Shown here: one piece after another, positions 1 to 51,336 of the stretch
Layout of the letters: each line of letters begins with the position of its first letter
How positions within the stretch are numbered: position 1 is the stretch's first letter
NCBI GenBank assembly: GCA_902565645.1
Contig: CACFFJ010000006.1
Coordinates: 1 to 51,336 of the forward strand
Length of the DNA: 51,336 bases
Direction: 5' to 3'
Origin: an uncultured Candidatus Actinomarina sp.
GTDB lineage: Bacteria; Actinomycetota; Acidimicrobiia; Actinomarinales; Actinomarinaceae
Notes under the pieces: generated by a model
What the model was told of the DNA's origin: nothing
Seen by the model: the letters and a program-made list of their open reading frames with translations, nothing else
The model's database searches: none
Translations under genes and position numbers: made by a program

Positions 1-2
1 TA

Positions 3-515
3 ACTGTTGTTAAAGCTAAACCTATTCAGAAATCTGTATCAGCTCCTGTAGATAAAGTAAATACTTGGCCTCATTTAATGCTCCCAGAATTTATTGCTGT
101 AATGGCTATGACAGCCTTTTTAATTTTTATAAGTGCAATATTACAAGCCCCTCTTCTTGAAGAAGCAAATCCAAACATTACACCCAACCCAGCTAAAGCT
201 CCATGGTATTTTCTAGGATTGCAAGAGGCTTTGTCTTATTGGGACCCCCAAATTGCTGGTGTTATGATTCCACTTGTAGTTGGAATGATTGGGTTTATGG
301 CAATTCCTTATGTTGACAGGAATCCTGAAAACAATCCCTCAAAAAGAAAGTATGCAATTATGATGTTTACTTTCTTCCTTTCTGGTGCAGCCACCTTAAC
401 AGTTATTGGCGTACTCTTTAGAGGACCTGGTTGGAACTGGACATATCCTTGGATTGATGGAATTTGGTTTGATGACTTACTGGACTGGGTTAACTTTTTA
501 GGAGACGGTCACTAA
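3..515 (+). CDS. Cytochrome b (C-terminal/subunit IV-like part) of a bc-type quinol:cytochrome c reductase, 5' partial
   Basis: Reading frame is open from nt 3 upstream of the listed Met at 78 (TVVKAKPIQKSV...); motif NPAKAPWYFLGLQEAL and several TM segments typical of cytochrome b C-terminal domain. Confidence 0.88.
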   Translation, partial: TVVKAKPIQKSVSAPVDKVNTWPHLMLPEFIAVMAMTAFLIFISAILQAPLLEEANPNITPNPAKAPWYFLGLQEALSYWDPQIAGVMIPLVVGMIGFMAIPYVDRNPENNPSKRKYAIMMFTFFLSGAATLTVIGVLFRGPGWNWTYPWIDGIWFDDLLDWVNFLGDGH

Positions 516-1393
516 TGGGCTTGGTAGAGATTTCATTTATCGCAATTGGTGTAGTAGGAGTATTAGGTGTTTTAGGTATGGTTGCTATTATCTCTGGAAG
601 AGCACCAAAAACTATAAATTGGCGAAAAAATGTAGACAAGAAAGCTTTAAAGGTTGATAAATCAAAGACTAGCTTCTTAGCCCCTGATGAACCCTCTTTA
701 ACAGAAGAGGAAAATATAGATGATAAAGATGCAGATGAAGAAAAATCAGAAGAAACAGATGGCTCAATTAAGATCGAAGAAAAAGTAATTTATGAGGAAA
801 TTTCAGAAGAAGAAGCAGGTATAACGAGAAGACAGTTTTTAACTAAAGCTCTTAGAATATCTTTTGGTGCATTTGCTGGAATACAAGCAATCTCTTGGCT
901 TGGATTTTTCTGGCCAAAAGTTTCGGGTGGTTTTGGTTCTAAAGTTGATGCAGGAAAAGTTGAAGATTTAAAAAAACAAATATTCCAAGCTGATGGATCA
1001 ATTATTCCTGCTTTTATACCTGAAGCAAGAGCTTATGTGTTGCCATTTGACACATCTAAAGCAACGGGTTCACAGTTTTCAGATGGTGGAACTATTGCAG
1101 ATGGGTTAGTGGCTTTATATCAAAGATGTGTTCACTTAGGTTGTAGAGTCCCTTGGTGCAACTCTTCACAAGGTTTTGAATGTCCTTGTCATGGTTCGAA
1201 ATATAATATGGTTGGTGAGTATTATGCTGGTCCAGCTCCACGAAACCTTGATAGATTTATAGTCAGCGTTAATGCAGCTGGAAAATTCATAATTGATACA
1301 GGAACAATAATTGAATCACCTAGAGCTTCTGGACTATCTGTAAAATATCCTCAAGGCCTTTCTTGCATAGCTTTAGCACCAACCGATGAGTAA
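515..1393 (+). CDS. Rieske iron-sulfur protein of bc complex
   Basis: CVHLGC...CPCHGS Rieske motifs; N-terminal TM, acidic linker, then ITRRQFL followed by a second TM. Confidence 0.93.
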   Translation: MGLVEISFIAIGVVGVLGVLGMVAIISGRAPKTINWRKNVDKKALKVDKSKTSFLAPDEPSLTEEENIDDKDADEEKSEETDGSIKIEEKVIYEEISEEEAGITRRQFLTKALRISFGAFAGIQAISWLGFFWPKVSGGFGSKVDAGKVEDLKKQIFQADGSIIPAFIPEARAYVLPFDTSKATGSQFSDGGTIADGLVALYQRCVHLGCRVPWCNSSQGFECPCHGSKYNMVGEYYAGPAPRNLDRFIVSVNAAGKFIIDTGTIIESPRASGLSVKYPQGLSCIALAPTDE

Positions 1394-1395
1394 AG

Positions 1396-2820
1396 ATGAA
1401 TAGTTCTATATTTGTTACTTTAATTTCACTCTCAATAATTGGAGCCCTTGCTTTCTTTGCTGCAGTTGGGTTTAGAGGATCGGGGAAAACCAAAGATGTA
1501 GCACCAAACTTAGAGCCATATAAGTCAGATGATGAGCTTGAAACAAAACACATGGATAAAACCTTATCGATAGCAGTGCTTCTAGCTTCTTTATTGACTG
1601 TAATGATTCCACTTTATTATTTAGGTGAGCAAAACAGGCAAGAAGAGTTTGTTGAATATTTTGATGAAGTTTCTATAGAAAGAGGAGAACACCTTTATGA
1701 AGAGTTTGGGTGCGGCAATTGCCACGGTGTAGACGGGGGTGGTGGCGCTGCTCCTTATGTGGAGAAAAGAAGTGGAGTAAGTGTTGTATGGGCAGCTCCT
1801 GCTATTAATAATGTTTTTTATCGATATGACGATGAAGAAATTAGGTATTGGTTAGTTTACGGAAGGGCAAACTCACCTATGCCAGCATGGGGCCTTGAGG
1901 GCGGCGGTCCTATGAATGATGGACAGTTAAGTGATTTGCTTGAATATCTTAGATATTTTCAAATATCACAACAGGAAGAATTACAAAACATAGAGATAAA
2001 TGTTAATTCAGCAATTTTGAGAATAGAAAACTCAACTTTACAAGTAGAAAGCGAAATAATTAAACAGAATCAATTAATTCAAGATATTAACGATGCACCT
2101 TCAAAACTACCGATAGTACAAGAAGCTGTTTTAGTCGTTTCAGGATTGATAGATAAAGAAACAGGAATTGATTCTGATGAGGATGGCTTGTTTGATTCAG
2201 CCGAGATAGAGCTATCCACTTATAGTGCTTCTATAGCAGAGAGTTTAGGAACACAGGCTTTGAACTTAAACCCTGAGGAAGAGGAATCTATACCAGGAAG
2301 GAAAGACTTAAGCATTGCGAAGGCATATCTATCAGCACTTCAATCAGATGAAATAAATCTTGGAATATTGGTTGAAGGTAAAGAGAAGTTTCTTAAAGAG
2401 GCTAGTGATGGATTAGTTTTCCTAGAAGCAGCACTAGAAAACAGTTTATGGAATGTAGATTATCAAGAGATCGCCGACAGAACATTTGAAGGAGACCTTG
2501 AGAAAGCAAAAAGATCAGTTGGTCTATTTAACGCATACTGTGCGAGGTGTCATACTGCAGGCTATTCAGCAGGTGCAGCCTATACAAAGAAGATAGCATC
2601 AGGAGGCCTAGGACCAGCTTTAAGATCTGGAAGAGCAAATATACAATTTAAAGCTCGTGAAGATATGGTTGACTTCATAATAAATGGCTCAGTTAACGGT
2701 AAAGGATACGGAGTTAATGGTGTTGGTGGTGGAAAAATGCCTGGATTTGGGGCTGTTCTTCCTGAATCTGATATAGGATTAATTGTAGATTATTTGAGAG
2801 GGATGATGCCTGATGCGTGA
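1396..2820 (+). CDS. Membrane-anchored diheme cytochrome c
   Basis: Two CXXCH motifs (CGNCH, CARCH), N-terminal TM, directly downstream of Rieske gene. Confidence 0.88.
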   Translation: MNSSIFVTLISLSIIGALAFFAAVGFRGSGKTKDVAPNLEPYKSDDELETKHMDKTLSIAVLLASLLTVMIPLYYLGEQNRQEEFVEYFDEVSIERGEHLYEEFGCGNCHGVDGGGGAAPYVEKRSGVSVVWAAPAINNVFYRYDDEEIRYWLVYGRANSPMPAWGLEGGGPMNDGQLSDLLEYLRYFQISQQEELQNIEINVNSAILRIENSTLQVESEIIKQNQLIQDINDAPSKLPIVQEAVLVVSGLIDKETGIDSDEDGLFDSAEIELSTYSASIAESLGTQALNLNPEEEESIPGRKDLSIAKAYLSALQSDEINLGILVEGKEKFLKEASDGLVFLEAALENSLWNVDYQEIADRTFEGDLEKAKRSVGLFNAYCARCHTAGYSAGAAYTKKIASGGLGPALRSGRANIQFKAREDMVDFIINGSVNGKGYGVNGVGGGKMPGFGAVLPESDIGLIVDYLRGMMPDA

Positions 2821-3181
2821 AATAATGAGATCGCTGCTTTCAGCTAACTTAGCTATTACCGGGGTTCTTTTATTTATTGGTTCAATACTTACTTTTTATG
2901 GGACAACTTTCTTACTAAATGCAACAAACCTCGGGAAAAGACTGGCCTTTCTTGTTGTTGGTGCTGGAACTTTTGGCTGGGGAATGATTAATTCCTTTTT
3001 ATTTATTTTGTATGCACCTAGAGGCCCTAAGCCAGCTGAGATTGATGGACTAAATGCCCTGGAAATAAGAATATTACCAATTACATTCTTTGTTGCTTCA
3101 ACCATTTTATTTATAATGTTTCTTCTAGCTCTAAATCGCTATGAGCAAGAAAAAGAAGAACTTGAACAATCTGACAGTTAA
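2813..3181 (+). CDS. Small membrane protein of unknown function in the bc-complex operon
   Basis: 122 aa, about three hydrophobic segments, overlaps the preceding gene by 8 nt. Confidence 0.7.
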   Translation: MREIMRSLLSANLAITGVLLFIGSILTFYGTTFLLNATNLGKRLAFLVVGAGTFGWGMINSFLFILYAPRGPKPAEIDGLNALEIRILPITFFVASTILFIMFLLALNRYEQEKEELEQSDS

Positions 3182-3211
3182 ATCTGATTAGACCTAAATA
3201 CAAATTCAATA

Positions 3212-3226
3212 TAGAATAGTTATATG
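3212..3226 (+). promoter_or_regulatory. Putative -10 element positioned for leaderless transcription of the SPFH gene
   Basis: TAGAAT-6 nt-ATG, no SD. Confidence 0.45.
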
Positions 3227-4168
3227 GAATCCATATTTACTTTAGTAAGAACAGTATTAACTGTTGCAATTATCCTTACAGTTGTATTTAGAATATTCAG
3301 AATTCTACGTCCATTTGAAAGAGGATTAGTTGAAAGATTTGGAAAATATAACAGAGAGGCATCTCCTGGTTTAAATATAGTAATACCTGGAATTGAAAAA
3401 TTAATAATTGTCGACATGAGAGAAGCAGTTATAGATGTTCCCCCACAGGAGGTAATTACAAAGGACAACGTCACAATAACTGTTGATGCAGTAATTTATT
3501 ATGAACCTACTGATCCTAAGAGTTTGGTGTATAACGTTGAAGACTTTATAACTGCTGCTACAAAACTTGCACAAACTAACCTAAGAAATGTAGTCGGTGA
3601 TCTTGAATTGGATGCGGCTTTAACTTCAAGAGAAACAATAAACACATCTTTAAAACTAATTCTTGATGAAGCAACGGATAAATGGGGTACTAGTGTTGTT
3701 AGGGTAGAGATACAAAGAATAGATCCTCCTCAAGACGTACAAGATGCAATGAATAAAGTCATGAAAGCTGAACGTGACAGAAGAGCAGCTGTTACAGAAG
3801 CTGAGGGAGAGAAAAGAGCAGCTATTCTTACTGCTGAAGGTGAGAGGCAATCACAGATATTAAGTGCAGAAGGTGAAGCAGAAGCACTTAAAGCAATTGC
3901 TGATGCACAAAAGTATGAAAAGGTAGCTGTTGCTGAAGGTGAGGCTGAGGCAATAGAGAAAGTTTATGCCGCAATTCATGAAGGTGATCCAACTAATGAT
4001 TTGATTGCAATTAAATATTTAGAGTCACTAGAAAAGGTAGCTGAAGGCAAAGCAACAAAGATATTCCTACCAGCTGACTTATCTGCAACTTTGGGAAGTA
4101 TTGGTGCAATCTCTGAGTTGTTTAAAGATGAAAAATCTTCAGATTCAAAAAAATCTACTAAAAAGTAA
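3224..4168 (+). CDS. SPFH/Band 7 (stomatin-like) protein
   Basis: N-terminal TM; RPFERGLVERFGKYNREASPGLNIVIPGIEK...DMREAVIDVPPQEVITKDNVTITVDAVIYY; Ala/Glu-rich coiled C-terminus. Confidence 0.93.
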   Translation: MESIFTLVRTVLTVAIILTVVFRIFRILRPFERGLVERFGKYNREASPGLNIVIPGIEKLIIVDMREAVIDVPPQEVITKDNVTITVDAVIYYEPTDPKSLVYNVEDFITAATKLAQTNLRNVVGDLELDAALTSRETINTSLKLILDEATDKWGTSVVRVEIQRIDPPQDVQDAMNKVMKAERDRRAAVTEAEGEKRAAILTAEGERQSQILSAEGEAEALKAIADAQKYEKVAVAEGEAEAIEKVYAAIHEGDPTNDLIAIKYLESLEKVAEGKATKIFLPADLSATLGSIGAISELFKDEKSSDSKKSTKK

Positions 4169-4750
4169 ATAAAACCCTATACAAATCAAAGATACACCGC
4201 ATAGTCTGTTTATTATTTTTTTTGTCTTCTCTGATGAATCGCTAAAAAAATAACTACTTAACAATGCATAGGCCATATCTCCACCAAAATTAATAAGAAC
4301 AGTTAAGATTCCTAAAAAAACTAATGAAGTAAATAGATTTTCATCGTAATTAGTTATAAAAATAGGTATTACAGATAAATATAGAACCCACATTTTTGGG
4401 TTTATTAAATTTACTTTAAGACCTGAATAGAAAGCTCCTTTTTCAGATTTTTTAGTTTCAATATCTTTTCTAGTTAATATCGACAAACCTTTATAGAGAA
4501 TAAAAACTGATCCGAAAAGATAAATTATTTGAAGAAAGATTGGGATAGCTGAGTATAAAAACGTAACAATTGAAGCAGAAATCAAAGCTAATATTAAACC
4601 TCCTAAAGCTGCTCCTCCTGCAACTTCAAATCCTTTTCTTCTAGAGTTTTGGATAGATTCATTTACAATCAAAGCAATAATTAAACCAGGACTAAAGGCA
4701 AAACTTGCCTGTACAACTATGAACTGAACAATAGATAAATCTGACAACAT
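4145..4750 (-). CDS. LysE family exporter
   Basis: 201 aa, about six TM; N-terminal SPGLIIALIVNESIQNSRRKGFEVAGGAALGG, INPKMWVLYLSVIP. Confidence 0.8.
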   Translation of the reverse strand: MLSDLSIVQFIVVQASFAFSPGLIIALIVNESIQNSRRKGFEVAGGAALGGLILALISASIVTFLYSAIPIFLQIIYLFGSVFILYKGLSILTRKDIETKKSEKGAFYSGLKVNLINPKMWVLYLSVIPIFITNYDENLFTSLVFLGILTVLINFGGDMAYALLSSYFFSDSSEKTKKIINRLCGVSLICIGFYLLFSRFF

Positions 4751-5736
4751 TAATTTAAACTTTTCTTTAATAAATTATAAAACATATCTTGGTGACATCT
4801 TTGAACGATTCTAACTTTTTCAGCTTCAGGCTCAAGATTAAAAAAATCAATAACACATCCACCTCTAGTCATGCCATCTCTTGTGTCTACTCTAATATTT
4901 GCAACCACATCCTCAGCTATAATTTCCTCATCAAGGAATACTGACATAGCTAGTGGATCAGGAAGGTCATATCCATCATGTCCAAATATATCTTTAATCA
5001 TTTCTCTCAATACAACTTGAATTTCATTAGTAAATTTTGAATATTTAGTTCCTATTTTTTCAATTTCATTAACTTTATCCTCATCAATCATTGCATCTAA
5101 AAGAGATGGATCCCAGCCAATTACAGTTATCGGAATTCCAGAATTGAGAACAATATCTGCTGCTTCTGGATCAACCCAAAAATTATATTCTGCAAATTTT
5201 GTAACATTTCCAAATGCATTTGAGCTACCTCCCATGATGTAGCAGTGTTTTATATTTTTTAATAGCTCAGGACTATCTAAAACTAATTTAGCGATATTAG
5301 TCAAAGGTCCCAGAGTAACTATTTCAACATCAGTTTCTTCAGAAAGAATTTTTTTATGAAAATCAAGAGCACTTACATCTGAAATTTTCTCTGTAGATGG
5401 TCTTAATCCTATATCCCCTAAACCGTCTACGCCATGAACATGCTGGGCTGATGTAGATGTATTTTTATAACTTAGAGCAATCTTATTTGCTTCTTCAGAT
5501 TCATGTACCTCTATATAGTCCCTCTCAAGTGGCTTTGAAGCACCTTTGTGGATTGGTATATTAACTTCACATAATTCATTTACATAAATTGTATTTAATA
5601 TAGCTTGGTTCAATGGAACGTTACCAGAGACTAAACTAACTCCTAAAATTTCTGATTCAGAAAGATTTCTATAAGCCATTAATAATGCGACTGCATCATC
5701 CGATCCTGTATCTGCATCAATTATTAATTTTCTCAT
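4750..5736 (-). CDS. Nucleoside hydrolase (inosine-uridine preferring family)
   Basis: N-terminal DADTGSDDAVALLMA, EIVTLGPLTNIA, YIMGGSSNAFGNVTKFAEYNFWVDPEAA. Confidence 0.93.
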   Translation of the reverse strand: MRKLIIDADTGSDDAVALLMAYRNLSESEILGVSLVSGNVPLNQAILNTIYVNELCEVNIPIHKGASKPLERDYIEVHESEEANKIALSYKNTSTSAQHVHGVDGLGDIGLRPSTEKISDVSALDFHKKILSEETDVEIVTLGPLTNIAKLVLDSPELLKNIKHCYIMGGSSNAFGNVTKFAEYNFWVDPEAADIVLNSGIPITVIGWDPSLLDAMIDEDKVNEIEKIGTKYSKFTNEIQVVLREMIKDIFGHDGYDLPDPLAMSVFLDEEIIAEDVVANIRVDTRDGMTRGGCVIDFFNLEPEAEKVRIVQRCHQDMFYNLLKKSLN

Positions 5737-6014
5737 TCAGATTTAGCCTTTTTTATTTCAGGGATACCTTGTTTCATATCCACATCAAGATCTTTATATT
5801 CATTCGCTATTTGATTACCTATTACAATTAACATCTCAAGAAACATTTCTTTCTTTCCAGACTTAGAACCAAAAGTTCTTGGGGAAATTTCAAATTCTTT
5901 TTTTATTTTTTCAAAAACCTCTAAACTTTCTTCTTTATTGAGATTTTCAACTATCTTTTTTTTAGCAATTGCTTCAAAACTTTTCCTATGACGCCTAGGT
6001 AATTCAAATTTCAT
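5733..6014 (-). CDS. Hypothetical protein (93 aa)
   Basis: ORF overlapping the nucleoside hydrolase start by 4 nt, same strand. Confidence 0.55.
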   Translation of the reverse strand: MKFELPRRHRKSFEAIAKKKIVENLNKEESLEVFEKIKKEFEISPRTFGSKSGKKEMFLEMLIVIGNQIANEYKDLDVDMKQGIPEIKKAKSE

Positions 6015-6027
6015 ATTTATATTCTAA

Positions 6028-6546
6028 CTATTCGAGACTTTTCTTTTGAAGAGATACTTCATAATCTTCGTCATATTTAACAGTGTCAATTTCAATAAAT
6101 CCAAAATTCTTATGAAAGTTTAATGAGGGAGTGTTCACAGTAGGCAATAAATTTATCTCTGCTGTTAAGTTTGCTATAGAATTATTTTTAGCAAAATTAA
6201 TAACGTTAGCATAAAGCTCACTTCCTAATTTATTATTTCTAAATTCAGAATTGATAGCAATTCGATCAATATACAGAAAATCATTCAATCGTTTACTAAT
6301 TTCTTTAAAATTTTTATGTTGTATTTCTTCCATATAAGAAATAGTTTTCTCAGTATCTTGAAAACAAATTACAAATCCAACTACCTTATTTTTAAAAATA
6401 ACACATTCGTTGTGGTCAGAATTTTCTACCGAATTTCTTAAGCCTTCTAATGATCTAGAACCTACTTCGGGTACATTCTCTTGATTAACTCTATGACACC
6501 CTTTAAGAAAACTTTCAATTATTGGAGAGTATTCGTAATTGTTCAT
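6028..6546 (-). CDS. GNAT family N-acetyltransferase
   Basis: GNAT-like IDRIAINSEFRNNKLGSELYANVINFA and LNFHKNFGFIEI. Start placed at MNNYEYS (6546), because the track extension to 6729 overlaps the divergent DDAH gene. Confidence 0.75.
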   Translation of the reverse strand: MNNYEYSPIIESFLKGCHRVNQENVPEVGSRSLEGLRNSVENSDHNECVIFKNKVVGFVICFQDTEKTISYMEEIQHKNFKEISKRLNDFLYIDRIAINSEFRNNKLGSELYANVINFAKNNSIANLTAEINLLPTVNTPSLNFHKNFGFIEIDTVKYDEDYEVSLQKKSLE

Positions 6547-6579
6547 GTATAAAAAATATACATTTAATAGAGAAAATTG

Positions 6580-6595
6580 TAAACTATGAATTATG
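6580..6595 (+). promoter_or_regulatory. Putative leaderless -10 for DDAH-like gene
   Basis: TAAACT-7 nt-ATG, no SD. Confidence 0.4.
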
Positions 6596-7393
6596 ACAAA
6601 CCACTCAGTACTAATGAGCTCACCAGAATATTTTAAAGTTGAGTATTCAATTAACCCATGGATGGTTGCTGGTGTTGAGGTAGATTTAGACCTCGCAAAA
6701 GAACAATGGAATAATTTAAAAGAAAGCATTGAGGCTGCAGGAGCTACAGTAGAAGTCGTTCCTCCGAGTGAGAAACACCCAGATCTCGTATTTACAGCTA
6801 ACTCAGGAATTTTAAACGGGAAAGATGTCTTGATAGCTAACTTTAAATATGAAGAAAGACGTGGGGAGGAGGAAATTTTTGCTAATTGGTTTGAAGAAAA
6901 TGGTTACAATGTTGGCAGGATTCCTTCTGAGTATAAATTTGAAGGCAGAGGCGACGCTTTTGTATATGGAGAATACTTAGTAGGAGCATATGGTATCAGA
7001 AGTGATAAAGAAGCATTACTTTATATAGCTGATGAATTTAATTTAACTCCAGTAATTGTGGAGTTAGTTAATGAAAAATTTTATCATTTAGATACTTGCT
7101 TTCAAAAACTTCCAACAGAGAACAATGATGCAATTTTCTACCCTAAAGCATTTAAGGATGAATCACTAAGTGAGTTTTCTCAATTCTTTAATTTAATTCC
7201 AGTTACTGAAGATGATGCAAATCAATTAGCTTGTAATGCAGTTGTTGTAAATGACACCGTAATCCTCCCTTCTGATGGAATTGAGGTAGCAAATAAAATT
7301 TCAGAACTAGGTGCCAATGTAGTGGTAGCAAATGTATCAGAATTTTTGAAATCAGGCGGGGCATGCCAATGTTTAGTTATTGCTTTAGATTAA
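6593..7393 (+). CDS. Dimethylarginine dimethylaminohydrolase/amidinotransferase-family protein
   Basis: VLMSSPEYFKVEYSINPWM, NSGILNGKDVLIANF, HLDTCFQKLP, C-terminal GGACQCLVIALD with candidate catalytic Cys. Confidence 0.85.
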   Translation: MTNHSVLMSSPEYFKVEYSINPWMVAGVEVDLDLAKEQWNNLKESIEAAGATVEVVPPSEKHPDLVFTANSGILNGKDVLIANFKYEERRGEEEIFANWFEENGYNVGRIPSEYKFEGRGDAFVYGEYLVGAYGIRSDKEALLYIADEFNLTPVIVELVNEKFYHLDTCFQKLPTENNDAIFYPKAFKDESLSEFSQFFNLIPVTEDDANQLACNAVVVNDTVILPSDGIEVANKISELGANVVVANVSEFLKSGGACQCLVIALD

Positions 7394-7397
7394 GTTT

Positions 7398-7835
7398 ATG
7401 AAATTATTCAAAGCCATTTTATGGCCAATTAAAAAGGTAATATTTTTCCCCTTAAAAATATTTTTCTACACTGTATTAATTTTTATAATAATTGTTTTAT
7501 TTTTTCAATACAGAAAGAACTATGACGTAGATGTCAGTCCCTTAACCGTAAATGAATATGAAAACTGTATTGCTGTTATTGAAGACTATGATGTAACCAT
7601 CTCTTTACTTTCAGACTATATAGACAATTTAGATAGTGAACAACAGTCCTTTCTCTATAACAATCTTCCTGGACCTTTAAGTGTTTTAACAAAACCTCAA
7701 GAGATAACTCAAGACGATTTTCAAAATGTAAGAACATTTCTAAAATATTATTTACAAGCCGGTCGTTTTCCAGGAATTGGTGGGAAAGCGTTATCACCTC
7801 AAGCATCTAGTTTGTGTAGAGGTGGATTAAGTTAA
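7398..7835 (+). CDS. Hypothetical membrane-anchored protein
   Basis: 145 aa, single N-terminal TM. Confidence 0.55.
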   Translation: MKLFKAILWPIKKVIFFPLKIFFYTVLIFIIIVLFFQYRKNYDVDVSPLTVNEYENCIAVIEDYDVTISLLSDYIDNLDSEQQSFLYNNLPGPLSVLTKPQEITQDDFQNVRTFLKYYLQAGRFPGIGGKALSPQASSLCRGGLS

Positions 7836-8303
7836 ATCTTCTACTCGTCCTTGAGTTAGTTCAATTAAAGAATTAGGTGTTAGGAAAAATTTAGACACTC
7901 TATTCCCAGCTCCAATAAATATTTTCTCCCTACGTAATACATTTTCATCAATAAAGATATTTATTTCTTGGGGTAGGCCTAAAGGACTAATCCCTCCATA
8001 AATTTGCTTTGTAACTTCTTCAGCTTCCTCTTTTGAAGCAAAACTAACCTTTTTAGAACCCATTGCCATTTTTGCTTTGTGATTAACATCTAATCTGGTT
8101 GAACCTAATACGCAAAATAAAGTATAAAATTCCTTTGGTTTTTTTGATTTTATTAAAATTGCATTGCAAGAATCCTCAATCTTGTGACCATAATGATCAC
8201 AAAAGCTTTGAGTGTCTGAAAATTCATCCTTACATTCAAAAACTTCTAATTTATCTAGGTTGCTTTCGTAGATATTTTTTACAGTTTCATGGAGTTCAAC
8301 CAT
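7827..8303 (-). CDS. YbaK/EbsC-type aminoacyl-tRNA deacylase-like protein
   Basis: LGSTRLDVNHKAKMAMGSKKVSFASKEEAEEVTKQIYGGISPLGLPQEINIFIDENVL. Start placed at MVELHE (8303), 7 nt after a TATCAT hexamer. Confidence 0.82.
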   Translation of the reverse strand: MVELHETVKNIYESNLDKLEVFECKDEFSDTQSFCDHYGHKIEDSCNAILIKSKKPKEFYTLFCVLGSTRLDVNHKAKMAMGSKKVSFASKEEAEEVTKQIYGGISPLGLPQEINIFIDENVLRREKIFIGAGNRVSKFFLTPNSLIELTQGRVEDLT

Positions 8304-8316
8304 AAACATAATGATA
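8301..8316 (-). promoter_or_regulatory. Putative leaderless -10 for YbaK-like gene
   Basis: TATCAT-7 nt-ATG on the minus strand. Confidence 0.4.
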
Positions 8317-8333
8317 TCTTTAAAATTATAAGT

Positions 8334-8348
8334 TACAATTTCTGTATG
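8334..8348 (+). promoter_or_regulatory. Putative leaderless -10 for tryptophanase-family gene
   Basis: TACAAT-6 nt-ATG, no SD. Confidence 0.45.
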
Positions 8349-9728
8349 GACTTTGAAACAATTATTGAGCCATTCAAAATTAAATCTGTTGAATCTTTAC
8401 CAATTACAACAACGGAGGAACGTAAGGAATATCTAGAAAGAGAACATTGGAATGTTTTCGGACTCAAATCACAAGAGGTGACAATTGATTTATTAACTGA
8501 CTCCGGGACTGGCTCAATGTCATCTGAGCAGTGGGCTTCATTAATGAGGGGAGACGAGGCCTATGCAGGGTCAAAATCTTGGCAAAGGTTCGAAGCTGTT
8601 GTAAGAGACTTAACTGGTTATAAACACATTATTCCAACACATCAAGGAAGGGCTAGTGAGAGAATACTTGCCTCTATTTCAGTTAAACAAGGAGATATTA
8701 TTCCTAGTAATAGTCATTTTGATACCACAAGAGCTAATTTTGAATTTGCTGAAGCTGAACCGGTTGACTTATTGTGCGAAGAGGGGCTTAGTTTATTAGA
8801 TCCATCTGAATTTAAAGGCAATATTGATTTAGAGAAGTTAGAAGAACTATTAAAAGGTAAAGATGCTGCAAAGGTTCCCTTTGTATTGATGACGATAACT
8901 AATAATACAGGTGGAGGACAACCTGTTTCTATGGAAAATTTAAAAGGCGTAAAAGAACTATGTAAAAAATATAAGAAGATGTTTTTATTAGATGCATGTA
9001 GATTTGCTGAGAATGCATGGTTTGTTTCACAAAGAGAAGAAAGCTATAAAGGAAAAAACGTAAGAGATATTGCTAAAGAAGCATTTAGTCTTGCAGATGG
9101 TTGTTCAATAAGTTTGAAGAAAGACGGTTTTGGGAACATAGGAGGTCTTTTAGCTCTTAATGATGATCAAATGGCAGAGGATGCTAAGAATATGTTGATT
9201 TTAACTGAAGGATTTCCTACATATGGAGGCCTAGCAGGTAGAGACTTGGACGCTTTAGCTCAAGGGCTACAAGAAATTACTGATGAAAACTATTTACAGT
9301 ATAGAACAAGATCAATTGCTTATTTAGGAGAGAAGGCTTTAAGCTATGGCTTGCCAATTGTTCAACCAGCTGGAGGCCATGCTTTATATATAGATGCAAA
9401 AACATTTTTACCTGACATACCACCACATCAATATCCAGGACAAGCAATAGTTTGTGAGTTATATTTGCTTGGTGGAATTAGATGTGCTGAATTAGGAACC
9501 TTTGCTTTTGGCGTTGCAGGGGAAAACGGAGAGAATGATAAAGCTGCAACTCATGAGTTAGTAAGACTTGCTGCACCAAGGAGAACATATACGCAAAGTC
9601 ATTTTGATTATGTTGCAGAAGTATTAGAAAAACTTGTCGAAAATAAAGATAAGTTAAAGGGTTTTGAAATTACTGAACAGTCAAGATTTTTAAGACACTT
9701 TACAGCAAAGCTCAAACCTTTAAAATAA
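8346..9728 (+). CDS. Tryptophanase / tyrosine phenol-lyase family PLP-dependent beta-eliminating lyase
   Basis: LTDSGTGSMSSEQWASLMRGDEAYAGSKSW, TITNNTGGGQPVSMEN, SISLKKDGFGNIGG. Start placed at MDFETIIEPF (8346), 6 nt after TACAAT. Confidence 0.92.
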   Translation: MDFETIIEPFKIKSVESLPITTTEERKEYLEREHWNVFGLKSQEVTIDLLTDSGTGSMSSEQWASLMRGDEAYAGSKSWQRFEAVVRDLTGYKHIIPTHQGRASERILASISVKQGDIIPSNSHFDTTRANFEFAEAEPVDLLCEEGLSLLDPSEFKGNIDLEKLEELLKGKDAAKVPFVLMTITNNTGGGQPVSMENLKGVKELCKKYKKMFLLDACRFAENAWFVSQREESYKGKNVRDIAKEAFSLADGCSISLKKDGFGNIGGLLALNDDQMAEDAKNMLILTEGFPTYGGLAGRDLDALAQGLQEITDENYLQYRTRSIAYLGEKALSYGLPIVQPAGGHALYIDAKTFLPDIPPHQYPGQAIVCELYLLGGIRCAELGTFAFGVAGENGENDKAATHELVRLAAPRRTYTQSHFDYVAEVLEKLVENKDKLKGFEITEQSRFLRHFTAKLKPLK

Positions 9729-10466
9729 CTCTTTACCCATTTCTTCTTCGAGCAAGAAACTTTCATGCATATTTAAATTTCGAACCTTATCAATATTTTT
9801 CATTAATACTTCTACACTTTCTGGAGTGCTGCTTAGTATTTTATCTATATACTTTTGAAGAGTATTTTCCATCTCATTTGTTTTAAAAACTTCATTTACA
9901 ACCCCAAGATTTTTTAGTTCGTGTATGTCTATATTTGCTGAATTAAACAATATTTCCAATGCTTTTGGTCGCGACACCTCATGACCAATCCTAGAAACTC
10001 CTCCAGCAATAGGCAACAATCCTATACCTGTCTCTGGAAAACCTATAGACGTATTCTCTTCAACTAATCTAAAATCACAACAAAGCAAGAGTTCGAATCC
10101 ACCTGCAAGACAATAGCCACTAGCTACTCCTATTAAAGGTTTAGCTCTTACCTTATCTTTTCTCCAAGTTTTTAAAAGAAAATCATCGCTCAGTAGTTTT
10201 TTTTCATGTTCATTACTTGGTTTAATTTCACCTTTCAATAAAGGGATGAGTTCTTTTAAATCAGCTCCAGCAGAGAAAATGTTAGAGTCTGCACTTTTTA
10301 ATATAGCAACTCTAATTTCATCATCATTGTCTATAGCATCCCAAGCACTGCAAAGCTCTATGGCAAACTGTGGATTGATTGCATTTTTCTTTTCCAGACG
10401 ATTCATAGTTACAGTACAAACACCAGAATCAATTTCGATATTTATAAATTCTAAGTCATTATTCAT
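9720..10466 (-). CDS. Enoyl-CoA hydratase/isomerase family protein
   Basis: MNRLEKKNAINPQF, SAGADLKEL, GVASGYCLAGGFELLLCCDFRLVEENTSIGFPETGIGLLPIAGG. Confidence 0.93.
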   Translation of the reverse strand: MNNDLEFINIEIDSGVCTVTMNRLEKKNAINPQFAIELCSAWDAIDNDDEIRVAILKSADSNIFSAGADLKELIPLLKGEIKPSNEHEKKLLSDDFLLKTWRKDKVRAKPLIGVASGYCLAGGFELLLCCDFRLVEENTSIGFPETGIGLLPIAGGVSRIGHEVSRPKALEILFNSANIDIHELKNLGVVNEVFKTNEMENTLQKYIDKILSSTPESVEVLMKNIDKVRNLNMHESFLLEEEMGKELF

Positions 10467-10710
10467 CTTGAAGCTTCTGTTCTTTTATAGGGCTTAACCC
10501 TGTTTCAACTTTCTGTTTGTATGCTTTATCAAATGATTCTAATTGCCATCCATCCATCCTGCTTCTTTGCTTCTTTATATTTGCCAATTTTTGTTCATCA
10601 GAAAAAGAAGACCATTTTTTTATCTCGCTAGTTGTTCTTGCACATCCATAACATAAGTCACTAGTTGGATCAGTTACACAGACACTTATACAAGGAGATG
10701 TAATGCTCAT
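10459..10710 (-). CDS. DUF1289 family protein
   Basis: SPCISVCVTDPTSDLCYGCARTTSEIKKWSSFSDEQK cysteine pattern. Confidence 0.85.
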   Translation of the reverse strand: MSITSPCISVCVTDPTSDLCYGCARTTSEIKKWSSFSDEQKLANIKKQRSRMDGWQLESFDKAYKQKVETGLSPIKEQKLQDE

Positions 10711-10713
10711 AGA

Positions 10714-11754
10714 TTATATTGTAATTTGATTTACTAATTTTTTGGTTGCTGATATCAATTCTTTTTTTGGGTTTTTTAAACCTGCATCTCCACACTCAAA
10801 GATGTTTTCAAATATTCTTCGATCTTCATAGTCATATATGCCACCCAGAAAATAAGACTTACCTTTATTTTTCTTTAAAATTTGACCTAAAACCTTTCCC
10901 TCTAATGAAGAGTTATCAAACTTTCCTTCACAAAGTATTGACAGATCAAAAGAATTTATTTTTTGTTCAAGGCCAGATTTTTCAAAAAAATATTCAGCTC
11001 CTGATACCAACTCACATCCCAGAACTTCTGAGAGAGCAAAACCAAGACCACCAGCTGCGCCTGTCCCTTCCTTTGTTGGGTTAAGTTGTATTTTAAGATT
11101 ATTAGAAATAAGATTAATTATTCTCTCAAGATGGAAAGTAATATTTTCTATATTTTTTTGATCTAAACCCTTCTGTGGCCCAAAAACCTTTATAGCTGAT
11201 TGATTTCCTAATAACGGAATAAAGGTATCTACTAGTACTTTTTTATTAATTCTTTCAAAACTATCTTCGATTTCAATATTTGTTATTTGTTCAAAATTAC
11301 TTGGTTTCGGGTCTTTAATCAATATTTCATCAGCATAGAAATTAACTCCCATTTTACTTAAAAGTCCAAAACCTCCATCATTTGTTCTTGATCCGCCTAA
11401 TCCAATGACATCAGGCAATTTTACAACTTCTGATAAGCAAGCAGTATTTAGATTGATACTGTCAACATCTGTATTATTTATTCCGATTATTAATGAAGAT
11501 TCGAAAAAAACATCTCCTGAAACATCAAGAAGCTCAATCACTTTCTCGGTTCCAGTAAGGTCTTTAATTTTTAAACTCTGTTTAACAGTTATTCCATACT
11601 CCTTAAAGATTTTTGTTGAATCTTCACCCCCATCGGTTACTGGAAAATAAGCAGCTTCAATTGAGTTGTTTTGAAATAATTCTTTTACAGTTCCTATTAC
11701 TTCAGAAGCAGAGAGAGTTCCTGAAAATTTATCACTATAAACAGCAATGTTCAT
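10714..11754 (-). CDS. Glycerate kinase (GckA/GlxK-type, PF02595-like)
   Basis: N-terminal YSDKFSGTLSASEV, PVTDGGEDS, GLGGSRTNDGGFGLL, GTGAAGGLGFALSEVLG. Confidence 0.9.
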   Translation of the reverse strand: MNIAVYSDKFSGTLSASEVIGTVKELFQNNSIEAAYFPVTDGGEDSTKIFKEYGITVKQSLKIKDLTGTEKVIELLDVSGDVFFESSLIIGINNTDVDSINLNTACLSEVVKLPDVIGLGGSRTNDGGFGLLSKMGVNFYADEILIKDPKPSNFEQITNIEIEDSFERINKKVLVDTFIPLLGNQSAIKVFGPQKGLDQKNIENITFHLERIINLISNNLKIQLNPTKEGTGAAGGLGFALSEVLGCELVSGAEYFFEKSGLEQKINSFDLSILCEGKFDNSSLEGKVLGQILKKNKGKSYFLGGIYDYEDRRIFENIFECGDAGLKNPKKELISATKKLVNQITI

Positions 11755-12807
11755 TTATATTTGTTTAAAAAGATACTGGTTAAAGACTTCCATTTTTTCT
11801 TTCCAACTATCTTCGTAGAAATAATTAACTGAAGCAGCAACAGACGATAAAAGAGCATTTCCATCTTGAGGCGTAAAACAATAACCAGTTAGATTATTGT
11901 CTTTTACATGTAAAGAGTCAATTGCAATGATTCCATGAGATAAAAGTCTTCCATGGTATCCATGATCTCTACCAAATGAAAAAACTTTATTTGAAGAAAG
12001 TTTTTCAGTAGACATCAAATATTCACTATTTTCTAAATCAGATTTAACACTAGATAGCTCAACCGAATCTTTGAATGCTAAATTAAACCAAAGCGTATGC
12101 ATATATTGAGTTGGTAGTTTTATTGCTGAAGAAAATAGGTTCAACTCTATTCCTTCTTGTTTAAAAAGTTCATAAACATCCCTTGCATGATGTGTTCCAA
12201 ATTCTTGATTGTCATGTTTAGTTATAGTGGGAGATGGTGCAAATGAATCATTTTGAGAAACATCATTTGCTCTTCTTAAACAAACAAACCTTCCATCTAG
12301 TAAATCTCGATCTGAATCTAGAGCAAAGCTTTTAACTATAGAAGCGATATTATGCGTATTGCAAGATGCAATTAGATATTTATTAGCATCTGAATTTAAT
12401 TGTTCATTATTTATACCCCAAGCAAAAAAAGGCCCAAAACCATGTTCAGACCCTTGTGCCATAAATCTTTTCTTTGAATCAAGCTTAGAATAAATGTTTC
12501 CCCAGTTGTCATTACCGCTTGGTGTACAGTCAATAATTACTTGGCAGTCTTCATAAGAATTTTCTACATTTTCTGGTTCAAAACCAAGATTCTTGAACTC
12601 ATCAAGTGCATCACTTGTAGAAACTAATTTTGAACCTTTTCTGATTAAAGCTTCAACTTTACCTTTCTCATCTGAAAGAGGTGTTCTTTTAAAGAAGTAA
12701 ACATTATCAATTCCCAATGTCTCTTTATGCTGAGCTAAAAGACCTATAAGGGGTTCACCTATAGTTCCTGTTCCAACTACTAAAACGTTTTTCATATTCT
12801 TACTCAC
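11755..12807 (-). CDS. Type II (archaeal-type) glyceraldehyde-3-phosphate dehydrogenase homologue; GTG start
   Basis: VVGTGTIGEPL Rossmann motif, VIIDCTPSGNDNWGNIY, RFMAQGSEHGF, YLIASCNTHNIASI (active-site Cys context), KLPTQYMHTLWF. Confidence 0.75.
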   Translation of the reverse strand: MSKNMKNVLVVGTGTIGEPLIGLLAQHKETLGIDNVYFFKRTPLSDEKGKVEALIRKGSKLVSTSDALDEFKNLGFEPENVENSYEDCQVIIDCTPSGNDNWGNIYSKLDSKKRFMAQGSEHGFGPFFAWGINNEQLNSDANKYLIASCNTHNIASIVKSFALDSDRDLLDGRFVCLRRANDVSQNDSFAPSPTITKHDNQEFGTHHARDVYELFKQEGIELNLFSSAIKLPTQYMHTLWFNLAFKDSVELSSVKSDLENSEYLMSTEKLSSNKVFSFGRDHGYHGRLLSHGIIAIDSLHVKDNNLTGYCFTPQDGNALLSSVAASVNYFYEDSWKEKMEVFNQYLFKQI

Positions 12808-12819
12808 TATCCTAGAATA
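12805..12819 (-). promoter_or_regulatory. Putative leaderless -10 for type II GAPDH-like gene
   Basis: TATTCT-6 nt-GTG on the minus strand. Confidence 0.4.
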
Positions 12820-12834
12820 AAACTATTAAGAGTT

Positions 12835-15483
12835 ATGAGTAATAAATTAATATTTCAATTTTCCCAAAAAAAGACAGATGGCGATAAAAGCATGGTTGAC
12901 CTTCTTGGAGGGAAGGGTGCTAACTTAGCTGAAATGAGCAACCTAGGAGTTAATGTTCCTCCTGGATTCACTATTACGACAGAAGTTTGTAATTATTATA
13001 TAGAAAACAACTCTTTGCCAGAAAATTTTGATAAAGAATTGAAAGCATCTATTGGTAATCTTGAAAAATATTCGGGTAAAGTATTTGGAAATTCAGAAAA
13101 CCCTTTACTTCTTTCTGTAAGGTCCGGTGGAAAAATTTCAATGCCTGGAATGATGGATTCGATATTAAATATAGGTTTAAATGATGAAAATGTTGAACAT
13201 TTAGGAAGAGTATTTGAAGACGAAAGGTTTGCTTTAGATTCATATAGAAGACTTATACAAATGTATGGAAATGTTGTTTTAGGGATAGACCATAATCGAT
13301 TTGAAGCGGTAATTAAAAACAAAAAGAGAATTGATAATGTAACTTCAGATACAGACTTTAACCCTGATCAGCTTCAATGGATTATCGATGCTTATAAGAA
13401 TACCGTTGAAAGATTTTCAAAATCACCTTTTCCTCAGGACCCAGAAGAACAGTTAATAGGTTCAGTACAAGCTGTCTTTAATAGTTGGTTAAACAAGAGA
13501 GCAATTACGTATAGAAAGATTAACAACATACCAAATAAATGGGGTACTGGAGCAACAGTCCAGACAATGGTGTTTGGAAATCTAAATGAAAAATCTGGAA
13601 CAGGTGTTGCGTTCACTAGGTTTCCTTCAACAGGAAAAGATGATTTATATGGCGAATATTTAATGAATGCTCAAGGTGAGGATGTTGTTGCGGGATTAAG
13701 AACGCCTTTCCCTATTAGTAAACATGAAAAAAATATGGGCCCTTCTTTAGAAGAAGAAAATCCTAAATTACATAAAGAAATATATGAAATAGCTAAAAAA
13801 TTAGAAAAGCACTATAAAGACGTACAAGATATTGAATTTACTATTGAAGAAGGCACTCTATATTTGCTTCAAACAAGAAAAGCGAAACGAACAGCTCAAG
13901 CAGCAGTAAAGATTGCTGTTGATATGCATAAAGAAAAGATAGTAACAAAAAAAGAAGCAATACAAATGGTTGATGCTGATAGTATTACAAATATTTTACA
14001 TCCCCAGTTTGTTGAATCAGAAGAAAAAAACCTATTTGGAAAAGGATTAAACGCCTCTCCAGGTGCTGCTTTTGGAGAGATTGTGTTTGATGCTGATAAA
14101 GCTGAAGAAGAAGCAAATAAAGGAAGAAATGTAATTTTAGTTAGAGATGAAACCAGCCCTGAAGATATTCATGGAATGTTTTCATCAGTTGGAATACTTA
14201 CCACAAAAGGTGGAATGACAAGCCACGCAGCAGTAGTTGCAAGAGGAATGGGCAAGCCTTGTATCGTTGGTGCTGAGAGTTTAGTAATTGACTATGATGA
14301 AAAAACTATTTCCAGTGGTGAAATAACTCTAGAGGAAGGGGATTTAATATCTATAGATGGGTCAGCAGGTGAAATATATCTAGGAGAGTTAGAGCTAGAA
14401 CCTCCTAAGTTGTCTGATGAATTTAATACTCTAATGGATTGGTGTAACAATTATAAAAAGCTAGAAATTAGAGCAAATGCAGAAACAATTCCTGATACAA
14501 CTAAAGCTTTAGAATTTGGGGCAGAAGGTATTGGACTTTGTAGGACAGAACATATGTTTTTTGAAGGGGAGAGAATTCTTCCTATGAGAGAAATGATTAT
14601 GTCAGATAGTAAACAAGGAAGAAAAAGAGCTTTAAAAAAATTAATTAAATACCAAATATCTGATTTCGAATCACTTTTTAAACTGTTAAAAGATAAACCA
14701 ATAACTATTCGCTTATTGGATCCCCCTATGCATGAGTTTCTCCCAAAGAGTGATTTGGAAATTTCTCAACTTGCAAACGAAATAGGAGTATCGCCAGGTC
14801 ATATTAATGAAATTCTTATGAGGCTCTCTGAGAGCAATCCTATGCTTGGGCATAGAGGAGTAAGGCTAGGTCTTAGCTACCCGGAGGTTTACGAGATGCA
14901 AGTGGAGGCAATATTAAAAGCAGCACATTTAATTTATAAAAATGAAAAATCAGAAGTTGCTCCAGAGATAATGATACCTTTGGTGATGAACGCAACAGAA
15001 CTTTCTAAAATGAAAAAAATATTAGAAAAGAAAATAAAAAAAATAGAAAAAAAATTAAATTATAAATTTAAATACACCATTGGAACCATGATCGAACTTC
15101 CTAGCGCAGCACTCAGTTCTTCAGAAATAGCAAAAGACGCTGATTTCTTTTCTTTTGGTACTAATGACTTAACGCAGACTACTCTTGGCCTCTCAAGAGA
15201 TGATGCTTCAAAGTTTTTAGGTCAGTATGTTGATAAAAAAATATTTAAAACAGACCCATTTGTTTCTATAGATCCAAAAACAGTTGGACGCTTGGTTGAG
15301 ATCTCATCAAATGATGGAAAGAAAGCTAATAAATCATTAAAAATTGGCGTTTGCGGGGAGCACGCAGGAGATCCAAATTCTATAAATTTCTTAAATACAT
15401 TAAAAATTGACTATATTTCCTGTTCTCCATTTAGAATTCCTACAGCAAGATTGGCTGCAGCTCAATCGGAAACTAAAGAATAA
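12835..15483 (+). CDS. ppdK: Pyruvate, phosphate dikinase
   Basis: 882 aa; GGKGANLAEMSNLGVNVPPGFTI, GGMTSHAAVVARGMGKPCIVG phospho-His motif, PEP-utilizing C-terminal FGTNDLTQTTLG. Confidence 0.97.
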   Translation: MSNKLIFQFSQKKTDGDKSMVDLLGGKGANLAEMSNLGVNVPPGFTITTEVCNYYIENNSLPENFDKELKASIGNLEKYSGKVFGNSENPLLLSVRSGGKISMPGMMDSILNIGLNDENVEHLGRVFEDERFALDSYRRLIQMYGNVVLGIDHNRFEAVIKNKKRIDNVTSDTDFNPDQLQWIIDAYKNTVERFSKSPFPQDPEEQLIGSVQAVFNSWLNKRAITYRKINNIPNKWGTGATVQTMVFGNLNEKSGTGVAFTRFPSTGKDDLYGEYLMNAQGEDVVAGLRTPFPISKHEKNMGPSLEEENPKLHKEIYEIAKKLEKHYKDVQDIEFTIEEGTLYLLQTRKAKRTAQAAVKIAVDMHKEKIVTKKEAIQMVDADSITNILHPQFVESEEKNLFGKGLNASPGAAFGEIVFDADKAEEEANKGRNVILVRDETSPEDIHGMFSSVGILTTKGGMTSHAAVVARGMGKPCIVGAESLVIDYDEKTISSGEITLEEGDLISIDGSAGEIYLGELELEPPKLSDEFNTLMDWCNNYKKLEIRANAETIPDTTKALEFGAEGIGLCRTEHMFFEGERILPMREMIMSDSKQGRKRALKKLIKYQISDFESLFKLLKDKPITIRLLDPPMHEFLPKSDLEISQLANEIGVSPGHINEILMRLSESNPMLGHRGVRLGLSYPEVYEMQVEAILKAAHLIYKNEKSEVAPEIMIPLVMNATELSKMKKILEKKIKKIEKKLNYKFKYTIGTMIELPSAALSSSEIAKDADFFSFGTNDLTQTTLGLSRDDASKFLGQYVDKKIFKTDPFVSIDPKTVGRLVEISSNDGKKANKSLKIGVCGEHAGDPNSINFLNTLKIDYISCSPFRIPTARLAAAQSETKE

Positions 15484-15535
15484 ATTAAATTCATAAGTAA
15501 ACCTTAAAAAGAATTCACTATTATTTAGATTAAAT

Positions 15536-16672
15536 ATGAAAGAAGTAGTATTTAATCCTTCGAAAAAGCCAACAGTTGGCATAGAAATTGAGGCCCAGTT
15601 AGTTGATAAAGACTCAGGGAACTTAGTAAATATTGCAGAAGGCATTATCAAGACTTATGACAATGATGAAAGGGTAAAGCACGAGCTCTATCTTTCTACA
15701 GTTGAAGTTACAAGTTCACCGGCTTTGGATACTAATGATACTTATAAAGAGTTGTCTTCGATTATTAGTAAAGTATTGGATATTGCAAGTGAAAATAATG
15801 CTGGACTAATCTCTACAGGAGCTCACCCTTTTGCAATGTATGAGGACCAAGTTATTACTGATGTAAATCCAAGATATGAAGAATTTGCAGATAAATATGG
15901 TTGGGCAGTTCGGAGGCTTTTAACTTTTGGAATGCATGTACATGTTGGAATGGACTCAAAAGAGAAAGCCATTGCTGTTCATGATGAGATTAGAAAATAT
16001 TTACCATTAGTTTTAGCTCTTAGCGCTTGTTCACCTTTTTGGAGAGGAAGAGATACGGAGCTCTATTGTTCTAGATTGAGCGTTTTTCAAGGTCTTCCAA
16101 ATACGGGTTTACCAGAACCTTATCATCAATGGGAAGAATATGAGCAGTCTCTACAAACACTTGTAAAGGCAGGTGTTATTAAACCAGATGTTGGGTATAG
16201 ACAGGTATGGAAAGATGTTAGAATTCATCCAGAATACGGCACTGTTGAAGTAAGAATTGCTGACTCAATGCCTTCATTGGTTGATACGGTAGCAGTTGCA
16301 ACCTTGGTACAAGCACTTGCTATTAAAGTTGGAAGAGACTGGGAAGAGGGGTCTTTAGGAGATCCAGATCCTAATTGGCTCGTAGAAAGAAACAGATGGG
16401 CAGCAATCAAGGAAGGTTTAAATGCAGATTTTATTACAGGAGTAGACGGGAGCACAAAGCCTATAGTTGATGTCATAAAAGAGTTACTTCTAGATCTCGA
16501 AGGTATTGCTGAAGAGTTAGGATCTGTAAATAGATTGAAAGATGTAACCAATATTCTTAATGCAACACCAGTAGTAGATTACATGAGAGAGATCCACAAA
16601 CAGACATCTTTAGTTGAGTTAGTTAAAGAATTACAAAAAAAACTTCTAGATTCATTAAGTGATGATAATTAA
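15536..16672 (+). CDS. YbdK-like carboxylate-amine ligase / glutamate-cysteine ligase family 2
   Basis: TVGIEIEAQLVDKDSGNLV, GAHPFA, FGMHVHVGM, TVEVRIADSMPS. Confidence 0.88.
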   Translation: MKEVVFNPSKKPTVGIEIEAQLVDKDSGNLVNIAEGIIKTYDNDERVKHELYLSTVEVTSSPALDTNDTYKELSSIISKVLDIASENNAGLISTGAHPFAMYEDQVITDVNPRYEEFADKYGWAVRRLLTFGMHVHVGMDSKEKAIAVHDEIRKYLPLVLALSACSPFWRGRDTELYCSRLSVFQGLPNTGLPEPYHQWEEYEQSLQTLVKAGVIKPDVGYRQVWKDVRIHPEYGTVEVRIADSMPSLVDTVAVATLVQALAIKVGRDWEEGSLGDPDPNWLVERNRWAAIKEGLNADFITGVDGSTKPIVDVIKELLLDLEGIAEELGSVNRLKDVTNILNATPVVDYMREIHKQTSLVELVKELQKKLLDSLSDDN

Positions 16673-16677
16673 TTAGA

Positions 16678-16693
16678 TATAATTGCATTTATG
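16678..16693 (+). promoter_or_regulatory. Putative leaderless -10 for 130-aa membrane protein
   Basis: TATAAT-7 nt-ATG, no SD. Confidence 0.5.
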
Positions 16694-17083
16694 AATTACA
16701 AATTAATAAACAGGCTTGATCCAATGCTATATTTAGGATTGGTTTTAGTAACATTTATCATGCCAGAGGTTGTTTATCGTCTTTACTTGTTAGATTTTTC
16801 TGCCGTTTTAGCAGAAAATCAAGTAATGATTGTAAGATCTACTGCCCTTCCTCTTTATTTTGCTGCAATGGCATTCTTTTTACTAGGAGGCAATGCTGAG
16901 AACGCAAAACAACTAAACATAATTAGATACAGTGGAGGGCTTGGTTTAATAGCTTTTGCAGTGTTTACTGAATTTAATGGTTTTTTAGTTTTTGGTCTAG
17001 CTGAAATAGCTTTAGCTGTTGTAACAGGATCACAAATAAAAAAAGAAGAAGTTTCAGGCGACTACACAACTGAAAACGAATAA
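16691..17083 (+). CDS. Hypothetical membrane protein (130 aa)
   Basis: Three to four hydrophobic segments; start 7 nt after a perfect TATAAT. Confidence 0.65.
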   Translation: MNYKLINRLDPMLYLGLVLVTFIMPEVVYRLYLLDFSAVLAENQVMIVRSTALPLYFAAMAFFLLGGNAENAKQLNIIRYSGGLGLIAFAVFTEFNGFLVFGLAEIALAVVTGSQIKKEEVSGDYTTENE

Positions 17084-17143
17084 AAGATATTTTTTTAGTG
17101 ATACCTACTAACTATTTATATGGTCAAATAGTTATAGGAAAAA

Positions 17144-17923
17144 ATGATTTTAAAAGATAAAAAACTACTTATTACAGGAATACTTACTGATAAAAGTATT
17201 GCTTACGCATCCGCAAAAATAGCAATTGAAAATGGAGCAGAAGTAATAGCAACTGGATTTGGTAAAGGGTTAAGAATTACTGAGCGTGCAGTAAAAAGAC
17301 TCTCAGAGGATATCAAAGTTTATGAAATGGATATTCAAGATCCTAAACAAGTAGAAGAAGCTGCTAAAGCAATTAAAGAAAATCATGGGACTATCGATGG
17401 AATACTTCATGCTATTGCTTTTTCTCCTACAGAAGCTATGGGAGGAAATTTTATGAATACAGAATTAGACGATGCTTTAGCTTCTTTTGAAGTTTCAGCT
17501 TTTTCATTAAAGACTTTAGCCAAAGGGTTTGAACCTATTATGAATAACCCATCTTCTATTGTTGCTTTAGATTTCGATAATTCACAGGCATGGCCAGGTT
17601 ATGACTGGCAGGGGGTTGCAAAGTCAGGTTTACAGTCTATTGTTCGTTATCTTGCATATTATCTTGGAAAAGATGGAGTAAGAGTGAATGCAGTAGCTTC
17701 TGGCCCATTAGCTACAACAGCTGCAAAAAATATTCCTGGTTTTTCCTCTATGGAAGGTGAGTGGGATAAAAAAGCGCCACTTGGTTGGGACACAAAAAAT
17801 GCAGAACCTGTTGCTAAAGTTGTTAATTTCTTACTATCAGATTTATCTGAAGCAGTAACTGGAGAAGTGATTCATGCAGATGGCGGAGCACATGCCATTG
17901 GCGGAACCATGCTAGAAGATTAA
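17144..17923 (+). CDS. fabI: Enoyl-[acyl-carrier-protein] reductase (FabI/InhA)
   Basis: KLLITGILTDKSIAYASAKIAIENGAEVIATGFG; HAIAFSPTEAMGG; GVRVNAVASGPLATTAAKNIPGF. Confidence 0.94.
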   Translation: MILKDKKLLITGILTDKSIAYASAKIAIENGAEVIATGFGKGLRITERAVKRLSEDIKVYEMDIQDPKQVEEAAKAIKENHGTIDGILHAIAFSPTEAMGGNFMNTELDDALASFEVSAFSLKTLAKGFEPIMNNPSSIVALDFDNSQAWPGYDWQGVAKSGLQSIVRYLAYYLGKDGVRVNAVASGPLATTAAKNIPGFSSMEGEWDKKAPLGWDTKNAEPVAKVVNFLLSDLSEAVTGEVIHADGGAHAIGGTMLED

Positions 17924-19162
17924 TTAATTTTTTCTGAAAACCAGAACTGCATTATGTCCACCAAATCCAAAAGAATTGGACATTGCAGTATTAATATCTA
18001 AGTCAACTGCATTATTTGGTGTGTAGTTTAAATCACACTCTGCATCAGGGGTATTTAAATTAATAGTAGGAGCAACCTTACCATGCTTTATTGACAATAC
18101 TGAAGCCATTGATTCAAATGCACCGCCTCCTCCAAGTAAGTGTCCAGTCATAGACTTAGTTGATGAAATCACTACTTCATAAGCTTTTTCTCCAAAAACT
18201 GTTTTAATTGCTTCTGTCTCATTTTTATCATTTGCTGGTGTTGAAGTTCCATGGGCATTTATATAGTCAATATCTGAAGAGCTAATTGCTGCATCATCAA
18301 TTGCTTTCTCCATTGCTTTTACTGCACCTGCTCCTCCTTCAGCTGGAGCAGTGATATGATATGCATCTGTCGTTGCACCATATCCACTTACATAAGCGTA
18401 TATTTCAGCACCTCGATTTTTTGCAGACTCCTCACTTTCTAATATAAGGACTGTTGATCCTTCTCCCATTACAAAGCCATCCCTATCTTTATCAAAAGGT
18501 TTACATGCTTCCTTTGGGGAATCATTCTTTGTTGAGAGAGCTCTTATTTGAGCAAAAGCAGCTATTGTCATTGGTGTTGTACCTGATTCAGTTCCACCAG
18601 TGACCACCATATCTACTATTCCATTTTCGATTAAATTTTTTGCTTCACCAACAGCATTAGCTGAAGCTGCGCAGGCTGTAGTGATCGTTAAAGAGGGTCC
18701 TTCTATTCCAAATTTAATTGCTACTTGTCCGGTACTAGAATTTGGCATCAATTGAGTTATTGCTAATGGGTTAACACGTGTTGGTCCTTTTTCATCGTAT
18801 GTTCTTACAGCATTCTCTGTTGCACCAATTCCACCAATGCCAGTTCCAAACACAATGCCAACATTCGGTCCCAATCTTTCTTCTGAATCAAGCCCTGCGT
18901 CTTTAAGGGCTTCTTCTGTTGCATGAATAGATAAATGACCCGATCTATCTAATTTACGTGCATGCTGTTTCCCCATATATTCATTTGCATCAAAGTTCTT
19001 AACTTCTCCAGCGAAAGTTACGGGAAGGTTTGTTGTATCAAAAGATGTGATTTGGTCAATTCCAGAAACTCCATTGACCAAGTTGTCCCAAGTATCTTGA
19101 ACATTATTTCCTAATGGATTAATACTTCCTAGGCCTGTGACAACAACACGTCTTTTAGACAT
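17924..19162 (-). CDS. fabF: 3-oxoacyl-ACP synthase II
   Basis: VVVTGLGSINPLGNNV, TTACAASANAVGEA active-site Cys, INAHGTSTPANDKNET, SMTGHLLGGGGAFES. Confidence 0.97.
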   Translation of the reverse strand: MSKRRVVVTGLGSINPLGNNVQDTWDNLVNGVSGIDQITSFDTTNLPVTFAGEVKNFDANEYMGKQHARKLDRSGHLSIHATEEALKDAGLDSEERLGPNVGIVFGTGIGGIGATENAVRTYDEKGPTRVNPLAITQLMPNSSTGQVAIKFGIEGPSLTITTACAASANAVGEAKNLIENGIVDMVVTGGTESGTTPMTIAAFAQIRALSTKNDSPKEACKPFDKDRDGFVMGEGSTVLILESEESAKNRGAEIYAYVSGYGATTDAYHITAPAEGGAGAVKAMEKAIDDAAISSSDIDYINAHGTSTPANDKNETEAIKTVFGEKAYEVVISSTKSMTGHLLGGGGAFESMASVLSIKHGKVAPTINLNTPDAECDLNYTPNNAVDLDINTAMSNSFGFGGHNAVLVFRKN

Positions 19163-19169
19163 GATCTAA

Positions 19170-19409
19170 TTACAATTTTGAATGAAGTAAATTAACAGCT
19201 TGTCCGACAGTTCCTACGTCGGTTAGTTCTTCATCATCAATCTCAATATTGAACTCATCTTCAAAGGCCATTACTACTTCAACTATGCCTAAAGAGTCAA
19301 TTTCTAAATCCTCTTCAAGCTTTGCTTCCATAGTTACTTTATCTGCATCAATACCAAGTTCTTCTACAAATAAATTTTTTACCTTTTCAAAAACTTCATT
19401 AGTTTCCAT
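19170..19409 (-). CDS. acpP: Acyl carrier protein
   Basis: 79 aa acidic; LEEDLEIDSLGIVEVVMAFEDEFNIEIDDEE phosphopantetheine DSL motif. Confidence 0.97.
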   Translation of the reverse strand: METNEVFEKVKNLFVEELGIDADKVTMEAKLEEDLEIDSLGIVEVVMAFEDEFNIEIDDEELTDVGTVGQAVNLLHSKL

Positions 19410-19424
19410 AAAAACTCCCTTTAT

Positions 19425-20153
19425 TTAACTAGTAATTCCGCCATCAACGGAGATTACTTGTCCTGTTATATACTCTGACTCATCAGAGCATAAAAAAGAT
19501 ACTATATTTGCAATATCTTCAGGTTTTCCAATACGTTTTATAGAGAGTTGCTCTATAATATTATCTTTTTGTTCGTCAGTCAGAAAAGCTGTCATATCAG
19601 TATCAATATAACCTGGAGCTATAACGTTTGATGTGATGTTTCTAGAGCCCATTTCTTTAGCTATTGATTTACTTAAACCTATTAGGCCGGCTTTTGATGC
19701 GGCATAGTTAGCTTGACCTTGATTTCCCATCATTCCGACAATAGAGGAGATGTATACAATTCTTCCCCATTTACTTTTCATCATATGTTTTATTGCTCTT
19801 TGGGATGTTCTAAAAGATCCTGACAAATTGGTATCAATTACATCATTCCAGTCATCTTCTTTTAATCTTGGAAGTATATTGTCTTTAGTAATTCCAGCAT
19901 TATTTACAAGCACATCAACTCCACCATATTCTCTTTCAATAGCTGTAAAAGCCTTTTCAATTGATTCAATGTTTGTTACGTTAATTTCTACAGTACTTGC
20001 GGTTCCTCCAGATTTAATAATTTCTTCTACAACTTCTTCACCAGAATCTTTTGAAGAAGAGTAACCAACAACAACATTAAAGGATTTACCTAGCTCAAGA
20101 GCTATTCCTTTACCTATGCCTCTTGACCCACCAGTGACTAATGCAGTTTTCAT
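19425..20153 (-). CDS. fabG: 3-oxoacyl-ACP reductase
   Basis: VTGGSRGIGKGIAL, NNAGITKDNILPRL, YISSIVGMMGNQGQANYAASKAG. Confidence 0.96.
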   Translation of the reverse strand: MKTALVTGGSRGIGKGIALELGKSFNVVVGYSSSKDSGEEVVEEIIKSGGTASTVEINVTNIESIEKAFTAIEREYGGVDVLVNNAGITKDNILPRLKEDDWNDVIDTNLSGSFRTSQRAIKHMMKSKWGRIVYISSIVGMMGNQGQANYAASKAGLIGLSKSIAKEMGSRNITSNVIAPGYIDTDMTAFLTDEQKDNIIEQLSIKRIGKPEDIANIVSFLCSDESEYITGQVISVDGGITS

Positions 20154-20158
20154 ATTTC

Positions 20159-21247
20159 TTATTCTGCTTTGTCAGGGACAAAATAGTTAATTGACTCTCT
20201 AATAACATCTATCCCCGTTCCTTCATATGGTGGGAGGTCTACATCTGTTTTTCCTAACGGTGTAACTCTTTTTCCAAATTTTAAAGCAGCACCACCCCAG
20301 GTTAGTCCAGCACCTACTGCAGTAATAACAAGGGTCTCCCTACCTTTAATTGTTCCATCCTCAATTGCATCAACCAGAGCTGTAGGAATTGAGGCAGCAG
20401 AGGTATTCCCATACTTATAGCCATATTTTAAAGTAGTAGCATTTGGAAGCTTTAAAGTTCTTTCTAGCCCCTCAATTATTCTGACATTTGCTTGATGGGG
20501 AATAAGAATATCAATATCTTCTTTTTTTAATCCAGATTTTTCAATTGCTTCTTCAGAAGATTTTGCCATTGCCCTTATACCGCTTTTAAAAATCTCCTGT
20601 CCTTCAAAAGTCCAAACTACATCAGCAGCAGCATTTGGAGTAAATCTATTCATAGCCGAACCAAAATTAGGTATTTCTAAAATATCTAATTTGTCAGAAC
20701 TCATTCCATTTGAAAAAGAATATATCTCACCATCTTCTTCGTTTTTACTTTCTTCTACAACAACAGCACCAGCAGCATCTCCGAATAAAACAGCTGTATT
20801 TCTATCAGCCCAATTAAGTAACCAAGTAATGTGCTCTGAACCAATCACTACTGCATTTTTATATAAACCACTTTCAACAAAAGCTTTAGCTTGTTCTAAT
20901 CCATAAAGGAAACCAGCACAAGCTGCGTTTATATCATAAGCTGTAGCATTTACGCACTCCATTTTTTGCTGAACATGTGCAGCAGCTGAAGGTACGATAC
21001 TATCTGGCGTACAGGTTGCAAGAATTACAACATCAATATCTTCAGGTTGTAATCCTGCACAAGCTACTGCTCTGAGTCCTGCAACGGTTGCCATATCAGA
21101 GTTGTTAACATGACAAAATCTTCTTTCCTTCACACCTGTTCTTTGCTGAATCCATTCATCAGAAGTATCAATAAATGTTGAAAGATCATCATTTGTGACA
21201 ACATTATCAGGTACACACTTACCCCAACCGGTAATCGTTGATTTCAA
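20159..21247 (-). CDS. fabH: 3-oxoacyl-ACP synthase III
   Basis: DEWIQQRTGVKERRF, INAACAGFLYGLEQ, IPHQANVRIIE, YGNTSAASIP. Confidence 0.96.
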   Translation of the reverse strand: MKSTITGWGKCVPDNVVTNDDLSTFIDTSDEWIQQRTGVKERRFCHVNNSDMATVAGLRAVACAGLQPEDIDVVILATCTPDSIVPSAAAHVQQKMECVNATAYDINAACAGFLYGLEQAKAFVESGLYKNAVVIGSEHITWLLNWADRNTAVLFGDAAGAVVVEESKNEEDGEIYSFSNGMSSDKLDILEIPNFGSAMNRFTPNAAADVVWTFEGQEIFKSGIRAMAKSSEEAIEKSGLKKEDIDILIPHQANVRIIEGLERTLKLPNATTLKYGYKYGNTSAASIPTALVDAIEDGTIKGRETLVITAVGAGLTWGGAALKFGKRVTPLGKTDVDLPPYEGTGIDVIRESINYFVPDKAE

Positions 21248-21254
21248 AATTCTC

Positions 21255-22163
21255 CTAACTAGCTAATGATTCTAAAGAATTAATTACCTTAATTTCTTTA
21301 CTAGATATAGACTTTCTAACCATTCCAGCAGTTACATTACCTGGGCCAATGTGACACCATAAGTCAGGATTTAGGTCTTTTTCAATGTTAAGAATTTCAT
21401 CATAAAACAATACAGAGTTGTCGATTTGATTAATTAAAGAATTTCTAATTGTTCCAGTGTTTGTTTGCTTTCCATCAAAGTTTGTATAAACAGGTATTTT
21501 GCCTTCATTAATTTCTATATCATTAAGAACTTCTTCAACTGCTGCCTTTGCAGATGAAACTACTTTACTGTGAAATGCTCCAGCAACCTCTAAAGGTACA
21601 ATTCTTTTTGCACCAATTGATTTAGGGTTTAATTTTATATATTCTAAATCATCTTTATTTCCACTTACAACAATTTGTGAGGCATCATTGTAATTTGATA
21701 TCCAAATTTCAATATCTTGTGAATTTAAATTATTTATTTCTTCTAAGGTCTTTTTTAGATCACTTGTTAATACTGCAGACATACCAGTATTCGAATTTTC
21801 AACAGCCTTCTGCATCTCTTCACCTCTTACTGCAATTACCTTTAAAGCATCGGCATATTTAAAGTAACCACTTAAAGCTAAAGCTGTATATTCACCAAGC
21901 GAATGACCGATTAAAGCTGCAGGTTCTCCCATATTTTTTATCGTCTCTAGACCATAACAATATGAGATTGCAAATATATAAGGTTGGGCGATGTTAGTCT
22001 TTTTTATCTCTTCATTGTCAGCATTATTTATAACATCAACTAAAGACCATCCAAGAGTATCTTCAAAACTATCAACTAGTAGCTCTTTATGATTCTCTAA
22101 TAGTTCTTTTCCCATTCCAGCTTCCTGAGATCCTTGTCCAGGATGCATTCCAATCCATTTCAT
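21255..22163 (-). CDS. fabD: Malonyl-CoA:ACP transacylase
   Basis: GMHPGQGSQEAGMG, LIGHSLGEYTALALSG, VAGAFHSKVV. Confidence 0.95.
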   Translation of the reverse strand: MKWIGMHPGQGSQEAGMGKELLENHKELLVDSFEDTLGWSLVDVINNADNEEIKKTNIAQPYIFAISYCYGLETIKNMGEPAALIGHSLGEYTALALSGYFKYADALKVIAVRGEEMQKAVENSNTGMSAVLTSDLKKTLEEINNLNSQDIEIWISNYNDASQIVVSGNKDDLEYIKLNPKSIGAKRIVPLEVAGAFHSKVVSSAKAAVEEVLNDIEINEGKIPVYTNFDGKQTNTGTIRNSLINQIDNSVLFYDEILNIEKDLNPDLWCHIGPGNVTAGMVRKSISSKEIKVINSLESLAS

Positions 22164-22540
22164 TATGCTACCTCTGAGATAGCAAAGGCAATAGCTGTTT
22201 CTTTTTCGTGACTTAAAGAAACATGTATTGTTGAAATATTATTGCTTTCAGCTAAAACCAGTGCTTTGCCATAAAGTTTTACATTAGGTTTTCCACCACC
22301 AGTTATTTCAATCTCTCTCCACTTAAGGTCTCTCCATCCTTTACCAAGAGATTTCATCACAGCTTCTTTTGCTGCGAATCTTGCACCTAACCTTTTTGCT
22401 GGATCGCTAAATCTGTTTGCATATTTTACTTCATGCTCTGTAAAACAACGTTTTTCAAACTTTGATTTGGACTTATTTATTAGTTTTCTTACCCTATCTA
22501 AATTAATTTGGTCAACACCAATACCATAAATGTTATTCAT
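22163..22540 (-). CDS. acpS: Holo-ACP synthase
   Basis: GIGVDQINLDRVRKL, CFTEHEVKYANR, RLGARFAAKEAVMKSLGKG, HVSLSHEKETAIAFA. Confidence 0.95.
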   Translation of the reverse strand: MNNIYGIGVDQINLDRVRKLINKSKSKFEKRCFTEHEVKYANRFSDPAKRLGARFAAKEAVMKSLGKGWRDLKWREIEITGGGKPNVKLYGKALVLAESNNISTIHVSLSHEKETAIAFAISEVA

Positions 22541-24231
22541 TATATTAAAATCTCAACAAGGATATCGCCTTTATTTACAGGCTGTCCTTTTTTTATGTTA
22601 AATTCAACTACTGTTCCACTTATTGGAGCGGTTATTACTTTCTCCATTTTCATTGCTTCCAAAACAAATAGTGAGTCACCTTGCTTTACCTTTTTACCTT
22701 TTTTTGTCATAGTATCCACAATAGTTCCTTGCATGTCAGCTGTAATTATTCCTGGATTTTTGATATTTCCTGTAAGATCCATTCCAACTTTTTTTGGCCT
22801 CTGAGGAGCTAAGCTTGGATTTGTTGAGTCATCAAGGGTTATGTTCACTTTGCTAGGCCTATCACTAATTATCTCTTCTTCTTTTGCTTCTTCTATTTGA
22901 AAATTTTCTTCAAGAAATTTTACATGTATTTTGCTTTCTCTGAATTCTTTTGTAGACAATACTTGAGAAAGTATAGAGATGGTAGTTGGTATGCCTCCAA
23001 TTATGTACTCATCCAAACAACGCTTACCTTTTGAAACAGCTTCTTCCCTAGAGGCTCCCCAGACAATTAATTTTGATATTAAATTGTCATAAAAATGTGA
23101 AATTGAAGTCCCTGTTTTTACCCAACCATCAACACGAACACCATTACCCATTGGTTCTCTATATTCAGTTATAGTGCCAGGTGTTGGTAGGAAATTATTA
23201 GCTGGATCTTCAGCGTTAATTCTAAATTCAATACTGTGACCTCTAGCTTCAGTTTTAAAATCTTCAAGAGAGTTTCCAAGTGCAATTTTTATTTGTTCCT
23301 TTACAATATCAATCCCATATCTCATTTCTGTAACCGTGTGTTCAACCTGTAGCCTTGTATTCATTTCAAGAAAATAGAAGTTTTCATCAGTGTCAGCTAA
23401 AAATTCTATAGTTCCAGCATTTACATAATTTGCTGTTTTAGCGATTCTCATAGTGGCTTTCTTCAATTGTTCTCTTCCATAATCTGAAAGCCAGACAGGT
23501 GGGCTTTCTTCAATTAATTTTTGATTTCTTCTTTGTAGAGAACAATCTCTTTCGCCAAGATAAATATGGTTTCCATACTTGTCACTTAATATCTGTGTTT
23601 CAACATGCCTTGCAGGTTTTATGAATTTTTCAACATATATCTGAGATGACCCAAAATAAGCTTCACTTTCTCTCTTTACTATTTCAAAGTTACTAAGAAG
23701 CTCTTCTTCATTATTAACAATTCTTAAACCTTTTCCACCACCCCCATGTGCAGCTTTTAAAGCAACTGGATAACCAAATTCTGCAGCATCTTTTGTTGCT
23801 TCTCTTTTTGTTCTAGACGGCTTTAATTGTCCTGGAACTGGTTGTAAGCCGGCTTTTGAAATAAGTTTTCTTGATTCTATTTTGTCGCCCATTGATTTAA
23901 TAGTTTCTGGATTTGGCCCAATCCAGACAACACCTTTTTTTTGAACAGCTTTAGCAAAATCAGCATTTTCAGCAAGAAAACCATAACCAGGGTGAACCAT
24001 GTCAGCGTTCGTTTCTGATATTGCTTTCATTAAGTTTTTAATATTTCTATAACTTTCTGACGGAAGAGATCCTCCTAGATAATAAGCTTCGTCTGCTCTT
24101 TTAACATGAAGAGAATCAACATCGACATCTGAATAGACCGCTATAGCTTCCATGTCCAGTTCTTTAACTGAACGTATAATTCGTAAAGCTATTTCACCAC
24201 GGTTTGCAATAAGAACTCTTTTTTTTGTCAT
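22540..24231 (-). CDS. Acyl-CoA carboxylase alpha subunit: biotin carboxylase fused to BCCP domain
   Basis: RVLIANRGEIALRIIRSVKELDMEAIAVYSD, HGGGGKGLR, FLEMNTRLQVEHTVTE, C-terminal VLEAMKMEKVITAPISG. Confidence 0.96.
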   Translation of the reverse strand: MTKKRVLIANRGEIALRIIRSVKELDMEAIAVYSDVDVDSLHVKRADEAYYLGGSLPSESYRNIKNLMKAISETNADMVHPGYGFLAENADFAKAVQKKGVVWIGPNPETIKSMGDKIESRKLISKAGLQPVPGQLKPSRTKREATKDAAEFGYPVALKAAHGGGGKGLRIVNNEEELLSNFEIVKRESEAYFGSSQIYVEKFIKPARHVETQILSDKYGNHIYLGERDCSLQRRNQKLIEESPPVWLSDYGREQLKKATMRIAKTANYVNAGTIEFLADTDENFYFLEMNTRLQVEHTVTEMRYGIDIVKEQIKIALGNSLEDFKTEARGHSIEFRINAEDPANNFLPTPGTITEYREPMGNGVRVDGWVKTGTSISHFYDNLISKLIVWGASREEAVSKGKRCLDEYIIGGIPTTISILSQVLSTKEFRESKIHVKFLEENFQIEEAKEEEIISDRPSKVNITLDDSTNPSLAPQRPKKVGMDLTGNIKNPGIITADMQGTIVDTMTKKGKKVKQGDSLFVLEAMKMEKVITAPISGTVVEFNIKKGQPVNKGDILVEILI

Positions 24232-24236
24232 AATTT

Positions 24237-24776
24237 TTATCTAATTCGATAAGCAATTAAAACTGCCAAGGTAGCTTTAATTAGATCTCCAATCATAAAA
24301 GGAAGAACACCTATAGTAAATGCCTCTACTAATGAAATATTTAAGATCATCACCAGTCCTAAAACTCCTGTTGAATATATAGTCATTGTTCCTAAAGCTA
24401 TTCCAAAAAGGGGCTTGTGTGAAAATCTTCCAATAATTTGTGCTGCAAGAAAGAAGCCTATTATATATCCAATTGTTGGACTTTTTAGTATTGCTAAGCC
24501 TGCAACGCTTCCTGAGAAAAAAGGAAGTCCGGCTAGTCCAGTAAATAGATACATAAGCATGCTTAAAGAGCCAAAGGTGCTTCCTAGAATTAAACCTGCA
24601 AGTATTACAACAAAAGTTTGTGCAGTTATCGGCACAGGTGTTATTGGGAGTTCTATTCTAATTTGTGCACTTAAGGCTGTAATTATTGCAAAACCAAAAG
24701 ACAAGAAAAGATTCCTAGCAAGGGATCCTTTTTCAACCCAAGTAATTGCAATATTTTTAGAGGGGAATGTTTCCAT
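24237..24776 (-). CDS. bioY: BioY biotin transporter S component
   Basis: AQIRIELPITPVPITAQTFVVILAGLILGSTFGSLSMLMYLFTGLAGLPFFSG. Confidence 0.95.
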   Translation of the reverse strand: METFPSKNIAITWVEKGSLARNLFLSFGFAIITALSAQIRIELPITPVPITAQTFVVILAGLILGSTFGSLSMLMYLFTGLAGLPFFSGSVAGLAILKSPTIGYIIGFFLAAQIIGRFSHKPLFGIALGTMTIYSTGVLGLVMILNISLVEAFTIGVLPFMIGDLIKATLAVLIAYRIR

Positions 24777-26244
24777 GTTTATCTCCTAAATTGATTTTAT
24801 TTGATAGCTCTTTAAAAGCTTCAACTACTATTTTTCTAGTCTCGCTTGGTTTAATTATCTTGTCAATTAATCCAAGTCTTGCAGCTATATCAGGATTACT
24901 AAATTTATCGTTATACTCATCAACTAATTTTGATTTAAGCTCTTCTTTGTTTTCAGCACTTGCAAGTTCTCTTTTATTTATAATATCCACTGCACCTTCT
25001 GCTCCCATTACAGCAATTTCTGCACTTGGCCACGCAAACAACTTATCTGCACCAAGGCCCATTGAGTCCATCACAATATATGCGCCTCCATAAGCTTTTC
25101 TTACAACAACACAAACTCTTGGGACGCTTGCTTCACTGTAAGCATAAAGCAATTTAGCACCACTTCTGATTATTCCACTATGTTCTTGTTCTACACCAGG
25201 GAGAAAGCCTGGAACATCAACTAGTGTAAGGAGAGGTATATTAAATGCATCACAGAACCTAACAAATCTAGCAGCCTTTTCTGAAGCTTTAATATCTAAC
25301 ACCCCGGCTAGATCTAAAGGCTGGTTTGCAATTATTCCTATAGTATTTCCATTAATTCGTGAAAACGCTGTAATGATGTTTAATCCATAGTTAGCTTGGA
25401 CAGGGTATTGCTCACCATCATCAACAATATTATTTATTACATCATTCATGTCATATGGTTGATTCCTGTTTTCAGGTATAAGACTATCTAAAGTTTCAAC
25501 CGATCTTTCGTTATCATCTTCAGTTATAAACACTGGAGGTTTCTGATCAGATGATTGAGGTAAGAAACTTAATAAATATCTAACTTCTTCAAAAGCTTGC
25601 TCTTCATTTTCGCAAACCTGATGACTAACACCCGACTTTGTCCCATGAGCTTCTACACCTCCAAGTTCTTCGTATGTAACGTCTTCACCAGTGACTGTTT
25701 TTACTACACCTGGACCAGTAACATATAGCTGTCCTATTTCTTGAACTTGAAAAATAAAGTCTGTTAATGCAGGACTGTAAACTGCTCCACCTGCTGAAGG
25801 TCCAACAATTACTGAGATTTGTGGAATCTTACCTGATGCCTCAACATTTTTTTTGAATATTTGTGCATATCCGTATAAAGATGAGATACCTTCTTGAATA
25901 CGAGCTCCACCAGAATCTTTAATCCCAATTATTGGAGCTCTTGCTTCAAGAGCTAAATCCATTACTCTTAAAATTTTCTTTGCAACTATTTCTCCTAGGC
26001 TTCCTCCCATTATTGAAAAGTCTTCTGAAAATACATACACCGGTCTTCCATGTATTGTTCCTGAGCCAGTAACTACTGCTTCTCCATCAGGGTTTTCTTC
26101 TGAGACTACACTTTCGTCAATTTCTGTAAATGAACCTTCATCTAAAAGAAGATTTATTCTTTCATAGGCAGTAAGTTTGCCTTTTGGATGTTGTACTTTT
26201 TTAGCTTTTTCATCCCTTGTTTTAGCTAAATTTTCCTCTGACAT
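24757..26244 (-). CDS. Acyl-CoA (acetyl/propionyl-CoA) carboxylase carboxyltransferase beta subunit
   Basis: HPKGKLTAYERINLLLDEGSFTE, IIGIKDSGGARIQEGISSLYGY, VPGFLPGVEQEHSGIIRSGAKLLYAY. Start placed at MSEENLAK rather than the 26316 extension. Confidence 0.95.
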   Translation of the reverse strand: MSEENLAKTRDEKAKKVQHPKGKLTAYERINLLLDEGSFTEIDESVVSEENPDGEAVVTGSGTIHGRPVYVFSEDFSIMGGSLGEIVAKKILRVMDLALEARAPIIGIKDSGGARIQEGISSLYGYAQIFKKNVEASGKIPQISVIVGPSAGGAVYSPALTDFIFQVQEIGQLYVTGPGVVKTVTGEDVTYEELGGVEAHGTKSGVSHQVCENEEQAFEEVRYLLSFLPQSSDQKPPVFITEDDNERSVETLDSLIPENRNQPYDMNDVINNIVDDGEQYPVQANYGLNIITAFSRINGNTIGIIANQPLDLAGVLDIKASEKAARFVRFCDAFNIPLLTLVDVPGFLPGVEQEHSGIIRSGAKLLYAYSEASVPRVCVVVRKAYGGAYIVMDSMGLGADKLFAWPSAEIAVMGAEGAVDIINKRELASAENKEELKSKLVDEYNDKFSNPDIAARLGLIDKIIKPSETRKIVVEAFKELSNKINLGDKHGNIPL

Positions 26245-26317
26245 ACCAAACTTTCTTCTAGTAATGTTTATTGTTAATGTAAGTATTTGACCTACATATG
26301 TGTAAAGAAGTAACAAG

Positions 26318-26974
26318 ATGAAGACTGTTTTTTTTGAATCTATAGAAAATACTCAGAATTATGCACTAAATAACTACAAATCTGAACCACTTTTGGTAAT
26401 TAGTTATTCACAGGAATCGGGAAGAGGAAGAGAGCAAAAAGAATGGGAAAACGCTGATCAGAGTCTTGCTGTATCCCTAGCTTTAGAGAACAAGAATCAA
26501 AATCTAAAAAATACACTTATCCCGTTAATTGCTGGCTATTGTTTTTTGGAAGTTCTTGGAAATGATGAGGTTTCACTTAAATGGCCTAATGATATAAATT
26601 TAAATGATAAAAAAGTTGGAGGTATTTTAGTTGAGGAGAGAAATCAAATAATTTGTATAGGTTTAGGTGTAAATTATTTCTGGAAAAATCCTTCCATTCC
26701 GAATGCTGGATCCTTATACAACAAAGCAATAGATAATAACTTGATAAATACTAATGCTGAAGAATGGGGGGAATTAGTTACAGATTATATCGGAAATGAT
26801 AAATTTGATTTAAATAGATATAAAAAGAAGCTAACCACTTTAGGCAAACTTGTTGAATATCCCGAAGGAAGAGGTTGGGCAAAAGATGTAGATATTGATG
26901 GTTCCTTAATTATTGAAACGCCTGAAGGGAAGATGATTAATTTAACCTCCCCCCTAATTACAGAAGTTAAGTAG
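26318..26974 (+). CDS. birA: Biotin-[acetyl-CoA-carboxylase] ligase, monofunctional
   Basis: SQESGRGREQKEWENADQSLAVSL, LKWPNDINLNDKKVGGILVEE; no N-terminal HTH. Confidence 0.92.
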   Translation: MKTVFFESIENTQNYALNNYKSEPLLVISYSQESGRGREQKEWENADQSLAVSLALENKNQNLKNTLIPLIAGYCFLEVLGNDEVSLKWPNDINLNDKKVGGILVEERNQIICIGLGVNYFWKNPSIPNAGSLYNKAIDNNLINTNAEEWGELVTDYIGNDKFDLNRYKKKLTTLGKLVEYPEGRGWAKDVDIDGSLIIETPEGKMINLTSPLITEVK

Positions 26975-27000
26975 TTATTATTAGTAATGGTGAGTGATTA

Positions 27001-29097
27001 ATGAAACAATTAGTTGTAGAAAAAAATAACCCTGATCCAATATTGTGGGACACTCCAATTCCACAACCTGGGCCTGGAGAGGTCTTGATTAAAAATCATT
27101 ATTCTGTTGTTTCTTCGGGGACAGAGATGTCGACTATTGAATCTGCCAATGTTTCAATAGGTGAAAAATTACAAGATGAGACATACATTACTAAAGGTTT
27201 AGCTTTGATGAAAAAGGAAGGTTTAGCTGCAGTTTGGAATGCTGTATTCCCTAAAAATATTCTTCCAACCAAGCTGGGTTATAGTTCCTGTGGAGAAGTC
27301 ATGGAGGTTGGTGAAGGAGTTAATAATTTTCATGTAGGAGACCTAGTAGCATCAAATGGTAGTCATGCAGAGTATGTATTAGTCAGTGAGAACCTATGTG
27401 CAAGAATTCCAAATGATACGAATTTAAAGGAAAGTGCATTTACTGTTTTGGGTAGTATAGCTCTTCATGGACTGAGGCTTTCGGAAACAACACTAGGTTC
27501 AAAGATTGTAGTAATAGGTCTTGGTGTAATAGGTCAACTAGTTTGTAGACTTGCTGAGGCACAAGGATCAGAAGTTATTGGAATTGATCCGGACAAGAAT
27601 AGGAGAACGCAAGAAAATTTTTATGAATCAGTTGATGGTCTTGACTTAAACAATGTTGATTCAGTAATAATAACTGCAGCAAGTTCAAGTAATGAACCGA
27701 TTGACATAGCTACCAAAATAGCAAGAAATAAAGCAAAAATCGTAGTTGTTGGTGACATACCATTAAATATCTCTAGGAACGAGTTCTACTATAAAGAATT
27801 AGAGCTGGTTGTTTCAAAATCTTATGGTCCTGGGAGGTATGACAAACAGTATGAAAAACTTGGCAACGACTATCCAATTGAATATGTAAGATGGACAGAA
27901 AATAGAAATTTTGAAGCATTTCTGAGGCTTTTGTCAACAAAACACATCTCTTTATCTGATTTGGTTTCAGAAGAGGTGGATTTTAATGAGTCACCATTTA
28001 TTTATGAAAAATTTGAGGAAGAAGAAAAACCATTATGCATTCTTTTGAGATACGATATAAAATCTGAGCCAAAAATAGAATTCGAAGCTCATGAAATTGA
28101 ACCTGACCCAAATGTTGGAAAAGTTAAGGTGGGAATTATTGGAGCAGGTAATTTTGCTTCCACAACTATTCTTCCAATATTAAAAGAGCTAAAAAAAGAG
28201 GTTCAGATTTTAGGCATAGCTTCCTCGGGAGGCCAAAGTGCAGAAGCTTTAACAAAAAATTTCAAAATAAAGAACAAGTATCAGTCAGATTCTGAAATAT
28301 TTGAAGCTGATGAGATTGATGCTGTATTTGTACTAACTCAACACCATAATCATGCAGATCTTGTTGTTGAAGCTGTCAATAATGGTAAGGCAGTATATGT
28401 AGAGAAGCCTTTGGCTATATCAAAAGACTCAATAACAAAAATTGAAGAAGCAATGTACAACGCAGAAAATCCAAAAATATTTGTTGGTTTTAACAGAAGG
28501 TTCTCTGAGGCATCTAAATTTATAAAATCTGAATTAATTGATTCACCAGCTAATAGTATGATTTTTCGTTTTAGTGTTCCTAAATTAGAAAAAGATCACT
28601 GGACAAATTTAGAGGAATTAGGAGGAGGTAGGGTTGTTGGTGAGGCTATTCATGCAATAGACTTGTCTTCATACTTTTTTGATTCATTACCACAAAGTAT
28701 TTCATCGAATTCTCCTATAAATAGAGAAACTGGTGAAGCATTAGATAATCAAGTTTTTATAAATGTAAACTATGCAAACGGATCTCATGCTTCGATACAA
28801 TTTTTCTCTGAGACAAATCAATCCCTTGCAAAAGAGAGATTAGAGATCCATGGCTCAGGCAACTCATTCATTCTTGAGGATTTTCAATTACTTCGTTACT
28901 TGATGGGTTCTACTGACAAAGGAAAAACATTCAAAAAAGGTAAAGGCCATAAAGAGTCTATCTCTTCTTTCCTTTCTTATGTTAAAGGTGAAATACCAAA
29001 TCCATATACCTGGCTTGAGTTAAAAACAGTTGCAGTAGCGGGTATATATGCACAAAAATACATGAACTCAGGGAAGCAACACGGCATATTTTCTTAG
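27001..29097 (+). CDS. Bi-domain oxidoreductase: zinc-type alcohol dehydrogenase (MDR) fused to Gfo/Idh/MocA dehydrogenase
   Basis: N-terminal IPQPGPGEVLIKNHYSVVSSGTEM and IVVIGLGVIGQLVCRLAEAQG; C-terminal KVGIIGAGNFASTTILPIL...DAVFVLTQHHNHADLVVEAVNNGKAVYVEKPLA. Confidence 0.93.
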   Translation: MKQLVVEKNNPDPILWDTPIPQPGPGEVLIKNHYSVVSSGTEMSTIESANVSIGEKLQDETYITKGLALMKKEGLAAVWNAVFPKNILPTKLGYSSCGEVMEVGEGVNNFHVGDLVASNGSHAEYVLVSENLCARIPNDTNLKESAFTVLGSIALHGLRLSETTLGSKIVVIGLGVIGQLVCRLAEAQGSEVIGIDPDKNRRTQENFYESVDGLDLNNVDSVIITAASSSNEPIDIATKIARNKAKIVVVGDIPLNISRNEFYYKELELVVSKSYGPGRYDKQYEKLGNDYPIEYVRWTENRNFEAFLRLLSTKHISLSDLVSEEVDFNESPFIYEKFEEEEKPLCILLRYDIKSEPKIEFEAHEIEPDPNVGKVKVGIIGAGNFASTTILPILKELKKEVQILGIASSGGQSAEALTKNFKIKNKYQSDSEIFEADEIDAVFVLTQHHNHADLVVEAVNNGKAVYVEKPLAISKDSITKIEEAMYNAENPKIFVGFNRRFSEASKFIKSELIDSPANSMIFRFSVPKLEKDHWTNLEELGGGRVVGEAIHAIDLSSYFFDSLPQSISSNSPINRETGEALDNQVFINVNYANGSHASIQFFSETNQSLAKERLEIHGSGNSFILEDFQLLRYLMGSTDKGKTFKKGKGHKESISSFLSYVKGEIPNPYTWLELKTVAVAGIYAQKYMNSGKQHGIFS

Positions 29098-29373
29098 ATG
29101 AAACTCAAAGGAACAGAATTTCAAATTGAAGTATGGAAAGAACTATCGAAAATACCTAAAGGAGAAGTTCGAACTTATAAGCAAATTGCTAAATCTATAG
29201 GGAAACCAAAATCTTCAAGAGCTGTAGCAAATGCCTGTGCAAAAAATCCTTATCCTATTGTTATTCCATGTCACAGAGTCATACGTTCCGACGGTACTGT
29301 AGGAGGGTATAGCGGTCAAGGTGGAGTTAAATTAAAAAAAGAATTACTAAAAAAAGAAGGTGTAAGGCTTTAA
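29098..29373 (+). CDS. Methylated-DNA-[protein]-cysteine S-methyltransferase, catalytic domain only
   Basis: GTEFQIEVWKELSKIPKGEVRTYKQIA, VIPCHRVIRSDGTVGGYSG with intact PCHRV. Confidence 0.93.
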   Translation: MKLKGTEFQIEVWKELSKIPKGEVRTYKQIAKSIGKPKSSRAVANACAKNPYPIVIPCHRVIRSDGTVGGYSGQGGVKLKKELLKKEGVRL

Positions 29374-29380
29374 AGTAAAG

Positions 29381-29453
29381 CGGCCACGGCAGGATTCGAA
29401 CCTGCGACACCAGGTTTAGGAAACCTGTGCTCTATCCCCTGAGCTACGCGGCC
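29381..29453 (-). tRNA. tRNA-Arg (anticodon CCT), 3' CCA not encoded
   Basis: Reverse complement GGCCGCGTAGCTCAGGGGATAGAGCACAGGTTTCCTAAACCTGGTGTCGCAGGTTCGAATCCTGCCGTGGCCG; 7-bp acceptor (one G-U), anticodon loop TTCCTAA. Confidence 0.96.
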
Positions 29454-29508
29454 ATAAAAAACAGACTAAACTATTATTTCATAAATAACTCTATACGAAA
29501 GGATAAAG

Positions 29509-30477
29509 TTGTTTGCAGTAGAAGCAAAAAACCTAAAAAAAACATTTAAAACAAAACAAGGTGACGTAGAAGCTGTAAAAGATGTTAGTTTTCAGGTAAA
29601 CAATGGGGAAATATTTGGGATATTGGGACCAAATGGAGCTGGAAAAAGTACAACAATTTTAATGCTCACTACTTTATTAAGAGTCACTTCTGGTAATGGG
29701 AAGATACAAGGTCTAGATGTTGGACAAGATGATTCTGAAGTTAGAAAAAAAATTGGAATTGCATTACAAGATACGGGGATAGATAACTTATTAACTGGAA
29801 GAGAATTATTCTTCACGACCGCAAGACTTTGGGGATTCTCGAAGTCTGATGCAAAAAAAAGAACATTGGAAATGCTTGATTTAGTAGGTTTAACTGAAGC
29901 TGCTGACAGGAGAGTCAAAACATATTCTGGTGGAATGAAAAGAAGACTTGATTTAGGTCTTAGTTTGGTTCACAAACCTGAAGTTTTATTTCTTGATGAG
30001 CCAACAACTGGGTTGGATCCAGGATCTCGAAGAGTCTTATGGGAGGAAATTAAAAGATTACGAGAAGATGGCGTAACAATAATTTTAACAACTCAGTACC
30101 TAGAAGAAGCTGATGAATTGGCGGACAGAATTTCAATAATTGATAACGGTCTTGTAGTTGCAGAAGGGACACCAGATGAATTAAAAACTTCTATTGGTGG
30201 AGATGTTATTACATTTATTTTTCACTCCTATGAAGATGCAAAGAAGGCCAAAGGTCTTGTTAGTAATTCTGAAATTGAAAATAATGAATTAAGAACTACA
30301 GTTGAAAACGGTGCTGAGAGAATTCCTGACTTATTAAACAAACTTTCAGAAAATGAGTTAGAGGTGGTATCAGTTTCTGCAAACAAACCTTCTCTTGATG
30401 ATGTTTTTCTTCAAGTTACAGGATATAGGTTAGAAGGAGCAGCAGATACAGAAGAGGAATTAATTGAAAATGAATAA
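29509..30477 (+). CDS. ABC transporter ATP-binding protein (DrrA-like), TTG start
   Basis: GILGPNGAGKSTTILML Walker A, YSGGMKRRLDLGLSLVHKPEVLFLDEPTTGLDP; TTG preceded by GAAAGGA. Confidence 0.95.
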   Translation: MFAVEAKNLKKTFKTKQGDVEAVKDVSFQVNNGEIFGILGPNGAGKSTTILMLTTLLRVTSGNGKIQGLDVGQDDSEVRKKIGIALQDTGIDNLLTGRELFFTTARLWGFSKSDAKKRTLEMLDLVGLTEAADRRVKTYSGGMKRRLDLGLSLVHKPEVLFLDEPTTGLDPGSRRVLWEEIKRLREDGVTIILTTQYLEEADELADRISIIDNGLVVAEGTPDELKTSIGGDVITFIFHSYEDAKKAKGLVSNSEIENNELRTTVENGAERIPDLLNKLSENELEVVSVSANKPSLDDVFLQVTGYRLEGAADTEEELIENE

Positions 30478-31270
30478 TTCAAATGCTCCGTTTTTATTAC
30501 AACTAGGGATACTAACCAAAAGACTTTTATTAAGACTATCAAGGAGACCTTTAGCTGAGCTGCCGAATATATTTATTTCTGCATTTTTTTTACTTGTTTA
30601 CGATGGAGCACTCGGAGGGGTTTTTGGAGGAAGTGCTGCAGGAACTCCTTTTGATTTTGCAAAAGGAAATTTTTTAAATTTTATTTTGCCTGTTTCAATT
30701 GTTTCTGCATCAGTTAGTGGTGGGGCATCAGGAATATATCTAGTAGAAGATATTGAGTCCGGTGTATTTAAGAGATATCAAGGAATGCCAATTTCAAAAT
30801 GGGCAATAATTTTGGCCCCAATTGTTGTAGGCGCAGTAAGAGTTTTATTACAAGCTACTTTAATTATGACTCTTGGAAATCTTATTGGAGCAGACCCTGC
30901 AACAGGTATATGGGGTTATTTTGCAGTTTTAGGAATGGCGTTCTTTTGGGGTATGGGTTTTGCAGGCTATTCTGTTGCTGCAGGTGTTAGGTCTGGTTCT
31001 TCTCAAGGAGCACAAGCCGCTACCTTCCTCTTTTTTCCTGCTTTATTTTTAGCTCCTACTTTTACACCTAGATATGCACTAAAAGGATGGCTTGAAACAG
31101 CAGCAGCTTATAATCCAACAACATATGTTTTAGAAGGAATGAGAGCAATAATGATTGAAGGCTGGGTTTCAGATTTAATATTAAAAGGATTTCTGGTTGC
31201 TGGAGGTTTTGCTTTTATTACTTTAACTTTTGCTGTACTTTCAGCTAGAAGAGCTACAGAAAAATCGTAA
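30464..31270 (+). CDS. ABC-2 type transporter permease (DrrB-like)
   Basis: About six TM; overlaps ATPase gene by 14 nt; VEDIESGVFKRYQGMPISKWAIILAPIV. Confidence 0.9.
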   Translation: MKMNNSNAPFLLQLGILTKRLLLRLSRRPLAELPNIFISAFFLLVYDGALGGVFGGSAAGTPFDFAKGNFLNFILPVSIVSASVSGGASGIYLVEDIESGVFKRYQGMPISKWAIILAPIVVGAVRVLLQATLIMTLGNLIGADPATGIWGYFAVLGMAFFWGMGFAGYSVAAGVRSGSSQGAQAATFLFFPALFLAPTFTPRYALKGWLETAAAYNPTTYVLEGMRAIMIEGWVSDLILKGFLVAGGFAFITLTFAVLSARRATEKS

Positions 31271-31326
31271 TTTACGATTTAATTATTATATAAATTTAGT
31301 TACTCTATATAATTCTTAGGGAAATT

Positions 31327-32040
31327 ATGGAAACAAATCTAGAAGCAACAATTAGAAAAGATACAGGTTCAGCAGAGTCAAGAAGGCTAAGGTCTGCAGG
31401 ATCAATACCTGCAATTGTATATGGTCTAGGTATGGATCCAAAGCCAGTGTCGATAGATGCTAGAGAGTTTACAAATGCACTTAAAACAGAAGCTGGAACA
31501 AATGTAATTTTAACTTTATCAATTGGAAAAAAAGACAAAGTAACAGCCCTTCCAAGAGAGATACAGAGACATCCATATAAGGATCAAATTCTTCATGTAG
31601 ATCTTATTCAAATAGATCTTACCCAAACTGTTGAAGCAGATGTATCAGTCAGCTTTACAGGAACACCAATGGGGGTTAAAGAAGAAGGGGGTGTTGTTCA
31701 GACCGTAAACAACACAATTACTATTGTTGCTCTACCAGCAGCAATACCGTCCTCACTTGAATTAGACATTTCTGAATTAAATGTTGGTGACAATGCAGTA
31801 GCAAGAGACGTGAAGTTACCAGATGGAGTTGAATTAGCAAATGAAGAGGATGATTCAATATTGGTGACTATAACTATTCCTAGAGCAGCTGTTGAAGAAG
31901 AAGAAGCAGCTGAAGGTCTTGAGGGCGAAGAAGGTCTTGAGGGCGAAGAAGGTCTTGAGGGTGAAGAAGGTGAAGAGTCTGGTGAGGAATCTGGTGAGGA
32001 ATCTGGTGAAGAACAGTCCTCAGAAGAAAGTGGAGAATAA
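31327..32040 (+). CDS. rplY: 50S ribosomal protein L25/general stress protein Ctc with acidic repeat tail
   Basis: RKDTGSAESRRLRSAGSIPAIVYGLG, LPREIQRHPYKDQILHVDLIQIDL; SD AGGGA upstream. Confidence 0.95.
   Translation: METNLEATIRKDTGSAESRRLRSAGSIPAIVYGLGMDPKPVSIDAREFTNALKTEAGTNVILTLSIGKKDKVTALPREIQRHPYKDQILHVDLIQIDLTQTVEADVSVSFTGTPMGVKEEGGVVQTVNNTITIVALPAAIPSSLELDISELNVGDNAVARDVKLPDGVELANEEDDSILVTITIPRAAVEEEEAAEGLEGEEGLEGEEGLEGEEGEESGEESGEESGEEQSSEESGE
31915..32013 (+). repeat. Tandem coding repeats in rplY tail: 3 x 18 nt (GGTCTTGAGGGCGAAGAA) then 3 x 12 nt (TCTGGTGAGGAA)
   Basis: 31915-31932, 31933-31950, 31951-31968 (1 mismatch); 31978-31989, 31990-32001, 32002-32013 (1 mismatch). Confidence 0.95.
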
Positions 32041-32626
32041 AGATAAATTAATCTTTGTTGGTCTTTGGAATCCTCAAAAAGAATATAAAAAGACCAGACA
32101 TAATATTGGTGCTGATTCCTTATTTGCTTTTTGTGAAAAATATAATATAAATTTAAAGAATCATAAATCTGGAAAATTTCAAATTGGTAGTTATGAAATA
32201 GATGATTGCGAACTAGACGTAGTTGTGCCAATGGTCTCTATGAACAATTCAGGCGAAGCCTTAAGAGAATATCTTAAAAATAAAAATATTAATTATGAGA
32301 ATATTGTAGTTATACATGATGATATTGATCTTGCATTTGGAAGACTTAGGTTGAAATTAGGTAGTAGTGACGGGGGTCATAATGGGATTAAGTCTATAAA
32401 TAGTGTTATTAATTCGGCTGATTATTTTCGCTTAAGGATAGGTGTTGGGAGACCTCCAACGGGTACTGATCCTGCTGAGTTTGTACTTTCAAGATTCAGC
32501 TCCGAGGAAGTAGAAGAAGTTAATTTTTTGGTAGAAGATACAATAGATATTGTTAGAGTATTTCATAAAGATAGAGAGTTAGCTATAAAGCAAGCCTCGG
32601 AAAGAAGAATAATTGACGTAGTATGA
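32030..32626 (+). CDS. pth: Peptidyl-tRNA hydrolase, GTG start inside rplY
   Basis: MENKDKLIFVGLWNPQKEYKKTRHNIGADSL, VIHDDIDLAFGRLRLKLGSSDGGHNGIKSI. GTG at 32030 overlaps rplY stop; the track's 31892 start would lie in the repeat tail. Confidence 0.9.
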   Translation: MENKDKLIFVGLWNPQKEYKKTRHNIGADSLFAFCEKYNINLKNHKSGKFQIGSYEIDDCELDVVVPMVSMNNSGEALREYLKNKNINYENIVVIHDDIDLAFGRLRLKLGSSDGGHNGIKSINSVINSADYFRLRIGVGRPPTGTDPAEFVLSRFSSEEVEEVNFLVEDTIDIVRVFHKDRELAIKQASERRIIDVV

Positions 32627-33165
32627 CAAGAGAAAACATTCCAGATTTACTCGCATGGTTTAGATTGCTGTCTTCACCAGTTATATTATTTTTGATTATT
32701 GCTGACGGTTCAGACGAAGGTTTGATGTTAGTTCCTGCAGTAATTGCTTTCATTGCAGCTTGGACTGATTATTTTGATGGAAAGCTAGCTAGAAAATGGA
32801 ATGTCTCCTCTAAAACTGGAGCATTTCTAGATACGATTGCTGACAAAATATTTGTTTCAACAATATTTATTGGTTTTACAGTAATTGGCAGGGTAAGTGT
32901 TTGGATTACCGTTTTACTTATATCAAGAGAATTTATTGTTATGGCTTTACGAGGTCTAGCTGGAAATGAAGGAAACATGATACCCCCAAGTATTACTGGA
33001 AAACTTAAAGCAAGTTTTCAATTCTGGTCAATAGGATTTGTAATGTTCGATTTTGATTTAGCAGTACTTAACTGGAGCATAGATGAGGTAGTAGTATTTA
33101 TTGCACTTTTGCTTTCCTATATCTCTGGATATCAATATTTTCGAGAGTACTATATAAATCAATAA
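32623..33165 (+). CDS. CDP-alcohol phosphatidyltransferase (PgsA-like)
   Basis: DYFDGKLARKWNVSSKTGAFLDTIADK matches D(x)2DG(x)2AR(x)8G(x)3D(x)3D. Confidence 0.92.
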   Translation: MTRENIPDLLAWFRLLSSPVILFLIIADGSDEGLMLVPAVIAFIAAWTDYFDGKLARKWNVSSKTGAFLDTIADKIFVSTIFIGFTVIGRVSVWITVLLISREFIVMALRGLAGNEGNMIPPSITGKLKASFQFWSIGFVMFDFDLAVLNWSIDEVVVFIALLLSYISGYQYFREYYINQ

Positions 33166-34160
33166 TGGAATTTGAAAAAATATTTATAACCGGTTCCACC
33201 GGAGTTGTTGGTAAACCTTTATTAAAGAAATTAGTAAATAAAGGTCATAAAGTTTACGCCTTGAATAGATCAAAAAATAATAGTAGATATTTTGAAGAAC
33301 TTGGTGTTACCTCCATCCATGGTGATTTATTTGATGACTCATTACATGAAAAATTATCAAAGTTAAATATTAATGCAATTTTCCATGTTGCTGGAGTAAA
33401 TAAGATGTGTGTAAAAAATCCAGCTGATATGTTTAAAACAAATATAGAAGGTACTAAATACATGCTTAGCTTAGGTAACTCATTAAAAATAAATAAATTT
33501 GTATATACATCTTCAGCAGTAACTCTTGGAGAAAGACACGGATTAATTGGTTCAGAGGCTTCTGAACATAGAGGTTGGTTTTTAAGCAAATATGAAGAAT
33601 CTAAATATTTGGCTGAGAAAGAAGCTTTTGAATACAAAAAAGATTTTGAGTTTGTTTCAATCAACCCCTCCTCCGTACAGGGTCCAGGTAGAGTTTCAGG
33701 AACAGCAAAATTATTAATTTCAACATTAAATAAGAAATATCCTCCATTGATTAAAAACAACATTTCAATTATTGATATTGACGACTGTGCAGAAGGTCAT
33801 TATTTAGGACTAACAAAAGGGAGAGATAATGAGAGATATGTATTAAACAGTTTCCATCTTCAAAGTGCCGACCTAATAAGTGAATTAAAGTCAATTACAG
33901 ACTGGAAAGGGTCTCCTATATATGTACCTAAATCAATAATTAAATTGATTGGTCCAGTAGGAGATTTAATTAAAATATTCTCAAATAAACCACCATTTAT
34001 TTGTTCAGAATCAGTCAGAGTTCTAACCAATGGTCATATTTATGATGGATCAAAGGCCAGTAAAGAATTAGGGCTTGAGTATATAAAAATCGGAGATTTT
34101 ATTACAAAGACAGTTAATTGGCTAATTGAAGAAGGTCAGATATCCCTTAATAGAATGTAG
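33165..34160 (+). CDS. NAD-dependent epimerase/dehydratase (extended SDR)
   Basis: FITGSTGVVGKPLLKKLVNKGHKVYALNR, YTSSAVTLGE, SKYEESKYLAEKEAF. Confidence 0.9.
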   Translation: MEFEKIFITGSTGVVGKPLLKKLVNKGHKVYALNRSKNNSRYFEELGVTSIHGDLFDDSLHEKLSKLNINAIFHVAGVNKMCVKNPADMFKTNIEGTKYMLSLGNSLKINKFVYTSSAVTLGERHGLIGSEASEHRGWFLSKYEESKYLAEKEAFEYKKDFEFVSINPSSVQGPGRVSGTAKLLISTLNKKYPPLIKNNISIIDIDDCAEGHYLGLTKGRDNERYVLNSFHLQSADLISELKSITDWKGSPIYVPKSIIKLIGPVGDLIKIFSNKPPFICSESVRVLTNGHIYDGSKASKELGLEYIKIGDFITKTVNWLIEEGQISLNRM

Positions 34161-34165
34161 GATCG

Positions 34166-34903
34166 ATGAAAGAATTTGATAATCTAGTAAAAGTCATTTC
34201 TCAACTTAGAGAAGAGTGTCCTTGGGATAAAGAGCAAACACATGAGTCTCTGTCAAAACATTTAATCGAGGAAGCGTATGAACTACTGGATTCATTAGCA
34301 GAACTTACTGAAGAAGAAGAAAGTTATAGAAATTTAAATCAAGAATTAGGGGATTTGTTATTGCAAATATTATTACATTCAAAGATTGCTAGTGAGGAAG
34401 GGTACTTCTCAATTGTTGAAGTTATTGAATCATTAAATGAAAAGCTCATCAAAAGGCATCCTCATGTTTTTGGAGATGTTGAACTAGAAACACCAAAAGA
34501 TGTTGAAAAACAGTGGGAAAAAATAAAGCAAGAAGGTAAGGATTCTGTATTTGATGATATCAATAAGAATTTACCTGCAATCACTAAAGCATTCAAAGCA
34601 CAGAGAAAAGCTGAAAGCTTGAATTTGTCATATCGAAACTATGAGGAAGCTTTAAATGATCTAATTTCTGAAGTAGAGGAGTTAAAAGAAGCATCAAATG
34701 CGGATGACAAAAAATATGAGTTAGGAGATGTCCTGTTCTCATTAATAAATGTTGCTAGGTATATTGAAGCAGATCCGGAAACTCAGCTTAATAAATCAAC
34801 AAAACGCTTTATAAAACGTGCTAAATATGTGGAATCTAACATTAATGAGGAAGATGATATTGATAAATTGTGGCTTGAAGCAAAGAAAGCTGAAATAGAA
34901 TAG
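34166..34903 (+). CDS. mazG: MazG nucleoside triphosphate pyrophosphohydrolase
   Basis: LREECPWDKEQTHESLSKHLIEEAYELLDSL, QELGDLLLQILLHSKIASEEGYF, KRHPHVFGD. Confidence 0.94.
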   Translation: MKEFDNLVKVISQLREECPWDKEQTHESLSKHLIEEAYELLDSLAELTEEEESYRNLNQELGDLLLQILLHSKIASEEGYFSIVEVIESLNEKLIKRHPHVFGDVELETPKDVEKQWEKIKQEGKDSVFDDINKNLPAITKAFKAQRKAESLNLSYRNYEEALNDLISEVEELKEASNADDKKYELGDVLFSLINVARYIEADPETQLNKSTKRFIKRAKYVESNINEEDDIDKLWLEAKKAEIE

Positions 34904-34943
34904 AAAACTTTCAATTTTCTGTTAGATTTTATTTAACAGGGTT

Positions 34944-36209
34944 ATGAATACAAAAATAGATAAAATTCACGCTAGATATATATTAGATTCTAGAGCTAAT
35001 CCAACAGTTGAAGCTGAGATTACATTAGAAGATGGATCTTTCGGGCGTGCAGCAGTCCCATCAGGTGCTTCAACTGGGAAATTAGAAGCACACGAATTAA
35101 GAGATAGTGATGAAAGCTATCTTGGTAAAGGTGTATCAAAAGCTGTAGACAATATAAATACCAAGATTCAAGATTTAATAATTGGAAAAGATTCAGGAGA
35201 TCAAGCAAACATAGATAGTCTCATGAAGGAGCTTGATGGTTCAGAGAATAAAAGTAACTTAGGAGCTAATGCAATATTGGCGGTCTCTATTGCAAACATA
35301 AAAGCTTATTCAGCTTCTTCAAAAAAACAAGCATATGAAGTATTGCCTAACCTATATGGGCCAGCTTCATTACCAATTCCATTTCTAAATATTTTAAATG
35401 GTGGAGCTCATGCAGACAATAAAGTTGATATTCAAGAGTTTATGATTGTTCCTCATGGTTTTGAAAGATTTGATTATTCCATAAAAGCTGGTGTTGAGAT
35501 ATATCATACTCTTAAGAATCTCCTTAAAGATAAAAACTTATCTACCAATGTTGGAGATGAAGGTGGTTTTGCTCCAGATTTTGATTCATCTTCAGAGGTA
35601 ATTGAAGCGATACTACTTTCTATTGAAAAAGCAGGTTACAAAGTTGACGACGAGGTTTCCATTGCTTTAGATGCTGCAGCATCAGAATTTTATAAAGATG
35701 AGAAATATATGATTGAAGGTCAAGAACTTAGTTCATCTCAGATGGTTGATTATTTATATGATTTAACTGAAAAGTATCCAATCATATCTATAGAAGATGG
35801 TTTAGCTGAAGATGACTGGGAAGGCTGGAGACTACTTACTGAAAAAATTGGTGAAGGTATTCAGCTAGTCGGCGATGATCTTTTTGTAACTCAAGAAAAA
35901 ATTTTACAGGAAGGAATTGATAAAGGTATTGCAAATTCAATTCTTATTAAACTAAATCAAGTTGGTACCTTAACTGAGACATTGGACACAATGACTTTAG
36001 CTAAGGATAATAATTATTCATCTATTGTCTCACATAGGTCAGGTGAAACAGAAGATACCTTTATAAGTCATTTGGTTGTTGGTACTTCAAGTGGCCAAAT
36101 TAAGACTGGTGCTCCAGCAAGATCGGAAAGGACAGCAAAGTATAACGAGCTACTAAGAATTGGAGAAACAGTAGGTTTCGATGCTTTTAATAATAGATGG
36201 AAAAAATAA
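34944..36209 (+). CDS. eno: Enolase
   Basis: ARYILDSRANPTVEAEITLEDGSFGRAAVPSGASTG, NVGDEGGFAPD, SHRSGETEDTFI. Confidence 0.98.
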   Translation: MNTKIDKIHARYILDSRANPTVEAEITLEDGSFGRAAVPSGASTGKLEAHELRDSDESYLGKGVSKAVDNINTKIQDLIIGKDSGDQANIDSLMKELDGSENKSNLGANAILAVSIANIKAYSASSKKQAYEVLPNLYGPASLPIPFLNILNGGAHADNKVDIQEFMIVPHGFERFDYSIKAGVEIYHTLKNLLKDKNLSTNVGDEGGFAPDFDSSSEVIEAILLSIEKAGYKVDDEVSIALDAAASEFYKDEKYMIEGQELSSSQMVDYLYDLTEKYPIISIEDGLAEDDWEGWRLLTEKIGEGIQLVGDDLFVTQEKILQEGIDKGIANSILIKLNQVGTLTETLDTMTLAKDNNYSSIVSHRSGETEDTFISHLVVGTSSGQIKTGAPARSERTAKYNELLRIGETVGFDAFNNRWKK

Positions 36210-36586
36210 AATTTTTTAGTAGGAAATTAGTAATAAAGAGTATCGGTGTTGTTATAGTCTTTATGTCTTTTTATTTTGTTTTTGACAATTTAGATAGTTA
36301 TAACCAATACAAATCCCTACAGAGCAAATTAAACAGCAAGCTTCAGTATGTAACTGAATTACAAAATGATATAGATCAAATGAATCAACAAATTAATGAT
36401 TTAGAAGATCCGGAAAAGCTCGATGCTTTATTGCGAGAACGTGGATATGGGAAACCTGGTGAGACAATCGATATTTTTGAAGTTCCTGAGCCAGTAACAC
36501 CTTTAGAAGAAACTCTAATAAGTGACAGAAGCAAAAGTTTTATGGAGTATGTCGTAGAATTTATTGTTGGAACAGATAGTGGATAA
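36197..36586 (+). CDS. Septum formation initiator (DivIC/FtsB-like)
   Basis: N-terminal TM followed by coiled coil KLNSKLQYVTELQNDIDQMNQQINDLEDPEKLDALLRERGYGKPGE; located after eno. Confidence 0.85.
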   Translation: MEKIKFFSRKLVIKSIGVVIVFMSFYFVFDNLDSYNQYKSLQSKLNSKLQYVTELQNDIDQMNQQINDLEDPEKLDALLRERGYGKPGETIDIFEVPEPVTPLEETLISDRSKSFMEYVVEFIVGTDSG

Positions 36587-37091
36587 TGATAAGAAAACTG
36601 TTGAGGCTCAGCTAGACAGGTCAGTTCGAAGCGATATTAATGTCACAACAAAATGCCACTTTAATTTACCAGTAGTAATTAAAGTACCTCCAAACCTAGA
36701 TGATGGAACACCATTTCCAACTACCTATTGGTTAACATGTCCAATGTATAATAAAAAAGTTGGTTCACTTGAATCTCATGGAATGATAAAAGAGCTAGAC
36801 AAACAATTAAAAGAAAATAAAAAATTATATGAATTATGGAATGAGAGACAAGACTCATATAAAGAAGAAAGAGATAGCGAGAACAAGGGAGATCAAATAG
36901 TTCCATCAGGTGGTGTTGGGGGTGCAAAGGAAAGCATAAAGTGTTTACATGCTCACTTAGCTGATGAATTAGCAACCGAAAAAAATGCTGTTGGGAAAAT
37001 AGTATTGGAATCAGTTGGAGGATTTAATTGTGAAGAACCTTGTATTGATAAAAATTATAATAAAAATATTAAATGGAAGAGCAAGTGGTAG
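36579..37091 (+). CDS. DUF501 family protein (GTG start preferred over ATG at 36564)
   Basis: CPMYNKKVGSLESHGMIKELD, CLHAHLADELAT; position between divIC and ppx. Confidence 0.85.
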   Translation: MDNDKKTVEAQLDRSVRSDINVTTKCHFNLPVVIKVPPNLDDGTPFPTTYWLTCPMYNKKVGSLESHGMIKELDKQLKENKKLYELWNERQDSYKEERDSENKGDQIVPSGGVGGAKESIKCLHAHLADELATEKNAVGKIVLESVGGFNCEEPCIDKNYNKNIKWKSKW

Positions 37092-37984
37092 TTGCTGCAG
37101 CAATAGATTGTGGGTCCAACTCTACAAGACTTTTAATTTCTGAAGTAAGTGATGGAAAGATAAAAAAATTATTTAAAACACATAACGTTACAAAAACAAG
37201 TGAAGGTTTAGACAACACTTTAATAATTTCCAAAGAATCAAAAAAAAGATTATTTAGAACATTGAAAACTTATATTAATGAGATTGAGAAATTTAAAGTA
37301 GACCAAGTGTTATGCATAGGAACCGCAGTATTCAGGGATGCTAAAAATTCAGAAGAAATCATTGAAGAGGTCAGGGGGAAGTTTGACCTTGAACTAAAAG
37401 TAATCTCAGGTGAAGAAGAGGGTCAAATTACAAGTGTTGGTGTGCTTTCAGATTCTAATATCAATGATGATTTTCTAATAGTTGACATAGGGGGGAGAAG
37501 TACTGAGTTTATTTATGAAGATAATAAAAAAATTAATGTTAATTCTATTAATTTAGGAGTTGTCTCAATTAGTGAAAGATTTATTAAAGAAAATTCCATT
37601 GAAGCTAATGATGAAGAGTCAACAATTAAATTTATAAATAATAATCTCGACTTCTTGGGTGATTTATCAAATAAAAGTATTATTGGGGTAGCAGGAACCT
37701 TTACTTCTTTGGCCTCAATATTTTTAGGTCAAGACAAATATGATGAGGAAGCAATACATTTAAAGAGCATTTCTCTTGAGTGGGTGGAGTCTTTTTACAA
37801 TAAAATTAAATCAATGACAGAATCACAAATCATAGGTACTTTTAGTTCATTAGATCCAAAAAGAGCAAAAACTCTTAAATCAGGAGTATTGCTTATTATT
37901 TGTATAATGAAAAAATTTAAAATAAATGAGCTAAAAGTCTCAAAAAGTGATATTTTAGAAGGGCTAATCCTAAAAAATTATTAA
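37073..37984 (+). CDS. Ppx/GppA exopolyphosphatase family protein
   Basis: VAAAIDCGSNSTRLLISEV, TAVFRDAKN, ISGEEEGQITSVGV, DIGGRSTEFI. Confidence 0.94.
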   Translation: MEEQVVVAAAIDCGSNSTRLLISEVSDGKIKKLFKTHNVTKTSEGLDNTLIISKESKKRLFRTLKTYINEIEKFKVDQVLCIGTAVFRDAKNSEEIIEEVRGKFDLELKVISGEEEGQITSVGVLSDSNINDDFLIVDIGGRSTEFIYEDNKKINVNSINLGVVSISERFIKENSIEANDEESTIKFINNNLDFLGDLSNKSIIGVAGTFTSLASIFLGQDKYDEEAIHLKSISLEWVESFYNKIKSMTESQIIGTFSSLDPKRAKTLKSGVLLIICIMKKFKINELKVSKSDILEGLILKNY

Positions 37985-37999
37985 TTTAAATAAATGGTA

Positions 38000-38083
38000 G
38001 CCCGGGTGGCGGAATTGGTAGACGCGACGGACTTAAAATCCGTTATTCGAAAGGATGTGGGGGTTCGAGTCCCCCCTCGGGCA
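38000..38083 (+). tRNA. tRNA-Leu (anticodon TAA), 3' CCA not encoded
   Basis: GCCCGGGTGGCGGAATTGGTAGACGCGACGGACTTAAAATCCGTTATTCGAAAGGATGTGGGGGTTCGAGTCCCCCCTCGGGCA; long variable arm, anticodon loop CTTAAAA. Confidence 0.97.
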
Positions 38084-38188
38084 CTAATAATATAATTATT
38101 TCTAAAAGCAACCCAAAATCAAAAAAAACTAAATAAACGTTAACAAAGATTTGAAATTTTTTTATTATATATAAAAGTTAAAGAAGCT

Positions 38189-38253
38189 ATCTCTAATTAC
38201 GTAAATATTTACCAGTTAGAGATTGTCTCTTTAGATACGTATATAAAGAGGGG
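38189..38253 (+). promoter_or_regulatory. Structured 5' leader of sugar-binding protein gene: interleaved inverted repeats ending in a palindrome overlapping the Shine-Dalgarno
   Basis: ATCTCTAA (38189-38196)/TTAGAGAT (38216-38223); AGAGA (38218-38222)/TCTCT (38226-38230); 24-nt dyad CTCTTTAGATAC/GTATATAAAGAG (38227-38250, 11/12 pairs); SD AGAGGGG 38247-38253. Confidence 0.55.
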
Positions 38254-38258
38254 AATTA

Positions 38259-39572
38259 ATGAGAAAAACATTAATTGGGCTACTTGCAGTTGTGGCATTA
38301 ATCGCTGCAGCTTGTGGAGGAGCCAGTCTAGAGGGCGAAGAAGTATTAATCTTTGGAGCTCCAGCAACAGACGGTCCCGATGGTAAGGCTATTCAGGCAG
38401 CTATGGACGAATTTTCTGAAGAAACAGGAATAATCGTTACATATGTTGGTTCTGAGAACTTTGAGCAAGAAATCCAAGTTCAAATGGAATCAGGAGACAC
38501 TCCTGACATTGCTCTTTGGCCACAACCAGGTGCCGTTGTAGACGCAGCAAAGAGGGGTATGCTAACTCCTTTAGCTGACCTTGGAATAGATATCGACGAA
38601 TATAAGAGCAACTATTCAGCTTACCTAGTTGGACTAGGTGAAGTTGATGGCGTAGTTTATGGTGGTGCAAACGCTGTGAACTTAAAGAGTATTGTTTGGT
38701 ATCAACCAGCAGAATTTGAAAAGAGAGGTTATGCAATTCCAAATACTTGGGATGAAATGATAGCTCTTGCAGACCAAATTGTTGCAGAGGGAATGAATCC
38801 ATTCTGCTTTGGTATGTACTCAAATGGTGCTACAGGTTGGTTAGCAACTGACTGGATGGAAGACATTATGCTTCGTACCGGTGGTGGAACTGACACCTAT
38901 GATAAGTGGGTAAATCATGAGATTCCATTCAATGATCCAGTTGTTAAAAATGCAGCAACTTTGCTTAGCCAAATTATGCATACAGACAACTACGTTGTAG
39001 GTGGAACTGACGCAATTGTTTCTACCTTCTTCGGAGATGCTCAAAATCCTATGTTCGAAAGAGATGGAAATGGAAACCCAGGATGTTTCATGCATAGACA
39101 AGCATCCTTTATTGTTGGGTTCTGGCCAGAAGCAGCACAGGGTGGCGCTGGAACAGAAACAACAGTATTCCCATTCCCATCAATCGATGCTAGTTTGCCG
39201 AAAGCTGCTCTTGGAGCAGGAGACATGTTCGGAGTATTTAACGACAGAGATGCGACAGCTGAAGTTGTTAAGTACATGTTGTCACCTGATTCATTTACAG
39301 CTATTGCGACAAACAAGGGCGGACATGGTTCTACAAGAATCAGTGCGCACACTGGATTTGACACATCACTTTACGACAAAGCAATCACGCAAGTTCTTGC
39401 TGGTGTATTAAACGATGCTTTGAGTGCAAACGCATTCAGATTTGACGCATCTGACTTAATGCCACCTGAAGTTGGAGCTGGTTCTTTCTGGAAAGAGATG
39501 ACAAATCTAGCTGTTGAAGGACCAGGATATATAGACACTGCATTAAGCAATGTTGAAAATTCTTGGCCGTAA
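38259..39572 (+). CDS. ABC transporter extracellular solute-binding lipoprotein (alpha-glucoside/sugar, family 1)
   Basis: Signal LLAVVALIAAACGG lipobox; SBP family 1 features; adjacent AglF/AglG-like permeases. Confidence 0.93.
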   Translation: MRKTLIGLLAVVALIAAACGGASLEGEEVLIFGAPATDGPDGKAIQAAMDEFSEETGIIVTYVGSENFEQEIQVQMESGDTPDIALWPQPGAVVDAAKRGMLTPLADLGIDIDEYKSNYSAYLVGLGEVDGVVYGGANAVNLKSIVWYQPAEFEKRGYAIPNTWDEMIALADQIVAEGMNPFCFGMYSNGATGWLATDWMEDIMLRTGGGTDTYDKWVNHEIPFNDPVVKNAATLLSQIMHTDNYVVGGTDAIVSTFFGDAQNPMFERDGNGNPGCFMHRQASFIVGFWPEAAQGGAGTETTVFPFPSIDASLPKAALGAGDMFGVFNDRDATAEVVKYMLSPDSFTAIATNKGGHGSTRISAHTGFDTSLYDKAITQVLAGVLNDALSANAFRFDASDLMPPEVGAGSFWKEMTNLAVEGPGYIDTALSNVENSWP

Positions 39573-39592
39573 AGACAATAGATAAATAATTT

Positions 39593-39628
39593 AAGATAGC
39601 CACCTTAGGGTGGCTATCTTTTTATCTT
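39593..39628 (+). terminator. Rho-independent terminator downstream of binding-protein gene
   Basis: Perfect 12-bp stem AAGATAGCCACC-TTAG-GGTGGCTATCTT followed by TTTATCTT. Confidence 0.85.
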
Positions 39629-39676
39629 TATACCTCAATAGAGCAATTTGAATAATGATGCTAATCTTAAAATTTA

Positions 39677-40927
39677 GTGAATAAAAACAACAGTACTTTA
39701 GCCGATAGACTCTTAATCGGAGGTATACGACTTCTTGCTTTAGGAGCTTTTCCTTTAATTTGGTTCTTGTTCCAAGCAATATTATTTAGGGAATTAACTG
39801 AAGTTCTTTCAAGAACAGCACTTATAATTGTTGCAATATTAGTTGGTTCGACATTTATTTTTCTACTTTATTTAGGAATGAATAAATTAATAGACTTTGC
39901 TCCTAAGAATCACCGAGAAAGCTTATACGCAGGAATGTTTATTGGACCAGCACTATTTATGCTTAGTCTTTTTCTATTTTACCCATCAATTAGAACGATT
40001 TATTTAAGTTTTAGAGATAGATATGGAGACTCAAGTGTTGGTTTTGAAAACTACATTTGGGCATTTACCGATACAGAAATGAAAACTACATTAAGAAACC
40101 AAGTCCTCTGGCTTTTGTTTGTTGTTACTATGGTTGTATTTTTAGGTTTGGTTATTGGCTGGTTAGCAGATCGACTAAATAGAGGGGAAGCATTTTTTAA
40201 ATCAATTATATTCATGCCTATGGCAATTTCTGCTGTTGGTTCTAGTGCAATATTTAAACTTATTTATGCATACCGTCCACCTCCTTCAACACAAATAGGG
40301 ATAATCAATGGACTAAGAGTTGGTTCTGGTAAAGATATCTACGGAAAGCAATGTGGAAATAATGTAATTGGATCAAATGGAGAGTTGATAGATTACTATA
40401 GGGAAGGTTGCCCTAATCCCGTAGGATGGTTACAACAGAGAGACTTATCGAATCTTCCATCATTTGAAAACATTAATAGCTCTGACACAATAATGAATTT
40501 AATAGTTAATTTTCCAATAAATACTTTTCTTTTGATGATTGTAATGGTCTGGATGTCTACAGGGTTTGCTATGGTAGTTTTCTCTGCTGCAATAAAAGCT
40601 ATACCTACAGAAATTATTGAAGCCGGCCAGATTGATGGAGCAGGAGAAGGTAAGATATTTTTGTCAATTGTACTTCCTTATATAAAAAGTACAATAATCG
40701 TTGTCTCCACATATATAACTGTTTCAGTCTTGAAAGCATTTGATATAGTTTATGTAACTACAAGAGGAGATCTTGAGACTAATTTATTAGCTGTAAAAAT
40801 GCTCGATGAATTTTCAAAATACAGACAATATGGTAGGTCTGCAACTGTAGCCGTATTAATTTTCGTATGTGTTATCCCAATTATTGTTATTAATGCAGTT
40901 AGAGCAAGGGAGGAAACACAAACATGA
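39677..40927 (+). CDS. ABC sugar transporter permease 1 (AglF-like), GTG start
   Basis: MalF/AglF-like TMs, EAA loop IIEAGQIDGAGEGKIFLSIVLPYIKS. Confidence 0.92.
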   Translation: MNKNNSTLADRLLIGGIRLLALGAFPLIWFLFQAILFRELTEVLSRTALIIVAILVGSTFIFLLYLGMNKLIDFAPKNHRESLYAGMFIGPALFMLSLFLFYPSIRTIYLSFRDRYGDSSVGFENYIWAFTDTEMKTTLRNQVLWLLFVVTMVVFLGLVIGWLADRLNRGEAFFKSIIFMPMAISAVGSSAIFKLIYAYRPPPSTQIGIINGLRVGSGKDIYGKQCGNNVIGSNGELIDYYREGCPNPVGWLQQRDLSNLPSFENINSSDTIMNLIVNFPINTFLLMIVMVWMSTGFAMVVFSAAIKAIPTEIIEAGQIDGAGEGKIFLSIVLPYIKSTIIVVSTYITVSVLKAFDIVYVTTRGDLETNLLAVKMLDEFSKYRQYGRSATVAVLIFVCVIPIIVINAVRAREETQT

Positions 40928-41823
40928 CAAGAGAACAGCAGAAATGGTATGACAAGCCAGTTAGTAAATTGATTTTAATAACAATTGCTTTATCTTGGAT
41001 GTTTCCATATGTTGGTTTTTTGATAAGTTCTTTTAGGCCCGGTGAGAGCGTAAAGAGAACTTCGTGGTGGTCTAGTATTGGAAATGGTCAGTTATTTAGT
41101 GAATTAACTTTAGAAAATTATTATGAGATTTTATTTGCTGAGAATCTAAGTAGATCATTCTTTAACTCTTTTGCAGTATCGATTCCCTCAACAATTATTC
41201 CAATTACCATTGCAGCATTTGCAGCATATGCTTTCGCTTTTATTGATTTTAGAGGAAAAGAAGTAGCTTTTATATTTGTTGTTGGGATGATGATTATACC
41301 TTTACAGATGTCACTAATCCCGTTATTGAAGTTGATGAAAGGAGGAGCGATACTTTTTGGGGTAACGATAATTCCTGAATTAAGTTTGAATGGAACTTTT
41401 GTTGCTGTTTGGTTTGCTCATACGGGCTTTGGTTTACCATTAGCAACATTTTTATTGAGAGATTTCATGATGAGTCTTCCTAAGAGTGTCGTTGAGTCAG
41501 CAAAAATTGATGGTGCTTCACACTTAACAACTTTCTTTAAGTTGGTTTTACCTTTATCTGTTGCTGGGATTGCTGCATTTGCAACATTCCAGTTTTTATG
41601 GGTTTACAATGATTTTTTGGTTGCAAATGTATTTATGGGAATAAAGCCTGAGAATTTAGTTGTTACTTCACACGTTGCGCAGTTAACAGTTGGAAATTAT
41701 GGAGAAGAATGGCATCTTAGGACTTCCGGTGCAGTTATATCGATGATTGTTCCTCTAATTGTTTTCTTTACACTCCAAAGATTTTTTGTCAGAGGACTTA
41801 TTGGCGGATCAGTAAAAGGTTGA
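40924..41823 (+). CDS. ABC sugar transporter permease 2 (AglG-like)
   Basis: Overlaps permease 1 by 4 nt; EAA loop VVESAKIDGASHLTTFFKLVLPLS. Confidence 0.93.
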   Translation: MTREQQKWYDKPVSKLILITIALSWMFPYVGFLISSFRPGESVKRTSWWSSIGNGQLFSELTLENYYEILFAENLSRSFFNSFAVSIPSTIIPITIAAFAAYAFAFIDFRGKEVAFIFVVGMMIIPLQMSLIPLLKLMKGGAILFGVTIIPELSLNGTFVAVWFAHTGFGLPLATFLLRDFMMSLPKSVVESAKIDGASHLTTFFKLVLPLSVAGIAAFATFQFLWVYNDFLVANVFMGIKPENLVVTSHVAQLTVGNYGEEWHLRTSGAVISMIVPLIVFFTLQRFFVRGLIGGSVKG

Positions 41824-42398
41824 GACCCCTTAAACTAATTCTATTTGCTTCATTTTTAGGAATGTGTTCTACAACTGGATCATTTAATTATGAGATCGAA
41901 TCAAATAATATAAACTATACGATACCTGATAAAATTAATATTTTTGTTAATGAGAGTTCAAAAACCACTGATTTAAGTGTTGAAGTAAATTTTATTGAAA
42001 GCGAACCAAAAGTAGAAAGTATCGAGTTAGTTTTTAGTATGAAATTTACAGAAGACTATGAAGATGAATCTAAAGGTGTTTGTATTGGACCAGACTGGGA
42101 AGGTAACGGTCCTGGTGAGATTAAACTTTTGTTAAATAATAAAGAAAGTTTTAAAAAAACTATATCAGCTATTAATAATTCTGATGTTGATCGCTGTATG
42201 AATTATTTTTATTACTTAAGAGAGTTTAAAATTTTCACATTTGATAATGAAACAATTTTAATAGGTGTTGCTTCAAATTATGCAAAAAAATATCCAGACG
42301 CACCAGAAGTTTGGTTAATAAATAAAAATAATGTAATTGATAAAATTGGAGACACTAACATAGAAAAATATAGTTTAAATTTTGAACTGAGTAAATAA
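41820..42398 (+). CDS. Secreted/exported protein of unknown function in the sugar locus, TTG start
   Basis: 4-nt overlap with permease gene; hydrophobic N-terminus RPLKLILFASFLGMCST; no recognised domain. Confidence 0.65.
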   Translation: MRPLKLILFASFLGMCSTTGSFNYEIESNNINYTIPDKINIFVNESSKTTDLSVEVNFIESEPKVESIELVFSMKFTEDYEDESKGVCIGPDWEGNGPGEIKLLLNNKESFKKTISAINNSDVDRCMNYFYYLREFKIFTFDNETILIGVASNYAKKYPDAPEVWLINKNNVIDKIGDTNIEKYSLNFELSK

Positions 42399-42399
42399 G

Positions 42400-43290
42400 A
42401 TGAAAATAGGCGTTGATTGGGGCGGAACAAAAATAGAGGCTATTGCTATTGATGAGAATGGTTCAGAAGTAAATAGAATTAGAGTAGATTCGCCTAAAGA
42501 TAATTACCAAGAAATAATTAAAACTGTTGTTGATTTAATAGATAAAATATCACAAGATTCAAATGATTTCACTGTAGGGATTGGGATGCCAGGATCTTTG
42601 CATCCAGATACTGGTTTGGTCCAAGTTTCAAATACTAAAGCTTTGGAGAATATGCCTGTAAAGAAAGATATTGAAAAACTTTTAGGGTATGAAGTAAAAA
42701 TTGCTAACGATGCTGATTGCTTAGCATTGTCAGAGGCTGTAGATGGAGCTGGAAAAGATTACAGTAATGTATTTGCAGTCATATTGGGCACTGGGGTTGG
42801 TGCTGGATATGTAGTTGATAAAAAGCTTATAGAAGGTCCTAATAAACTTTCTGGAGAGTGGGGACAGAATCCTATACCAGGACCAATGGATGATTATGAA
42901 AAAAGTGTAAAAAGACATTGTGGAAGAATAGGTGCTGTAGAAGTTTTTCTTTCAGGCCCTGGATTGGAAAATTATTATGAGTTTAAATCAGGAGAAAAGA
43001 TACCCTCTAAAGAAGTAATCAATCTTTACAGAGAGAATGATATTCTTGCAAATGAAGTTATGGATCATTACTTTGAAAGAACAGCTAGATCATTTAGTAC
43101 TTTTGTAAACATTATTGATCCCGAAGTTATTGTTTGTGGCGGAGGTATGTCTGAGATTGATGAGCTATATGAAGAAATACCAAAGAGAATCATTCCTTAT
43201 ATTGCTTCGAATTTTTTTCTTACGCCTGTTGTAAAGGCTGAACATGGGTCTAGTAGTGGTGTTAGGGGTGCCGCTTACTTATGGGGTTAG
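42400..43290 (+). CDS. ROK family sugar kinase
   Basis: IGVDWGGTKIEAIAID, VGIGMPGSLHPDTGLV, NDADCLALSEA, GTGVGAGYV; no HTH. Confidence 0.92.
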   Translation: MKIGVDWGGTKIEAIAIDENGSEVNRIRVDSPKDNYQEIIKTVVDLIDKISQDSNDFTVGIGMPGSLHPDTGLVQVSNTKALENMPVKKDIEKLLGYEVKIANDADCLALSEAVDGAGKDYSNVFAVILGTGVGAGYVVDKKLIEGPNKLSGEWGQNPIPGPMDDYEKSVKRHCGRIGAVEVFLSGPGLENYYEFKSGEKIPSKEVINLYRENDILANEVMDHYFERTARSFSTFVNIIDPEVIVCGGGMSEIDELYEEIPKRIIPYIASNFFLTPVVKAEHGSSSGVRGAAYLWG

Positions 43291-44546
43291 ATAGTAAACA
43301 TTTATTCTTTGCAATTTTCTTATCAATAACAATTGCTTTTTCATGGTTTGCATATCAACCAGAGGAAGTTGTAATTGCAGGTCCTTATTTTCCTGAAATA
43401 GACTATTTCTTAGAAGAACTTGATGAAATATCAAAAAAAAATAAAATAAAAATTAAATATTTACCACTCTCTGATGTAGAAACACATTTGATTGAAACAA
43501 TAGATCATGAAATAGATTTAGCGCTGATACCAAATCCCCAAGGTGTAGTTAATTTAGGTCAAAGAGGCATAGCTTATCCATTAAGTGGGGTAATCAGTGT
43601 TGATGAGTTAAGAAGTAAATATTCTCAACATCTAATTGATATAACAACCTCTAAGAAAAATAATTTAAATTATGGAGCATGGTTCAGATTGATTCCCAAT
43701 TCTCTTATTTGGTATGACGTAGAAAAATTCAAAGATCTAGATTCCCCAACTTTTAATAGTTATGAAGACCTTGTCTTGTTTACAAGAGAGTTTTCATCTA
43801 ATGGGGATGCTCTCTGGTGTTTAGATATAGAGAGTGGTGCTTCTACAGGATGGATAGCCACAAATTGGCTAGAAGACTTAATTCTTCATCAACAAGGTCC
43901 AGAAGTATATGATAAATGGGCCAGTCAAGAATTATTGTCTAGTTCAGATGAGATAACTTTATCAATCTTAGATATCGGTAAATTAATTTTTATAGATAAT
44001 GCTGTTTATGGAGGGAATGAAAGAATTATTAGAAAAGAGTTCAGAAATAATTATAGGAATCTCTTAAATGAAGAAAATTCCTGCGTATTCTCTTGGTCGG
44101 GACATTTTGCAACAAATTACTTTCCTAGTAATGCAGAATATGGGACAGATTATGATTTCATGAAATTTCCTTCTGAAAAAAATAAAAATGCCATGGTTGG
44201 CATAGGTGATGCTTTAATAATTACTAACTATACAAAAGATTCAAAAGTTGTATTTAATTCATTAATAAGTGATAATTTTGGAAAAATCTGGATGACAAAA
44301 AAAGATGCATCCTACATTCCTGCAAATAAGAACGCATCATTAGAAGTGTTAAAAAATAATCAAACTAAAAAAGAAGCAAGCTTAGTTAAAGAAGCAGTGG
44401 AGAATAATTTATTTAGATATGATGCATCTGAGTTAATGGAAAGAAGAATAGGTTCAGATTCTCTATGGTATGCTATGAAAAAATATATTGATCTTACAAG
44501 TGAATATATTGATGAAGTTACAGAAGAGTTAGATTTTAGTTATTAA
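43281..44546 (+). CDS. Second, divergent sugar-binding-protein paralogue with N-terminal TM anchor and no lipobox
   Basis: Aligns by eye with the 38259 product (GWIATNWLEDLIL..YDKW / GWLATDWMEDIML..YDKW; FRYDASELM..IGSDSLW / FRFDASDLM..VGAGSFW). Confidence 0.85.
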   Translation: MGLDSKHLFFAIFLSITIAFSWFAYQPEEVVIAGPYFPEIDYFLEELDEISKKNKIKIKYLPLSDVETHLIETIDHEIDLALIPNPQGVVNLGQRGIAYPLSGVISVDELRSKYSQHLIDITTSKKNNLNYGAWFRLIPNSLIWYDVEKFKDLDSPTFNSYEDLVLFTREFSSNGDALWCLDIESGASTGWIATNWLEDLILHQQGPEVYDKWASQELLSSSDEITLSILDIGKLIFIDNAVYGGNERIIRKEFRNNYRNLLNEENSCVFSWSGHFATNYFPSNAEYGTDYDFMKFPSEKNKNAMVGIGDALIITNYTKDSKVVFNSLISDNFGKIWMTKKDASYIPANKNASLEVLKNNQTKKEASLVKEAVENNLFRYDASELMERRIGSDSLWYAMKKYIDLTSEYIDEVTEELDFSY

Positions 44547-44600
44547 AAAGAAATGGGTTTTAAAAATTAGTGATACTTGGGTAAAATACATGGAGTATAT

Positions 44601-45779
44601 ATGGGTGCAATAAAAATAAATTCTGTAGGTAAGGTCTATCCAAACGGCACTAGAGCATTAGAAGATGTAAATATTGAGATAAACAATGGTGAGTTTGTAG
44701 TTCTTGTAGGTCCTTCAGGGTGTGGAAAAACAACTCTTTTACGAATGGTTGCAGGTTTAGAAGATATTACAGAAGGTGAAATATCAATTGATAAAAAGGT
44801 AGTAAATGAAGTAGCACCAAAAGATAGAGATATTGCTATGGTTTTCCAAAACTATGCCTTATATCCTCACATGTCTGTCTACGATAATATGGCATTTTCT
44901 CTTAAGTTACGTAAATTGCCTAAAGAAGAGATTGACCAAAAAGTAAAAGAGGCTGCAAAAATTTTAGAAATTGATGAACTGCTTGAAAGAAAACCAAAAG
45001 CGCTTTCTGGAGGTCAGCGTCAACGTGTAGCTATGGGTAGAGCTATTGTAAGAAAACCAGAAGCTTTTTTAATGGATGAACCCCTTTCTAATTTAGATGC
45101 AAAATTAAGAGTTCAAATGAGAGCTGAGCTTGGTCAGCTTCACACACAATTAGAAACTACAACTTTATATGTTACCCATGATCAAGTTGAAGCTATGACT
45201 ATGGGAGATAGAGTTGCAGTTATTAGAAAAGGAGAATTGCAGCAAATAGATACTCCAAGAGAGATTTATTTGTATCCAAAAAACATTTTTGTTGCAGGAT
45301 TCATAGGAAGCCCTTCAATGAATTTTGTTTATGCAAAAGTAAAGTTCTCTTCAAAAAATATAACCTTGTCTTTTGGTGAAGATTCGATTAAATGTGATGC
45401 AGGAGAAAACAAAAAGTTGAAAGATTTTGATGGACAAGAAATAGTTTTAGGAATTAGACCAGAAGCATTTGAGGACGCAAACTATGCTAACACAAAGGAA
45501 TTCTCAGAAAAATTAAATGTAACAGTGACGTTACTTGAACAATTAGGATCAGATTCATATATTCACTTTTACAAAGATATAAAACCTGTTCAAACAGAAG
45601 CGATAGAAGAAATACTTGCTGACGAAGGTGAAGACATTTCTGTATTAGGAGATCAAACGAAATTTATTGCTAGAGTAAGTCCAAATTCAGTAGTCAAAGA
45701 AGGAGAGAAGATTACTTTATCTATTGATCCATCAAAGTTACATTTCTTTGATCCTGCATCTGGTGATGCAATAGTCTAA
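44601..45779 (+). CDS. ABC sugar transporter ATP-binding protein (MsmK/UgpC/AglK-like)
   Basis: VGPSGCGKTTLLRMVAGLEDITEGEI, ALSGGQRQRVAMGRAIVRKPEAFLMDEPLSNLDAKLR, C-terminal regulatory domain. Start placed at MGAIKINS (44601). Confidence 0.95.
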   Translation: MGAIKINSVGKVYPNGTRALEDVNIEINNGEFVVLVGPSGCGKTTLLRMVAGLEDITEGEISIDKKVVNEVAPKDRDIAMVFQNYALYPHMSVYDNMAFSLKLRKLPKEEIDQKVKEAAKILEIDELLERKPKALSGGQRQRVAMGRAIVRKPEAFLMDEPLSNLDAKLRVQMRAELGQLHTQLETTTLYVTHDQVEAMTMGDRVAVIRKGELQQIDTPREIYLYPKNIFVAGFIGSPSMNFVYAKVKFSSKNITLSFGEDSIKCDAGENKKLKDFDGQEIVLGIRPEAFEDANYANTKEFSEKLNVTVTLLEQLGSDSYIHFYKDIKPVQTEAIEEILADEGEDISVLGDQTKFIARVSPNSVVKEGEKITLSIDPSKLHFFDPASGDAIV

Positions 45780-46406
45780 TTATTGATTAGCTAATTGTAT
45801 TAATAATTGCCCTACATAATCTCCAGGAAGGTTACCTGCTCTTCTGGCAATTACATTTAGATCTTTATCTAAAAATACCCAGTATGGAAACGAAGTAAGA
45901 CCATAAGCTGTTGCTATATCTTTATCAAGATCATAGATTTGTGTCTCACTCCATCCTTCACGAGCTAGCCATTCTTGTGGAGGATAGTTATCCCTACCTC
46001 TATCTATTGAGGTAGCTATTGCAATTACGTCAACTCCATCAGGAACACCCATAAGATTAATAATTTCTTGTACAGCTGGAACTTCATTCTGACAATGAGG
46101 ACACCAGTGAGCTAGGAATAACAATGCTTTCGCGTTCCCGTTTTTTTCCAAAGAAACAATCTCGGAATTTTGATTAGGTCCTGAAAACAATGGTCCAGGG
46201 AGTCCAACTGCTATATTATCGTCATTTTCTCCACCATATTGAGGTAAGTTTTCTCCATTAACTGTTGTCTCACCCTCAGGCAGTCCTGCAGCAATTGGCT
46301 CAGAGCTTAATGTAACCCCAATAGCAACAGCTAGACCTATAACGAGAAGAACAATTCCAGCGATTATAAAATTTTTATTCAATAGTTTGTTTCCTTGCAT
46401 AGTCAT
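45780..46406 (-). CDS. Membrane-anchored TlpA/redoxin-like thiol-disulfide protein (CPHC)
   Basis: N-terminal TM; ALLFLAHWCPHCQNEVPAVQEI, AYGLTSFPYWVFLD. Start placed at MTMQGNKL (46406). Confidence 0.88.
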   Translation of the reverse strand: MTMQGNKLLNKNFIIAGIVLLVIGLAVAIGVTLSSEPIAAGLPEGETTVNGENLPQYGGENDDNIAVGLPGPLFSGPNQNSEIVSLEKNGNAKALLFLAHWCPHCQNEVPAVQEIINLMGVPDGVDVIAIATSIDRGRDNYPPQEWLAREGWSETQIYDLDKDIATAYGLTSFPYWVFLDKDLNVIARRAGNLPGDYVGQLLIQLANQ

Positions 46407-46893
46407 AATACAAGATTGCTGCAAATATAGTAATAAATCCGCTACCCGCCATTACTGGGATGCTTATAAATCCAAAAATATCAACATATTTTATGTTGCA
46501 AGGCACATCTACCGCACAGGAACCTCCACCTCCACCACCATTTTGAAGATAGATATGATAAATACTTAAAGAAAAACCTATCAAGCTTGTATAACCAAAT
46601 TTATATAAACTTTTTTTGAAAAAAGACCCTAGCAATAATAATGCAATTGGATACATTAAATATCTTTGGTACCAGCAAAATTTACATGGTATAAACCCAA
46701 CAACCTCTGAATAAATTAAACTACCTAATGCACAAAATGTAGCAACACTAATCGCATAATTTAAAAATTGATCAGTAATTAATTTACTAAAGGTTTTTTT
46801 CGTAAAGTAAAAATATAGAATTATTAGCGTAATCAACCAAGACACTAAAGTTAAAAACCCAAATAAGGTATTAAAAAAAATTATTTTATCCAT
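46375..46893 (-). CDS. Disulfide bond formation protein DsbB family
   Basis: Four TM; CKFCWYQRYLMYPIALLLLGSF and second Cys pair SCAVDVPC. Confidence 0.9.
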   Translation of the reverse strand: MDKIIFFNTLFGFLTLVSWLITLIILYFYFTKKTFSKLITDQFLNYAISVATFCALGSLIYSEVVGFIPCKFCWYQRYLMYPIALLLLGSFFKKSLYKFGYTSLIGFSLSIYHIYLQNGGGGGGSCAVDVPCNIKYVDIFGFISIPVMAGSGFITIFAAILYYDYARKQTIE

Positions 46894-46922
46894 TTATATG
46901 ATTCTACCTCTTTTATTAGTAA

Positions 46923-48644
46923 TTAATTAACTAGATTCCATGCAGAGAAAAGTTCTTTGTAAACTGGGTTGTTTTTTACAAGATTTTGATGGCTATCAAA
47001 TCCTACAAGTTTTCCTTCTTCCATAACCATTATTCTTTCTGCATTTAATATTGTTTCTAACCTGTGAGCAATAACAATGGACGTTTGAAAAGAGAGTAGT
47101 TGATCGGTTGCTTCTAATATTGATGATTCTGATTCGATATCTAAGTTTGCAGTAGCTTCATCAAAAACAATAATTTGTCTTTTCGCCAAAACAGCTCTAA
47201 GTAATGCAATAAATTGTCTTTCTCCAGCTGATATGTTTCCACCTCTTTCACCTACTTCTTGATCAAGCTTATTTTCATACCTATCAAACCATGAAAGAAC
47301 CCCAATTGATGATAGTTCTTCTTCTAAATTGATATTTTCTGGGTCAGAGTAAATTAAGTTGTCTCTTATTGTTCCTCTAAATAGAAAACTTTCTTGTGGT
47401 ACATATGCAACGTTATCTCTAACCCATTGTTGGCTTACTTCCTCAGCATCACTTTCAAAGTACTCTACATTGCCATCATTTGCTAGATAAAACCTTAAAA
47501 TTAATTTTGCAACTGTACTTTTTCCAGCACCAGTTTCTCCTACAATTGCTATTTTTTCACCTTTATTTATTGTGAAGTTTACATCTTTAAGAACGAGCTC
47601 TCTACCATAAGAGAAATTAACATTTTTAAACTCAATTACTTTTTCTTTATCCATATCAGGTTGAGAATCTCCTTTTGTGGATAAGAATGGGTTTTCATCC
47701 AAAATTGAAAATACCTTCTTCATTGATGAGCCTGCAGATCTTAGTAAGTCATAGTTAAAGGAAAGTTGAATTAATGGATCGAAGAAATAGTTTAGATAAA
47801 ACAATAAAGCAACAAGCTCTCCAATTGTTAAACTCCCCTGAAATATTCTTTGAGACCCAAACCAAATAACAATTGCTATAGAAGTCACTCTAGTAATTTC
47901 AATAAAAGGAAAATAGATAGCAATATTTTTTGCGGACCGCATGTTTGCATCTAAATGTGATTGATTGACGTCTTTAAATCTTTCAATCTGCGTCTTCTCA
48001 TCTCCGTAAGCTTGAATAATTCTTACTCCAGATATTCCCTCTTGTAATGAAGATAAAACTTGTCCTATCCATTCTCTTACCGCCCAGTAAGCAGTGTCTG
48101 CATGTTTTCTAAAGATTCTTGTTGCTAGACCTAGAAGTGGCAAAATTATAAAGGCGATTACAGATAATTGAAAATCTACAAAAAATACAGCTATTGTTGC
48201 TGCAAAAATTGTTAAAAGAGACGTAAGTATACTTGATGCACCTTCTCGAGCAAATTCATTGAGACTCTGCATATCAGAAGTCAATCGCGCTACTAAAACA
48301 CCGGTTTTATTTTTTTCAAAATAATTTATATCCAATGAGGTTAAATGTCTAAAAAGTTTTTCTCTAATCTGTCTTACATATGTTTCTCCAACCAGTCCAA
48401 TAGCAAGTATTGCTCTATTAGTAACAAAATATAAAACCACGACTGTTAAAAAATAGAAGAATGAAATTCGTAGAACATAAGAATAATCTGATTTAACAAC
48501 TCCCTCATCTACGCCTTTTGAGATAAGCCAAGGGCCAACCATCCTTACTCCAGTTCCAAATAAAACAATTAGTGAGCTTTTTATAAGGGGATTCCTTATT
48601 TCAGGAACTAATTTATACGATTTAATAAATACTCTTTCTTTCAT
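46923..48644 (-). CDS. ABC exporter half-transporter (TMD-NBD), catalytically canonical partner
   Basis: VGETGAGKSTVAKLI, NISAGERQFIALLRAVLAKRQIIVFDEATANLD, IVIAHRLET. Confidence 0.94.
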   Translation of the reverse strand: MKERVFIKSYKLVPEIRNPLIKSSLIVLFGTGVRMVGPWLISKGVDEGVVKSDYSYVLRISFFYFLTVVVLYFVTNRAILAIGLVGETYVRQIREKLFRHLTSLDINYFEKNKTGVLVARLTSDMQSLNEFAREGASSILTSLLTIFAATIAVFFVDFQLSVIAFIILPLLGLATRIFRKHADTAYWAVREWIGQVLSSLQEGISGVRIIQAYGDEKTQIERFKDVNQSHLDANMRSAKNIAIYFPFIEITRVTSIAIVIWFGSQRIFQGSLTIGELVALLFYLNYFFDPLIQLSFNYDLLRSAGSSMKKVFSILDENPFLSTKGDSQPDMDKEKVIEFKNVNFSYGRELVLKDVNFTINKGEKIAIVGETGAGKSTVAKLILRFYLANDGNVEYFESDAEEVSQQWVRDNVAYVPQESFLFRGTIRDNLIYSDPENINLEEELSSIGVLSWFDRYENKLDQEVGERGGNISAGERQFIALLRAVLAKRQIIVFDEATANLDIESESSILEATDQLLSFQTSIVIAHRLETILNAERIMVMEEGKLVGFDSHQNLVKNNPVYKELFSAWNLVN

Positions 48645-50401
48645 TTTTTAGACCCTAGTTTTTCTTCTTCAAGAAATAGATTCATGTAAGACTCATCATT
48701 TTTAATAATTTCATCATGTTTACCTTGAGCTCTAACTTTCCCATTTTCAATGAATATAACTTCGTCACAAAGCTCAATAGTTGGAAGCCTATTTGTAATT
48801 ATTAAAGTAGTCATATTCTTCATTGCTGAATTAAGTTCATTCCTAATTTCTTCCTCAGTAGAAGCGTCAACAGCTGATAATGCATCATCCAAAATTAATA
48901 TTCTAGGATTTCTTAATATAGCTCTAGCTAAAGCAATTCTTTGTCTTTGGCCTCCAGATAAACCATAACCTCTTTCTCCTACAGTAGTTTCATAGGCTTC
49001 AGGCAGTTCAGAGATAAAATCATGTGCTCTAGCAACGTTTGCTGCATTTTCTATTTCTTCTTGTGTTGCATCTTTTAATCCGATTGCTATATTTTCTTTT
49101 GCTGAATTTGAGAATAAGAAACTTTCTTGAAAGGCCAAGCTTACATTATTTCTTAGCTCTGATAAATTCAGATTATTAATATCAATTCCATCGATTTGAA
49201 TTTCTCCTGAATTAATTTCATATAACCTTGGAATCAAATAGCCCAGGGTAGATTTTCCTGAACCTGTAGACCCAACAATAGCTACCGTTTTTTTGCCATC
49301 TATTGAAAAAGATAAATTATCAAAAATTTTCTCATTACCATATTTAAAATTAACTTTATTAAAAGTTATTGTTCCATTCCCACCTTCTGGCAATTTTTCA
49401 ACATTTTCATTATTTACAATTGCTGGTTTTTCGTTTAATAATTCTAGGATTCTATTTGCTGCTGATACACTTGCAGGTATCTCAGAAAGAAACCATGCAG
49501 TTATTCTCAAAGGCCACATAAGTAAAAATACATATTGGTTAAAAGCTATAAAATCACCCAAAGTTATATAACCATTTACCGATAAAAACCCTCCAAGCAC
49601 TAGAACGAACAAAGTAATTATCATAGGGATGAGTTCAAAAATTGGAACAAATCTAGTTCTAAGATCTAGATAATCGAGTGACTTTTCGTATATGTTATCT
49701 ATAGCTTGGTCTACTTTGTTTGAAGCGATATTTTCATTACCAAAGGCTTTTACGACTCTAATACCCCCTAATTGTTCTTCAACTTCAGTAGTCATAGTTG
49801 CTTCTGCTTCTTTAACTCTCAAAGATACCTTCATTGCTTTTTCTGCAAATTTAGCACCAACCCATAAAACTGCAGGAATGGAAAGCAAAACAACGGATCC
49901 TAATGGGAGGCTTATGCTTAGCAAGGTTATGCTTAGAATAAATAATAAGAATAGGTTTGATGAAGCTAAAGGAGCAATAGCATAGGCAAGACGAACCTGT
50001 GAAGCATCACTTGATGCTCTCGCCATAAGTTCTCCTGTAGGAACTTTGTCATGGTATTTAAATGCAAGTTTTTGCATATGCGAGAAAATGTTATTTCTAA
50101 TACCAGCTTCTACATTATAAGATACTGACATTCCATAGTATCTTCTAGTTCCAATTGATATGGCACGTGTATACCCAATAACAATTAATGAAGATAATAA
50201 AATTACGAGTATTCGAGTATTCCCTGTAACAATACCATCATCGACAACTCTTTTAATAATGTAAGGGTGGAGGACTACTAGAAAGCACCAAAGTACAGCA
50301 GAAGACATTGCGATATAAAAGTGCTTTTTGTTGCCTTTCATACCCTCTAGATAAAAACGAACTGCTTTTTTGAATTCAGGTGTTTTGTAGACTTTAAACA
50401 T
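48641..50401 (-). CDS. ABC exporter half-transporter (TMD-NBD), degenerate partner
   Basis: VGSTGSGKSTLGYLI, LSGGQRQRIALARAILRNPRILILDDALSAVD, LIITNRLPT; overlaps partner by 4 nt. Confidence 0.94.
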   Translation of the reverse strand: MFKVYKTPEFKKAVRFYLEGMKGNKKHFYIAMSSAVLWCFLVVLHPYIIKRVVDDGIVTGNTRILVILLSSLIVIGYTRAISIGTRRYYGMSVSYNVEAGIRNNIFSHMQKLAFKYHDKVPTGELMARASSDASQVRLAYAIAPLASSNLFLLFILSITLLSISLPLGSVVLLSIPAVLWVGAKFAEKAMKVSLRVKEAEATMTTEVEEQLGGIRVVKAFGNENIASNKVDQAIDNIYEKSLDYLDLRTRFVPIFELIPMIITLFVLVLGGFLSVNGYITLGDFIAFNQYVFLLMWPLRITAWFLSEIPASVSAANRILELLNEKPAIVNNENVEKLPEGGNGTITFNKVNFKYGNEKIFDNLSFSIDGKKTVAIVGSTGSGKSTLGYLIPRLYEINSGEIQIDGIDINNLNLSELRNNVSLAFQESFLFSNSAKENIAIGLKDATQEEIENAANVARAHDFISELPEAYETTVGERGYGLSGGQRQRIALARAILRNPRILILDDALSAVDASTEEEIRNELNSAMKNMTTLIITNRLPTIELCDEVIFIENGKVRAQGKHDEIIKNDESYMNLFLEEEKLGSKK

Positions 50402-50479
50402 ACTTTTTAATGATAAATCAACAAGAAATAAACAATAAAGACTTTGTGCATTATTTCACAAGCATATTACCCTTATAGT

Positions 50480-51336
50480 ATGAGTGACTTGTTAGATAAA
50501 AAGATCGAAGATGTATTAAATGAAGCAGATAGGATGTTTATCGCAACAAGTGTTGGTGGTAATTCATCTGGTGCCTCAGTTTTCTTTAATAGAGATGGAG
50601 ATGATTTAATATTTTTTACATTTAACCCAACTAGAAAAGCAGAGCAAATAAGAATAAATCCACGAGTCCATGCTGTTATTTGGCCTAAAGGACAAGAAGG
50701 AATTAGGGGTCTGCAGATTGATGGAGAGGCATACAAGATAAAAGATGAAGATGAAAAAAAGAAAGCCTATGATTTAGTACTTCAAACAACAGAAGCTTTT
50801 AAAGAGTTTATGGATGATGAATTTTTAATTAAGAATGATGTTGTTGGCTACTACAGGGTTAAACCGACAACTATTAAGTATGTAGATTTTTACCAAGAGG
50901 AGAAATTTGAGTGGAAAACTTTTCCTGCAAATAAAACCTCAGCATTGAAATTTTCTTTAAAGATGGGGTTAAAGAGGATTGGCTTATGGCTAAGGACCAT
51001 AAGGGCACCATTCTTAACTGCAACATTTGCACCTATTTTTATAGGTGCCGCAGTTGCTTGGAATGACTTAAAAGAAAACAATTTACTAACTGAATGGTCG
51101 TGGAATATGTTTTGGTTAGTTCTTTTCGGAGCATCATTAGCGCAAATTGCTACAAATTCCTCAAACGATTATTTCGATCACACTTCAAATGCAGACGAAA
51201 TCAATAAGGTTGCAAGCCCATTTAATGGAGGTAGTAGAGTTATACAAGTTGGCTTAATGACTCCAGGGCAAGTCCTCTTAACTGCTCTTGTAAGCATTGT
51301 TGGAACTATTGGAATAGGTTTATATATAAATCAGCA
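50480..51336 (+). CDS. PNPOx-like (split-barrel flavin/F420-binding) domain fused to UbiA/MenA-type prenyltransferase, 3' partial (absent from ORF track)
   Basis: Uninterrupted frame from ATG 50480 to window end: MSDLLDKKIEDVLNEADRMFIATSVGGNSSGASVFFNRDGDDLIFFTFNPTRKAEQIRINPRVHAVIWPKGQEG...GLKRIGLWLRTIRAPFLTATFAPIFIGAAVAW...NSSNDYFDHTSNADEINKVASPFNGGSRVIQ. Confidence 0.88.
   Translation, partial: MSDLLDKKIEDVLNEADRMFIATSVGGNSSGASVFFNRDGDDLIFFTFNPTRKAEQIRINPRVHAVIWPKGQEGIRGLQIDGEAYKIKDEDEKKKAYDLVLQTTEAFKEFMDDEFLIKNDVVGYYRVKPTTIKYVDFYQEEKFEWKTFPANKTSALKFSLKMGLKRIGLWLRTIRAPFLTATFAPIFIGAAVAWNDLKENNLLTEWSWNMFWLVLFGASLAQIATNSSNDYFDHTSNADEINKVASPFNGGSRVIQVGLMTPGQVLLTALVSIVGTIGIGLYINQ

Follow-up and report, generated by a model that had tools for sequence, protein, structure and literature searches.

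The end of this stretch of DNA raises the question of why a flavin-type split barrel and a quinone-type prenyltransferase should share one reading frame, and what the joined protein would do for its host. The window (the whole stretch analysed, 51,336 nucleotides) is the entire contig C6 of a 0.86 Mb Candidatus Actinomarina genome in 31 contigs that is 74.9% complete, so the frame of interest runs off the contig end. Translation gives 285 stop-free residues from ATG 50480 to the window edge (50480-51336, + strand), and with Pfam it confirms a single continuous frame of about 285 codons with both domains in frame, as a sequence-only reading of the window had proposed. Its parts are the following.

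50480..51336, + strand: fusion gene, first 285 codons, truncated where the contig stops
50480..50914, + strand: N-terminal PNPOx-like split barrel, residues 1-145 (Pfam PNPOx_N; model; Foldseek)
50618..50650, + strand: TFNPTRKAEQI, residues 47-57, presumed FMN-phosphate site (alignment to PdxH 1dnl)
50915..50974, + strand: linker, residues 146-165, less conserved, containing Met162 at ATG 50963 (alignment, pN/pS)
50975..51336, + strand: MenA-type UbiA prenyltransferase domain, only its first part, residues 166-285 (Pfam, NCBIfam; complete in the relative L032)
51164..51196, + strand: first Asp-rich motif, NDYFDHTSNAD, residues 229-239 (invariant positions, 37 sequences)
51215..51247, + strand: SPFNGGSRVIQ, residues 246-256, MenA-like segment (invariant or nearly so in A1)

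In the window copy, Pfam places PNPOx_N at residues 5-97 (E 2e-10, above cut-off) and, truncated as the copy is, UbiA at residues 185-284 (E 2e-7). Both domains are above the Pfam cut-off in the complete relative L032 (UbiA 185-458, E 5e-24; PNPOx_N, E 2e-9), and UbiA is so in those complete relatives that were scanned. The best NCBIfam models for the C-terminal half are 1,4-dihydroxy-2-naphthoate (DHNA) polyprenyltransferases, in agreement with the earlier assignment of a PNPOx-type split barrel and a MenA-type UbiA to one protein. A second start at ATG 50963, which had also been suggested, finds no support in the alignment: Met162 is not conserved and is replaced by Leu in L032, L042, L047, L060, and L063.

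The frame is intact in about 30 other Actinomarina genomes at 82-92% identity, and complete copies measure 505-507 aa, with both length and junction near constant. A class-wide search found the fusion in 35 of the 42 genomes of the genus, two of these copies being cut by contig ends; the seven genomes without it are 51-77% complete. Between the window and its relatives, pN is about 0.05-0.1 against a pS of about 0.7-0.8, which excludes chance or a sequencing frameshift, and the barrel and UbiA halves, with pN about 0.03-0.1 and pS about 0.6-0.9, are both under purifying selection. An assembly artefact or frameshift is also ruled out, since many single-cell and metagenome assemblies made independently contain the intact ortholog. 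Within the genus there is no frameshift between the domains, no close relative with separate genes, and no half that lacks domain support, and the fused architecture stands. We found no published description of a barrel-prenyltransferase fusion in the open-licence literature.

Searching related genomes for the two-domain architecture showed it to be present across Actinomarina, in Marinimicrobiota, and in one Bacteroidota MAG (G247), whose copy in L062 has 74% identity. The full fusion occurs in 18 of 149 genomes of the Marinimicrobiota, at 528 bits or more; other genomes of that phylum have a divergent form of ~460 aa, and in some the UbiA part stands alone, the UbiA-only versions including the distant relatives L165, L166, and L168. 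Elsewhere in the class Acidimicrobiia, matches are confined to the UbiA half and mostly fall in frames as long as a stand-alone enzyme. In midpoint-rooted domain trees with long branches flagged, Actinomarina and L062 group with the Marinimicrobiota genomes G248 and G358, with support of 99/97 for the UbiA domain and 100/100 for the barrel; the UbiA group is nested inside the Marinimicrobiota fusions, and the barrel tree does not resolve Actinomarina as a separate clade. The simplest reading that these trees suggest is one fusion event followed by whole-gene transfer into Actinomarina from a Marinimicrobiota-like lineage, a direction that is likely but unproven.

Three other Acidimicrobiia (G044, G165, and G039; L112 2967-4879, - strand; L113 1119-2930, + strand; L114 2661-4088, - strand) encode a UbiA of MenA-like type whose N-terminus carries a conserved extension of ~140 aa. 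Considered as a putative divergent barrel, this extension gave no Pfam match (L112 and L114 scanned) and no profile match. The extended UbiA gene of G044 and that of G165 are each immediately preceded by a separate PNPOx-like gene.

Both Asp motifs of the prenyltransferase half (N229, D230, D233, and D239; N379, D383, D387, and K392) are invariant in 37 of 37 sequences, the window copy itself stopping before the second. Of the 31 complete Actinomarina loci, 30 have a methylase gene of 207-214 aa as the next gene, within about 20 bp; its assignment to the UbiE/MenG type rests on those scanned, namely L032 (Ubie_methyltran, E 5e-31; TIGR01934, 133.8 bits, under the cut-off of 158) and L033 (E 9e-26). 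The methylase downstream of the fusion in G248 scores 200.6 bits, above the TIGR01934 cut-off, and a Ubie_methyltran gene is likewise adjacent or close to the fusion in G358, G394, G280, G304, G364, and G380; the fusion loci examined from genomes of 0.8-1.0 Mb (L148-L157) showed none. The check for men genes near the fusion that the sequence-only reading had proposed found the UbiE/MenG-type methylase adjacent and no other men gene nearby. The other UbiA protein common to Actinomarina is, in the window's own genome, a heme O synthase adjoining cytochrome oxidase genes, and a further UbiA in G008 is nearest to decaprenyl-phosphate phosphoribosyltransferase models, below their cut-offs. No quinone-type UbiA other than the fusion was found in the genus.

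A predicted MenA-like role for the C-terminal half is well supported by these comparisons. The UbiA fold, both Asp motifs, and the pairing with a UbiE/MenG-type methylase are common to the fusion and MenA (TIGR00751, PRK06080), whereas the fusion has an N-terminal split barrel of ~150 aa and most of its host genomes lack the men or mqn pathway. It also differs in that, against the TIGR00751 menA cut-off of 102.15 bits, Actinomarina L032 falls below (81.6), while L150 (109.6), L160 (111.7), and L165 (118.9) lie above. UBIAD1, the vertebrate MK-4 synthase, is a UbiA enzyme like the fusion and matches it weakly in sequence (8djk, E 0.48), but it is eukaryotic, has no fused reductase, and is not a close relative.

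Several further genes surround the fusion. Two adjacent ABC exporter half-transporter genes (window 46923-50401, - strand) are divergent from it and hold the same position in several relatives. A DsbB-type gene overlaps a redoxin-type gene at window 45780-46893 (- strand) and at 8169-9279 (- strand) in L032; in several relatives (e.g., L032, L042, and L060) the two genes come right after the fusion-methylase pair, in convergent orientation. DsbB uses quinones. Farther away, the window encodes a beta-eliminating lyase of the tryptophanase/tyrosine phenol-lyase type (8289-9728, + strand), in what is a streamlined genome.

The reading that we prefer, to which we give a probability of roughly one-half, is that the fusion is a MenA-type respiratory-quinone prenyltransferase with a quinol-reducing flavin barrel and that the methylase follows it in the pathway. 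The C-terminal half would attach a polyprenyl chain to DHNA or a closely similar aromatic quinol that bears a carboxylate, most likely removing that carboxylate as MenA does, and the UbiE/MenG-type enzyme encoded next door in relatives would methylate the prenylated product. The N-terminal barrel would bind a flavin, with FMN likelier than F420, and would keep or make the substrate a reduced quinol. UbiA prenyltransferases of the MenA kind use the reduced quinol, and UBIAD1 prenylates a reduced quinone headgroup. The substrate, the flavin binding, and the reductase role are what we infer here. Against this reading are the scores of the Actinomarina UbiA half and methylase, below the TIGR00751 and TIGR01934 cut-offs, respectively, the decay of the barrel motif in nine relatives and absence of the domain in three, and the fact that the fusion genomes have no known DHNA-making pathway.

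The last point was examined by searching for MenD, MenB, MqnA/D, and HPPD. Across 70 genomes, all 10 Acidimicrobiia with a stand-alone MenA have a MenD above cut-off, and none was found in the 11 Actinomarina, the 18 full-fusion Marinimicrobiota, or the three Acidimicrobiia whose UbiA is N-terminally extended (G044, G039, and G165). A divergent MenD was considered and rejected, as the matches to the MenD model that were checked, those of G020 and G248, proved to be acetolactate synthases. MqnA/MqnD (PF02621) was found in none of the 11 Actinomarina or 18 Marinimicrobiota fusion genomes, G247 alone being positive, and MenB was above cut-off in none of the 16 genomes searched. MqnC-model matches of ~300 bits do not speak for a futalosine pathway in Actinomarina, since those checked (G020 and G044) are CofH beside CofG. 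A homogentisate route was likewise discarded: HPPD is absent from the Actinomarina genomes searched and, in the full-fusion set, occurs only in G364 and G304. Gaps in the assemblies do not explain these absences, because 10 Actinomarina genomes, drafts that are 87-94% complete, all lack the same genes. NuoD of complex I is present in 11 of 11 Actinomarina genomes searched; among the Marinimicrobiota fusion genomes, the larger ones have it and those of 0.8-1.0 Mb do not.

Most genomes of the Marinimicrobiota phylum that were examined (G248 and relatives, L140-L169) lack MenD and MqnA/D. In the portion of the literature accessible to us, no published description of such a phylum-wide quinone-pathway gap was found, nor, in its open-licence part, anything on the quinones of Actinomarina or Marinimicrobiota. 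The Bacteroidota-labelled MAG G247 (L062, L118, and L170) has futalosine MqnA/D and MqnC above cut-off in addition to its fusion copy, which has no methylase gene beside it.

The headgroup would be either salvaged or drawn from an unrecognised route. Salvage is a sub-case of the preferred reading that names the source of the headgroup, and we advance it tentatively: the hosts would be auxotrophs for DHNA or a similar compound that keep the last two steps and import the headgroup of their neighbours, with the barrel re-reducing oxidised naphthoquinone. The absence of MenD and MqnA/D beside a retained terminal MenA-type/MenG-type pair fits such a life, as do streamlined genomes no larger than about 1.1 Mb, and there is a precedent in Porphyromonas pasteri, in which five men genes are missing, the final two are retained, and DHNA supports growth (PMC9704088). 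However, the larger genome of G248 (3.4 Mb) has an equal gap, dilute seawater is a poor setting for reliance on an oxidisable naphthoate, and a DHNA transporter was not identified.

That the headgroup is instead made de novo by unnamed genes, as a naphthoquinone or another quinone, appears doubtful to us. It would account for the loss of MenD, MenB, MqnA/D, and HPPD together in Actinomarina despite complex I, and for the gap in a genome of 3.4 Mb; Nitrospira, which lacks the canonical pathways and turned out to have unusual plastoquinones (PMC12324825), offers a precedent. On the other side, our search for headgroup genes covered men, mqn, and HPPD genes but no ubiquinone-type ones (UbiC, UbiD, UbiX, and hydroxylases), no candidate upstream gene was found, and salvage covers the same facts with known parts. 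Correspondingly doubtful is the idea that the fusion might be the prenylation step of an unrecognised quinone route common to Actinomarina and Marinimicrobiota, its flavin barrel reducing the incoming headgroup.

What the barrel contributes can be approached from its fold and its motif. The barrel model has a pLDDT of 79, and its top Foldseek matches are PNPOx-like FMN-type barrels, with heme-binding split barrels also among the fold matches; the full-length AlphaFold model is of low confidence (pLDDT 58.7; 7 rows), and its fold matches serve as support only. Residues 47-57 (TFNPTRKAEQI) align with YTNLGSRKAHQI of E. coli PdxH (1dnl), a segment that we take to contribute FMN-phosphate contacts in that enzyme. 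The fusion barrel has the fold, the helix-strand order, and the TRKAEQI..NPRV segment in common with PdxH and PNPOx-like FMN split barrels (PF01243). It is nonetheless no PdxH: the TIGR00558 model gives 21.5 bits against a cut-off of 180, the C-terminal PdxH (dimerisation) domain is missing by Pfam, and the barrel is joined to a membrane enzyme.

All 28 core sequences have T47, R52, and K53 unchanged, which, together with a barrel pN as low as that of the UbiA half, suggests a kept ligand site. Nine divergent relatives have other residues in place of R52 and K53 and keep the Asp motifs of the prenyltransferase, and the barrel domain is absent in the three UbiA-only proteins named above, so prenylation in general cannot depend on the barrel. 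The direct coupling of redox chemistry to prenylation that the sequence-only reading had envisaged stays conjectural, the cofactor motif being gone in nine relatives and the domain in three. From this distribution, the barrel is predicted to serve the core clade and to be dispensable for the prenyltransferase as such. The same decay and loss, with the Asp motifs retained, could mean that the barrel is non-catalytic and serves only for dimerisation, stabilisation, or tethering of the prenyltransferase, or that it holds a different ligand, for example heme, as the heme-binding barrels among the fold matches would allow. We consider this unlikely in light of the invariant T47, R52, and K53 and the low barrel pN.

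With respect to the cofactor of the preferred flavin barrel, Actinomarina encodes F420 biosynthesis, with CofG and CofH present and CofE in 10 of 10 well-covered genomes. Its CofH (L134 8807-10690, + strand) is a 628-aa frame with ~250 extra N-terminal residues that have no Pfam match. CofE was found in none of the 18 Marinimicrobiota full-fusion genomes and not in G247, so, barring uptake from outside, F420 cannot be the cofactor throughout, and F420 coupling as a general function, one of the options put forward earlier, finds no support. FMN is the more likely cofactor of a barrel that presumably binds flavin. An F420-dependent reductase of the FDOR-B kind is improbable, for although the barrel belongs to the same fold superfamily as FDOR-B F420 split barrels (Rv1155 type), gives weak matches to Rv1155-type models, and has an F420-making host in Actinomarina, the F420 models score no higher than PdxH, its motif is PdxH-like, and most host lineages outside Actinomycetota lack CofE.

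Candidatus Actinomarina and SAR406/Marinimicrobiota are widespread in the ocean. If the fusion is their quinone prenyltransferase and no known route feeds it, then both the identity and the source of their electron carrier are in question, and the consequence would be either a dependence on neighbours for a quinone precursor or a further biosynthetic route. Either outcome would bear on efforts to culture Actinomarina and Marinimicrobiota.
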